Shown here: piece by piece, positions 1 through 49,197 of the stretch | How the letters are laid out: each line of letters opens with the position of its first letter | How positions within the stretch are numbered: the first letter of the stretch is position 1 | From: Bacteroidota bacterium | GTDB taxonomy: Bacteria; Bacteroidota; Bacteroidia; Bacteroidales; VadinHA17 | DNA length: 49,197 nucleotides | Assembly (NCBI GenBank): GCA_011049175.1 | Contig: DSCJ01000086.1 | Location: forward strand, 1 to 49,197 | Reading direction: 5' to 3' | The notes under the pieces: generated by a model | What the model saw: the letters and a program-made list of their open reading frames with translations, nothing else | Databases searched by the model: none | Told to the model about the DNA's origin: nothing | Position numbers and translations under genes: made by a program

Positions 1-13
1 AAAAAAAACAGTT

Positions 14-757
14 ATGCTCAATACCATCTTCACACACCGTTCCATCAGAAAATACAAACCCGATGCGGTAGCTCCCGATCTGCTCGACAAAATACTGGAA
101 GCGGGCACCCGCGCCTCCACTACCGGCAATATGCAGGTGTACAGCATGATTGTCAGCACGGGCGAGGAAATAAGGAAACAATTGTGGGAGCAGCATTTCA
201 AGCAGAATATGGTGCTGGAGGCTCCGGTGCATATCACTTTCTGTGCCGACCTGAACCGTTTTGAAAAATGGTGCCGCCGGCGGGAAGCGGAACCCGGTTA
301 CCGCAATTTTCTTTGGTTTCTCAATGCCGCCACCGATGCCCTGCTTGCATCACAGAATGTTTGCCTGGCGGCTGAAGCCCATGGCCTTGGTATATGTTAC
401 CTGGGAACCGCCGTTTACAATGCCGACCGGCTCATAGAGATACTGAAACTCCCTGAGGGGGTTATTCCGGTTGCCGCTATTGTCATGGGGTATCCGGCCG
501 AGAATCCCGGGCTAACCGACCGCCTGCCTATGGAGGCCGTGGTACACAGGGAAAAATACGAAGATTATGACCCGCAGCGGATCGACCGGCTATACCGCGA
601 AAAAGAATCCCTCGATGCTACCAGAGAGCTGCTGGAAATGAACAATAAACCCAACCTTGCTCAGATCTTTACCGATCTGCGCTACACGAAAAAAGACAAT
701 GAATTTTTTTCCGGCAAGCTCATCGAACTGCTAAAGAAACAGGGATTCCTTCCCTGA
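14..757 (+). CDS. Nitroreductase family protein (FMN-dependent NAD(P)H oxidoreductase)
   Basis: 247 aa, close to the usual 200-250 aa of the family. The N-terminal HRSIRKY (residues 8-14) is the conserved flavin-phosphate contact segment, EAGTRASTTGNMQ follows as the helix/loop that caps FMN, and AAEAHGLGICYLG plus AIVMGYPAE are typical of the central and C-terminal parts of the fold. Family members use NAD(P)H and FMN to reduce nitroaromatics, quinones or flavins in the cytoplasm; the physiological substrate cannot be read from sequence. The C-terminal region after residue about 175 is longer than in minimal nitroreductases and resembles the NfsA/FRP-like group. The ATG lies 13 bases from the window edge, so its promoter is outside. 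It converges on the SDR gene, with only 10 bases between the two stops. Confidence 0.88.
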   Translation: MLNTIFTHRSIRKYKPDAVAPDLLDKILEAGTRASTTGNMQVYSMIVSTGEEIRKQLWEQHFKQNMVLEAPVHITFCADLNRFEKWCRRREAEPGYRNFLWFLNAATDALLASQNVCLAAEAHGLGICYLGTAVYNADRLIEILKLPEGVIPVAAIVMGYPAENPGLTDRLPMEAVVHREKYEDYDPQRIDRLYREKESLDATRELLEMNNKPNLAQIFTDLRYTKKDNEFFSGKLIELLKKQGFLP

Positions 758-767
758 ACGAAGGGTT

Positions 768-1538
768 TCATTCATGTCTTTGTACATAGTATGAATTTGC
801 CTGGGCTGTCGGGGTGATGACCAGGTCGTTAATGCACACATGAGGCGGGCGGGTAATGGCAAACAGGATGGTTTCGGCCACATCCCTTCCGTTCAGCGGA
901 GTCATGCCACGGTAAGGGTCCTTTGCTTTCCGGGCATCTCCTTTAAACCGGACCAGGGAAAATTCCGTTTCCACCAGTCCGGGCGCAATGTTGGTCACCC
1001 GGATGCCGTGGGAGAGCAGGTCGATGCGCATGGCTCTTGAAAGAGCATCCACCGCGTGCTTGGTGGCACAGTATACATTTCCGCGTTCATACACTTCTTT
1101 GCCTGCAATGGAACCCAGGTTGACCACATGTCCGTGCCCTCGTTCCACCATCCCTGGAAGCAGGCTGCGGGTCATGTACAGCAGGCCTTTGATATTGGTG
1201 TCGATCATCCGCTCCCAGTCGTTTATATCCCCTTCCTGCAGGTGATCAAGGCCGGCAGCCAGGCCGGCATTGTTGATCAGGATATCCACCTGAGCCCATT
1301 CCGCCGGGAGAGTGCCAACCGCCTTATCCACGGCTATCCTGTCCGAAACATCCAGAGGAACGATCCATGCCGGTGTCCCGGTTCGGCGGTGTATTTTTTC
1401 CGAAAGTTCTTCCAGTGGCTTCTTTCTCCGGGCAGAGAGGATGAGCCGGTATCCGTTCTCAGCCAGAAGGAGGGAGGTTTCCATTCCAATTCCGGCGGAG
1501 GCTCCGGTGATCCATACCGTTTTTTTTCCTTTGCTCAT
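768..1538 (-). CDS. Short-chain dehydrogenase/reductase (SDR), YdfG-like
   Basis: 256 aa classical SDR. WITGASAGIG (residues 9-18) is the TGxxxGxG dinucleotide-binding motif, LINNAG is the NNAG structural motif, and YCATK holds the catalytic Tyr-x3-Lys, preceded by the GSIAGK segment that supplies the catalytic Ser. NIAPGLVET matches the conserved PG motif after the active site. The overall pattern resembles the YdfG group (NADP-dependent 3-hydroxy acid / L-allo-threonine dehydrogenases), but the substrate is not determined. Cytoplasmic, no signal peptide. It stands alone on the minus strand, tail-to-tail with the nitroreductase and divergent from purL. Confidence 0.87.
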   Translation of the reverse strand: MSKGKKTVWITGASAGIGMETSLLLAENGYRLILSARRKKPLEELSEKIHRRTGTPAWIVPLDVSDRIAVDKAVGTLPAEWAQVDILINNAGLAAGLDHLQEGDINDWERMIDTNIKGLLYMTRSLLPGMVERGHGHVVNLGSIAGKEVYERGNVYCATKHAVDALSRAMRIDLLSHGIRVTNIAPGLVETEFSLVRFKGDARKAKDPYRGMTPLNGRDVAETILFAITRPPHVCINDLVITPTAQANSYYVQRHE

Positions 1539-1674
1539 GGTTGCTTTTTTTATTCCGAACGGGTAAAAATAGAGAAAAAAAGGGACTTCTCCGTAAGGCC
1601 TTTCCCCAGAGGTTTACCTGGGATATCCGGGGGAAATTTTCCGGCAGGTTTCTCCAATTCAGCATATTGTTGAT

Positions 1675-1682
1675 TATATTTG
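1675..1682 (+). promoter_or_regulatory. Putative -7 promoter box upstream of purL
   Basis: TATATTTG matches the Bacteroidota housekeeping sigma -7 consensus TAnnTTTG exactly. It would place the transcript start near 1688-1690, about 18 bases before the purL ATG at 1707. No good -33 TTG is seen at the usual 17-20 base distance, so the call rests on the -7 box and its position in a divergent intergenic region. Confidence 0.5.
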
Positions 1683-1706
1683 CTTCGGTATACTAAAGCC
1701 TTATAT

Positions 1707-3944
1707 ATGCCCGCACAAAAAGTGAATGAACAGACCGCCGGCGAACTGGGGATCAACCGGGAGGAATATCAGAGAATCAGAGAGATTCTGGGCCGTACAC
1801 CGAATTTTACCGAATTGAGTATCTATTCGGTCATGTGGTCGGAGCATGCTTCTTACAAGAATTCAATCAAATGGCTGAAAACACTGCCTCGCAAGGGAAA
1901 ATATCTTCTGGCAGAGGCGGGTGAGGAGAACGCGGGTCTGGTGGATATTGGAAATGATCTGGTCTGTGCCTTTAAAATAGAATCGCACAATCATCCCTGT
2001 GCCATTGAACCCTATCAGGGGGCTGCCACCGGTGTGGGAGGGATCAATCGCGATATATTTACCATGGGTGCCCGGCCCATTGCGCAGTTGAATTCCCTTC
2101 GGTTCGGGGAGATCCATCTCGACCGTACCCAGTGGTTGATGCGCGGTGTGGTGCAGGGTATCGGCGATTACGGGAATTCTTTTGGTGTGCCTGTGGTGGG
2201 TGGGGAAGTGTATTTCGACCCCTGTTACCGCACCAATATTCTGGTCAACGCCATGTCGGTGGGGATCCTCAAAAAGGGGGAAATGATCTCAGCCACTGCC
2301 CGGGGGAAGGGAAATCCAGTGTATATCGTGGGATCGCTCACCGGAAAGGACGGCATCCACGGGGCTACGTTCGCTTCGGCCGATATAACGGAAAATTCAG
2401 CTGAGGACCTGCCTTCCGTGCAGGTGGGTGATCCGTTCCAGGAGAAACTACTGCTCGAGGCTACCCTTGAACTGAACCGCACCGGAGCCGTGGTGGGGAT
2501 GCAGGATATGGGAGCCGCAGGGATCATCTGTTCTACCTCTGAAATGTCGGCCCGCGGAAAGTGCGGAATGCGGATCGATCTGGACCGGGTTCCTCTCAGG
2601 CAGGAAGATATGGAACCGTTTGAAGTCCTGCTGTCGGAATCACAGGAAAGGATGCTGGTGGTGGTGAAAAAGGGCAGGGAAAAGGAGGTGGAAGCCATTT
2701 TCGACAAATGGGACCTGAGTTGTGAGATCATTGGAGAAGTGATTCCCGAAGACAGGTTGATTTTTTCCTGGCATGGAAAGCCGGTGGCCGATGTCCCGGC
2801 TTCATCGCTGGTACTGGGCGGAGGGGCTCCCGTATATGAACGCGAAACCCGGGAACCTGCCTATATAAAAGAATACCGCAAGTTCAGCATCGACAACGTA
2901 CCTGAACCGGATAATTTGAATGAAGTGGCCTATGCCCTGGTCAGGAATCCCAACATTGCTTCCAAACAGTGGGTTTACCACCAGTACGATACCATGGTAC
3001 GGACCAATAATCTGTCTACCAATTTTCCATGTGATGCAGGACTGGTCAATATCAAGGGAACCCGTACGGCCCTGGCGCTCACGGTCGATTGCAACGCCAG
3101 GTATGTACATGCGGATCCCTACATCGGAGCCCAGATTGCTGTGGCCGAGGCGGCCAGGAATATTGTGTGTTCGGGGGGAGAACCCATGGCCATTACCAAT
3201 TGCCTGAATTTCGGGAATCCATACAATCCCGAGGTGTACTGGCAGTTCGTTCAGGCAGTGAAAGGGATGGGGAAAGCCTGTAAAAAGTTCGAAACCCCCG
3301 TTACGGGAGGGAATGTGAGTTTTTACAACCAGTCGGTTATCGACGGGAAGGAAGTGCCGGTTCATCCCACCCCCACCATCGGAATGCTTGGCCTGCTCAG
3401 GGAGAAGAACAATCAAATGACCATGGCTTTCAAAAGCAAGGGCCACATGATCTTTCTGCTGGGGAAATCGCAAAACGATATATCCAGCTCGGAATATCTG
3501 GTCTCCTGGCATAAGATGACCCAGTCACCCCCTCCACATTTCGACCTGGATTTCGAGCACCGGCTGCAACAGGTGGTCAAAAAACTCATTGCCTATAGCC
3601 TGGTGATGTCGGCACACGACATTTCGGAAGGCGGACTGTTTATCGCCCTGCTGGAGTGCGGCATGCCGCGCAGCCTGGGATTCGATATAACCACCGATGC
3701 GGAAATCAGAAAAGACGCTTTTCTTTTCGGGGAGGCTCAGAGCCGGGTGGTGGTTTCCGTGGCTCCCACCCGCGAGACCGAATTCATTGATTTTATGCTG
3801 AAGGAGGATTTTCCGTTCTCAGCCCTGGGTCATGTTACCAAAGGCGAAATACGGGTGGATGATATCTCCTTCGGATTTGTGTGCGATATGAAAAAATTCT
3901 ACGATACAACGCTTGAAAAATACCTGGAAGACCCTGTATCCTGA
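1707..3944 (+). CDS. purL: Phosphoribosylformylglycinamidine synthase subunit PurL
   Basis: 745 aa, the size of the small-type PurL, which works with separate PurQ (glutaminase) and PurS subunits that are not in this window. It converts FGAR plus ATP and ammonia to FGAM in de novo purine synthesis. ESHNHPCAIEPYQGAATGVG is the hallmark nucleotide/Mg-binding segment near residue 95; the two repeated AIRS-like halves are visible (GGNVSFYNQS in the second, DMGAAGI in the first). The start at 1707 (MPAQKVNEQ) is preferred over a TTG at 1680: it is an ATG, the family begins there, and the TTG lies on top of the -7 promoter box. Monocistronic in appearance, with porT 89 bases downstream. Confidence 0.95.
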   Translation: MPAQKVNEQTAGELGINREEYQRIREILGRTPNFTELSIYSVMWSEHASYKNSIKWLKTLPRKGKYLLAEAGEENAGLVDIGNDLVCAFKIESHNHPCAIEPYQGAATGVGGINRDIFTMGARPIAQLNSLRFGEIHLDRTQWLMRGVVQGIGDYGNSFGVPVVGGEVYFDPCYRTNILVNAMSVGILKKGEMISATARGKGNPVYIVGSLTGKDGIHGATFASADITENSAEDLPSVQVGDPFQEKLLLEATLELNRTGAVVGMQDMGAAGIICSTSEMSARGKCGMRIDLDRVPLRQEDMEPFEVLLSESQERMLVVVKKGREKEVEAIFDKWDLSCEIIGEVIPEDRLIFSWHGKPVADVPASSLVLGGGAPVYERETREPAYIKEYRKFSIDNVPEPDNLNEVAYALVRNPNIASKQWVYHQYDTMVRTNNLSTNFPCDAGLVNIKGTRTALALTVDCNARYVHADPYIGAQIAVAEAARNIVCSGGEPMAITNCLNFGNPYNPEVYWQFVQAVKGMGKACKKFETPVTGGNVSFYNQSVIDGKEVPVHPTPTIGMLGLLREKNNQMTMAFKSKGHMIFLLGKSQNDISSSEYLVSWHKMTQSPPPHFDLDFEHRLQQVVKKLIAYSLVMSAHDISEGGLFIALLECGMPRSLGFDITTDAEIRKDAFLFGEAQSRVVVSVAPTRETEFIDFMLKEDFPFSALGHVTKGEIRVDDISFGFVCDMKKFYDTTLEKYLEDPVS

Positions 3945-3946
3945 CA

Positions 3947-4032
3947 TTCCCGGTCGTTTCATTGCTTTTTTCCCTGAAAGGATAATAATACCGTATGAAA
4001 TCAGTTATGTGTTTACAAGGGTAGACCGGGAA
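3947..4032. repeat. 9-bp perfect inverted repeat spanning the purL-porT gap
   Basis: TTCCCGGTC at 3947-3955 and GACCGGGAA at 4024-4032 are exact reverse complements separated by 68 bases. The right arm ends one base before the TTG start codon of porT (4034), so pairing would bury the ribosome-binding region of porT. The left arm begins 3 bases after the purL stop. There is no following T-run, so it is not an obvious terminator. Confidence 0.5.
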
Positions 4033-4033
4033 A

Positions 4034-4747
4034 TTGAAAACGAAATTCCATATCATCTTCTGGACAGCACTGGTCTTCTTCCTGTGCGATACGGCCGCGC
4101 AACGATCCAGGGTGAAGAATGATCCGGCCTACGACAAGAAACCCCTCCACTTCGGGTTTACGGTGGGACTGAATACCATGGATTTCGGGGCGGTGATCTC
4201 CGAATCGGCCTACCTCGATACCGCCCTTTTTGCCGATGTAACCCGACTGAAACCCGGATTCAATATCAATATTGTTTCCAACCTGAGAATGAATGAGTAC
4301 TTTGATCTGCGCTTCCTGCCAGGGATTGGTTTCGGACAGCGAAACCTGGTGTACTATTCCGACAGGCAGAAGGTTGGAACTGTCCAGAAACTGGAATCAT
4401 CCTACCTGGAATTTCCCCTGGTGGTGAAATACAAATCTACCCGGATCAACAATTACAGGCCCTACCTGCTGGGAGGGCTGAATTACCGGATCGACCTGGC
4501 TGCCAGAAAAGAATATGATGATGCGGAGGATCTGTACCTGCGTTTGAAACGTTCTGACCTGCATTATGAGATTGGTTTCGGAATAGATTGTTATCTCCGG
4601 TATTTCAAGTTTTCCACCGAGCTGAAGCTGGCAACCGGTACCCGTGATATCCTGATGGATGATCCCAATGCAACACATCCTGAGTATGTCAATGCGATCG
4701 GCCGTCTTAGGTCGAATATCCTTATTCTGTCTTTTCATTTTGAATAA
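4034..4747 (+). CDS. porT: PorT-family outer membrane beta-barrel protein
   Basis: 237 aa, matching PorT of Porphyromonas gingivalis in length (about 240 aa). A signal peptide covers residues 1-22 (basic start KTKFH, hydrophobic IIFWTALVFFL, cleavage after TAAQ). The mature part contains LHFGFTVGLNTMDF and alternating beta-strand segments such as FNINIVSNLRMNEYFDLRFL and ends in ILSFHFE with a terminal aromatic-acidic pair common in small Bacteroidota barrels. PorT is needed for type IX secretion/gliding in this phylum. The TTG start is forced: an in-frame stop lies at 4022-4024 and no ATG occurs before the signal peptide. A more general PorT/outer membrane beta-barrel (PF13568) paralogue cannot be excluded without a search. 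Confidence 0.75.
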   Translation: MKTKFHIIFWTALVFFLCDTAAQRSRVKNDPAYDKKPLHFGFTVGLNTMDFGAVISESAYLDTALFADVTRLKPGFNINIVSNLRMNEYFDLRFLPGIGFGQRNLVYYSDRQKVGTVQKLESSYLEFPLVVKYKSTRINNYRPYLLGGLNYRIDLAARKEYDDAEDLYLRLKRSDLHYEIGFGIDCYLRYFKFSTELKLATGTRDILMDDPNATHPEYVNAIGRLRSNILILSFHFE

Positions 4748-4762
4748 CCGTTATTCTTTGCC

Positions 4763-6322
4763 ATGCCCCGTGAATTCGACCTTACCCTCCCGCCTGCCGG
4801 AGGGGATGAAAAGGAAGCCATACTCAGTGCGCTGCGCAGCCGGGGCGAACTTTCCCCGGAAAGCGATACCTTTGTTCAGATCCTGAAAAAATCGCTGGAT
4901 GCGCGCCGGGGGACCCTTCGCTGGCATTACCGGCTGAGGGTGTTCGCTGCCGGTGAAGAACGGCAGCAACCTTTTCGGCCCGGATATTACGATGTGCATC
5001 GAGCCGAACCGGTTTATATTGCAGGTACGGGTCCCGCGGGTTTATTCTGCGCCCTGCGGCTGCTGGAACTGGGCCGAAAACCGGTACTGCTGGAAAGAGG
5101 TAAGGAAGTGGGCCTGCGGAAACGCGATGTGGCAGCCATTTCAAGAGAACACCGGGTGGATCCCGATTCGAATTATTGTTTCGGAGAAGGGGGAGCCGGT
5201 ACTTTTTCCGACGGGAAATTGTATACCCGTTCAAAAAAACGGGGTGATACCGGCAAAATACTGCAAACCCTGGTCTGGCACGGAGCACCCCCGGAAATTC
5301 TCTATGAATCGCATCCGCATATTGGCACCGACCGGCTACCCGGGGTGATCAAAAAGATCAGGAACACTATTCTGGAACATGGAGGAGAATTTCATTACCA
5401 GACCCGGCTTACGGGTTTGATGAGTGTGGCCGGTCGGCTTACCGGTTTTATTACCGAACCGGGAGGCAAAATGAACACGCATTGCCTGGTGCTTGCCACC
5501 GGTCATTCGGCCAGGGATGTATACGAACTGCTGGCCCGTGAGGGGATCAGGCTGGAAATGAAGGGCTTTGCCATGGGGGTGCGGGTGGAACACCCCCAGG
5601 AACTGATCAACCGTATTCAGTATCATGGAATTAAGAATATTCCGGGGGCGCCTGCAGCAACCTACCGCCTGGCGACCCGGGCCGGGAAATTTGGCGTATA
5701 TAGCTTCTGCATGTGTCCCGGTGGTTTCATTGTTCCTTCGGCCACTTCTCCGGGGGAAGTGGTTGTAAACGGCATGTCGTCCTGGCGCCGGAATTCACCT
5801 TACGCCAATGCCGGAATAGTTACGGAAATAACGGAAGAGGACATTCCCGCTGTTTCCCGGCACGGGGTGCTGGCAGGAATGAAATTCCAGGAAAATATGG
5901 AAAAACAGGCGTGGCTGGAAGGGGGAAAAACCCAGCAGGCCCCGGCGCAGAAGCTGACCGATTTTCTGGAGAACAAACGGCCGGCATCCCTTCCGCCGTG
6001 TTCCTATTTTCCCGGGCTGCAGCCTTCTCCCTTGCATGAATGGCTGCCGCCTTTTATGGTGGAACGGCTGAAACAGGGATTCCGGCTTTTTGATGAAAAG
6101 ATGAGGGGATTTATTACCGGCGAAGCGTTACTGGTGGGAGTGGAATCACGTACCTCCAGCCCGCTCAGGGTGGTCAGAGATGCCAGGAACCACACTTCGG
6201 TGTCGTGTGAGGGATTGTTTCCCTGCGGAGAGGGCGCCGGTTATGCCGGTGGGATCGTTTCATCGGCCGTCGACGGGCAAAATACGGCCGATAAGGTTCA
6301 TGCCTGGCTCAGCCGTGGTTAA
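4763..6322 (+). CDS. FAD-dependent dehydrogenase, COG2509-type
   Basis: 519 aa. An N-terminal domain of about 85 residues precedes the Rossmann FAD motif YIAGTGPAGLFCALRL (near residue 90), followed by LLERGKEVG, the FAD ribose acid. NYCFGEGGAGTFSDGKLYTR is strongly typical of the uncharacterized FAD-dependent dehydrogenase family COG2509, and CGEGAGYAGGIVSSAVDG near the C-terminus is the second flavin-contact motif. The family has no firmly assigned substrate; members are cytoplasmic oxidoreductases related to glutathione-reductase-like flavoproteins. Starts 15 bases after porT, so the two may be co-transcribed. Its last 14 bases overlap the 3' end of the convergent RNA methyltransferase gene. 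Confidence 0.85.
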   Translation: MPREFDLTLPPAGGDEKEAILSALRSRGELSPESDTFVQILKKSLDARRGTLRWHYRLRVFAAGEERQQPFRPGYYDVHRAEPVYIAGTGPAGLFCALRLLELGRKPVLLERGKEVGLRKRDVAAISREHRVDPDSNYCFGEGGAGTFSDGKLYTRSKKRGDTGKILQTLVWHGAPPEILYESHPHIGTDRLPGVIKKIRNTILEHGGEFHYQTRLTGLMSVAGRLTGFITEPGGKMNTHCLVLATGHSARDVYELLAREGIRLEMKGFAMGVRVEHPQELINRIQYHGIKNIPGAPAATYRLATRAGKFGVYSFCMCPGGFIVPSATSPGEVVVNGMSSWRRNSPYANAGIVTEITEEDIPAVSRHGVLAGMKFQENMEKQAWLEGGKTQQAPAQKLTDFLENKRPASLPPCSYFPGLQPSPLHEWLPPFMVERLKQGFRLFDEKMRGFITGEALLVGVESRTSSPLRVVRDARNHTSVSCEGLFPCGEGAGYAGGIVSSAVDGQNTADKVHAWLSRG

Positions 6323-7091
6323 CCTTTCGCTGCCTTCTTCTGAACTCGGCACAAACCACGGCCGCGGATACGGCCACATTGAGCGAATCGAGCCCTGATC
6401 CCGGATGGGAAGGAATACTGATCTTCCGGTGAATGCGGGGAAGCAGTGCGGGGGAAATTCCCGCACCCTCATTTCCCATTACAATGATCCCTCGATAGTT
6501 AAGAGGGGTATCGTACAGACAATCGCCGTCGGGGAAGGTGCCGTAAACATGCGGAGGGCCGGGTGGAGGAAAACGTTCCAGAACTTCTTCCATGGGCAGG
6601 TAATGTACCCTTACCCGGAACAGGGATCCCATGGTGGCCTGTACCGCTTTGGGATTGTACGCATCTGCCGTGCCGGGCGTACAGAAAATATCGTATATGC
6701 CGAACCACTCGGCCAACCGGATGATGGTGCCCAAATTCCCGGGATCCTGAATGTTCTCAAGCGCCAGCGAAAGGGACTGTTCCACGGTTTCCCAGGCGGG
6801 CGAGTAATCAGGCTTTCGAAACACGGCCAGCACTTCCTGGGGGGTGCTCATCAAACTGACCGATTTCATTTCTTTTTCACCAAGCAAATCGGGGGTTACT
6901 TTTATATCACTCAGAAGGTGGCTGTGTTCCCTGATCCATTTTTCGGTACCTGCCAGGATACAGGCTTCAGCGCCTTCCTGCAGCAGTTCTTCCACTATTT
7001 TACGCCCTTCGGCCAGAAACAGGCTGTACCGGTCGCGATATTTTTTCTGTTGCAGAGAACGGATTAGTTTTTGTTTGTTTTTCGACAGCAT
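6309..7091 (-). CDS. SpoU/TrmH-family RNA 2'-O-methyltransferase
   Basis: 260 aa. Begins with the small substrate-binding domain (LSKNKQKLIRSL, then LAEGRKIVEELL) and continues into the SPOUT knot with the three SpoU motifs: QDPGNLGTIIRLAEWFGI (motif 1, near residue 115), IIVMGNEGAGIS (motif 2) and SLNVAVSAAVVCAEF (motif 3). These enzymes use S-adenosylmethionine to methylate ribose in tRNA or 23S rRNA; the target (RlmB-like, TrmH-like or other) is not resolved. The start is divergent from tamL, a pairing common in Bacteroidota, and the 3' end overlaps the FAD dehydrogenase gene by 14 bases. Confidence 0.88.
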   Translation of the reverse strand: MLSKNKQKLIRSLQQKKYRDRYSLFLAEGRKIVEELLQEGAEACILAGTEKWIREHSHLLSDIKVTPDLLGEKEMKSVSLMSTPQEVLAVFRKPDYSPAWETVEQSLSLALENIQDPGNLGTIIRLAEWFGIYDIFCTPGTADAYNPKAVQATMGSLFRVRVHYLPMEEVLERFPPPGPPHVYGTFPDGDCLYDTPLNYRGIIVMGNEGAGISPALLPRIHRKISIPSHPGSGLDSLNVAVSAAVVCAEFRRRQRKVNHG

Positions 7092-7158
7092 GGTCCTTAA
7101 TTTGTGGTGTCCGGTAACGGCAGGTTCGTGGAATGTATTTATCTCCCCTGATTTTATC

Positions 7159-7166
7159 TATATTTG
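7159..7166 (+). promoter_or_regulatory. Putative -7 promoter box upstream of tamL
   Basis: TATATTTG matches TAnnTTTG. Transcription would begin near 7172-7174, just inside the ORF that starts with the ATG at 7168, which would favour the downstream TTG at 7192 as the true start if this box is used. A -33 TTG at the expected distance is not evident. Confidence 0.4.
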
Positions 7167-7167
7167 C

Positions 7168-9537
7168 ATGGCATCTTTTGCCGTACGACCATTGAACAGG
7201 AGTAAGCGAAATACGTCACCCTTTTCTCCGGCCAGGTTATTCTGGTATGCGGCAATATTCATTCTTCCCCTTACTTCATGTAATCCTACGAAATACGTTC
7301 CCGAAAACGAATACCTGCTTCACAAAAATAAGCTTAAATTCGAGAACCGGAAGATCGAAAAGGAGCAGCTACGCAGTTATATGCGGCAACATCCCAACAA
7401 AAAGATCCTGGGAGTGCGTTTTCACCTGGGTCTGTACAATCTATCCAACCTGGAAAAGGACAACTGGTTCCATAACTGGCTCAGGAAAATCGGAGAACCG
7501 CCCGTGATCTATGAACCCCGCCTGCGCGAGCTGTCCCGTGACCAGCTAAAACAGTATATCCGGAACAAAGGGTATTTCAATGCCGAGGTGACCGATATGG
7601 CTACATTCAGGAAACAGAAAGCCACCGTTTCTTACCATATCCATGCCGGCGATCCTTATACCCTGCGCGAACTCCATTACAAGTTCGAGGATCCCACCCT
7701 GGAAGAGGTTGTGCTGGCCGATTCGGCGCGGACACTGTTGAAACCCGGTGTGCGTTATGAACAGGACCTTTTGCAGGAAGAACGGCAACGGCTTGAGACC
7801 TTTCTGAAAAACAGGGGGTATTTTAATTTTAGCAAGGAATACATCTATTTTGAAGTGGATTCCACGGTGGGGAACCGCCAGGTGGATGTTTTTCTGGGAA
7901 TAAAACCGTATCAGGTAAGGGTAACACCCACCCGCTTCAGCACGGAACCTCACCGCAAATACCGCATCAATCAGGTGAACGTTTTTATGGATTATGACCC
8001 GGTGCAGGCACTGGCCGAGGGGAATTCCTATTTCAGCGACCTGGATACGATGGTGTACCGGGGGATTTCGTTTACCGGGAAAGATCTGGATTTTACCGTC
8101 AGGCCCAGGGTGGTGACCCGCTCCAACTACATTATGGAAGGGAACCGATACCGTGTGGAAGATGTGGACAAAACCTATGAACACCTTAGTTCTTTGCGTA
8201 TTTTCAAGGGGATCAACATCCAGTTTTTCGAGGATCCATACCGGCCTGTCGGCCCCGATGATGAGTACCTGCTGAACTGCCAGATACAGCTTACCCCTAT
8301 GACACGCCAGTCGTATACCATGGAGGTGGAGGGCACAAATTCTTCGGGAAACCTGGGCGTTGCCGGCAATTTTATTTACCAGCACAAAAACCTTTTCCGG
8401 GGTGCCGAAATATTCGGCCTGAAATTCAAGGGAGCTATTGAAACCCTTACTGAAAATGAAAGCGGACTGAAGAACACCCTTGAACTGGGGGTCGAAGCCA
8501 ACCTGCAGTTGCCCGTGTTCCTGCTTCCTTTTCTGAACAAGGAAAGCTTTGTGAAGAAGTATGATCCGAAGACACGGATCAGCATGGCTTACAATTTCCA
8601 GCGGCGTCCCGATTATACCCGCACCATTGCCAATGCGTCTTTCGGGTACCGTTGGGACGGGAACCGGTTCAATTCGCATACGGTGAATCCCTTCGAACTC
8701 TATGCGGTCAGGATATTTAATATCAGTCCGGATTTCATGGACCGGATCAAGGGAACATACCTGGAATACAGCTACAAGAACGTAATGATCCCCGAGTTCA
8801 CCTATAACTTTGTATACAACAATCAGAACATAAAGCGGAAAACCGATTTTATCTTTTTCCGATTCAATGCCGGGATGGCCGGAAACCTGCTCACAGGGTT
8901 TCACAAACTGGCTGATACGCCCAAACCGAACGGGGCATACCGCCTGTTTGGAATGGAATATGCCCAGTATGTGAAATCAGATTTCGACCTGAGTTTTCAC
9001 CAGGTGCTGAACGAATCGAACGAATTCGTGTACCGGTTGTTCGGTGGCATTGGCTATCCGTACGGGAATTCCCGTGCCCTGCCTTTCGAAAAAAAGTATT
9101 TTTCCGGAGGGGCCAACAGCCTGCGGGCGTGGCATGTACGATCGCTGGGACCAGGTTCGTATTACGATGAGGCCAACCTGCGGTATCCCAACCTGACAGG
9201 GGACATCAAGATGGAGGCCAATGTGGAATACCGGTTCAAATTGTTCTGGGTCATGGAAGGCGCTCTGTTCCTCGATGCCGGTAACGTATGGGATATCAGT
9301 GCACGCGACGAAAGGACGGGCGCCGAGTTCAAATGGGACCGTTTCTACCGGGAGATTGCTATTGGCACAGGCCTGGGTTTCCGCTTCGACTTTTCGTTCG
9401 TTCTGTTCCGGCTCGATCTGGGTATGAAGGTCCGCGATCCCAAAGAACCGGAGCATCTGCGGTGGGTAATAGGAACAGAAAGGTGGACCCTGAAAGATGA
9501 TTTTACCCTCCAGATCGGGATCGGGTATCCCTTCTGA
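7168..9537 (+). CDS. tamL: TamL: lipoprotein variant of TamA (BamA/TamA superfamily outer membrane protein)
   Basis: 789 aa from ATG 7168. A hydrophobic stretch (WYAAIFILPLTSC) ends in a lipobox with Cys38, followed by NPTKYVPENEYLL, the standard beginning of Bacteroidota TamL. POTRA-like repeats cover roughly residues 50-370, then a D15/Omp85 16-strand barrel region with the conserved gate/lid segment FEKKYFSGGANSLRAWHVRS and a C-terminal strand ending in Phe (IGIGYPF). The role is insertion/assembly of envelope proteins or lipid transport with TamB; no tamB is adjacent. The TTG at 7192 (NRSKRNTSPF) is an alternative start supported by the promoter position. The ORF open back to 6844 is a shadow of the methyltransferase strand. 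Ends 4 bases from the convergent pyruvate kinase gene. Confidence 0.88.
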   Translation: MASFAVRPLNRSKRNTSPFSPARLFWYAAIFILPLTSCNPTKYVPENEYLLHKNKLKFENRKIEKEQLRSYMRQHPNKKILGVRFHLGLYNLSNLEKDNWFHNWLRKIGEPPVIYEPRLRELSRDQLKQYIRNKGYFNAEVTDMATFRKQKATVSYHIHAGDPYTLRELHYKFEDPTLEEVVLADSARTLLKPGVRYEQDLLQEERQRLETFLKNRGYFNFSKEYIYFEVDSTVGNRQVDVFLGIKPYQVRVTPTRFSTEPHRKYRINQVNVFMDYDPVQALAEGNSYFSDLDTMVYRGISFTGKDLDFTVRPRVVTRSNYIMEGNRYRVEDVDKTYEHLSSLRIFKGINIQFFEDPYRPVGPDDEYLLNCQIQLTPMTRQSYTMEVEGTNSSGNLGVAGNFIYQHKNLFRGAEIFGLKFKGAIETLTENESGLKNTLELGVEANLQLPVFLLPFLNKESFVKKYDPKTRISMAYNFQRRPDYTRTIANASFGYRWDGNRFNSHTVNPFELYAVRIFNISPDFMDRIKGTYLEYSYKNVMIPEFTYNFVYNNQNIKRKTDFIFFRFNAGMAGNLLTGFHKLADTPKPNGAYRLFGMEYAQYVKSDFDLSFHQVLNESNEFVYRLFGGIGYPYGNSRALPFEKKYFSGGANSLRAWHVRSLGPGSYYDEANLRYPNLTGDIKMEANVEYRFKLFWVMEGALFLDAGNVWDISARDERTGAEFKWDRFYREIAIGTGLGFRFDFSFVLFRLDLGMKVRDPKEPEHLRWVIGTERWTLKDDFTLQIGIGYPF

Positions 9538-9541
9538 TTGT

Positions 9542-10972
9542 TCAGATGTAACTCAGCTTGATCATGTTGGTCTGCCCCCGTTTGATCAGCGGGGTGCTGC
9601 CCGCATGAACCACCACCTGCCCCTCCTCAACCAGCCTTTTATCTTTCAGGAATGCGATGGTGTGGGCAATGGCTTCGTCAATTTTTTCAAAGGGATCCAT
9701 GTGGAATGCCTGGACACCCCACAGCAGGGAAAGGGAATTCAGAAGTTTTTTGTTGCTGGTGAAGGCAAAAATATCGGTGGTGGGCCGGTGGCTTGAAATG
9801 CGTTGCGCCGTGTAACCCGAATGGGTGAAGGTAATGATGGCAGTGGCCCGGGCTTGCCGGGCCATCATCACGGCATTGTAACAGATGGAATCGGGCAGGA
9901 AAGAGGTTGACATTTCCGTCGGTGCATGTTCGCGGATAAAATGCGCCCCGTTCTTCTCGGTCCAGTTGATGATCTTTTGCATGGTACGGATCACCTCCAC
10001 CGGATATTTTCCAACGGAGGTTTCCCCGCTCAGCATGAGGGCGTCGGCCCCGTCGAGCACGGCATTGGCCACATCGTTGGCTTCCGCGCGGGTGGGACGG
10101 AAGTTGCTGGTCATGCTTTCGAGCATCTGGGTGGCAATAATGACCGGCCGGGCGTGGTCAATGCATTTTCTGATGATGTTTTTCTGAATGAGGGGTACCC
10201 TGTCGTAATCCACCTCCACTCCCAGATCTCCCCGGGCAATCATGATCCCGTCAGACAGGTCAATGATATTGTCGATTTCAGCCAGGGCTTCCGGTTTTTC
10301 AATCTTTGCAATGATACGCGTGGCTTTCTTTTTCTTCTTCACCAGTTTTTTCAGCTCAATAACATCGGTGGCCGAACGCACGAACGATAGGGCCAGCCAG
10401 TCGATATCCTGATCGAGCACAAACCCGGCATCCCGAATGTCTTTTTCCGTTAGGCTTGGCAATGAAATGCGGGTATCGGGAAGATTCACTCCCTTCCGTG
10501 AGGAGAGCCATCCTCCGTGTACCACTTCCGCCCTGACCCTGTCGATGCCGTTGGTTTCCAGCACCCTGAGTTTCAGTTTTCCGTCGTCGAGCAGCAGCGG
10601 GTCGCCGGGTTTCACATCGGCCGGGAATCCCTGGTAATTCAGGAAGATTTTTTCAGGAGTTCCCATGCAGGGGGTGGTTACTATATCCAGGCTTTTTCCG
10701 TTTTCCAGAAAAACCCCGGTGTTCTGCATTTCTCCCACCCGTAGCTTGGGCCCCTGCAGATCGGCCAGAATGGCTATCTGTGTGCCCAGTTCCTCGTTCA
10801 GTTCCCGGATATTCCTGATCACTTTCAGGTGGTCGTCATGACAGCCATGTGAAAAATTGAGCCTGCACAGGTCGATGCCTTCGTTGAACATTTGCCGTAA
10901 AGTATCCCTGCCGGAGCACGACGGCCCGATGGTGGCGATAATCTTGGTTTTGGATGAGCAAATCGATGCCAT
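9542..10972 (-). CDS. pyk: Pyruvate kinase
   Basis: 476 aa, a normal bacterial length. TKIIATIGPSC (residues 9-19) is the N-terminal signature; LCRLNFSHG holds the conserved Arg/Asn/Ser that bind the phosphate of PEP and K+; IIAKIEKPEALAEIDNI contains the catalytic Lys and Glu; IMIARGDLGVEV and ATQMLESM are metal/substrate motifs; ANAVLDGADALMLSGETSVGKYP closes the barrel. It catalyses PEP + ADP to pyruvate + ATP in glycolysis. The C-terminal domain is complete, without the extra PEP-utilizer domain. Transcribed alone on the minus strand from the AT-rich gap at 10973-11236. Confidence 0.96.
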   Translation of the reverse strand: MASICSSKTKIIATIGPSCSGRDTLRQMFNEGIDLCRLNFSHGCHDDHLKVIRNIRELNEELGTQIAILADLQGPKLRVGEMQNTGVFLENGKSLDIVTTPCMGTPEKIFLNYQGFPADVKPGDPLLLDDGKLKLRVLETNGIDRVRAEVVHGGWLSSRKGVNLPDTRISLPSLTEKDIRDAGFVLDQDIDWLALSFVRSATDVIELKKLVKKKKKATRIIAKIEKPEALAEIDNIIDLSDGIMIARGDLGVEVDYDRVPLIQKNIIRKCIDHARPVIIATQMLESMTSNFRPTRAEANDVANAVLDGADALMLSGETSVGKYPVEVIRTMQKIINWTEKNGAHFIREHAPTEMSTSFLPDSICYNAVMMARQARATAIITFTHSGYTAQRISSHRPTTDIFAFTSNKKLLNSLSLLWGVQAFHMDPFEKIDEAIAHTIAFLKDKRLVEEGQVVVHAGSTPLIKRGQTNMIKLSYI

Positions 10973-10982
10973 AATTCATAAT

Positions 10983-11150
10983 GCTTGATGCCGCATAAAA
11001 TTAAACAAATATTATCAGCTGGTACAAACAGGAATTATATTTAAACAAAATTCAAGTATATTAAAATAAAAATTAATATTATTAAAATATATATTAATAA
11101 ATGATATTATAGAATAAATTATATTAATTTTCAATTTCATTTTTCAGAAA
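10983..11150. other. Very AT-rich intergenic island between pyk and the symporter gene
   Basis: From about 11031 to 11145 almost every base is A or T, with runs such as TATTAAAATATATATTAATA, in contrast to roughly 50% GC on both sides. It lies between divergent start codons, so it probably holds both promoters. Only imperfect TAnnTTTG boxes are seen (AAAATTTG at 11178-11185, plus strand; AATATTTG at 11006-11013, minus strand). No ORF or stable GC hairpin is present. Confidence 0.6.
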
Positions 11151-11236
11151 GCATTCAGGCATATTGCAGGAAACATGAAAATTTGCCATATTGCAGCCCC
11201 TTTGGAGCGTTCATTCACCATGTTACTCATTTTTCT

Positions 11237-12586
11237 ATGGACCTTACCAATCGTGACAGTTTCGGCAGTAAATTCGGAGTGATTGCTGCTGCTGCCGGTT
11301 CGGCCATCGGGCTGGGCAATATCTGGCGTTTTCCTTATGTACTGGGTGCCAACGGTGGGGGGGCTTTTCTACTGATCTATCTGATTTTTGTTGTGGTGAT
11401 CGGTATTCCCGTGATGATGTCGGAATTTGTTATCGGTCGTAGCGCCCAGCGTAACCCCTATGGAGCATTCAGGATTCTGGCCCCGGGCAGGCCGTGGTAT
11501 CTGGTGGGAATAATGGGCGTGGCGGCCGCCTTTATGATCCTGGCTTTTTATGCTGCCGTGGCGGGTTGGACCATGGAGTACCTTTACCAGTCGGTTGTAA
11601 ACGGTTTTTCCGGAAAGTCGGCCGAGGAGATGAGCACCATGTTCGATACTTTCCGTTCGGGATCGGCCCGACCCGTCATCTGGTTTCTGGTTTTCATGGT
11701 GATGACCTCCTGCATTGTAATGGCAGGCATACAGAAAGGGATTGAAAAATATACCAAGGTGCTGATGCCGGTTCTTCTATTGTTGCTGATTGCCCTGAGT
11801 ATTCGTTCCCTCACCCTTCCGGGAGCGGGAGAAGGATTGGTATTTCTTTTCAAGCCCGATTTTTCCAAAATAACCGGTAAGGTGGTGCTGGAAGCCCTGG
11901 GACAGGCTTTTTTCTCCCTGAGCATAGGGATGGGGACATTGATCACCTACGGTTCGTATATACAGAAAAAAGAAAGACTGGGCAATACGGCGGTAAGTGT
12001 GTCACTTACAGACACTTTCATTGCGGTGCTGGCCGGGGTAGCCATCTTTCCCGCGGTTTTTGCTTTCAGCATTGACCCTGCTTCCGGAGAAGACCTGGTG
12101 TTCAAAACCCTGCCGGTGATCTTTCAGCAGATGCCCGGAGGGTATTTCTTTTCCCTGATATTTTTCCTGTTGCTGGCGGTTGCGGCTCTTACGTCAACCA
12201 TCTCGGTGCTCGAGGTGGTGGTGGCCAATTTCACGGAAGAATTCCAGTTCGGCCGAAGGAAAGCCACCGTGCTGGCCGCACTGGCCATTTCCGTGCTGGG
12301 TATTTTTGCTTCCGGGTCGTGGTCGTGGTTCAAAGAGCTTGATATTTTTGGTTTCAGTGTTTTTGAACTGCTCGACCATACATCGGCCAATTACATGCTG
12401 CCCCTGGGAGGCTTTTTTATTGTGGTATTTGTTGGCTGGTTTATGGGGAAACCGAAAGTGTCGGGGGAATTGTCGAGCAACGGCATGTTCCCTGTAAGGT
12501 ATTATCCTTTATTCCTGTTCATTGTGAGATTTATAGCTCCCATTGCCATAGCGCTTGTTTTTCTGAACAGCCTGGGGCTATTCTGA
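11237..12586 (+). CDS. Sodium-dependent transporter, NSS/SNF family (LeuT-like)
   Basis: 449 aa with about 11-12 predicted membrane segments, the length of bacterial LeuT/MhsT/TnaT-type transporters. The first helix contains SAIGLGNIWRFPYVLGANGG, the unwound TM1 signature that binds substrate and Na+. The family imports amino acids or related small molecules with sodium across the inner membrane; substrate unknown. Start 11237 (MDLTNRDSFGSKFG) is preferred to a TTG at 11183 because it is an ATG and the residues before it (PYCSPFGAF) are unlike the family. Preceded by the AT-rich island; appears monocistronic. Confidence 0.9.
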   Translation: MDLTNRDSFGSKFGVIAAAAGSAIGLGNIWRFPYVLGANGGGAFLLIYLIFVVVIGIPVMMSEFVIGRSAQRNPYGAFRILAPGRPWYLVGIMGVAAAFMILAFYAAVAGWTMEYLYQSVVNGFSGKSAEEMSTMFDTFRSGSARPVIWFLVFMVMTSCIVMAGIQKGIEKYTKVLMPVLLLLLIALSIRSLTLPGAGEGLVFLFKPDFSKITGKVVLEALGQAFFSLSIGMGTLITYGSYIQKKERLGNTAVSVSLTDTFIAVLAGVAIFPAVFAFSIDPASGEDLVFKTLPVIFQQMPGGYFFSLIFFLLLAVAALTSTISVLEVVVANFTEEFQFGRRKATVLAALAISVLGIFASGSWSWFKELDIFGFSVFELLDHTSANYMLPLGGFFIVVFVGWFMGKPKVSGELSSNGMFPVRYYPLFLFIVRFIAPIAIALVFLNSLGLF

Positions 12587-12651
12587 ACCGGTTTACAGTC
12601 AGTGCGGTAATCACCGGTCGGTGAGCGTGCCGCTACGATTTGTTCTGTCCG

Positions 12652-13581
12652 ATGAAATGGCAAGAAAAGATCAGGCCGTTCCTGTCTTTTTCCATGAGGG
12701 AAAAGCGGGGCATTCTTTTGTGGATTTGTTTAATGATTGGTATTATCCTGTTTCCGCTTGTACGGAATAAGCTGTTTCCTCCCGTCTGGCCTTCAGCCGA
12801 AGAGCTGGCCGAAGAGGTCCGGAATTTTGAGGCGAGCCTGGAGCCGGAAGAGGGGATGGCTTCCTTACAGGAAGAAGGGCAGAATCCGGGCGGGAGGGTG
12901 AAGATGTTTCCTTTCAATCCCAATGAAAACTCGTATAGCGACTGGCTGGACCTGGGATTAACGCCCCGTCAGGCCCGTACGGCAGATAATTATTTGAAGA
13001 GGGGGGGCGCTTTTCGGGTACCGGCCGATCTGAAAAAGATTTATGGTCTGGATTCCGGCCGGTATGCATTGCTGGAACCGTATATCCGGATTCCGGGAGG
13101 CACAGGAGAGGGCAGAGCAGATATGCCTGAGGAGGAACCTGATGGAAGAAAGGCATCCCCGGCCGGTGCAGTACCTCTCGAACTGAATACCGCCGATTCG
13201 ACCGAACTGCAGGTTCTTCCGGGGGTGGGTCCGGTTCTGGCTTCCCGCCTGGTGCGTTACAGGTTGCTGATAGGCGGGTTTTACAGTATGGACCAGGTGG
13301 AGGAGGTATATGGACTGGATGACTCGCTGATTGCAGGCTGGGGAGGCAGGGTATGGATTGACAGCACCCGCATCCGGAAAATGGATCTGAACCGGGCAGG
13401 TTTTCGGGAACTGCTCAGGCATCCCTATCTGGATTATTATCATACCAGGGCGCTGGTGCAGTATCGCGAATCGCAGGGGGGATTCAGTAGTCTGGAGGAG
13501 ATTCGCAGGAACCGGTTGCTCCCAGATTCCATTTACCGAAGGATAGCTCCATACCTGGAAACAGGACACCGGCAACCCTGA
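12652..13581 (+). CDS. Helix-hairpin-helix (ComEA-like) domain protein, membrane-anchored
   Basis: 309 aa. One N-terminal membrane segment (GILLWICLMIGIILFPLV, residues about 20-37), a low-complexity Glu/Pro linker, then three HhH-type repeats: FNPNENSYSDWLDLGL with LKKIYGL (about residues 90-140), LNTADSTELQVLPGVGPVLA with VEEVYGL (about 180-230), and MDLNRAGFRELLRHPYLDYY with LEEIRRNRL (about 245-290). The middle repeat is the canonical DNA-binding HhH (PGVGP). Many Bacteroidota encode such proteins; a DNA-uptake or DNA-binding role is inferred from ComEA only. Start 12652 is the ATG; the TTG at 12640 adds four residues and is less likely. Confidence 0.75.
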   Translation: MKWQEKIRPFLSFSMREKRGILLWICLMIGIILFPLVRNKLFPPVWPSAEELAEEVRNFEASLEPEEGMASLQEEGQNPGGRVKMFPFNPNENSYSDWLDLGLTPRQARTADNYLKRGGAFRVPADLKKIYGLDSGRYALLEPYIRIPGGTGEGRADMPEEEPDGRKASPAGAVPLELNTADSTELQVLPGVGPVLASRLVRYRLLIGGFYSMDQVEEVYGLDDSLIAGWGGRVWIDSTRIRKMDLNRAGFRELLRHPYLDYYHTRALVQYRESQGGFSSLEEIRRNRLLPDSIYRRIAPYLETGHRQP

Positions 13582-13728
13582 ACGCCAGCCGGAATTTGAT
13601 AGCGGGAAAACTTGAATTTGACATAAAATTTTTGTAATTTGAGGGAAAATGATCCGGCGTTGATTGCCGGGAAACCATAACTAACCGGGCGGGTACATCA
13701 ATCATAAATCCTTTTTCAAAAGAAAATT

Positions 13729-13758
13729 TTGAAAAATGTATTTTCGGTTCTAAATTTG
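13729..13758 (+). promoter_or_regulatory. Promoter for rpsU-xerC-hpf
   Basis: TTG at 13729-13731 (in a TTTTG context) and TAAATTTG at 13751-13758, separated by 19 bases, match the Bacteroidota -33/-7 pair. The predicted transcript start is near 13764, giving a leader of about 20 bases before the rpsU ATG at 13784. Confidence 0.7.
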
Positions 13759-13783
13759 CGCCTCAATTAATCGGGAAGTAGAT

Positions 13784-13975
13784 ATGATAATTATACCTGT
13801 TAAAGAAGGAGAAAACATCGAAAGAGCGCTTAAGAAATTCAAACGCAAGTTTGAAAAAACGGGCATTATGCGAGAGCTTCGGGAACGGCAGGCTTTTACG
13901 AAACCTTCCGTAAAAAGACGCCAGACGGTGAAACGTGCTGTCTTTCTCCAAAAACTGAAGGAAGACGAAGAGTAA
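13784..13975 (+). CDS. rpsU: 30S ribosomal protein bS21
   Basis: 63 aa, basic, typical length for Bacteroidota bS21. MIIIPVKEGENIERALKKFK is the conserved N-terminus and the RKF..TGIMRELRERQ segment the central basic helix; the C-terminus is Lys/Arg rich (KRRQTVKRAVFLQKLK). It binds the 30S platform near the anti-Shine-Dalgarno region and, in this phylum, is implicated in sequestering the 16S 3' end. First gene of a likely rpsU-xerC-hpf operon. Confidence 0.95.
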   Translation: MIIIPVKEGENIERALKKFKRKFEKTGIMRELRERQAFTKPSVKRRQTVKRAVFLQKLKEDEE

Positions 13976-14048
13976 TTTGATCCGGATGCTGACACTGTTT
14001 GCCTCCTGTGTCCTGCCTGGTTGAATCCGTGATCAAACCTCTGCCTGC

Positions 14049-14936
14049 ATGAAGTACCTGGAAGAATTTATCGGTTTTCTAACACACGAGAAAAGATATT
14101 CCATCCATACGGTTGTTTCCTACCGAAATGACCTTCAGCAGTTTATGAGTTTTTGTGCCGGCCAGGAACCCCCTGTTCCGGCCGGGGAGGCTGATTACCG
14201 GCTCATCAGGGCATGGATGGTGAAGCTGATGGAAGAAGGCATCAGTTCGCGGTCGGTAGCCAGGAAACTTTCGGCAGTGAAGGCGTTTTTCAGGTACCTG
14301 GTGAAAAGGGGGCTGGTGGACCGGAATCCGGCCGACAGGATCAGGGCTCCCAGGCAGGAAAAGAAACTGCCCCGTTTTGTGGAAGAAGAGGAGATCAACC
14401 ACCTTCTCGACAGGTATGAGTTCGGCGATGATTACCGGGGAATGAGGAACCGGCTGATCATTGAGACCCTGTATCTTACGGGGATGAGGCAGGCCGAGCT
14501 GATCAGGATGAGGGAGATGGATGTGGATTTTGGGAAAGGTCAGGTGCGGGTTACGGGCAAACGGAACAAGCAGAGGATCATTCCCCTTACCCGGGCTTAC
14601 CTGGAGCAGCTGACGGAATATCTGGAGATGAGGCGCCAACACTTCGCCCGGGAATCCTTTCCTGCCCTGTTTCTCACACAGCATGGAAAGCCTTTGTATC
14701 CCAGGCTGGTATACAGGGTGGTGAACCATTATCTCAGGCTGGTGACTACCATGGAAAAAAAGAGCCCGCATATACTGAGGCACAGTTTTGCCACCCATTT
14801 ATTGAACCGGGGAGCCGATCTGAATGCCATCAAGGAATTGCTGGGGCATGCCAACCTGTCGGCTACCCAGGTATATACCCACAATACTTTTGAAAAACTT
14901 AAGCAAATATATAAACAGGCCCATCCAAGGGCATGA
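14049..14936 (+). CDS. xerC: Tyrosine recombinase, XerC/XerD-like
   Basis: 295 aa, full-length Xer. The N-terminal SAM-like core-binding domain spans about residues 1-90 (FIGFLTHEKRYSIHTVVSYR), the catalytic domain 105-290. Catalytic residues are visible: Arg147 (LTGMRQAEL), Lys171 (VTGKRNKQR), His241 and Arg244 (HILRHSFATH), His267 (LLGHANL) and the nucleophile Tyr276 (VYTH). It resolves chromosome dimers at dif with FtsK. The placement between rpsU and hpf is standard for Bacteroidota and argues for the housekeeping enzyme rather than an integrase; no att site or mobile genes flank it. Whether it is the XerC or XerD orthologue is not certain. Confidence 0.88.
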   Translation: MKYLEEFIGFLTHEKRYSIHTVVSYRNDLQQFMSFCAGQEPPVPAGEADYRLIRAWMVKLMEEGISSRSVARKLSAVKAFFRYLVKRGLVDRNPADRIRAPRQEKKLPRFVEEEEINHLLDRYEFGDDYRGMRNRLIIETLYLTGMRQAELIRMREMDVDFGKGQVRVTGKRNKQRIIPLTRAYLEQLTEYLEMRRQHFARESFPALFLTQHGKPLYPRLVYRVVNHYLRLVTTMEKKSPHILRHSFATHLLNRGADLNAIKELLGHANLSATQVYTHNTFEKLKQIYKQAHPRA

Positions 14937-14961
14937 ATAACAAACCAAAAGACCGCGTGCT

Positions 14962-15261
14962 ATGAACATTCAAATTCATTCCGTTCGGTTTGATGCCGAC
15001 AAGAAGTTGCTGAATTTCATACAACAGAAGATCAAGAAGCTGGAGCAGTACAATGACAGGATCATTGGAGCTGAAGTTTTTCTGCGTCTTGACAATTCAC
15101 AGAATGATGAAAACAAGATCGCCGAGATCAGGCTGGACATACCTCCCAGTCCCCTGTTTGCCAAGAAGCAAAGCAAGACGTTTGAGGAGGCTGCCGACGG
15201 AGTAGTCGATGCGCTGAAACGCCAGATCACCAAACAAAAAGAGAAGCTCAGGGGGGTATGA
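14962..15261 (+). CDS. hpf: Ribosome hibernation-promoting factor, short form (HPF/RaiA)
   Basis: 99 aa, the short HPF/YfiA class without the C-terminal dimerization domain. MNIQIHSVRFDADKKLLNFI opens the beta-alpha-beta-beta-beta-alpha fold, followed by KLEQYNDRIIGAEVFLRL and a basic C-terminal helix (DALKRQITKQKEKL) that would lie in the mRNA/tRNA channel of the 30S subunit. It inactivates ribosomes in stationary phase or starvation. 25 bases after xerC, last gene of the rpsU operon. Confidence 0.92.
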   Translation: MNIQIHSVRFDADKKLLNFIQQKIKKLEQYNDRIIGAEVFLRLDNSQNDENKIAEIRLDIPPSPLFAKKQSKTFEEAADGVVDALKRQITKQKEKLRGV

Positions 15262-15264
15262 AAA

Positions 15265-15292
15265 GCCTTCCAAAATAAAAGGCATTTTTTTT
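15265..15292 (+). terminator. Weak intrinsic terminator after hpf
   Basis: GCCTT (15265-15269) pairs with AAGGC (15279-15283) around a 9-base loop and is followed by A and a run of eight T (15285-15292). The stem is short, so efficiency is uncertain. The T-run doubles as the -33 region of the tRNA/tuf promoter. Confidence 0.45.
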
Positions 15293-15320
15293 GGGTTGTA
15301 AAAAAATATTCATACATTTG
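15291..15320 (+). promoter_or_regulatory. Promoter for the tRNA-tuf operon
   Basis: TTG at 15291-15293 and TACATTTG at 15313-15320, 19 bases apart, match the -33/-7 consensus of the Bacteroidota primary sigma factor. Predicted start near 15326, about 45 bases before tRNA-Thr. Confidence 0.72.
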
Positions 15321-15370
15321 CAAACCGATTTTCAGGGGTTTGCCTAAAATCGTGGTTCTTACCATATTGT

Positions 15371-15444
15371 GCCGATGTAGCTCAGTTGGTCAGAGCAGCT
15401 GATTTGTAATCAGCAGGTCGTGGGTTCGAATCCCCCCATCGGCT
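15371..15444 (+). tRNA. tRNA-Thr (anticodon TGT)
   Basis: Acceptor GCCGATG pairs with CATCGGC (15437-15443); D arm GCTCAGTTGGTCAGAGC; anticodon stem GCTGA/TCAGC with loop TTTGTAA, anticodon TGT at 15405-15407; T arm GTGGG/CCCCC around TTCGAAT. Discriminator T15444; CCA is not encoded. First of five tRNAs around tuf. Confidence 0.96.
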
Positions 15445-15467
15445 CACGATCCTGATCTATCGCAGAT

Positions 15468-15553
15468 GGGGAGATACCAAAGCGGTCAACTGGGGCAGAC
15501 TGTAAATCTGCTGGCTGATGCCTTCGGAGGTTCGAATCCTTCTCTCCCCACCA
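15468..15553 (+). tRNA. tRNA-Tyr (anticodon GTA)
   Basis: Acceptor GGGGAGA pairs with TCTCCCC (15543-15549), discriminator A, and CCA is encoded (15551-15553). Anticodon stem GCAGA/TCTGC with loop CTGTAAA gives GTA. The long variable arm between anticodon and T arms makes it a class II tRNA, as expected for Tyr. Confidence 0.95.
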
Positions 15554-15559
15554 TTTTTT

Positions 15560-15712
15560 CCTGCCTTCCGGCAGGTACTGAAGGAAAGCAGGAATGATGC
15601 GAGAATAGTGTGGGTTCTTTTCATTATTGATTGCTGGCATGGCTGGAAAAATAAACAAGAGGGGAGCAGGAAATTTTACCAACCCTATGAAATGGCTCCT
15701 CCCTGCCGGAAG
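15560..15712. repeat. Nested inverted repeats in the tRNA-Tyr/tRNA-Gly spacer
   Basis: The 174-base spacer is unusually long for this operon and structured. CCTGCC TTCC GGCAGG forms a tight hairpin at 15560-15575. CTTCCGGCAGG (15565-15575) is also the exact complement of CCTGCCGGAAG (15702-15712), and TTCCTGCCTTCC (15558-15569) pairs with GGAAAGCAGGAA (15583-15594) with one mismatch, so three mutually exclusive pairings are possible. No start codon or family-like ORF explains it. Confidence 0.55.
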
Positions 15713-15727
15713 CCAGGAAAAATATTC

Positions 15728-15800
15728 GCGGGAGTAGCTCAGTTGGTAGAGCATCAGCCTTCCAAGCTGAGGGTCGCGGATTCGAGTTCCGTCTCCCGCT
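15728..15800 (+). tRNA. tRNA-Gly (anticodon TCC)
   Basis: Acceptor GCGGGAG pairs with CTCCCGC (15793-15799); D arm GCTCAGTTGGTAGAGC; anticodon stem TCAGC/GCTGA with loop CTTCCAA, anticodon TCC; T loop TTCGAGT. Discriminator T15800, no encoded CCA. Separated from tRNA-Thr(GGT) by only 7 bases. Confidence 0.96.
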
Positions 15801-15807
15801 CAAGGAT

Positions 15808-15879
<72 letters not shown>

Positions 15880-15937
15880 CAAAGCGTTAAAGAAAAATCA
15901 AAAACAAATAGTGGTTCAATAACTAATTTCTGTTATC

Positions 15938-17128
15938 ATGGCTAAAGAAAAATTTCAAAGAACAAAACCTCATGTGAATATTGGTACCATCGGTCACGTT
16001 GACCACGGGAAAACCACCCTTACGGCAGCCATTACCATGGTACTGGCCAAACAAGGTCTTTCCACAACCATCCGGGATTTCGATTCCATTGACAATGCTC
16101 CGGAAGAGAAGGAAAGGGGTATCACCATCAATACCGCTCATGTGGAATATGAGACCAAAAACAGGCACTATGCCCATGTTGACTGTCCCGGACACGCCGA
16201 CTATGTGAAGAACATGGTTACCGGTGCAGCCCAGATGGACGGTGCTATTCTGGTGGTGGCCGCAACCGATGGCCCCATGCCGCAGACCCGTGAGCACATC
16301 CTCCTGGCACGCCAGGTGAACGTGCCGAAAATTGTGGTTTTCCTGAACAAGGTAGATATGGTGGATGATGAGGAACTGATCGAACTGGTGGAGATGGAAG
16401 TGCGTGAGCTGCTCGAATTCTACGAATTCGACGGTGAAAACACCCCCGTGATCAGGGGTTCTGCCCTGGGAGCCATGAACGGAGAGGCCAAATGGGAAGA
16501 AAAGGTGGTTGAACTGATGGAAGCGGTTGACAGCTATATCCCTGTTCCTCCCCGTGATGAAGAAAAGCCCTTCCTCATGCCTGTGGAAGATATCTTTTCA
16601 ATCACAGGGCGCGGTACAGTGGCCACCGGAAGGATTGAACTGGGTGTGGTGCACACAGGCGACGAACTGGAAATCATTGGTCTGGGCGCCAACAAGCGGA
16701 AAACCGTTTGTACCGGTGTGGAAATGTTCCGGAAGATTCTGGATGATGGAAAAGCAGGAGACAATGTGGGTCTGTTGCTAAGGGGAGTGGACAAGAAAGA
16801 GATCAAGCGTGGAATGGTGCTGGCCAAGCCGGGAAGCATTACCCCTCACACCAAGTTCAAGGCTGAGGTGTATGTGTTGAAGAAGGAAGAAGGCGGACGT
16901 CATACTCCTTTCCACAACAATTATCGTCCCCAGTTTTACCTGCGTACCCTCGATGTTACCGGTGAGATTAAGCTTCCCGAGGGAACGGAGATGGTGATGC
17001 CTGGCGACAATGTAACGATTGAAGTTACGCTGATCTATCCCGTGGCCATCAATGTGGGCCTGCGTTTTGCCATCCGTGAAGGCGGACGGACCGTAGGTGC
17101 CGGCCAGGTGATTGAGATCGTTGAATAA
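15938..17128 (+). CDS. tuf: Elongation factor Tu
   Basis: 396 aa, full length. The GTPase motifs are all present: [10 protein letters not shown] (G1, residues 19-28), the switch I segment [25 protein letters not shown] (G3), [11 protein letters not shown] (G4) and GSAL (G5); domains 2 and 3 follow with [15 protein letters not shown] and the C-terminal [12 protein letters not shown]. It delivers aminoacyl-tRNA to the ribosome. The N-terminus [17 protein letters not shown] is typical of Bacteroidota. Embedded between tRNA-Thr and tRNA-Trp. Confidence 0.98.
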
Positions 17129-17147
17129 TACCATACCGGAGGGGGAG

Positions 17148-17176
17148 AACAGGGTTCCGGAAAAGGATCCTGTTTT
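17148..17176 (+). terminator. Possible partial terminator after tuf
   Basis: AACAGG (17148-17153) pairs with CCTGTT (17169-17174); an inner TCC/GGA extends it past a small internal loop, and the 3' arm runs into TTTT (17173-17176). The short T-run suggests only partial termination, or RNA processing, before tRNA-Trp and secE. Confidence 0.4.
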
Positions 17177-17188
17177 CCGCTTCCGTAC

Positions 17189-17264
17189 ACGGGTGTAGCT
17201 CAGTTGGTAGAGCACTGGTCTCCAAAACCAGGTGTCGGGCGTTCGAGTCGCTCCTCCCGTGCCA
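17189..17264 (+). tRNA. tRNA-Trp (anticodon CCA)
   Basis: Acceptor ACGGGTG with CTCCCGT (17254-17260); anticodon stem CTGGT/ACCAG with loop CTCCAAA, anticodon CCA; discriminator G261 and encoded CCA (17262-17264), both expected for Trp. Position 6 (T17194) faces T17255 (position 67), a single T.T mismatch in an otherwise paired acceptor stem. Directly precedes secE, the usual order in the phylum. Confidence 0.94.
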
Positions 17265-17276
17265 ATACAGCTCAGT

Positions 17277-17468
17277 ATGAAAATCAAGAATTATATACAG
17301 GAGGCATACACCGAACTCGTGCACAAGGTATCATGGCCTACCTGGGGAGAATTGCAGAGCAGTGCCATTGTGGTGATGGTGGCTTCCCTGCTGATCTCGC
17401 TGGTGATATTTCTTATGGATATCAGTTTCAAAAATATACTGGAACTGGTTTACAGCTTGTTTTATTAA
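17277..17468 (+). CDS. secE: Preprotein translocase subunit SecE
   Basis: 63 aa with one membrane helix (IVVMVASLLISLVIFLMDI). The conserved amphipathic segment EAYTELVHKVSWPTWGELQ before the helix is the SecE signature (KVxWP). It clamps SecY in the inner-membrane Sec translocon. Start at the ATG 17277 (MKIKNY); the ORF can be extended upstream only by reading through tRNA-Trp. Followed 19 bases later by nusG. Confidence 0.95.
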   Translation: MKIKNYIQEAYTELVHKVSWPTWGELQSSAIVVMVASLLISLVIFLMDISFKNILELVYSLFY

Positions 17469-17487
17469 TAATACCTGAAGGGACACC

Positions 17488-18033
17488 ATGACAGAGCTGG
17501 AAAAGAAATGGTATGTGTTGAGGGCAATCGGGGGCAAAGAAAAGAAAGTGAAGGAATACATCGAAAGTGAAGTTTCCCGTCTGAACCTGCAGGATTATGT
17601 CAGCCAGGTACTGATCCCCACGGAAAAGGTTTATCAGATCAGGAACGGCAAAAAAGTGAGCAAGGAAAGAAATTTCTTCCCCGGATATGTTTTGGTGGAA
17701 GCGGCCCTGGTGGGAGAGGTAGCCCATGTGTTGAGGAATGTTCCCAACGTGATGGGTTTCCTTGGATCCAAAGGCGGTGATCCCATCCCCCTCAGAATGT
17801 CGGAAGTAAACCGGATCCTGGGGAAAGTGGATGAACTGGCCGAGAGCGATGAAGAAATCAATGTTCCCTTTTTCGTGGGCGAGACCGTAAAGGTGATTGA
17901 CGGACCATTCAACAGTTTTACCGGTGTGATTGAAGAGGTGAACGAGGAAAAGAAGAAGCTCAAGGTGATGGTAAAAATATTCGGGCGTAAAACCCCGCTG
18001 GAACTGAGTTTTCTGCAGGTGGAAAAAGAATAG
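17488..18033 (+). CDS. nusG: Transcription termination/antitermination protein NusG
   Basis: 181 aa, normal NusG length. N-terminal NGN domain begins [20 protein letters not shown] and includes [10 protein letters not shown]; the C-terminal KOW domain contains [20 protein letters not shown] (from about residue 130). It binds RNA polymerase and links it to Rho or ribosomal protein uS10. Same transcript as secE; rplK follows after 112 bases. Confidence 0.96.
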
Positions 18034-18145
18034 TACTGCAGATGAAATTTTTAAAACGACTGTTACGCACCATAAATATACGGTAGTTGCGACAATTGCT
18101 TCCTGAGTGGCTGCCGGCATGTGAAATCTAAGCTAGAAACAACAA

Positions 18146-18592
18146 ATGGCTAAAGAAGTCTCTGGAATTATCAAGTTGCAGATCAGAGGGGGTGCCGCAA
18201 ACCCTTCTCCGCCTGTGGGCCCTGCCCTGGGGGCGAAAGGGGTAAACATCATGGAGTTTTGCAAACAATTCAATGCCAAGACCCAGGATAAAGCCGGTAA
18301 GATCATACCTGTGATCATTACTGTTTATTCTGACAAGTCGTTCGAATTTGTGACCAAAACTCCTCCGGTTGCCGTGCAGTTATTGGAGGCTGCAAAAATC
18401 AAGTCGGGTTCTCCCGAGCCCAACCGCGCCAAGGTGGCTTCGGTTACCTGGGATCAGGTGCGGACTATTGCCGAGGAGAAAATGACCGACCTGAATGCCT
18501 TCACGATTGACTCGGCCATGAAGATGGTGGCCGGTACCGCCCGGAGCATGGGAATCACCGTGAAAGGTGAGTTTCCCGGAAAAAGTAATTAA
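18146..18592 (+). CDS. rplK: 50S ribosomal protein uL11
   Basis: 148 aa. [20 protein letters not shown] is the N-terminal signature with the conserved Pro-rich loop; the C-terminal rRNA-binding domain ends [16 protein letters not shown]. It binds the GTPase-associated region of 23S rRNA with the L10/L12 stalk. The 112-base gap upstream, after nusG, is where an L1 translational operator would be expected, but I could not identify one. Confidence 0.97.
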
Positions 18593-18609
18593 AAATCTGA
18601 CTTTACAAA

Positions 18610-19305
18610 ATGGCCAAGTTAACAAAGAACAGAAAAAAGGTTCTGGATAAATTGGAACCCGGTAAAGCCTATAGACTCATTGAGGCAGCCGAGCTGGTGA
18701 AGGAGACCAATACCGCCCGGTTCGATGCTTCTGTGGATATGGACATACGCCTGGGGATAGATCCGCGAAAATCCAACCAGATGGTTCGAGGAGTGGTTAC
18801 CCTGCCTCATGGAACAGGGAAGGAGACCCGGGTACTGGTACTTTGTACTCCCGACAAGGAAGAGGAGGCCAAAGAAGCCGGCGCCGATTATGTGGGGCTG
18901 GATGAATACGTTGAGAAGATCAAATCGGGTTGGACCGATGTGGATGTGGTAATTACCATGCCCACCGTTATGGCCAAGATAGGCGCACTGGGACGAATTC
19001 TGGGACCTCGTGGTTTAATGCCCAATCCAAAGAGCGGAACGGTGACCATGGATATTGGCAAGGCAGTGAAGGAAGTGAAAATGGGTAAGATCGATTTCAA
19101 GGTGGATAAATACGGCATTGTGCATTCATCCATTGGGAAGGTTTCTTTCCAGCCGCAGCAGATTGCGGAGAATGCGCGCGAATTTATCAGCACGATCCAG
19201 AAACTCAAACCCGCTGCTGCCAAGGGCACCTATATCAAAAGCATCTACCTTTCGAGTACCATGAGTCCGAGTATCAGGGTGGATGCCAAAGCTTTGGATG
19301 AATAA
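18610..19305 (+). CDS. rplA: 50S ribosomal protein uL1
   Basis: 231 aa. Recognizable by [20 protein letters not shown] and by the signature [15 protein letters not shown] near residue 130. It forms the mobile L1 stalk that helps release E-site tRNA and in many bacteria represses its own operon. 17 bases after rplK. Confidence 0.97.
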
Positions 19306-19320
19306 AATGGAGAACCGAGC

Positions 19321-19839
19321 ATGAGACGCGAAGAAAAAAATCAAATCATTGATAACCTGACCGAAGAACTCGGGAAATACAACCATGTATACCTGGCTGA
19401 TATTTCCACCCTGAATGCTGCCGATACGATGGCGCTCAGGCGGAAGTGCTTTGAGAAGGATATCAAGCTGATCGTGGTTAAGAACACACTGCTTCGCAAG
19501 GCTCTGGAAAAATCCGGCACCCGGTACCATGACCTGCTGGAAGTGCTGGAGCAACCTACATCCTTAATGCTGTCAGATACCGGAAACCTTCCTGCCAAAC
19601 TCATTAAAGAGTTCAGGAAGATGCATGAAAAGCCGGTGCTGAAAGCAGCCTATGTGGAAGAATCTGTCTATATAGGCGACGAAAACCTCGATGTCCTTGC
19701 TTCGCTCAAGTCGAAGGAAGAACTGGTGGCCGATGTAATTGCCTTGCTGCAGTCGCCCATGAGAAATGTGATGTCGGCCCTTAATTCCGGCAGCAACATT
19801 CTAACCGGTGTTTTGAAAACACTGGAAGAAAGAGCATAA
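19321..19839 (+). CDS. rplJ: 50S ribosomal protein uL10
   Basis: 172 aa. The N-terminal rRNA-binding part (MRREEKNQIIDNLTEEL, VVKNTLLRKALE) and the C-terminal helix that holds L7/L12 dimers (NVMSALNSGSNILTGVLKTL) are both present. Only 15 bases separate it from rplA, too little for an E. coli-style L10-L12 leader, so autoregulation, if any, must act elsewhere. Part of the rplKAJL-rpoBC transcript. Confidence 0.96.
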   Translation: MRREEKNQIIDNLTEELGKYNHVYLADISTLNAADTMALRRKCFEKDIKLIVVKNTLLRKALEKSGTRYHDLLEVLEQPTSLMLSDTGNLPAKLIKEFRKMHEKPVLKAAYVEESVYIGDENLDVLASLKSKEELVADVIALLQSPMRNVMSALNSGSNILTGVLKTLEERA

Positions 19840-19872
19840 CAAAAAGTGTAACCTGAAAACAATGTAAATAAA

Positions 19873-20253
19873 ATGGCAGACTTGAAAAAATTGGCTGAAG
19901 AGCTAGTAAATCTGACTGTGAAAGAAGTGAATGAACTGGCCGATATTCTGAAAGATGAATACGGTATTGAACCCGCTGCCGCTGCTGTTGCAGTTGCCGG
20001 ACCCGCTGCCGGCGGGGAAGGAGAAGGCGCAGCCGCTGAGAAAACCCAGTTCGATGTCGTCCTGAAATCACCGGGCGGAGCCAAACTGCAGATCGTAAAA
20101 CTCGTGAAGGATATCACCGGTCTCGGTCTGAAAGAAGCCAAAGCCCTGGTTGACTCTGCTCCCGCTCCCGTGAAGGAGGGGACCACCAAGGAAGATGCCG
20201 AATCACTGAAAGCACAACTGGAAGAAGCTGGAGCCGAAGTTGAAATTAAATAG
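19873..20253 (+). CDS. rplL: 50S ribosomal protein bL12 (L7/L12)
   Basis: 126 aa acidic protein. The N-terminal dimerization helices (residues about 1-35), the Ala/Gly-rich hinge ([14 protein letters not shown]) and the C-terminal factor-binding domain ([34 protein letters not shown]) are all clear. It recruits translation GTPases to the stalk. A hairpin with a T-run follows before rpoB. Confidence 0.97.
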
Positions 20254-20283
20254 AAACAATACTCGTTTAACGGGTAAACCACA

Positions 20284-20317
20284 GGTTTAGTCCCTGTTTT
20301 GGGGACTAAGCCTTTTT
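20284..20317 (+). terminator. Hairpin plus T-run (attenuator) between rplL and rpoB
   Basis: GGTTTAGTCCC (20284-20294) pairs with GGGACTAAGCC (20302-20312) over 11 base pairs including one T.G, around a 7-base loop, and is followed directly by TTTTT (20313-20317). This has the form of an intrinsic terminator but sits inside an essential operon, so it likely works as a partial attenuator that lowers rpoBC relative to ribosomal proteins, as known for rplJL-rpoBC of E. coli. Confidence 0.75.
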
Positions 20318-20384
20318 GTCGTTTATGTATTCAAATCGTTTCATGTCCATAAGGACTGTCTTTCATTAAACCGCTTCCTGTCCA

Positions 20385-23300
20385 ATGAGTGAAAGAATTA
20401 GTTTCGCAACAACCAAAAATCAGCTCGATTATCCCGATTTCCTGGAAATCCAGCTGAAGTCATTCCAGGAGTTTTTCCAGCTGGAAACCACTCCGGAAAA
20501 CCGGAAAAAGGAAGGCCTTTATAAGGTATTTACTGAAAATTTCCCTATTACCGATACCCGGAACAATTTTGTGCTGGAATTTCTCGACTACCAGATTGAC
20601 CCGCCCAGGTACACCATCGATGAATGCCTGGAAAGAGGGCTTACCTACAGTATACCCCTTAAGGCCAAACTGAAGCTGTACTGCACAGATCCCGAGCATG
20701 AAGATTTTGATACCGTGATTCAGGATGTTTACCTGGGAACGGTACCCTATATGACTGAAAAGGGGACTTTTGTGATCAACGGGGCCGAAAGGGTGGTGGT
20801 TTCCCAGCTGCACCGCTCGCCGGGTGTGTTTTTCGGCCAGAGCCTGCATGCCAACGGTACCAAACTTTACTCAGCCCGTATTATTCCTTTCAAAGGATCG
20901 TGGATCGAGTTTGCCACCGACATCAACAATGTGATGTATGCATACATTGACAGGAAGAAGAAGCTTCCGGTAACCACCCTGCTTCGTGCCATCGGTTACG
21001 AAAGCGATAAGGATATTCTGGAGATTTTCAACCTGGCCGATGAGATCAAGGTGAGCAAAGCGGCCCTGAAAAAGTATGTGGGACGGAAACTTGCTGCCCG
21101 CGTGCTGAAGACCTGGGTGGAAGATTTTGTTGACGAAGATACGGGTGAAGTGGTTTCCATCGAAAGAAATGAGGTGATCATCGACAGGGAAACCATTCTG
21201 GAAAACGAACATATTGATCAGATCGTTGAGTCGGGTGCCAAAACCATCCTGCTGCACAAAGAAGGCACCAATGTGAGCGATTACGCTATCATTTACAATA
21301 CCCTGCAGAAAGATCCCTGTAATTCTGAAAAAGAAGCTGTACTGCATATTTACCGGCAGTTGCGTAATTCAGAGCCGCCCGATGAAGCAACAGCCCGCGA
21401 CGTGATCGATAAACTGTTCTTTTCCGACAAGCGGTACGATCTGGGTGATGTGGGACGGTACCGTATCAATAAAAAACTGGGACTGGAAACACCGATGGAT
21501 GTGAAAGTCCTGACCAAGGAAGATATTATCCAGATTATACAGTACCTGATCGAACTGATCAATTCGAAAACCGATGTAGACGATATCGACCATCTGAGCA
21601 ACCGCCGGGTACGTACCGTGGGCGAGCAGCTTTCCAACCAGTTCAGTGTGGGATTGGCCCGCATGGCCCGGACCATAAGGGAAAGAATGAATGTCAGGGA
21701 TAACGAGGTGTTCACTCCCATCGACCTGATCAATTCGAAAACCCTGTCCTCAGTGATCAACTCCTTCTTCGGGACCAACCAGCTTTCACAGTTCATGGAC
21801 CAGACCAATCCCCTGGCTGAAATGACCCACAAGCGCCGTATGTCGGCCCTGGGTCCCGGTGGTCTGTCGCGTGAAAGAGCCGGTTTTGAGGTAAGGGATG
21901 TGCATTACACCCACTACGGACGCCTGTGTCCCATTGAAACCCCGGAAGGACCCAATATCGGGCTAATCTCTTCTCTGTGTGTGTATGCCAAGGTAAATGA
22001 ACTCGGGTTCATTGAAACACCTTACCGGCAGGTACAGGAAGGAAAGGTAAGGCTGGATCATGACGGTATCATTTTCCTCAGCGCTGAGGAAGAGGAAGCC
22101 AAGATTATTGCCCAGGCTAACGCTCCCATTACCGATGAAGGAGAATTTGTGAATCCGAAAGTTAAAGCACGGTTTGAAGGGGATTTCCCGCTGGAAGATG
22201 CCTCGCGCATCGACCTGATGGATGTTGCGCCCAATCAGATCGCCTCCATTGCGGCCTCACTCATTCCCTTCCTCGAGCACGACGATGCCAACCGCGCCCT
22301 CATGGGATCGAACATGATGCGGCAGGCCGTTCCCCTGATCAAACCCGAGTCTCCTATTGTGGGGACAGGTATCGAGGGGATTGTGGCCCGCGATTCCCGT
22401 ATCCTGATCGTGGCTGAAGGCGACGGAGTGGTGGAATATGTGGATGCCGATGAGATTGTGATCAGATACTCCCGAACCGACGAAGAAAAATTCGTGAGCT
22501 TTGACGATCCGGTGAAACGATATGTGCTTCCCAAGTTTAAGAAAACCAATCAGAACACCTGCATTAACCTGAAACCCATCGTTTCCAGGGGCGATAAGGT
22601 GGTGAAAGGCCAGATCCTCACCGAAGGATACGGCACCGAGAACGGGGAACTGGCCCTGGGACGGAACCTGAAAGTGGCTTTTATGCCATGGAAAGGATAC
22701 AACTTCGAGGATGCTATCGTGATCTCCGACAGGGTGGTGCACGAAGATATGTTCACATCCATCCATATCGACGAATACCTGCTGGAGGTGCGTGATACCA
22801 AACGGGGACTCGAAGAGCTCACTTCCGATATACCCAATGTGAGCGAAGAGGCCACCCGTCATCTCGATGAGAACGGACTGATACGCATCGGAGCCAATGT
22901 GCAGCCGGGCGATATCCTGATAGGAAAGATCACTCCCAAAGGGGAATCCGATCCATCGCCTGAAGAAAAACTGCTGCGGGCCATTTTTGGCGACAAGGCA
23001 GGGGATGTGAAGGATGCTTCGCTGAAAGCTCCTCCTTCCCTGGAAGGGGTGGTGATTGACAAAAAATTGTTTTCTCGGGCCATCAAAGACCGCAAGGTGA
23101 AAATGGCCGAGAAACCCCTGCTCGATAAAATCGAGGCGGAATTCGAAAAACAGGCCGCTGAACTGAAATCAAAACTGATCGATAAGCTGTTTATTCTGGT
23201 GAACGGAAAAACATCCCAGGGAGTAAAGGATTACTACAATAAAGACCTGATTCCCAAGGGTAACAAATTTACACTCAAGCAGCTTCAGGAAATTGATTAT

Positions 23301-24182
23301 TTGGAGGTAAATCGCAACAAGTGGACTACTGACAAGAAGAAAAACGATACCATTAAGATCCTGCTCTATAATTATATGCTGAAATACAAGGAACTGGACG
23401 GTGAATACAAGCGCAGGAAATACAGCATTGCCATCGGCGATGAATTGCCCGCCGGTATTATTCAGCTGGCTAAGGTATACATTGCCAAGAAGAGGAAGAT
23501 CAAGGTGGGCGACAAGATGGCCGGACGTCACGGAAACAAGGGGATCGTTTCGAGGATCGTTCGCCAGGAAGACATGCCTTTCCTGGAGGACGGAACCCCG
23601 GTAGATATTGTGCTGAACCCGCTGGGTGTGCCTTCCAGGATGAACCTGGGGCAGATTTATGAAACCGTGCTGGGATGGGCAGGCGCCAAGCTGGGGGTCA
23701 AATTCTCCACCCCCATTTTCGATGGGGCCAGCCTGGATGAAATCACAAAATATACCGATAAGGCCGGGCTTCCTAAGTACGGGAAAACCTATCTGTACGA
23801 CGGGGGTACCGGCGAACGTTTTGACCAGCCTGCTACGGTGGGGGTAATCTACATGCTGAAGCTCGGGCACATGGTGGACGATAAGATGCATGCCCGCTCC
23901 ATCGGTCCCTATTCATTGATCACACAGCAACCCCTGGGCGGGAAAGCCCAGTTCGGTGGCCAGCGTTTCGGGGAAATGGAAGTATGGGCCCTGGAAGCGT
24001 TCGGAGCATCCCATATTCTTCAGGAAATCCTTACCGTGAAGTCAGACGATGTGGCCGGAAGGGCACGTACCTACGAGGCTATCGTCAAGGGCGAGCCCAT
24101 GCCGCACCCCGGTATTCCCGAATCGCTGAACGTGCTGCTGCACGAAATGCGCGGGCTGGGACTGAGCATTAACCTGGTATAG
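20385..24182 (+). CDS. rpoB: DNA-directed RNA polymerase subunit beta
   Basis: 1265 aa, standard for Bacteroidota. Recognizable by the N-terminal [15 protein letters not shown], the rifampicin-pocket region around [19 protein letters not shown] and [20 protein letters not shown] (residues about 460-510), the bridge to the active centre [12 protein letters not shown] (about residue 1040), and the C-terminal SNVLL-like [21 protein letters not shown] segment. The rifampicin-binding residues in this segment look wild-type ([12 protein letters not shown]). Part of the ribosomal protein-RNAP operon, 49 bases before rpoC. Confidence 0.98.
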
Positions 24183-24231
24183 GGTTATTCATGGTTATAT
24201 TCATTATTTACAGATAACAAACAACACAGAT

Positions 24232-27200
24232 ATGTCATTCAGAAGGGACCAAAAAGTCAAAAGCAACTTTACCAAGATCTCCATTGGTCTGGCATCTCCC
24301 GAAGAAATTCTGGAACGATCAAGCGGGGAAGTCCTGAAACCTGAAACCATCAATTACCGGACCTACAAGCCCGAAAGGGACGGTCTGTTCTGCGAGCGGA
24401 TATTCGGCCCGGTGAAGGATTATGAATGCCATTGCGGAAAGTACAAGCGGATCCGATACAAGGGGATCGTTTGTGACCGTTGCGGGGTGGAAGTGACCGA
24501 GAAGAAGGTGCGGCGCGAACGCATGGGGCACATCACCCTGGTAGTGCCGGTAGCCCACATCTGGTATTTCCGCTCACTTCCCAACAAAATAGGCTACCTG
24601 CTGGGGCTGCCTACCAAAAAGCTCGACAGCATCATTTATTATGAGCGTTATGTGGTGATCAATCCCGGTATCAAGAAAGCCGATGGCATCAATTACATGG
24701 ATTTCCTGACGGAGGAGGAATACATCGATATCCTGGAATCGCTTCCGAAGGAAAACCAGTATCTCGACGACAGCGATCCTGAAAAGTTCATTGCCGGAAT
24801 GGGTGCAGAAGCCGTACAGATGCTGCTGGAACGCCTCGACCTGGATGAACTTTCCTATGATTTGAGGCATAAAGCCAGCACAGAAACATCACAGCAAAGG
24901 AAAAATGAAGCCCTGAAGCGCCTGCAGGTGGTGGAAGCGTTCCGGGCATCCAAGGGAGTGAACAAACCCGAGTGGATGATACTCAAGGTTGTTCCTGTCA
25001 TACCCCCGGAGCTACGTCCCCTGGTTCCGCTCGACGGCGGCCGGTTTGCCACCTCCGACCTGAACGATCTGTACCGCAGGGTTATTATCAGGAACAACCG
25101 CCTGAAACGGCTGATCGAAATTAAAGCTCCGGAAGTGATCCTCAGGAATGAAAAACGAATGTTGCAGGAGGCCGTTGATTCCCTGTTCGATAATTCCCGT
25201 AAGTCGAATGCCGTGAAAACCGATGCCAACCGGCCGCTGAAATCGCTCAGCGACAGCCTCAAGGGCAAGCAGGGACGGTTCCGCCAGAACCTGCTCGGGA
25301 AACGGGTGGATTATTCTGCCCGGTCGGTGATCGTGGTAGGACCCGAACTGCGGCTCCACGAATGCGGATTGCCCAAAGATATGGCGGCCGAACTGTACAA
25401 GCCTTTTATCATCAGGAAGCTGATTGAAAGAGGCATTGTGAAAACTGTGAAGTCGGCCAAAAAAATTGTCGACCGTAAGGATCCGGTGGTATGGGATATC
25501 CTGGAAAACGTACTGAAAGGCCATCCCGTGCTGCTGAACAGGGCGCCTACCCTGCACCGTCTCGGTATTCAGGCCTTTCAGCCCAAACTGATCGAAGGGA
25601 AGGCCATCCAGTTGCATCCATTGGTTTGTACAGCTTTCAACGCCGACTTTGACGGCGACCAAATGGCTGTGCATGTTCCCCTGGGGAATGCCGCTATTCT
25701 GGAAGCCCAGTTGCTGATGCTGGCCGCCCACAATATTCTTAATCCGGCCAACGGAGCTCCCATTACGGTTCCTTCCCAGGATATGGTGCTGGGGCTCTAC
25801 TACATGACCAAAGCCAGGAAAAGCACACCCGATGACGTGGTAAAAGGCGAGGGAATGGTGTTTTATTCGCCCGAAGAGGTCAATATTGCCTACAACGAGG
25901 GCAGGGTGGATATGCATGCCATCATCAAGGTGAAGGTAAACACCATGGAGAACGGGAAGCCGGTAAGAAAAATGGTGGAGACCACGGTGGGAAGAGTGTT
26001 GTTCAACGAGATGGTACCTCCCGAAGTGGGGTTCATCAACGAACTGCTGACCAAGAAATCATTGCGGGAAATCATCGGCAAGGTGCTGAAAATGACCGGT
26101 ACGGCAGCAACATCCAAATTCCTCGATGATATTAAGGATAAGGGATATTTCATGGCTTTCAAGGGAGGATTGTCGTTCAACCTGGACGATGTGATCGTAC
26201 CCGAAGAAAAAATCACCCTGGTGGACGAAGGCTATCAGGCCGTGGAAGAAGTGCTGAATAACTACAATATGGGTTTCATTACCAATAACGAACGGTATAA
26301 CCAGATTATCGACATCTGGACCCATACAAATGCCAAGCTTACGCAAACCCTTATGCAACGGCTTTCGTCTGACAAGAAAGGGTTCAACCCGGTATACATG
26401 ATGCTGGATTCCGGAGCCAGGGGATCGAAAGAACAGATCCGCCAGCTTTCGGGTATGAGGGGACTGATGGCCAAGCCGCAGAAATCGGGTGCCACAGGAG
26501 CCGAAATTATTGAGAACCCTATTCTTTCAAATTTCAAGGAAGGATTGTCGGTACTGGAGTATTTTATTTCCACCCACGGTGCCCGCAAAGGGCTGGCCGA
26601 CACCGCCCTTAAAACAGCCGATGCGGGATATCTTACCCGCAGGCTGGTGGACGTGGCCCAGGATGTGGTGATAACCGAGGAAGACTGCGGAACCCTCCGC
26701 GGGTTGGTAGCTACTGCCATTAAGAACAATGAAGAGGTGGTGGAATCGCTCTATGAAAGGATCCTGGGACGTACTTCCGTGCACGATATTTACCATCCGA
26801 ATACAGGAAAACTGATCGTAAAGTCAGGAGAGGAATTCACCGAGGAAGTGGCCCAGACCATCGAGGATTCACCCATCGAACAGGTGGAGATCCGATCGGT
26901 GCTGACCTGTGAATCGAAGAAGGGGGTATGTGCCAAGTGTTACGGCCGCAACCTGGCCAACGGCAGAATGGTCCGGAAAGGAGAAGCCGTTGGGGTGATC
27001 GCAGCGCAATCGATCGGAGAACCTGGCACCCAGCTTACTCTGCGTACCTTCCATGTGGGAGGTACTGCCTCCAATATTGCAGCCGAATCGAGTGTTATTG
27101 CCAAATACGACGGAGTGGCCGAGATTGAGGAGCTCCGGGCAGTGGAATATGAAGATGAGGTGCTGAACCGGAAATATGGTATTGTGATCGGTCGTCTGGC

Positions 27201-28542
27201 CGAACTTCGCATACTTGACAAGAATACCCGCATTCCGCTGACAACCCATCCCATTCCCTATGGGGCGAAACTGTACATCCAGAACGGTGATGTGGTGAAA
27301 AAGGGCGATCTGGTCTGCGAATGGGATCCCTACAATGCGGTGATCATTACCGAAATGACAGGAAAGGTCCAGTTCGAAAATGTACTGGACGGTGTTACTT
27401 TCCGTGAAGAATCGGATGAACAGACCGGTTTCAGGGAAAAGGTCATTATCGAAACACGCGATAAGACCAAAAATCCCATGATCAAGATCGTGGACAAGAA
27501 AAATGAAGTCCTCCGAGCCTACAACCTGCCGGTTGGCGCTCACATTGTGGTTAACGAAGGCGACGCCGTGAAGCAGGGACAGATCCTGGTCAAGATACCT
27601 CGGGCTGTTGGGAAATCGGGTGACATTACGGGTGGTTTACCCCGTGTAACCGAGCTCTTTGAAGCCAGAAATCCCTCCAACCCGGCCATTGTGGCTGAGA
27701 TTGACGGGGAAGTATCTTTCGGGAAGATCAAGCGGGGTAACCGTGAGATCATCATCAAATCGAAAGCCGGTGAGGTGAAGAAATACCTGGTTCCTCTTTC
27801 GAAGCAGATCCTGGTGCAGGAAAACGATTATGTTAGAGCCGGGATCCCGCTTTCCGACGGCGCCATTACCCCGTCAGATATTCTGGCAATCAAAGGACCC
27901 ACCGCCGTGCAGGAATACATTGTAAACGAGGTGCAGGAAGTATACCGGATGCAGGGAGTGAAGATCAACGACAAGCATTTTGAGATCATTGTGCGGCAAA
28001 TGATGCGCAAAGTGGAGATTGAAGATCCGGGCGATACACGGTTCCTCGAGAAACAACTGGTCGATAAATGGGAATTCATGGATGAGAACGACTGGATCTA
28101 TGATAAGAAAGTGGTGATGGATGCAGGCGACAGTCCGAACCTGCGCCCCGGCCAGATCATTACTGCCCGGAAACTGCGTGATGAGAATTCCATTCTCAAA
28201 AGGAAAGATATGAAGCCTGTTCAGTACAGGGATGCCGTTCCGGCTACCTCCAGCCAGGTGTTGCAGGGAATTACCCGGGCTGCTCTGCAAACCAACAGCT
28301 TTATGTCGGCCGCTTCCTTCCAGGAAACCACCAAGGTGCTCAATGAAGCTGCCATTTTCGGAAAGGTGGACGAACTGGAAGGATTGAAAGAAAACGTGAT
28401 TGTGGGGCATCTGATCCCTGCCGGAACGAGTCTCCGCGAATATCAGAACCTGGTGGTGGGTTCCATGGAGGAATACCGGTCAATGGTTTCCGGTTCCGGT
28501 AAGGAGGAAGAGAGCATGATTGAAAACGAAAAAGAAAAATAG
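24232..28542 (+). CDS. rpoC: DNA-directed RNA polymerase subunit beta'
   Basis: 1436 aa. The N-terminal zinc site is C-x-C-x(n)-C-x2-C at about residues 66-84 ([16 protein letters not shown]). The catalytic Mg motif [12 protein letters not shown] lies near residue 470. The second zinc site includes EEDCG and [13 protein letters not shown]. The trigger-loop/bridge region ([20 protein letters not shown]) is intact. Ends with the C-terminal [13 protein letters not shown]-like segment [14 protein letters not shown] and a Glu/Lys-rich tail. The DUF3467 gene begins 2 bases after the stop. Confidence 0.98.
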
Positions 28543-28544
28543 TC

Positions 28545-28868
28545 ATGGATGAAAAAAAACCACAGAAAAACCAGATCCAGATCGAACTGAGTGATGAAAT
28601 AGGACAGGGAGTATTTGCCAATCTGGCCGTTATTACTCATTCGGCTGCCGAATTCATCCTCGATTTTATCCGGATTATGCCCGGTGTGCCAAAAGCCAGG
28701 GTCAAATCAAGGATCATTCTCACACCCGAGCATGCCAAGCGGCTGATGGCTGCACTGAAGGATAATATCGCAAAGTACGAATCGGTGCATGGCCCCATTA
28801 AGGACGTAAAGGGGTCAGGCGGACCCGTGGTGCCCATGAACTTCGGAGGGCCTACGGCCCAGGCCTGA
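28545..28868 (+). CDS. DUF3467 domain protein, rpoC-linked
   Basis: 107 aa small cytoplasmic protein. The conserved core is QIELSDEIGQGVFANLAVITH, followed by AEFILDFIRIMPGVPKARV and ILTPEHAKRLMAALKDNI. DUF3467 proteins follow rpoC throughout the Bacteroidota, and the 2-base gap here means translational coupling. Function is unknown; the constant linkage suggests a role with RNA polymerase or its operon. The core motif is written here only in part; the C-terminal tail (GPVVPMNFGGPTAQA) is Gly/Pro-rich and probably disordered. Confidence 0.9.
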   Translation: MDEKKPQKNQIQIELSDEIGQGVFANLAVITHSAAEFILDFIRIMPGVPKARVKSRIILTPEHAKRLMAALKDNIAKYESVHGPIKDVKGSGGPVVPMNFGGPTAQA

Positions 28869-28886
28869 TTTTTTTCGAACAAATAA

Positions 28887-28917
28887 AACAAACCCTGCCG
28901 TAACGGCAGGGTTTGTT
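28887..28917. terminator. Strong hairpin terminator of the rpoBC operon
   Basis: A 14-bp perfect stem, AACAAACCCTGCCG (28887-28900) with CGGCAGGGTTTGTT (28904-28917), around a TAA loop. The A-rich 5' arm and T-rich 3' arm make it usable in both directions. It begins 18 bases after the DUF3467 stop and separates this operon from the etf operon. Confidence 0.88.
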
Positions 28918-28978
28918 CATTATATGGCGGTTTTAAGGGTATTTGGTTTTGGAATGGAGGGATTAAAACAGAATTTTT

Positions 28979-28986
28979 TATATTTG
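28979..28986 (+). promoter_or_regulatory. Putative -7 promoter box for the etf operon
   Basis: TATATTTG matches TAnnTTTG; no clear -33 TTG at 17-20 bases. The predicted leader from about 28993 to the etfB ATG at 29136 is about 140 bases, long for this genome, and contains a modest inverted repeat (CAGAC at 29027-29031 with GTCTG at 29058-29062). No known riboswitch is recognized. Confidence 0.45.
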
Positions 28987-29135
28987 TCCCCCATAAAACC
29001 GCGGCCGGAGATGGAATAAAACCTGACAGACAAAAGCCCGACGGAACAGAACGGCCTGTCTGAGCCAGCGGACAACGGAAAGCCGGGATTTATCGTGAAA
29101 AGAACAACCAACAAAAAACCATAAATCATCATCCG

Positions 29136-29885
29136 ATGAAAATTGCTGTATGTCTGAGTCATGTTCCCGATACCACCACACGTATCCGGTTTGTGGACAA
29201 CAACCGCCGGCTGGATACCAACGGGGTGCAGTGGATTATTAATCCCTGGGATGAACTGGCCCTGACCCGGGCTCTCGAAATCAAGGAATCATCCGGCGGC
29301 AGGGTGGAAAAAGTGACCGTAGTGCATGTGGGAAGGGCAGGGGCCGATCCTACCCTGCGGAAAGCCATGGCCATCGGGGCTGACAATGCAATCCGTGTGG
29401 ATGCAGATCCGGCCGATGCCTTTTCAGTGGCCTCGCATCTTGCAGCTGCCCTCAGGCAGGAATCCTTTGACCTGATACTCTGTGGTATTGAATCAAGCGA
29501 CTACAATAATTCCGCCGTGGGAGGCATGCTGGCCGAATTGCTTTCCGTAACCTCCGTTTCAGCGGTGTCAGGCCTGGAGCCGGCCGATGACGGATGGCTG
29601 CTGCACAGGGATATCGACGGGGGAGTGGAAAAGATCGTTGCCTCCTCGCCCCTGGTGGCTATCGTACAGAAGGGAATTGCCAGGGAACCCCGAATTCCTT
29701 CCATGCGGGGGATCATGATGGCCAAACAAAAACCCCTGCAGGTGGTGCCGGGGGTGGAAGTAAACCCACTTACCGAATACCTCGGTTTTGAAATCCCGGC
29801 TCCCAAGCCCCCCTGCAGGAAACTCGACCCTGAACAGGTGAAAGAACTGGCCGGGTTGCTTCACAAAGAAGCAAAAGTAATCTGA
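29136..29885 (+). CDS. etfB: Electron transfer flavoprotein subunit beta
   Basis: 249 aa. AVCLSHVPDTTTRIRF opens the AMP/nucleotide-binding domain, INPWDELALTRALEIKE is the typical second motif and GIESSDYNNSAVGGMLAELL resembles the conserved GxQxxDxD...P.LA segment. The LARGE loop region with RIPSMRGIMMAKQKPL contacts the acyl-CoA dehydrogenase or the AMP/FAD site. With EtfA it carries electrons from acyl-CoA dehydrogenases. First gene of etfB-etfA-FeS-CCG-acd. Whether this pair bifurcates cannot be decided by eye. Confidence 0.93.
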   Translation: MKIAVCLSHVPDTTTRIRFVDNNRRLDTNGVQWIINPWDELALTRALEIKESSGGRVEKVTVVHVGRAGADPTLRKAMAIGADNAIRVDADPADAFSVASHLAAALRQESFDLILCGIESSDYNNSAVGGMLAELLSVTSVSAVSGLEPADDGWLLHRDIDGGVEKIVASSPLVAIVQKGIAREPRIPSMRGIMMAKQKPLQVVPGVEVNPLTEYLGFEIPAPKPPCRKLDPEQVKELAGLLHKEAKVI

Positions 29886-29915
29886 ACCCATTGTGAAAAA
29901 TTCAAAGCTACCGAT

Positions 29916-30884
29916 ATGTCTGTTTTAGTATTTGCCGAAAACTGGGACGGGAAATTCAAGAAAATTACCCATGAACTGGTTTCCTATGCTTCAGGAATAG
30001 CCGAGCTTACGGGAGGCGTAGTGAACGTCCTTTCCATTGGGAAGGTGGAAGAGGATGAACTGACCGGGCTGGGCCGGTTCGGGGCAGAAAAGATATGGAA
30101 GGTGGAAGGCGATGAAGTGGCCTTTCTGGATAACCGGGTATTTGCCTCGGTGTTGGCCGAAGCAGTGGAAAAAACAGGTTCCCGAACGGTGGTGCTGGCT
30201 CACAACAATACCGGGAAAGCGGTGGCCCCATGCCTGTCGGCCAGACTGAAAGCGGCGCTGGGCGCCTCGGTGGTGGCCCTTCCCGAAAGCCACAATCCGT
30301 TTGTGGTGAAAAAGAAAGTGTTTAACGGGAATGCATTTGCCCGTGTGGCTCTGAATACGGAAATGCGGGTGCTGACTCTGATGCAAAATTCATACGGTTT
30401 ACATGAACGGGAAAAACAACCGGAAATACTGGATTTTGTGCCAGGAAAAGCCGAAAAACCGGCCATACGTGTGGAAGAGGTCAGGAAGCAAACCGGTAAA
30501 ATTCTGCTGGCCGATGCCGATATTGTAGTTTCCGGCGGACGGGGAATGAAAGGACCTGAAAACTGGACCATGCTGGAAGAACTGGCCGGAGTGCTGAATG
30601 CGGCAACAGCCTGTTCGCGCCCCGTTTCTGATGAAGGCTGGAGACCCCATTCCGAACATACCGGCCAAACCGGCAAAATCATTGCTCCCAGTCTCTATAT
30701 TGCCGTGGGCATTTCCGGTGCCATCCAGCATGTGGCCGGAGTAAGGGGTTCCAAATATATCGTGGCTATCAATAAGGACCCCGATGCACCCATTTTCGAA
30801 GTGGCCGATTATGGAATTGTGGGGGATGCGTTCAAGGTGGTACCCGAATTTACACGGGCTGTGGAGGAAGTGAAAAAATCCTGA
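29916..30884 (+). CDS. etfA: Electron transfer flavoprotein subunit alpha
   Basis: 322 aa. The C-terminal FAD domain is unmistakable: [16 protein letters not shown], then [40 protein letters not shown] and [12 protein letters not shown]. The N-terminal domain ([20 protein letters not shown]) is shared with EtfB. Cytoplasmic heterodimer partner of EtfB, 30 bases downstream of it, and followed 65 bases later by a membrane Fe-S protein that could be its electron acceptor. Confidence 0.94.
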
Positions 30885-30949
30885 ACCCACAGGTACCCTT
30901 TCATCATTCGCTACCTGATGTACCTTCCCGGCAAAAAAAGCTGATAACT

Positions 30950-32269
30950 ATGTCTAAACAGGTTGTTTTTGCCCTTTCCCTGCTGATCACCCTGGGAGTA
31001 TTTGCCTGGACAACCGCAAGGATTGTGGCTTTTTTCAGACTGACAAAACCTGCTTTCCCGGTTAAAGACTGGGGCAAGCGGTTCAAACGGGTACTCACCG
31101 AGGTCTTCGGGCAGAGTAAAATGTTCCGGCGTCCGGCGGTGGGTCTGATGCATGCGCTGGTTTTCTGGGGCTTCCTGGTAATCCTGTTCGGCAGTATTGA
31201 AATGGTGATTGACGGATTGGCCGATACCGAACGGTTTTTGGCTGTTCTGGGTCCTGTGTACGATGTTCTGATTGCCTTCGGCGATGTTTTTGCCCTTGTG
31301 GTGCTGGTGGCCGTGATTGCTTTCCTGATAAGGCGTGTGGCCATGGACATTCCAAGATTCGGGGGTGAAGAAATGAAGCATACCTCTCACCTGGATGCCA
31401 TTCTGGCTCTCAGCCTGATTGGTTTGCTCATGATTACCCTGCTGGGAATGAATACGGCTTATGTAACCTATACCGCTCTGGCAGGTTTTGAACAGAAAGG
31501 GCTGTTTCCGGTCAGCAGCCTGATATCTTCCTTCCTGGGAAGTGACCTTTCGGTGACAACGGTATACCGGGTTCACGAGGTCAACTGGTGGGCACATATT
31601 TTGCTGATCTTCCTCTTTGCCAATATACTGCCCTATTCAAAGCATTTCCATGTTTTTATGTCGGTTCCGAATGTGTTCCTGAGCCGGCTTGATCCTCTGG
31701 GGAAACTTCCCAATATGCCGCATATCACAAGGGAAATACGGGCTATGCTCCATCCTGACACGGAAGGAGATTCTTCCGGCGAACCGGCTGAACTGGAACG
31801 TTTCGGTGTGAAGGATGTGGAAGACATTACCTGGAAAAATTATCTGGATTCCCTGGCCTGCACCGAGTGTGGCAGGTGCACCGCCGTATGCCCGGCCCGT
31901 CTCACTGGGAAAAAACTCAGTCCGCGAAAGATCATCATGGATGTCCGTGCGCGCATGAAAGAAAAGGGGCCCGGTTTGATCAGGAAGGGAAAAGATTTTG
32001 ACGATGCCCGGTCATTACTGCGTGATTATGTGACGGAAGAAGAACTCTGGGCCTGTACCACCTGCAACGCCTGTGCCCGGGAATGTCCCGTGAATATAAA
32101 CCATCCCGTATTGATTGTGGATATGCGTCGATATCTGGTGATGGAAGAAGCCAGCGGCCCGGCCGGACTCAATGCGGTGTTTTCGAACATTGAAAATAAC
32201 GGAGCGCCCTGGCAATATTCCCGGGAAGACAGGATGCTGTGGGCGGAAGATCTTTATATAAACGCCTGA
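30950..32269 (+). CDS. Membrane-bound (Fe-S) oxidoreductase, ETF:quinone oxidoreductase-like half
   Basis: 439 aa. Five membrane segments lie in the first 240 residues (VVFALSLLITLGVFAW; ALVFWGFLVILFGSIEMV; FGDVFALVVLVAVIAFLI; LDAILALSLIGLLMITLL; HILLIFLFANILPY), with histidines placed as in NarI-type heme b subunits. Two [4Fe-4S] motifs follow: CTECGRCTAVCP (about residues 304-315) and CTTCNACARECP (about 369-380). This is the N-terminal part of DUF224/EMO-type proteins proposed to pass electrons from ETF to menaquinone; the CCG part is the next gene. The quinone-linked role is inferred from family and context. Confidence 0.82.
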   Translation: MSKQVVFALSLLITLGVFAWTTARIVAFFRLTKPAFPVKDWGKRFKRVLTEVFGQSKMFRRPAVGLMHALVFWGFLVILFGSIEMVIDGLADTERFLAVLGPVYDVLIAFGDVFALVVLVAVIAFLIRRVAMDIPRFGGEEMKHTSHLDAILALSLIGLLMITLLGMNTAYVTYTALAGFEQKGLFPVSSLISSFLGSDLSVTTVYRVHEVNWWAHILLIFLFANILPYSKHFHVFMSVPNVFLSRLDPLGKLPNMPHITREIRAMLHPDTEGDSSGEPAELERFGVKDVEDITWKNYLDSLACTECGRCTAVCPARLTGKKLSPRKIIMDVRARMKEKGPGLIRKGKDFDDARSLLRDYVTEEELWACTTCNACARECPVNINHPVLIVDMRRYLVMEEASGPAGLNAVFSNIENNGAPWQYSREDRMLWAEDLYINA

Positions 32270-32280
32270 ATCGGTATACT

Positions 32281-33084
32281 ATGAACGCTGCAGGAAAAAC
32301 AAAAGTGACTGTTCCCGTGATGGCTGATCTGGCGGCCCGGGGTGAGAAACCCGAATACCTGCTGTGGGTGGGTAGCGCCGGAGCCTTTGACGATCGATAC
32401 AAGCATGTCACACGTGCCTTTGTGAAAATACTTGCCTTTCTGAACGTGGATTATGCCGTACTTGGCACCGAAGAATCTTCTTCGGGAGACGTGGCCCGGA
32501 GAGCCGGAAATGAAATGTTGTTCCAGATGCAGGCTCTTTCCAATATAGACCTGTTCAACCGATACGGAGTGAAGAAAATTCTTACCTGTGACCCCCATGC
32601 CTATAATACGTTTAAAAACGAATATCCCGATTTCGGTGGCCACTATGAAGTGATCCACCACACCCGGTTCCTGCATGATCTGATCAGGGAGGGGAAATTA
32701 ATTCCCGGAAAGGAAGTGTTCGGAAATTACCGGGTAACCTACCACGATCCCTGTTATCTGGGCAGGGGGAACGGGGAATACGAAACTCCCCGGAAACTTC
32801 TCGGGAAACTGGGGGTGTCATTGGCCGAAATGCCAAGAAACAGGAGCTTTGCTCTGTGTTGCGGGGCCGGCGGGGGCCAGATGTTCAAGGAAGCGGAACC
32901 GGGTGATAAGGAAATATTTATAGAGAGAACGGAAGAAGCCCTTTCCACAGGCGCCAGGATCATTGTTACCGCCTGCCCTTACTGCATGGTTATGCTGACC
33001 GACGGGATCAAATACAAAAACCGGGAAGAGGAAGTGAAAATATATGATATTGCCGAAATGGCTACCCTCTCCCTTGGATTGTGA
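32281..33084 (+). CDS. CCG-domain (HdrB-like) protein, with a degenerate first cluster motif
   Basis: 267 aa. The second CCG motif is complete: HDPCYLGR (Cys158), LCCGAGGGQ (Cys193-Cys194) and TACPYCMVML (Cys232, Cys235). The first motif is eroded: WVGS (Ser32), EESSSGD (Ser67) and TCDPHAYNT (Asp104, Ala107), where relatives as I remember them have WVGC, EESC and ACPHC. It probably carries one CCG-type cluster and completes the membrane Fe-S protein encoded just upstream. Start 32281 is an ATG 12 bases after that gene; the upstream ATG at 32239 would overlap it by 31 bases and adds non-conserved residues. Acyl-CoA dehydrogenase follows after 5 bases. Confidence 0.84.
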   Translation: MNAAGKTKVTVPVMADLAARGEKPEYLLWVGSAGAFDDRYKHVTRAFVKILAFLNVDYAVLGTEESSSGDVARRAGNEMLFQMQALSNIDLFNRYGVKKILTCDPHAYNTFKNEYPDFGGHYEVIHHTRFLHDLIREGKLIPGKEVFGNYRVTYHDPCYLGRGNGEYETPRKLLGKLGVSLAEMPRNRSFALCCGAGGGQMFKEAEPGDKEIFIERTEEALSTGARIIVTACPYCMVMLTDGIKYKNREEEVKIYDIAEMATLSLGL

Positions 33085-33089
33085 AATAA

Positions 33090-34886
33090 ATGAATCTGAA
33101 AAAAATGGAAAAAAAAGCACTCAAAAGCGGTGAATTTCTGGTAAGAGACACCCAGTCCGATGACATTTTTATCCCCGAAGAATTCAATGAAGAACAGCGG
33201 ATGATCGCTTCTACCTGCCGTGATTTTCTGGAAACGGAGGTGTTCCCTGCACTCGACCGGATTGACCAGCAGGAAAAAGGCCTGATGCCTTCCCTGCTCA
33301 GGAAAGCCGGAGAACTCGGACTGTTGGGCATCTCCGTGCCGGAGGAGTACGAAGGATTCGGACAGGATTTTGTGACCACCATGCTGTCGAGCGAGGTGAT
33401 GGGCGCGGGTTTCTCTTTTTCGGTGGCTTTTTCGGCTCACACAGGTATCGGCACCTGCCCCCTGCTGTATTACGGAAGTGATGAGCTCAGGCGCAAATAC
33501 ATCCCGAAGATGGTGACAGGCGAACTGCTTACCGCTTACTGCCTTACCGAACCGGGGGCCGGTTCCGATGCCAACGCCGGAAAAACCAGTGCCACCCTTT
33601 CGGAAGACGGTACGCATTATATCCTGAACGGCCAGAAAATGTGGATTACCAACGGGGGATTTGCCGACCTGCTGACGGTATTTGCCAAGATTGACAACGA
33701 CCGCTGCCTCAGTGCGTTTTTAGTGGATGCCCATTCTCCCGGTGTGGTCAGGAATCCGGAAGAACACAAAATGGGGATCAAAGGTTCTTCCACGGTTCAG
33801 CTCTTTTTTAACGATGTGAAAGTGCCGGTGGAAAACCTGATCGGAGAAAGGGGAGGCGGATACCGTATCGCCCTGAATATTCTCCACATGGGAAGAATCA
33901 AGCTGGGAGCCAATGTGCTGGGCGCTTCCAGAAAAGCGATCGACGAATCCATCCGGTATGCCAACGAACGGAAACAGTTTGGACAGCTGATCTCTTCCTT
34001 TGGCGCCATACAGCATAAACTGGCCGAACAGGCTATCCGGCATTTTGTTACCGAATCTTCTGTATACCGGGTAAGCAAGAACATCGATGATGCAATACAT
34101 GAGCTGATGCATGACGGATTGGATAAAGCCAGAGCCACTATCGAAGGTATTGCCCGGTATAACATCGAAGCTGCTTTCCTGAAAGTGTTCAGCTCTGAAG
34201 CCCTTGATTACATTGTTGACGAGGCAGTGCAGATCTTCGGCGGTATGGGTTACTCTTCAGAAACCCTGGTCGAGAAGTCGTACCGCGACTCCCGCATTAA
34301 TCGTATTTTCGAGGGAACCAACGAGATCAACCGTTTGCTGGTGACCGACCTTACCCTGAAACATTCAAAGAAAGGGGAATACGATCTGTTTACTCCGGCA
34401 AACGAATTGCTCAGTGATCTTCAGTCGGTGGAATATCCGGTTTTTGAGGGAATGACCTACCATGAACAGAAGAAACAGGTAGTGGCTAATTTTAAGAAAG
34501 CCGTACTCTTGGTAGCCGGTGCCGCTTCCTCTTTCTTCGAAAGAAAACTGCCCTTCGAACAGGAGATCATGAACAATCTGGCCGATATGATCATGGAAAC
34601 CTATGCGGCAGAATCTGCCATGCTGAGGGTACAGAAACTGGAAGCCATGAAAGGACAGGAAAACACGGGGATATACCGAGATATCCTGGATGTATTTATG
34701 CATGATGCGGCTTTCATTATGCTGAAGAACGGAACCGATGCCCTGCAGTCATTTGCTCAGGGGGATCGGCTGATAGAATTGGAAGAAGCCCTCCGCAGGC
34801 TGACACATACAACTCCAGTGAATGTGAAGGAAGCCCGCCGGCGTATTGCCGCCCGTATGACGGAAGATAACAGCTACCGGCTGTAA
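33090..34886 (+). CDS. Acyl-CoA dehydrogenase, long form
   Basis: 598 aa, about 190 residues longer than short/medium-chain enzymes, in the size class of VLCAD/ACAD9-like proteins. Core signatures: AYCLTEPGAGSDANAGKT (FAD/substrate), WITNGGFADLLTVFAK, LGANVLGASRKAIDESIRYA with NERKQFGQ, and YRDSRINRIFEGTNEINR. The Glu of FEGT (residue 408) is at the catalytic-base position. The C-terminal extra domain (residues about 420-598) is helical. It oxidizes acyl-CoA to enoyl-CoA and reduces ETF; the chain length is not determined. Last gene of the etf operon. Confidence 0.92.
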   Translation: MNLKKMEKKALKSGEFLVRDTQSDDIFIPEEFNEEQRMIASTCRDFLETEVFPALDRIDQQEKGLMPSLLRKAGELGLLGISVPEEYEGFGQDFVTTMLSSEVMGAGFSFSVAFSAHTGIGTCPLLYYGSDELRRKYIPKMVTGELLTAYCLTEPGAGSDANAGKTSATLSEDGTHYILNGQKMWITNGGFADLLTVFAKIDNDRCLSAFLVDAHSPGVVRNPEEHKMGIKGSSTVQLFFNDVKVPVENLIGERGGGYRIALNILHMGRIKLGANVLGASRKAIDESIRYANERKQFGQLISSFGAIQHKLAEQAIRHFVTESSVYRVSKNIDDAIHELMHDGLDKARATIEGIARYNIEAAFLKVFSSEALDYIVDEAVQIFGGMGYSSETLVEKSYRDSRINRIFEGTNEINRLLVTDLTLKHSKKGEYDLFTPANELLSDLQSVEYPVFEGMTYHEQKKQVVANFKKAVLLVAGAASSFFERKLPFEQEIMNNLADMIMETYAAESAMLRVQKLEAMKGQENTGIYRDILDVFMHDAAFIMLKNGTDALQSFAQGDRLIELEEALRRLTHTTPVNVKEARRRIAARMTEDNSYRL

Positions 34887-34910
34887 TCTTCCGTTTTCCC
34901 GAAGACACCC

Positions 34911-34939
34911 TTGAATCCCGAATTTTTTTGGTACTTTTG
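34911..34939 (+). promoter_or_regulatory. Promoter for the lipoprotein-DUF2520-KdsC-UbiA-Maf-DPP11 operon
   Basis: TTG at 34911-34913 and TACTTTTG at 34932-34939, 18 bases apart, match the Bacteroidota -33/-7 pair. Predicted start near 34945, about 15 bases before the lipoprotein ATG at 34960. Confidence 0.68.
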
Positions 34940-34959
34940 GGAAAACATACTTGAGCCAG

Positions 34960-35343
34960 ATGAAAAGAACCTTTCCTGCCGTTATTCTGCTTCTTGCTCT
35001 CGGATCCCTGATCCATTTCTCCGGATGCGGAAAGGAAAAATGTGGTTGTGATTCGGAAACCAAATTCCATGTTGACAGGGAAGCAGGAGAGCTGTACATG
35101 GAGAATGAAGAGTACGGTTATATTAATGCTCTGTACATCCAGGGGAAATTTACCCTGTGCAATCCCGAGGATGTGCCTGAAGATATCCGCGACCTGGCCA
35201 TCGAACGATATGGCCAGCAATATCCGGAACCGGTGGTGGTTTACTTCTCCGGTGAAGCGAAGGATGATTGCTACAAGCTTTACAATCCTTATGCTTACTA
35301 CCTGTACGACCTGGTGCTGACAGAGATCGAGAATGCTGAATAA
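34960..35343 (+). CDS. Small Cys-containing lipoprotein of unknown function
   Basis: 127 aa. Signal peptide with lipobox HFSGC, lipidated Cys23 (after MKRTFPAVILLLALG). The mature region has GKEKCGCDSE close to the anchor and two more cysteines (LCNPED, DDCYKL), so disulfides are possible. I do not recognize the family. It heads the operon; the next start is 21 bases downstream. ATG 34960 is chosen because it lies right after the promoter and begins the basic n-region; a TTG at 34951 would add three residues. Confidence 0.7.
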   Translation: MKRTFPAVILLLALGSLIHFSGCGKEKCGCDSETKFHVDREAGELYMENEEYGYINALYIQGKFTLCNPEDVPEDIRDLAIERYGQQYPEPVVVYFSGEAKDDCYKLYNPYAYYLYDLVLTEIENAE

Positions 35344-35364
35344 TACAGGCAAAAACGGCTTTGT

Positions 35365-36159
35365 ATGCAGAGAACGATCCAAAGGGTTTCATTTATCGGA
35401 GCCGGTAATCTGGCCAGCCACCTCATTCCGGCTTTGCTGGATGCGGGAGTACAGGTTATGGAGGTGTTCAGCAGAACCGGTGTGTCGGCTGCCCGGCTGG
35501 TATCCTCCTGGAATGTTCCTTCAGGTAAATTCCCCGCTACCATCAATTCCCGGTCTCATGCGGTGGTTATAGCCGTTTCCGATGATGCGCTCCCGGAAAT
35601 CCTTGGCGCCCTGGGACATTCCGATAAGATCCTTATCCATACCTCAGGCAGCATTCCGGCAACCGTGCTGGGTGAGTCTTCCCCTGAGTACGGGGTGATC
35701 TATCCCCTTCAGACATTTACCCGGAATCGTCCACTGGATTTCAGGCAAATTCCGCTCTTTATTGAAGGCAGTACCGGTTCCACCCTGGAGGCCATCCGCC
35801 AACTGGCCGGAAAAATCAGCGATCGTGTTACCGAGGCGGATTCGGAGGTCAGGCTTGCATTGCATGTGGCAGCGGTATTCGCCTCAAATTTTCAGAACCA
35901 CCTCTACCGCATTGCGGGAGATATCCTGAAGAGCAACCGGCTGTCCGTTTCTGCCCTGGAATCCCTGATCAGGGAAACCATGGAAAAATCCCTGGAAATA
36001 GGCCCGGAAAATGCGCAGACCGGTCCGGCTGTGCGAAACGACCACCGGGTCATTGAAAAACACCTGGGTTTTCTTGACCACGACACCGGCCGGAAGGAAA
36101 TCTACAGGTTATTATCGGATGATATTATCAGGACAAAAAACAGAAAAGACACATCATGA
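35365..36159 (+). CDS. DUF2520 / NADP-dependent oxidoreductase-like (Rossmann) protein
   Basis: 264 aa. RVSFIGAGNLASHLIPALLD is an N-terminal NAD(P)-binding Rossmann motif (GxGNLxxHL), followed by VVIAVSDDALPEI. The C-terminal helical DUF2520 domain contains AAVFASNFQNHLYRIA and the typical TGPAVRNDHRVIEKHL (R-x-D). The family resembles F420-dependent NADP reductase/ketopantoate reductase folds but has no firm substrate. The last 4 bases overlap the start of the KdsC-like gene (ATGA), so the two are translationally coupled. Confidence 0.82.
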   Translation: MQRTIQRVSFIGAGNLASHLIPALLDAGVQVMEVFSRTGVSAARLVSSWNVPSGKFPATINSRSHAVVIAVSDDALPEILGALGHSDKILIHTSGSIPATVLGESSPEYGVIYPLQTFTRNRPLDFRQIPLFIEGSTGSTLEAIRQLAGKISDRVTEADSEVRLALHVAAVFASNFQNHLYRIAGDILKSNRLSVSALESLIRETMEKSLEIGPENAQTGPAVRNDHRVIEKHLGFLDHDTGRKEIYRLLSDDIIRTKNRKDTS

Positions 36160-36677
36160 GCAATTTCAAGGAAGAACTCAGGAAGGTGAAAACGTTCGTA
36201 TTTGATGTGGATGGTGTGCTGTCAACCCAGACCATTCCGATGGATGCTGAAGGAGAGCCCATGAGGTCTATCAATGTGCGCGACGGCTATGCTATCAAAC
36301 TGGCGGTTAATAAGGGATACAGGGTGGGCATTATATCAGGTGGACGATCGGAAGCCGTTAGGTTAAGGTACGAAGGGCTGGGTGTGACCGATATTTACCT
36401 CGATTCCCGGTACAAAAAAAACGACCTGGAGGATTATATCGGGAAATACGATCTGGATCCCAAGACGATTCTGTACATGGGAGATGATATTCCCGATCTG
36501 GAAGCAATGGAAATGGTGGGCTTTCCTACCTGCCCGTCAGATGCGGTTACCGAGGTTAAACAGATATCCCGGTATATTTCCCATTTCAGGGGAGGAGAAG
36601 GTTGTGCCCGTGATGTGATTGAACAGGTGCTGAGGCTGCACAACCATTGGATGAACGGCGAAGCTTTCGGATGGTAA
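36156..36677 (+). CDS. KdsC-like HAD phosphatase
   Basis: 173 aa, the size of KDO-8-phosphate phosphatase (KdsC). FVFDVDGVLST contains the nucleophile Asp and acid/base Asp (DxD); YMGDDIPDLEAM is the metal-binding GDDxxD motif; ISGGRSEAVRLR is motif II. No cap domain, as in C0 HADs. A role in LPS KDO synthesis (KDO-8-P to KDO) is likely from the family, but nucleotide-sugar phosphatase activity is possible. Starts within DUF2520 (ATGA overlap). Confidence 0.85.
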   Translation: MSNFKEELRKVKTFVFDVDGVLSTQTIPMDAEGEPMRSINVRDGYAIKLAVNKGYRVGIISGGRSEAVRLRYEGLGVTDIYLDSRYKKNDLEDYIGKYDLDPKTILYMGDDIPDLEAMEMVGFPTCPSDAVTEVKQISRYISHFRGGEGCARDVIEQVLRLHNHWMNGEAFGW

Positions 36678-36687
36678 ACCGGCCGTT

Positions 36688-37677
36688 ATGAAGTCATTTT
36701 TCAAACTGATACGTCTGCCGAACCTGGTGATCATTGCCGCCACCCAGTACCTGATGAGGCACGGGGTGATCAGCGCCCTGCTGGCCAGATACGATCATGC
36801 GGTGGCATCGGCTTCTTTTGCGGGTGAACCGGGTTTTGAGCTTCAACTGCCTGAAGGCCACTTTCTGCTCCTGGTTTTATCTACCGTACTGATTACAGCG
36901 GCAGGATATGTGATCAACGACTATTTCGATACCCGGATCGATATGCTGAACCGCCCCGGATCGGTTGTGGTGGGAACAGTGGTTCCCAGAAGACGTGCCA
37001 TACTGATCCACATGGTGCTCAATGTGGTGGGAGTGGGTATGGGAGTTTACCTGAGTTTCTATGTTGGGAAACCCCTGTGGAGCATCGTGTTTTTCCTGGT
37101 GGCCGGAATGCTCTGGTTCTATTCCACTACTTATAAAAGGCAGTTCCTGATAGGGAACCTGCTGGTGGCCGTGTTGACGGCCCTGGTCCCCTTTATGGTG
37201 GCCCTTTTTGAGATCCCCCTGCTGAACCAGGCCTATGCACCCGTTCTGAGACAATGGAACACCAGCTTTGACCTGCTGGTATACTGGATTCTGGGCTTTT
37301 CCTTTTTTGCCTTCATAACCACATTGACCCGGGAAATCATCAAAGATATGGAAGATTTCGAGGGAGACCGGGCTTATGGGCACAATACCCTGCCTATTGT
37401 GATGGGTGTGACCGGGTCACGGATTGTGGTTACCGTGCTGATTACCAGTATACTGGCAGTACTTGGCTGGGTGTATGTCCGCTTTCTGCGCGATACCCTT
37501 ACCCTGGTTTACATGATCGTCCTGGTGTCGCTGCCTCTGGTTTTTACGGGCATTACCGTATGGATAGCCCGCACTCAGGAGAAATTTCATCTGGCCAGCA
37601 CCATAATGAAAGGAGTGATGGCTGCTGGTGTGCTGTATGCACTCGTGGTACGTTACATAATTTATTCGATGTTCTGA
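36688..37677 (+). CDS. UbiA-family prenyltransferase (GGGP geranylgeranyltransferase-like)
   Basis: 329 aa integral membrane protein. The first Asp-rich motif NDYFDTRIDMLNRP (about residues 77-90) and the second DMEDFEGDRAYG (about 221-232) are the two prenyl-diphosphate/Mg sites. About eight to nine membrane segments. Bacteroidota members in this cluster are usually annotated (S)-2,3-di-O-geranylgeranylglyceryl phosphate synthase-like; the actual acceptor is not proven. 10 bases after the KdsC-like gene, 6 before Maf. Confidence 0.86.
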   Translation: MKSFFKLIRLPNLVIIAATQYLMRHGVISALLARYDHAVASASFAGEPGFELQLPEGHFLLLVLSTVLITAAGYVINDYFDTRIDMLNRPGSVVVGTVVPRRRAILIHMVLNVVGVGMGVYLSFYVGKPLWSIVFFLVAGMLWFYSTTYKRQFLIGNLLVAVLTALVPFMVALFEIPLLNQAYAPVLRQWNTSFDLLVYWILGFSFFAFITTLTREIIKDMEDFEGDRAYGHNTLPIVMGVTGSRIVVTVLITSILAVLGWVYVRFLRDTLTLVYMIVLVSLPLVFTGITVWIARTQEKFHLASTIMKGVMAAGVLYALVVRYIIYSMF

Positions 37678-37683
37678 TGTGAA

Positions 37684-38271
37684 ATGAAGTGGCTGGAGAA
37701 CCTTGAGAAATACCGAATTGTGCTGGGTTCACAGTCCCCCCGCCGGCAGTACCTGCTTGGGGAACTGGGCCTGGATTTTGAAGTGGTGATACCCCCTAAC
37801 GGAGAGGAGCACTTCCCGGATCATCTCGGGAAAGAAGATATCCCTGTTTTTCTTGCCAGAGAAAAAGCAGGGGAGATCATGCCTCTGGCCGGAGATCATG
37901 CCCTGGTTATTACGGCAGATACAATAGTGTGGTGCAGGAACCGGGTGGTGAACAAACCTTCAGGGCCGGAGGAAGCACGGGAAATGCTGCTGATGCTTTC
38001 CGGAAGAAAACACGAAGTACATACCGGGGTATGCCTGGTTTCCGGAGAAAAATCAAGGGAGTTTCATTCCCGCACCGATGTATGGTTTACACGCCTTACC
38101 GGTGATGAGATCGAGTATTATATTGAACGCTGCGAACCCTTTGATAAAGCAGGGGCATACGGCATCCAGGAATGGATTGGGTATGTCGGGATAGAAAAGA
38201 TCAGCGGATCCTACTTCAATGTTATGGGACTGCCCGTTCAACAGTTATATCATGAACTGAAACAATTCTAA
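37684..38271 (+). CDS. Maf-like nucleoside triphosphate pyrophosphatase
   Basis: 195 aa. VLGSQSPRRQYLLGELGL is the Maf signature with the substrate-binding Ser/Arg residues; ITADTIVW has the catalytic Asp; MLLMLSGRKHEVHTGV and FDKAGAYGIQ are the remaining conserved blocks. The family hydrolyses dTTP/UTP (YhdE type) or m7GTP/pseudo-UTP to the monophosphate, preventing incorporation of non-canonical nucleotides. Packed between UbiA and the S46 peptidase. Confidence 0.9.
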   Translation: MKWLENLEKYRIVLGSQSPRRQYLLGELGLDFEVVIPPNGEEHFPDHLGKEDIPVFLAREKAGEIMPLAGDHALVITADTIVWCRNRVVNKPSGPEEAREMLLMLSGRKHEVHTGVCLVSGEKSREFHSRTDVWFTRLTGDEIEYYIERCEPFDKAGAYGIQEWIGYVGIEKISGSYFNVMGLPVQQLYHELKQF

Positions 38272-38286
38272 TACAAAGATTATATC

Positions 38287-40461
38287 ATGTTTGTTATGAA
38301 AAGAAAACTTACCGTATCGTTTACCATGCTGGTCCTTTTGGGACGGGGTTTGTTGGCCGATGAGGGGATGTGGATCCCTTTGTTACTGGAAAAATACAAT
38401 ATCGAAGAAATGCAGGGAATGGGATTCCGGCTTACAGCCGAAGATGTGTACAGCATCAACCGGGCCAGCATGAAAGATGCCGTGGTGTTGTTCGGCGGGG
38501 GATGTACCGGGGAACTGATCTCCGACCGGGGCCTGCTGCTGACCAACCACCATTGCGGTTACGGGCGTATCCAGGCACATTCAACCCTCGAGCACGATTA
38601 TCTTACCCATGGATTCTGGGCTATGTCGCCCGAAGAGGAACTTCCCAATCCCGGCCTTACGGCTACTTTTCTGGTCAGGATGGAGGACGTTACCGAAAGG
38701 ATGCTGGAGGGGATTGATGAAAATACTCCCTTCCGGAAAAGGGAAAAAATCCTTGAGGAAAGGGCTTCCGCTATTATTGACGAGGCGGTGAAGGGAACCC
38801 ATTATACCGCTGTGGTGAAGCCTTTTTTCCAGGGGAATCAGTATTTCCTGTTCGTGAATGAAGTGTTCAGAGATGTCCGCCTGGTGGGAGCCCCTCCTTC
38901 TGCCATCGGCAAGTTTGGTGGCGATACCGATAACTGGGAATGGCCGCGGCATACCGGCGATTTTTCCCTGTTCCGTATCTATGCCGATAAGAACAACATG
39001 CCGGCCGAATATTCACCCGACAATGTGCCTTATCAGCCGAAAAAATTCTTTCCGGTTTCCCTGAAAGGGGTTAAGCCCGGCGATTTCACCATGGTATTCG
39101 GTTATCCGGGAAGTACCGCCCGGTATGTTCCATCCGACCATATCGAGATGCTCACGGAAAACCTCTACCCTGAACTTATTAAGATCAGGAGTGAAAAACT
39201 GGCCATTATGAATGCCGCCATGGAAGACAGTCCTGCAGTGAGGATACAGTATGCCGCAAAAAATGCTTCCCTTAGCAATTCGTGGAAACGCTGGATGGGA
39301 GAAATGCAGGGACTGGAAAAAATGCAGGTGATTGACAGGAAAAAGGTATTTGAAAGAGAATTTTCAAACTGGGTGCAGGCTGATAAACAACGCACAGAGA
39401 AATACGGCCGCCTGCTGGCACAATACGACAGCCTGTACGGTATTTTCGGAAAATACAACCTGCTGTACCAGTATTTTAACGAAGTGTTTTTCAGATACGG
39501 ATCCGAAATTATTTTGTTTGCCGGAAATTTCCGTGTACTGGAGGATTACTGGCAGGGCGATTCGTCCCTGGCGGCCTATGATGCCCCGGTAGAACGCCTG
39601 CAACAGGTTGCCGGTAATTTTTTCGACGATTATCATCCGCCAGTCGACCGGCAGATGTTTGCCGCAGTAGCCCGGTTGTTCGAAACCACCGTCGAGGAAG
39701 AGTTCTATCCGGAGGTTTGGAAACAGATGAAGAAGAAGTATGGCAACCGTTATTCAGAATGGAGCGACGGGCTGTTTGAACAGAGCTGGCTAGACGATGC
39801 GTCGCAGGTGAAATCTTTTCTTGCCGGATTCAGCCCCGATTCAGTGAACAAACTGATACAAGATCCGGCATATCGTCTGAGCATGGATGCACGCCGGTTT
39901 TATTATCTGCGGATTGTACCCGAATACATGCGTCTCAGACAACAGATTTCCGAACTTGACAGGCTGTATATGAAAGCCCAGATAGAATTCCGGGAGGGCG
40001 AACGTCTGTATCCCGATGCCAATCTCACATTGCGGGTTTCCTACGGCCAGGTGATGGGATATGAGCCACGCGATGCAGTGATATACAGGCATTATACCAC
40101 CCTGGCGGGAGTGATGGAAAAAGACGATCCGAATGTGTACGATTACCGGGTGCCTGAGAAACTGAAAGCATTATACCGTGAAAAAGATTTCGGACGGTAT
40201 GCCGAAAACGGGGAACTCCCTGTTTGTTTCCTGGCTACCAACCATACTACCGGCGGTAATTCGGGTAGCCCGGTGATCAATGCCGACGGACACCTGATCG
40301 GGATCAATTTTGACCGGGTTTGGGAAGGAGTGATGAGCGACCTGATGTTCAACCCCGAAAAATCCAGGAATATTTCGCTCGACATCCGGTATGTGCTTTT
40401 TCTGATCGACAGATACGCCGGGGCCGGTTATCTGATCGATGAAATGAAGCTGGTGGAATGA
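38287..40461 (+). CDS. S46 dipeptidyl-peptidase, DPP11-like
   Basis: 724 aa, the S46 length. Signal peptide (MKRKLTVSFTMLVLLGRGLLA) then the mature start DEGMW. Catalytic triad: His89 (LTNHHCGYG), Asp225 (HTGDFSLFR) and Ser659 (GGNSGSPV). The residue 18 positions after the Ser is Arg677 (NFDRVW), the position of P. gingivalis DPP11 Arg673 that selects Asp/Glu at P1 (DPP7 has Gly). So a periplasmic enzyme releasing dipeptides with acidic second residues, feeding amino acid catabolism. ATG at 38296 is an alternative start. Co-transcribed with Maf (15 bases). Confidence 0.9.
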   Translation: MFVMKRKLTVSFTMLVLLGRGLLADEGMWIPLLLEKYNIEEMQGMGFRLTAEDVYSINRASMKDAVVLFGGGCTGELISDRGLLLTNHHCGYGRIQAHSTLEHDYLTHGFWAMSPEEELPNPGLTATFLVRMEDVTERMLEGIDENTPFRKREKILEERASAIIDEAVKGTHYTAVVKPFFQGNQYFLFVNEVFRDVRLVGAPPSAIGKFGGDTDNWEWPRHTGDFSLFRIYADKNNMPAEYSPDNVPYQPKKFFPVSLKGVKPGDFTMVFGYPGSTARYVPSDHIEMLTENLYPELIKIRSEKLAIMNAAMEDSPAVRIQYAAKNASLSNSWKRWMGEMQGLEKMQVIDRKKVFEREFSNWVQADKQRTEKYGRLLAQYDSLYGIFGKYNLLYQYFNEVFFRYGSEIILFAGNFRVLEDYWQGDSSLAAYDAPVERLQQVAGNFFDDYHPPVDRQMFAAVARLFETTVEEEFYPEVWKQMKKKYGNRYSEWSDGLFEQSWLDDASQVKSFLAGFSPDSVNKLIQDPAYRLSMDARRFYYLRIVPEYMRLRQQISELDRLYMKAQIEFREGERLYPDANLTLRVSYGQVMGYEPRDAVIYRHYTTLAGVMEKDDPNVYDYRVPEKLKALYREKDFGRYAENGELPVCFLATNHTTGGNSGSPVINADGHLIGINFDRVWEGVMSDLMFNPEKSRNISLDIRYVLFLIDRYAGAGYLIDEMKLVE

Positions 40462-40489
40462 ATTTGGATGGGTACCTTGGTTTCTGGTC

Positions 40490-40909
40490 ATGATACAGGA
40501 TAAGATTCAACAGATCGGGGTGGTGAGAAATGACTTTACTGAACCGGTTGATCCGGCCATGATCCGTAGCAGGGAAAGCAAGCTGGTGATGAAGGAGAAA
40601 TTCCGGGAAGGGCTGAAAGGTCTCGAGAAACACCGCTTCATTGAGGTGGTGTATCTTTTTCACCAGGAAAAGGAAACCGCCCTTACCGCACAGAATTTAC
40701 ACGGGGTGAGCACAGGTGTTTTCGCTACCCGCCAGACCTGCCGTCCCTCTAAAATCGGGATATCCACCGTGCATCTCCTGGGCGTGGATAAGCGGGTTAT
40801 CAGGGTAATCGGTCTGGATGCGCTCAACGGAAGTCCGGTACTGGACATCAAGCCTTCCGAAAGATTTTATGAAAGAGAAGAACTTTCGGTCATTCAGCCA
40901 TATTATTAA
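40490..40909 (+). CDS. TrmO-family protein (tRNA m6t6A methyltransferase-like), variant
   Basis: 139 aa, short like archaeal/minor bacterial members (E. coli TrmO is about 235 aa). GVFATRQTCRPSKIGIST aligns with the SAM-binding motif GVFATRSPxRPNPIGLS, with Q-T-C for S-P-x and S-K for N-P. ALNGSPVLDIKPS is the C-terminal signature. Family enzymes N6-methylate t6A37 of tRNA-Thr. Follows the peptidase by 28 bases in the operon; the altered motif makes the activity uncertain. Confidence 0.75.
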   Translation: MIQDKIQQIGVVRNDFTEPVDPAMIRSRESKLVMKEKFREGLKGLEKHRFIEVVYLFHQEKETALTAQNLHGVSTGVFATRQTCRPSKIGISTVHLLGVDKRVIRVIGLDALNGSPVLDIKPSERFYEREELSVIQPYY

Positions 40910-40924
40910 CTTATATACTGCCTT

Positions 40925-41638
40925 ATGCTACAGGAGACTGGAATACTGATTGCCACAGCCGCTTCCATCGGCTTTTTACATACCCTGCTGGGTCCCGACC
41001 ATTATCTTCCGTTCATTGTGATGTCGCGGGCAAGAAACTGGTCGGCTGCCCGTACTCTCTGGATTACCGCAGCCTGCGGGGCGGGTCATGTGGCCAGTTC
41101 CGTGGTGCTGGGCCTGGTGGGGGTGATGCTGGGAATAGGTGTGAACCGCCTGGTTGACGTGGAATCGGTGCGCGGAGGAATAGCGGCCTGGCTGCTTATT
41201 GGATTCGGACTTGCCTATATGCTTTGGGGCATACGGAAGGCCCTCAGGAACAGACCACACAGTCATCCGCATATGCACACCAACGGGTCGCGACATCATC
41301 ATATCCACGTTCATGATACTGAACATGCTCATTTGCATGAGGAACCCGGCAGGAGGAAACTCACCCCCTGGGTGCTTTTCCTGATCTTTGTTCTCGGTCC
41401 CTGTGAACCGCTGATCCCCCTGTTAATGTATCCGGCCGCTGAAAACAGTATGATGGGAGTGGTGGCCGTGGCCGCGGTGTTCAGTGTGGTGACCGTTCTT
41501 ACCATGACGGCGGTAGTATGGCTGGGGTTTACCGGGTTCCGTTTCCTTCCGCTGAGCAGGCTGGAAAGGTATATGCATGCCCTGGCCGGAGGCATTATTT
41601 TTCTGAGCGGGATCGGAATCCGTTTTCTGGGGTTGTAA
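40925..41638 (+). CDS. Nickel/cobalt-type permease (NicO/UreH-like), histidine-rich loop
   Basis: 237 aa with about six membrane segments. FLHTLLGPDHYLPF in the first helix matches the HxxxGxDH-type metal motif of NicO/UreH and TauE-related exporters. A cytoplasmic loop at about residues 115-145 is full of histidines (HSHPHMHTN, HHHIHVHDTEHAHLH), a metal-binding feature of RcnA-like proteins. A second family motif is VLGPCEPLIPLLMYPA. Direction (uptake or efflux) and metal (Ni, Co or other) are unknown. Last gene of this operon, 159 bases before the hydrogenase. Confidence 0.78.
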   Translation: MLQETGILIATAASIGFLHTLLGPDHYLPFIVMSRARNWSAARTLWITAACGAGHVASSVVLGLVGVMLGIGVNRLVDVESVRGGIAAWLLIGFGLAYMLWGIRKALRNRPHSHPHMHTNGSRHHHIHVHDTEHAHLHEEPGRRKLTPWVLFLIFVLGPCEPLIPLLMYPAAENSMMGVVAVAAVFSVVTVLTMTAVVWLGFTGFRFLPLSRLERYMHALAGGIIFLSGIGIRFLGL

Positions 41639-41711
41639 ACACGGCAAACATCCCTGCCTTTATTTTTAAATGGTCTGTTTTAAATCTTCCGGTGCATGAT
41701 AAAAATCATGC

Positions 41712-41739
41712 TTGAGAAGTATGTGAAATACTACTTTTA
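41712..41739 (+). promoter_or_regulatory. Putative promoter of the hydrogenase operon
   Basis: TTG at 41712-41714 and TACTTTTA at 41732-41739 (one mismatch to TAnnTTTG), 17 bases apart. The predicted start near 41745 lies just before the Rex operator, so bound Rex would block early elongation or open-complex escape. Confidence 0.5.
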
Positions 41740-41751
41740 CGCTTTCAAATT

Positions 41752-41769
41752 CTGTTAATATTTTAACAA
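41752..41769. promoter_or_regulatory. Rex operator upstream of the hydrogenase operon
   Basis: CTGTTAATATTTTAACAA contains the perfect 6-bp palindrome TGTTAA-TATT-TTAACA (41753-41768) and matches 13 of the 14 fixed positions of the Rex consensus TTGTTAAnnnnTTAACAA, missing only the first T. It lies 29 bases before the NuoE-like ATG, and rex itself is the gene directly after the operon. Autogenous or neighbour regulation by NADH-sensing Rex is a strong inference. Confidence 0.8.
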
Positions 41770-41797
41770 TCATTTAAACCCCTAAACGATCACTGGA

Positions 41798-42262
41798 ATG
41801 TCTGAAATCGAAACATTAGTTAAAGAACTGGCTGACAAACACGGCCGGAAACGGGAAAGCCTCATTCCCATTTTGCAGGGGGTGGTGGAAAAGGAGCGTT
41901 ACCTGTCGGATGAAGCGATGACTGAAATTGCCCGTGAGCTGGATATTGCGGCAGCTCAGGTGTACGGTACGGCTACCTTTTACTCGTTCCTTGACACGGT
42001 TCCCCGGGGGAAATACGTGATCAGGATTTGTAAAACCATTTCCTGCTCCATGAAAAACGGAAATGAGGTGATCAAAGCCATCAGCGATATCCTGAAAATA
42101 CAGGTGGGTGAAACCACGCCCGACAAGAAATTCACCCTGCTGGAAGCCAATTGCCTGGGATGGTGCCACAAAGGGCCGGCCATGCTGATCAATGATACTC
42201 CCTATACGGAGCTTACTCCGCAAAAAGTACGTGAGATCATCGCTGAATACAAACGCAAATAA
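41798..42262 (+). CDS. NADH-dependent [FeFe] hydrogenase, NuoE-like subunit (HydC/HndA)
   Basis: 154 aa, the NuoE thioredoxin-like 2Fe-2S protein. Helical N-terminus (LIPILQGVVEKERYLSD, EIARELDIAAAQVYGTATFY), then the four cysteine ligands as C-x4-C (CKTISC) and C-x3-C (CLGWC), spaced as in Complex I NuoE. It shuttles electrons near the NADH-binding NuoF-like subunit. First gene of the operon, behind a Rex operator. Confidence 0.93.
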   Translation: MSEIETLVKELADKHGRKRESLIPILQGVVEKERYLSDEAMTEIARELDIAAAQVYGTATFYSFLDTVPRGKYVIRICKTISCSMKNGNEVIKAISDILKIQVGETTPDKKFTLLEANCLGWCHKGPAMLINDTPYTELTPQKVREIIAEYKRK

Positions 42263-42295
42263 AACGAACAAACATTTTTCCAAAACAGGAATATC

Positions 42296-43462
42296 ATGGC
42301 AAACAATAAACCCCTGAAAAAAGTTGATCTGATCTTTTCCGAGGCTTTCCTGAACCGGGATGAACTGAAAGAAGTACTCAGCCGCAGCGCGGATGAAGTC
42401 ATTCAGGAACTCCTTGATTCGGGTCTGCGTGGAAGAGGTGGTGCCGGTTTCCCTACCGGACTGAAATGGAAATTTACCCGGGATCAGAAAGATCCTGAAA
42501 AATATGTGGTATGCAATGCCGACGAAGGTGAACCCGGCACTTTCAAAGATCGTGAGATCCTTGACCGGGTGGGGCGGAAAGTGTTCAACGGCATGGCTCT
42601 GTGTGCCAGAACCATCGGTGCAAAAGAAGGGTACCTATACCTGAGGGGAGAATACCGTTTTCTTCTTCCCAAACTGTATCAGATACTTGACGAGTTCCAT
42701 GAGGATATGAAAGCCCTGGGCATGGATTTTCACATCGATATCAAACTGGGCAGCGGAGCGTATGTGTGCGGTGAAGAAAGCGCCCTGTTCGAGTCGATGC
42801 AAGGAGACCGCGGCGAACCCCGTAACAAGCCCCCTTATCCAACCGAATACGGTTTCAGGGGAAAACCCACGGTGATCAATAATGTGGAGACCTTTGTGTC
42901 AGCTCTGATAATCAACCGGATAGGCGCTGAAAAATACCAGAAACTGGGAACGGTCGATTCACGCGGATCGAAGCTTTTCAGTATCTCGGGCGATACGCCC
43001 ATTCCCGGTATTTATGAGCTGGAACTGGGAATGACTGTGGAACAGTTTGTGAACGAATTCGGCGACGGCGATACCAAAGCCGTTCAGGTGGGGGGAGCTG
43101 CAGGATTTTGTGTACCCCGGAAAAAATTTACGGATACCATCATCGGATTCGAGGGGGTTCCTACCGGCGGCTCCATGATGCTCTTCAATTCTTCACGTTC
43201 TATGTACAACGTGTTGCATAATTACCTGGATTTCTTCAAAGAGGAATCGTGCGGACAGTGCACACCCTGCCGGGTGGGTTGCCAGCAGCTTTTCCTGGGT
43301 ATTGAGGCGGTTAAACGCGGAGAAAAACCCGCAAGCTACCTTGAAACCCTCCTGAAATTGTCACAAACCATGAAAATTACTGCTAAATGCGGACTGGGCC
43401 AGTCGGTGGGGAATTCATTCCACTCCATTGTGAACAACTTCAGGGAAGAAATGATCTACTAA
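42296..43462 (+). CDS. NADH-dependent [FeFe] hydrogenase, minimal NuoF-like subunit (HydB/HndC)
   Basis: 388 aa: only the NuoF core. RGRGGAGFPTGLKW binds FMN (about residues 45-58), GSGAYVCGEESALFESM is the NADH/FMN segment, and SCGQCTPCRVG (about residues 317-327) plus KCGLGQS (about residue 364) ligate the N3 [4Fe-4S]. The thioredoxin-like N-terminal domain and C-terminal 2x[4Fe-4S] domain of typical bifurcating HydB (about 600 aa) are absent, and there is no room for them in the 33- and 21-base gaps on either side. It feeds NADH electrons to the H-cluster subunit. Confidence 0.92.
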   Translation: MANNKPLKKVDLIFSEAFLNRDELKEVLSRSADEVIQELLDSGLRGRGGAGFPTGLKWKFTRDQKDPEKYVVCNADEGEPGTFKDREILDRVGRKVFNGMALCARTIGAKEGYLYLRGEYRFLLPKLYQILDEFHEDMKALGMDFHIDIKLGSGAYVCGEESALFESMQGDRGEPRNKPPYPTEYGFRGKPTVINNVETFVSALIINRIGAEKYQKLGTVDSRGSKLFSISGDTPIPGIYELELGMTVEQFVNEFGDGDTKAVQVGGAAGFCVPRKKFTDTIIGFEGVPTGGSMMLFNSSRSMYNVLHNYLDFFKEESCGQCTPCRVGCQQLFLGIEAVKRGEKPASYLETLLKLSQTMKITAKCGLGQSVGNSFHSIVNNFREEMIY

Positions 43463-43483
43463 CCCGAAAAAAACAAGAATCAA

Positions 43484-45274
43484 ATGGAAAATAAGGTGAA
43501 ACTGAAGATTGACGGTGTGGAAGTCCAGGTTGAAAAGGGCAAAACCATTCTGGATGCCGCACGTTCACAAAATATACATATACCTACCCTGTGTCATCAT
43601 GAAGACCTCTGTGTTGCCGGTAACTGCCGGGTGTGTGTGGTGGAGCAGGTGGGAACGCGTAACCTGGTGGCATCGTGTGCCACCCCTGCGGCTGATGGCA
43701 TGGAAATCCGCACCAACAGCCTGAAAGTAAGGAATGCCCGTAAACATATTATCGAACTGTTGCTTTCCGAACACAATGCCGATTGTACCAAATGCTACAA
43801 AAACGGAAACTGTGAACTGCAGGCCCTGGCATCGGAGCTGAAGAATACCGAACACATGTTTCTCGACCTGGTGGAAAGGAAAACCTTTACGGTGGATATG
43901 TACTCTCCTTCCATTATCAAGGATGACAGCCGCTGTATCCGTTGCCAGCGCTGCGTGCGTACCTGCGAGGAACTGCAGCATGTGAGCGCTCTGGGTGTGG
44001 CCCACAAAGGCGACCGGATGAAAATTTCCACCTTCTTCGATCATCCTATGTTCGAAGTGGTGTGTACCAATTGCGGTCAGTGTGTGAACCGCTGTCCAAC
44101 CGGCGCCCTTATCGAGAGGAATTATATTGACGAGGTATGGGATGCCATTTATGATGAAGATAAATTTGTGGTAGTACAGACAGCTCCGGCTACCCGTGTG
44201 GCACTTGGCGAGGCACTCGACCTTCCTCCCGGGGAAATCGTTACCGGAAAGATGGTGGCTGCCCTGCGCCGCATGGGATTCAATGCCGTGCTCGACACTG
44301 ACTGGTCAGCCGACCTGACCATTATGGAAGAAGGAACCGAGCTGCTGACCCGGCTGAAGAAAGCCCTGGTAGACAAGGATCCCAATGTGGCTCTGCCCAT
44401 GACTACTTCCTGCTCGCCCGGCTGGATCAAATTCATAGAACATACCTTCCCCGAAATGTTACCCAACGTATCTACCTGCAAGTCACCGCAGCAGATGTTT
44501 GGGGCTATTGCAAAAACATACTATGCCAATAAGATGGGTGTGGATCCGGCCAAAATGGTGGTGGTTTCCATTATGCCCTGTACGGCCAAAAAATTTGAGG
44601 CCGACCGCCCGGAAATGCGCTCCAGTGGCTTTAAGGATGTGGACCTGGTGCTGACTACCCGCGAGCTGGGAATCATGATCAGGCAGGCCGGACTGGATTT
44701 CAATTCCCTGCCTGATGAAGATTACGACAGTGTGCTGGGTCAGTCATCGGGTGCTGCTGTGATCTTCGGTGCCACCGGTGGGGTGATGGAGGCCGCTCTG
44801 CGTACTGCTTATGAAATCGTAACCGGGCGCGAAGTGCCTTTCGAAGGGCTGAATATTACCCCGGTACGGGGAATGGAAGGTGTCCGGGAGGCTTCAATCG
44901 AGATCAGGGACACACTTCCCGACTGGAAATTTCTTGAAGGAGTGGAATTAAGAACCGTAGTGGCCCACGGGCTGACAAATGCCAAGCAGGTGATGCAGTG
45001 GGTGAAGGAAGGAAAGAAGAGTTACCACTTCATTGAGATCATGGCATGTCCCGGCGGATGCCTGGGAGGCGGAGGCCAGCCCATACCCACGAATGCAGAG
45101 ATCAGGGCCAAAAGAGCCGAAGCTATTTACCGGGAAGATGCGGGTAAGGCTATCCGGAAATCGCACGAAAATCCTGAAATCATTGCCATTTACAAGGAGT
45201 TTCTGGGTGAACCGCTCAGCCATAAATCACACGAACTCTTGCATACGCACTACGTGGAAAGGAACCGTTACTGA
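43484..45274 (+). CDS. [FeFe] hydrogenase catalytic subunit (HydA/HndD)
   Basis: 596 aa. Accessory clusters in order: 2Fe-2S (CHHEDLC..CRVC..C, residues about 35-70), His-Cys3 [4Fe-4S] (HNADCTKCYKNGNC), two ferredoxin [4Fe-4S] (CIRCQRCVRTC, CTNCGQCVNRC). H-cluster motifs: L1 TTSCSPGW (Cys310, Ser311), L2 MPCTAKKFE (Cys366), L3 EIMACPGGCLGG (Cys522, Cys526). The C-terminal small-subunit-like tail ends HELLHTHYVERNRY. It reduces protons to H2 (or the reverse) with electrons from the NuoF-like subunit. HydE, HydF and HydG maturases are not in the window. A terminator follows. Confidence 0.95.
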   Translation: MENKVKLKIDGVEVQVEKGKTILDAARSQNIHIPTLCHHEDLCVAGNCRVCVVEQVGTRNLVASCATPAADGMEIRTNSLKVRNARKHIIELLLSEHNADCTKCYKNGNCELQALASELKNTEHMFLDLVERKTFTVDMYSPSIIKDDSRCIRCQRCVRTCEELQHVSALGVAHKGDRMKISTFFDHPMFEVVCTNCGQCVNRCPTGALIERNYIDEVWDAIYDEDKFVVVQTAPATRVALGEALDLPPGEIVTGKMVAALRRMGFNAVLDTDWSADLTIMEEGTELLTRLKKALVDKDPNVALPMTTSCSPGWIKFIEHTFPEMLPNVSTCKSPQQMFGAIAKTYYANKMGVDPAKMVVVSIMPCTAKKFEADRPEMRSSGFKDVDLVLTTRELGIMIRQAGLDFNSLPDEDYDSVLGQSSGAAVIFGATGGVMEAALRTAYEIVTGREVPFEGLNITPVRGMEGVREASIEIRDTLPDWKFLEGVELRTVVAHGLTNAKQVMQWVKEGKKSYHFIEIMACPGGCLGGGGQPIPTNAEIRAKRAEAIYREDAGKAIRKSHENPEIIAIYKEFLGEPLSHKSHELLHTHYVERNRY

Positions 45275-45295
45275 TCTGAACCACAAAGAAACAGG

Positions 45296-45328
45296 AAAGG
45301 ATGGTCCGAAGCGGACCATCCTTTTTTT
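45296..45328 (+). terminator. Intrinsic terminator of the hydrogenase operon
   Basis: A 13-bp perfect stem, AAAGGATGGTCCG (45296-45308) with CGGACCATCCTTT (45312-45324), three-base loop AAG, followed by more T (to 45328, seven T in a row from 45322). It lies 22 bases after the hydrogenase stop. Confidence 0.92.
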
Positions 45329-45332
45329 GTAT

Positions 45333-45340
45333 TATATTTG
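45333..45340 (+). promoter_or_regulatory. Possible -7 box for rex
   Basis: TATATTTG matches TAnnTTTG and lies directly after the terminator. Transcription would start at about 45346-45347, at the rex ATG itself, implying a leaderless message. No -33 TTG is seen because the terminator stem fills that region. Confidence 0.4.
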
Positions 45341-45346
45341 TATTAG

Positions 45347-45985
45347 ATGAAAACTCCTGTACTTCCTCCCAGAACGATTGAAAGGCTGAGCGAATACCGG
45401 CGGAGCCTGCTGGAATACCTGGCCGGGGGAAAGCCTTATATTTTTTCTCACGAACTGGCCGCCCTGCATCATTATACTCCCGAACAGGTAAGAAGGGATA
45501 TTATGCTGATCGGGTACAGCAGCTTTCAGCGGAAAGGTTATGATGTGAAAAAGCTCATCCGCCGGATCGCGGGTATTCTGGATACCCCCAGGGGTATCAA
45601 TGTGGCCGTGGTGGGCTTCGGGAACCTGGGTCATGCCATTACCAATTATTTCCGGGGAAAACGATCCAAACTGAATATCATTGCTTCGTTCGATAACGAT
45701 CCCGGCAAAGTGGGCAAAGTGACCCTGGGGGTGGTATGCTATCCCGTGGAGCAGCTTCATGAAATCATACGTGAGAAACGGATCAGCATTGCCGTTCTGA
45801 CCGTTCCCCCCGAAGCGGCGCGTGAAATAACGGCCAGGCTGGTACATGCCGGTATCCGGGGAATACTGAACTATACCTCTGTGCCTCTCCAGGTGCCCGA
45901 GAATGTATTCGTCGAATCGTACGATTTTATTACTTTTCTGGAGAAGGTGGCGTATTTTGTAAAACTTTCGGGGGAGATGGAGTAA
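45347..45985 (+). CDS. rex: Redox-sensing transcriptional repressor Rex
   Basis: 212 aa, the Rex length. N-terminal winged helix with LPPRTIERLSEYRRSL, then SHELAALHHYTPEQVRRDI (recognition helix region) and KKLIRRIAGILD; the Rossmann NADH domain begins VAVVGFGNLGHAI with GxGxxG, followed by ASFDNDPGKVG. Ends with the domain-swapped helix FLEKVAYFVKLS. It represses when NAD+ is abundant and releases DNA as NADH rises. The palindrome upstream of the adjacent hydrogenase is its likely target. Converges on the ABC genes, 18 bases apart. Confidence 0.94.
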   Translation: MKTPVLPPRTIERLSEYRRSLLEYLAGGKPYIFSHELAALHHYTPEQVRRDIMLIGYSSFQRKGYDVKKLIRRIAGILDTPRGINVAVVGFGNLGHAITNYFRGKRSKLNIIASFDNDPGKVGKVTLGVVCYPVEQLHEIIREKRISIAVLTVPPEAAREITARLVHAGIRGILNYTSVPLQVPENVFVESYDFITFLEKVAYFVKLSGEME

Positions 45986-46003
45986 CCGGAGTCCCGGGCT
46001 TTT

Positions 46004-46726
46004 TCACCGGTCAGGATGGCGGCCTGCTTCCATTAACCGGGAAATCAATCTGTTTCGTATTTTCGTATTTCCGGTAAAAACGGTTTCTTCCTGTTTTCTC
46101 TGTCCGATACGGTCGACAACCGACACGGGCGGGTGACTGAATACGATCAGGTCATGTCCCAGGGCCAGGGCCTCGTCCACATCGTGCGTAACGGCAATCA
46201 CTGTCCTGGGATGTTCCTTCCATATACGTAGAAAGCTTTCCATCAGGTTCATTTTCAGCGAAAGGTCCAGTCCCCGGAATGCTTCATCCATCAGGATGAT
46301 ATCCGAGGGAAAAGCAAAGGCCCGGGCCATGGCAACCCGCTGTTTCATTCCTCCGCTGAGCTGATAGGGGTATAAATGACCTTTGCCCTGCAGGTTCACC
46401 AGATCCAGGTAATGGTTCAGCCAGGCTTCCTGCTTTTCGGGCGGGATCTGTTCCTTCACGGGAAACAGCAGGTTCCCGGTCACAGTTTTCCAGGGCAGAA
46501 GCCGGGGTTCCTGAAAAATGTACGAAAGCTTCCTGTTGCCGAATCCGATCCTTTCCCCCGATTGGGGGCGAAGGTTCCCGCTCAGGATATTCAGCAGGGT
46601 TGTTTTTCCGCATCCCGAAGGCCCCAGAATACAGGTTATGGTATTTTCTCTGAACTCAAGGCTAAATTCCCTGAATATTTCCTGCCCGGGATAGGACATC
46701 CGTATGTTTCTTACCCCAAGTTTCAT
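46004..46726 (-). CDS. ABC transporter ATP-binding protein (SsuB/TauB-like)
   Basis: 240 aa. Walker A GPSGCGKTT (residues 35-43), Q-loop FQEPRLLPW, signature LSGGMKQRVAMARA, Walker B IILMDEAFRGLD and the H-loop THDVDEA. The start at 46726 (MKLGVRN) overlaps the permease stop by 4 bases (ATGA), the usual coupling; longer starts at 46738 or 46774 would lie within the permease gene. Energizes the importer formed with the next two genes (read right to left); the substrate is unknown but nitrate/sulfonate/taurine-type systems are the closest class. Confidence 0.88.
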   Translation of the reverse strand: MKLGVRNIRMSYPGQEIFREFSLEFRENTITCILGPSGCGKTTLLNILSGNLRPQSGERIGFGNRKLSYIFQEPRLLPWKTVTGNLLFPVKEQIPPEKQEAWLNHYLDLVNLQGKGHLYPYQLSGGMKQRVAMARAFAFPSDIILMDEAFRGLDLSLKMNLMESFLRIWKEHPRTVIAVTHDVDEALALGHDLIVFSHPPVSVVDRIGQRKQEETVFTGNTKIRNRLISRLMEAGRHPDR

Positions 46727-47481
46727 GATGCTTTCCATTGGATCAACCTGCTTTCTGCCTGTGTAATAAGCCATTCAAAAAAATAACTGATCAGTACCGC
46801 AATGACAGTCCATGCAATGAGTTCCGAAACCATCAGGTAGGTCTGGGCCTGCTGCATCTGTGTTCCGATACCCAATCCGGGCTGGCTGAGCACTTCTCCA
46901 ATGATCACGGCCCTCCAGCCGAAGCCTATGGCGGTGGAAATACCGCTGGTAAGGAAAGGGGCAATGCCCGGGATATACAGTTCCCTGATAATCCGTTTGC
47001 GGGGTACCCGGAAGAATTCGGCCATTTCCAGTAAATCGCCGTCGAGCGACCGGATGCCTTCGATCACATTGGTGCATACAATGGGAAACATGGTAAGGAA
47101 TGCGATAAATACCGGCACCTGTTCCACCCGGAACCATATGAGGGCCAGCAAAATGAAAGATATGACCGGTGTGGAACGCAGGGTAACCAGAACGGGCTTG
47201 ATAGCGGCATGCACGGCGGGTACTGTACCGGCCCAGATGCCAAGGCCCACGGCCAGTACCAGGGAGAGAGCAAAGCCGGTGAGTCCCCTGAGAACGGTGT
47301 ATCCTACAGCCGAAATAAATTCTTCCCTGATCAGCAGCGACAGGGTGGTGGCAATGGTTTTTTCCGGCGAGGGAAGGATCAGGTCCGAGCCCATGAGCCA
47401 GGATGCCAGCTTCCATAGAAGGAGCAGCAACAGCACCGAGACAAAGGTGATCAGCTTATTTTTCGTAAATAAACGATTCAT
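46723..47481 (-). CDS. ABC transporter permease (SsuC/TauC-like)
   Basis: 252 aa with about six membrane segments (FVSVLLLLLLWKLASWL, then VLRGLTGFALSLVLAVGLGIW and others). The cytoplasmic EAA-type coupling loop is at ELYIPGIAPFLTSGIS. It would form the inner-membrane channel for the binding protein encoded upstream, as a homodimer. Start 47481 (MNRLFTKNK) is chosen over an ATG at 47520 because it fits family N-termini; it still overlaps the binding protein gene by 26 bases. Confidence 0.87.
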   Translation of the reverse strand: MNRLFTKNKLITFVSVLLLLLLWKLASWLMGSDLILPSPEKTIATTLSLLIREEFISAVGYTVLRGLTGFALSLVLAVGLGIWAGTVPAVHAAIKPVLVTLRSTPVISFILLALIWFRVEQVPVFIAFLTMFPIVCTNVIEGIRSLDGDLLEMAEFFRVPRKRIIRELYIPGIAPFLTSGISTAIGFGWRAVIIGEVLSQPGLGIGTQMQQAQTYLMVSELIAWTVIAVLISYFFEWLITQAESRLIQWKAS

Positions 47482-48418
47482 CAGGCATTTTCTCTCCCAG
47501 TATCCTGGGATCAAATTCATAGAAAATACGGTAATAATCTACAAGGGCATGCTTTACCTCGCCGGCCCTGCGGAACCGGATATTCGACCAGGGAATGGAA
47601 CGGGCAACTGTTTCCGGCCCCTTCATGATCCCTAGGGAATCGGACAGGTAGCCCGCCGCTTCAGGGAAGGCATTGATCCATTCAATCGCCCTGGCGTACT
47701 CTTCCAGAAATTTCTCCAGCCGCTCGGGATAGGCTTCGGCAAAACCGTTGTGCACCAGAATGGCTGTCTGGGGCATGGCCAGGTTGTCCTCCCACATGCC
47801 TTCCCAGGCTGTATTCAGATCCAGTATTCTGTCGAGACCGGGATTTTTTTCCAGGATCATGCTGACATAGGGTTCGCCCATCACTCCATAGGTTGCTTTT
47901 CCTGCCGCCAGGGCCTGTGCCAGGTCGGTATGGGTGGGGTAGGAATAATCCAGGTTCAGATCCCTTTCCGGGTCCACACCGTTCCTGACAGCCAGGTAAC
48001 GGAACAGAATATCCGGGGTCATGCCCCGGGCCATCAGGAAGATCCGTTTTTCTGCGGCTTTTTTCCAGCTCCACTGTTCTCCGGAAGGTCCCAGCATGTA
48101 AAGATTGCCCCATACGGGAACGGCAACGATGCGGTACGGAACGCCCCGGTTATAAAGAAGCGCTCCCGTAGTGGAAGGAAGCACGGCTATGTCTACCTCT
48201 TCCCTGAGCATCAGGGCCCTGACCCGCAGGGGTTCATCAAACAGAAGGTAGTGAACGGTGCTGTCGTTCCGGCTGTTTCTGATCAGGGGGGCCATGCTGA
48301 TGGCCGAGGGACCTTTCAGAGTGGCAATACGTAAGATACCGGTATCTTCGTACTTTTGCATGCAGCCGGAAAGAAGCAGCAGAGAAACCACGCAGCCGGT
48401 GAGCAGTTGTTTTTTCAT
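47456..48418 (-). CDS. ABC transporter substrate-binding lipoprotein (NMT1/SsuA-like)
   Basis: 320 aa. Signal peptide with lipobox LLLSGC, Cys19 (MKKQLLTGCVV start at 48418). The mature part has the NMT1/SsuA-like pattern: RIATLKGPSAISMAPLI, EEVDIAVLPSTTGALLYN, RIVAVPVWGNLYMLG and ALAAGKATYGVMGEPYVSMI. The ligand (sulfonate, nitrate, pyrimidine precursor and others are all known in this superfamily) cannot be called. ATG 48451 would add an unusual N-terminus. First gene of the minus-strand operon. Confidence 0.86.
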   Translation of the reverse strand: MKKQLLTGCVVSLLLLSGCMQKYEDTGILRIATLKGPSAISMAPLIRNSRNDSTVHYLLFDEPLRVRALMLREEVDIAVLPSTTGALLYNRGVPYRIVAVPVWGNLYMLGPSGEQWSWKKAAEKRIFLMARGMTPDILFRYLAVRNGVDPERDLNLDYSYPTHTDLAQALAAGKATYGVMGEPYVSMILEKNPGLDRILDLNTAWEGMWEDNLAMPQTAILVHNGFAEAYPERLEKFLEEYARAIEWINAFPEAAGYLSDSLGIMKGPETVARSIPWSNIRFRRAGEVKHALVDYYRIFYEFDPRILGEKMPDESFIYEK

Positions 48419-48435
48419 AGACCTTCCTGTTCCTG

Positions 48436-48443
48436 CAAAACTA
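48436..48443 (-). promoter_or_regulatory. Possible -7 box for the ABC importer operon
   Basis: On the minus strand this reads TAGTTTTG, an exact TAnnTTTG. The transcript start would be near 48429, about 10 bases before the ATG at 48418. No convincing -33 TTG. Confidence 0.4.
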
Positions 48444-48451
48444 ATAAACAA

Positions 48452-48689
48452 ATCGGGGAATGAAGGGTTTTTTTCACGCCAGGCACTTTATATTTTTCTG
48501 TTCTGTCAGTCAGAGGACGAGGGAAGCTAGGCCGACAACTACGTCCACAAATTCGCAAGTTTTTATTAAAGGATTTAATATAATACAGTTATTCGATCAA
48601 TTACTGAAAGAAAGCCATCTCCTGTTTGGGGGAATTTAAATTCGCTCTTACAACTTACTATTTGACATATTCACACCGCCAGCCCCTCA
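48452..48689. other. AT-rich non-coding spacer before the structured repeats
   Basis: No ORF longer than about 40 codons with family-like sequence. It contains a short inverted repeat, GGACG (48515-48519) with CGTCC (48542-48546), and the 13-mer GAAGGGTTTTTTT at 48462-48474, whose complement AAAAAAACCCTTC recurs (to 12 bases) in both repeat copies at 48754 and 49132. The stretch 48550-48670 is AT-rich and featureless by eye. Confidence 0.5.
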
Positions 48690-48819
48690 GGCCGGTTTCG
48701 TTCGCCGCACTTTGGCGAACGACCTGCTTTTTTCAGGGATGAAGAAAGCAGGCAAAAAACCCTTCGGCTGCTGATGCTTTTATGAAAAAACGACGGCGGG
48801 GGAAAGCCTGCCGCGATCC
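48690..48819 (+). repeat. Structured 130-bp repeat, copy 1
   Basis: Hairpin A: CGTTCGCC (48699-48706) with GGCGAACG (48714-48721), 7-base loop. Hairpin B: CCTGCTTT (48723-48730) with AAAGCAGG (48745-48752). A 67-base tail (48753-48819) follows, beginning CAAAAAACCCTTCG and ending GCCTGCCGCGATCC, that could form hairpin C (CGGCGGG with CCTGCCG). Same architecture as copy 2 with different stem sequences. No ORF with recognizable protein. Confidence 0.85.
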
Positions 48820-48921
48820 AAACTCGCCCCTGACGGTGCTGTGCCTGTCAGAAACTCAGACAGGATCGCTGCACAGGCCATGGCGCATTTACCCCCGCCT
48901 GGTTTTTCTCATAAAACCCTC
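48771..48921. repeat. Long imperfect inverted repeat joining copy 1 tail to an inverted partial copy
   Basis: TTTTATGAAAAAACGAC then GGCGGGGG (48778-48802) is mirrored by CCCCCGCC then TGGTTTTTCTCATAAAA (48892-48916), about 22 of 25 positions pairing. Internal stems include GCGATCC (48813-48819) with GGATCGC (48863-48869), and CCTGTC (48844-48849) with GACAGG (48859-48864). The block can fold into one extended cruciform or RNA. Confidence 0.65.
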
Positions 48922-49067
48922 AGAGGCCGGTCTCTTTGATTAAATACGTGGTACTCCCGGAACCTTGCTCCGCAGAAGATGCCTGTTTTTGGAAGAGAAG
49001 AATCAGCTGGTTTGTCGGGCCGGTTTGTTGTGGATTGTATGAAGAAACTTGATTTTTTCATCCCTCC

Positions 49068-49197
49068 GGCCACGGTTTCGCTCCGTTCCCGAAACGGAGC
49101 GACATGCTTTTTTGAGGGCAAAAAAGCATGCAAAAAACCCTTCGTCTGCTGATGCTTTTATGGAAAAACTACGGCGGGGGAAAGCCTGCCGCGATCC
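49068..49197 (+). repeat. Structured 130-bp repeat, copy 2 (cut by the window end)
   Basis: Hairpin A: CGCTCCGTT (49079-49087) with AACGGAGCG (49093-49101), 5-base loop. Hairpin B: CATGCTTTTTT (49103-49113) with AAAAAAGCATG (49120-49130), loop GAGGGC. The 67-base tail (49131-49197) matches copy 1 at 64 of 67 positions. The window ends at the same base where copy 1 diverges into its inverted extension. Confidence 0.85.

Follow-up and report, generated by a model that had tools for sequence, protein, structure and literature searches.

Tandem units of a strongly folding, non-coding intergenic repeat in a Bacteroidales genome and its putative relation to clamped intrastrand-triplex motifs of other phyla

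The two repeats at the end of the window (the whole analysed stretch of DNA, 49,197 nucleotides long, which is contig 19 of a 139-contig, 3.24-Mb genome of 98.1% completeness) are tandem units of a non-coding, multi-copy intergenic repeat that folds strongly. Its layout of two adjacent hairpins, A and B, is shown, at the level of predicted pairing, to recur in other genera and phyla, where the sequences differ and the pairing rules are the same. The comparison also supports the placing of hairpin B within a widely scattered, putative clamped-triplex motif. The explanation favoured here, which is given about an even chance, is that the repeat is non-autonomous, carries a clamped intrastrand triplex as its head, has a PIT/BoxC-related architecture and is moved by an agent acting in trans; triplex formation, mobility and the mobility agent are what we infer from the sequence.

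The initial annotation described two 130-bp repeats, each with two hairpins and a constant tail. Both copies and the perfect pairing of all four stems were found as first described, together with the 67-bp tails (48753-48819 and 49131-49197), which match in 64 of 67 positions. When a 24-bp segment from the tail was searched for with a tolerance of 3 mismatches, the window yielded two occurrences and 100 dinucleotide shuffles yielded none. The figure of 130 bp did not survive as the repeat unit: the contig stops at 49197 within copy 2, the window thus holding one and a half units, copy 1 extends at least to 48930, and the distance between the copies is 378 bp. Nor is the tail separate from the hairpins: it supplies the 5' arm of a third, long one, hairpin C (48766-48927).

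All elements of the repeat are given on the + strand. In copy 1, hairpin A of type I (48698-48722), which is terminator-like together with the T-rich arm of B, is followed by hairpin B (48723-48752), composed of a pyrimidine arm, the loop CAGGGATG and a purine arm, then by the second purine strand CAAAAAA (48753-48759), a candidate triplex third strand, and by the segment CCCT (48760-48763), here called L', which pairs with AGGG of the B loop. Hairpin C of this copy is a 160-nt hairpin whose 3' arm ends at 48927, and its internal loop is made of AAACTCG (48820-48826) and ACTCAGACA (48854-48862). A spacer (48928-49077) lies between the units. Copy 2 comprises hairpins A (49078-49102) and B (49103-49130, loop GAGGGC), both of type II, the second purine strand with L' (49131-49141) and only the 5' part of hairpin C (49144-49197), which is ended by the contig end. 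The AGGG/CCCT loop clamp of 4 bp is present in both copies. Upstream of copy 1 a leader (48569-48689) resembles, in a comparison by eye, what stands ahead of the presumed first unit in other arrays (C12, C37 and C45), "first" being presumed since contig ends cut many of the arrays.

A BLAST search with the 130-bp copy returned 48 matches in the genome, 42 of them at 108 bits or more, and R1, a covariance model built from 13 sequences of the A and B hairpins, returned 65, so the search for further copies proposed at the outset was answered in the affirmative. Units of this genome often stand in direct tandem, and neighbouring units lie mostly 378-381 bp apart, with exceptions such as 351. According to our own count at least 39 of the 55 model matches above 60 bits are located within 900 nt of a contig end, and because matches cluster at such ends the arrays probably break the assembly and the true copy number is higher. 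The arrays sit between longer ORFs, as called by a crude ORF caller, which also places ORFs of 90-175 aa across many arrays; the nearest ORF points into the array at 13 of 18 arrays situated at contig starts (own tally). A coding reading of the tail is probably to be rejected, since 1-nt indels visible in the alignment disrupt its frame in some copies. Short TACGTAG palindromes also recur in clusters in the intergenic DNA of the genus beside the arrays (L061, L064, L065, L327 and array flanks).

Among 30 aligned copies, which define a conserved core of about 230 bp, the unit folds into hairpin A, hairpin B (25-30 bp each), a short purine strand and the long hairpin C. Two A-B subfamilies can be distinguished, type II, to which window copy 2 and the majority of copies belong, and type I, found in window copy 1 and a few others. 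The modules are mosaic, and hairpins of type I are also met on their own. Modularity is also a property of pneumococcal BOX repeats. From the two window copies it had been concluded that the compensatory stem changes mean selection on structure. Changes on both sides do occur in the 30 copies, at 9 of 74 pairs, but seven of the nine represent the same block difference of the type-I copies (4 of the 30, three of the four at one pair) and only two are separate single-copy events. Since the stem changes are largely one type I/II block, selection inferred from two copies does not stand alone; what gains support is the conservation of the fold, through comparison with other genera and phyla. Mispairs in the same 30 copies (34 G.T against 15 A.C cells, 17 against 14 columns) do not settle the choice between RNA and DNA, and a second count gave 4 G.T, 0 A.C and 3 other mispairs.

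The clamp and the fate of hairpin C were followed in the window and 35 loci of its genome, fewer than the 65 model matches, contigs C4, C8, C16, C70, C74 and C92 being left out. In 46 of the 53 parsed copies the loop clamp has at least 3 Watson-Crick pairs (3 bp in 36 of the 53). The second purine strand is A6 in 51 of these copies and A7 in the other 2, and because A6 is its own mirror, in the window family it fits the mirror rule described below and a direct copy equally well. It can be said that the window copies obey the rules of the fold, being at the same time weak examples of them. Hairpin C has been excised at microhomologies of its base in 5 of 47 testable copies; loss between such microhomologies is what one would predict from extrusion of C as a hairpin during replication.

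In distant bacteria the hairpin B motif appears as pyrimidine arm, loop, purine arm and second purine strand, and the pattern CTTACTTTYTTN{2,25}AARAAAGTAAGCAAARAAA was met in at least 120 stretches. Among the matches listed were Proteobacteria, Firmicutes, Bacteroidota and others, namely Burkholderia with its relatives, Pseudomonas, Neisseria, Variovorax, Pontibacter, Selenomonadaceae, Oscillospiraceae, Lentisphaeria, Leptospiraceae and further groups, the organism titles having been read for L158-L237 of the at least 120 loci. The TTAC/GTAA stem is conserved in several phyla. A shorter form of the pattern occurs 1-7 times in each of eight distant genomes and 0 times when read backwards. The distribution is patchy: one viral contig is positive, and the exact pattern was found in none of a sample of 296 genomes of the window's phylum, among them the window genome, in which the stem has diverged. 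The first, long exact patterns gave no match in genome contigs or viral contigs, and the window family itself gave none in plasmids or phages. The A+B and C models were run on 52 of the at least 120 loci, mostly non-Burkholderia; A+B matched in distant phyla with E values down to 1.7e-10, and as these loci had been preselected for B, this is not an independent discovery of B. At two loci (L307, on G063:C144, and L208) the B motif abuts a sequence that by eye is like an antisense 5S rRNA gene, and in L226 (Lentisphaeria, 4300-4760) several B-type hairpins stand in tandem directly after a terminator-like hairpin.

One rule of the fold is the loop clamp. Collapsing the copies left 57 distinct loop/downstream pairs, and in 24 of these the B loop can form at least 5 consecutive Watson-Crick pairs with the 9 nt that follow the second purine strand, against a mean of 2.8 and a maximum of 9 in 1000 permutations, a sample and statistic that include related genomes and ignore kinship. 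Of ten offsets the clamp is seen only at offset 0 (55 combinations with 60 nt downstream). Examples are CTTGA/TCAAG in Pontibacter, TCGCC/GGCGA in Neisseria and Variovorax, and TGCCC/GGGCA in Selenomonadaceae. A second rule concerns the third strand: in 41 distinct arm/strand combinations, again with related genomes included, the mirror of the purine arm fits better in 15, the direct copy in 2 and the two are tied in 24, with a margin of 1-2 positions per case (2 in eight of the 15 mirror cases). A mirror is what a Hoogsteen third strand needs and a direct copy is what strand exchange would need; exchange of the pyrimidine arm with either purine arm, which predicts the direct copy, was accordingly set aside as the poorer fit.

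Hairpin A, with at least 5 bp, stands directly before B in 27 of 71 rows with full flanks (50 shuffles: mean 3.4, maximum 9), and in 19 of 61 when the common Burkholderia-type rows are omitted. Of 122 copies with 200 nt of following sequence, 14 have the loop motif of hairpin C, AACTCR...CTCARAC, downstream of B; it was found 0 times upstream and 0 times in antisense. The C model is convincing in two of the 52 loci, Noviherbaspirillum L182 (E 5.5e-6) and Paludibacteraceae L215 (0.0019), and the sole other locus listed for it is L197 (E 0.7). An enclosing helix P0 (GGGT...ACCC), convincing by eye, proved no better than permuted pairs (mean 2.86 against 2.71).

How the element might work can be outlined as follows. 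On a displaced single strand hairpin B would fold as an intrastrand triplex, the second purine strand folding back onto the purine arm, which on + strand DNA would be a purine motif; alternatively, the same fold could be a pyrimidine motif on - strand DNA or RNA. L' would then pair with the B loop, which would turn the structure into a clamped triplex, that is, an H-type pseudoknot. H-type pseudoknots with triple helices, for example that of telomerase RNA, have a strand in the groove of the stem and pairing of the loop with the tail. The predicted head shares both traits, the single strand laid in the stem groove and the loop-tail pairing, and differs in that it belongs to a repeated intergenic DNA element. 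The folded head may be what keeps the element alive, a trans-acting agent, probably not a RAYT, would copy it to new intergenic sites, and hairpin C and the tandem units would expand or shrink by slippage or unequal recombination at replication. Holder et al. 2015 (PMC4666352) state that RNA does not form purine-motif triplexes but can form those of the pyrimidine motif; the + strand would accordingly be active as DNA, and the - strand as either DNA or RNA.

The same paper provides the nearest known relatives. In its description a class II intrastrand triplex motif consists of a pyrimidine arm, loop, purine arm, short spacer and second purine arm (PMC4666352), and hairpin B has this order with a second purine arm that is mirror-compatible; the likeness to PIT, BoxC and TM_ECO lies in this order of arms on a single strand. 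TM_ECO elements are described there as intergenic, multi-copy and sometimes arranged in inverted pairs, and they are G/C-rich with a consensus of their own (CCCTCNCCC...; PMC4666352), whereas the arms of B are A/T-rich. By eye, hairpin B departs from the TM_ECO/BoxC consensus CCCTCNCCC-N3-6-GGGNGAGGG-N3-GGGNGAGGG as it is printed in that paper (PMC4666352). The paper also finds A/T-rich triplex motifs to be relatively more frequent in scrambled genomes and gives the G/C-rich ones greater weight (PMC4666352), and its passages on PITs describe no loop clamp, hairpin A or hairpin C. With MITEs and the pneumococcal BOX and RUP elements (for which see PMC3049150) the family has in common that it is non-coding, structured and presumably moved in trans, and a possible difference is that no transposase ends or target duplications were found in it.

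No named family could be assigned, and the initial annotation had recognised none either: at the gathering score Rfam recognised in the window only five tRNA genes and in 11 further loci only tRNAs, and in 7 loci searched with E up to 5 it gave three matches below the gathering score, none over the repeat. The five tRNA genes of the window lie at 15371-17261. In the titles and abstracts searched, subscription papers and preprints excluded, no paper was found describing the family, the B or C strings or the combination of ideas presented here. For years potential intrastrand triplexes have been catalogued in bacterial DNA, and no function has been agreed on for them. Because the third strand tends to the mirror rule and the clamp covaries across phyla, the predicted triplex can be tested by simple paired mutations, and, if the mobility is real, the element points to an unrecognised transposition machinery. 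It is even conceivable, though we hold this wider idea to be tentative and rather doubtful, that cross-phylum palindromic mobile elements share a clamped intrastrand triplex as their conserved recognition head and move as folded single strands by means of an enzyme other than RAYT, the window family being their Bacteroidales branch.

Three other explanations have to be weighed against the triplex-headed mobile repeat. An unlikely one is a transcribed 3'-end element, in which A and the T-rich arm of B would form an intrinsic terminator and B and C would protect or process the 3' ends of transcripts. The terminator-like combination is present in both window copies, with 5 sites in the region against a mean of 1.5 in shuffles, and the motif follows tRNA genes directly in all four pattern copies of genome G060 and in two of the four of G061, the other two standing after a tRNA 3'-end fragment (by eye). 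The upstream gene points into the element at 41 of 68 scored loci and at 24 of the 36 with a gene within 150 nt, gene calls being crude and 25 further loci inside an ORF call set aside; this orientation bias is mild, the arrays of the window genome occur on both strands relative to the neighbouring ORF, and the gene upstream of the window array is on the opposite strand.

A quite improbable explanation is that the repeats have no function and no dedicated mobility and are quasi-palindromes amplified passively by slippage, template switching and ectopic recombination. It would account for the deletions at the hairpin base, for the tandem units and for the mosaic modules with their lone type-I hairpins, and template switching can yield paired stem changes without selection. 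It leaves unexplained why several phyla have the conserved TTAC/GTAA stem, a third strand that follows the mirror and a clamp tied to one position.

A REP/BIME-type repeat moved by RAYT, a Y1 transposase, was among the possibilities raised at first and is now very improbable: the view of a structured, dispersed palindrome family was right, and the family is palindromic, modular and intergenic, but the Y1_Tnp domain has 0 matches in the window genome (an absence which at 98.1% completeness is not absolute) and no linked gene of the RAYT/TnpA_REP kind was found at copies elsewhere. Among related genomes Y1_Tnp is frequent, with a match in 47 of 60 including the congener G001, and in 20 regions taken from around such matches there was one significant A+B match, which lies in L138 at 3.2 kb from the Y1_Tnp gene; L138 also has a weaker one, at chance level (E 2.7). 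The flanks inspected around relatives' RAYTs hold other palindromes, for example CCCGTAGGGACG five times around the G001 gene (L142), and four of the eight distant motif-bearing genomes have no Y1_Tnp match. REP, BIME and RAYT systems (for which see PMC2817692) are similar in that their palindromes are modular, dispersed between genes and at times grouped in inverted or tandem sets, whereas the units here are about 230 bp with several hairpins and no RAYT was found in the genome. As to size, a REP palindrome measures 20-40 bp, a range that holds hairpins A and B singly (25-30 bp) and is exceeded by the core of about 230 bp. Three orphan CCCGTAGGGACG REP palindromes are present in the fetched stretches of the window genome (L032, 5411-5422 and 5913-5924; L034, 5728-5739). 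No mobilising gene was recognised near the copies, the largest cluster of neighbouring genes comprising 6 loci with an ABC ATPase (by eye) in a clustering that left out 50 loci listed as Burkholderia-like.

The arrangement of the heads varies between groups. Many loci of Proteobacteria carry two A-B heads in facing orientation at a distance of about 320-500 bp, and in L182 hairpin C lies between them; inverted heads, the arrangement to be compared with the terminal inverted repeats of a MITE, were seen in Proteobacteria and none in the window genome. In ten such pairs the halves align at 54-77% (best in L158 and L212) by forced global alignment with no shuffled control, and the low end of this range need not mean homology over the whole length. 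Near tRNA genes a different arrangement was noted: in L299 (G061:C255, 352 and 547) and L300 (321) units of about 195 bp, each after a copy of about 20 nt of a tRNA 3' end, are repeated beside a full tRNA-Ser gene, which looks like repeated insertion at the tRNA 3' end.

Closer to the window, BLAST detected the family in 2 of 59 other genomes, G001 of the same genus and G021 (one locus), and R1 with strict filters in 7 of the 59, with 16 matches each in G037, which is of another family of the order, and G011, 3 in G020 and one each in G001, G003, G021 and G023. In most of the R1-positive relatives hairpin B reads like CTTACTTTTTT-loop-AAAAAAGTAAGCAAAAAA. Four array sites were compared in G001; two of them have both flanks on one contig and both are without the element, which suggests a turnover of copies within the genus. 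At these two sites neither a target-site duplication nor a clean empty site was definable, the intergenic DNA being too diverged. At a contig start of the same genome, the core of the element (L061, G001:C143, 1-360) is enclosed by an inverted repeat, almost perfect and about 100 nt long on each side, which is either a real giant palindrome or an assembly fold-back.
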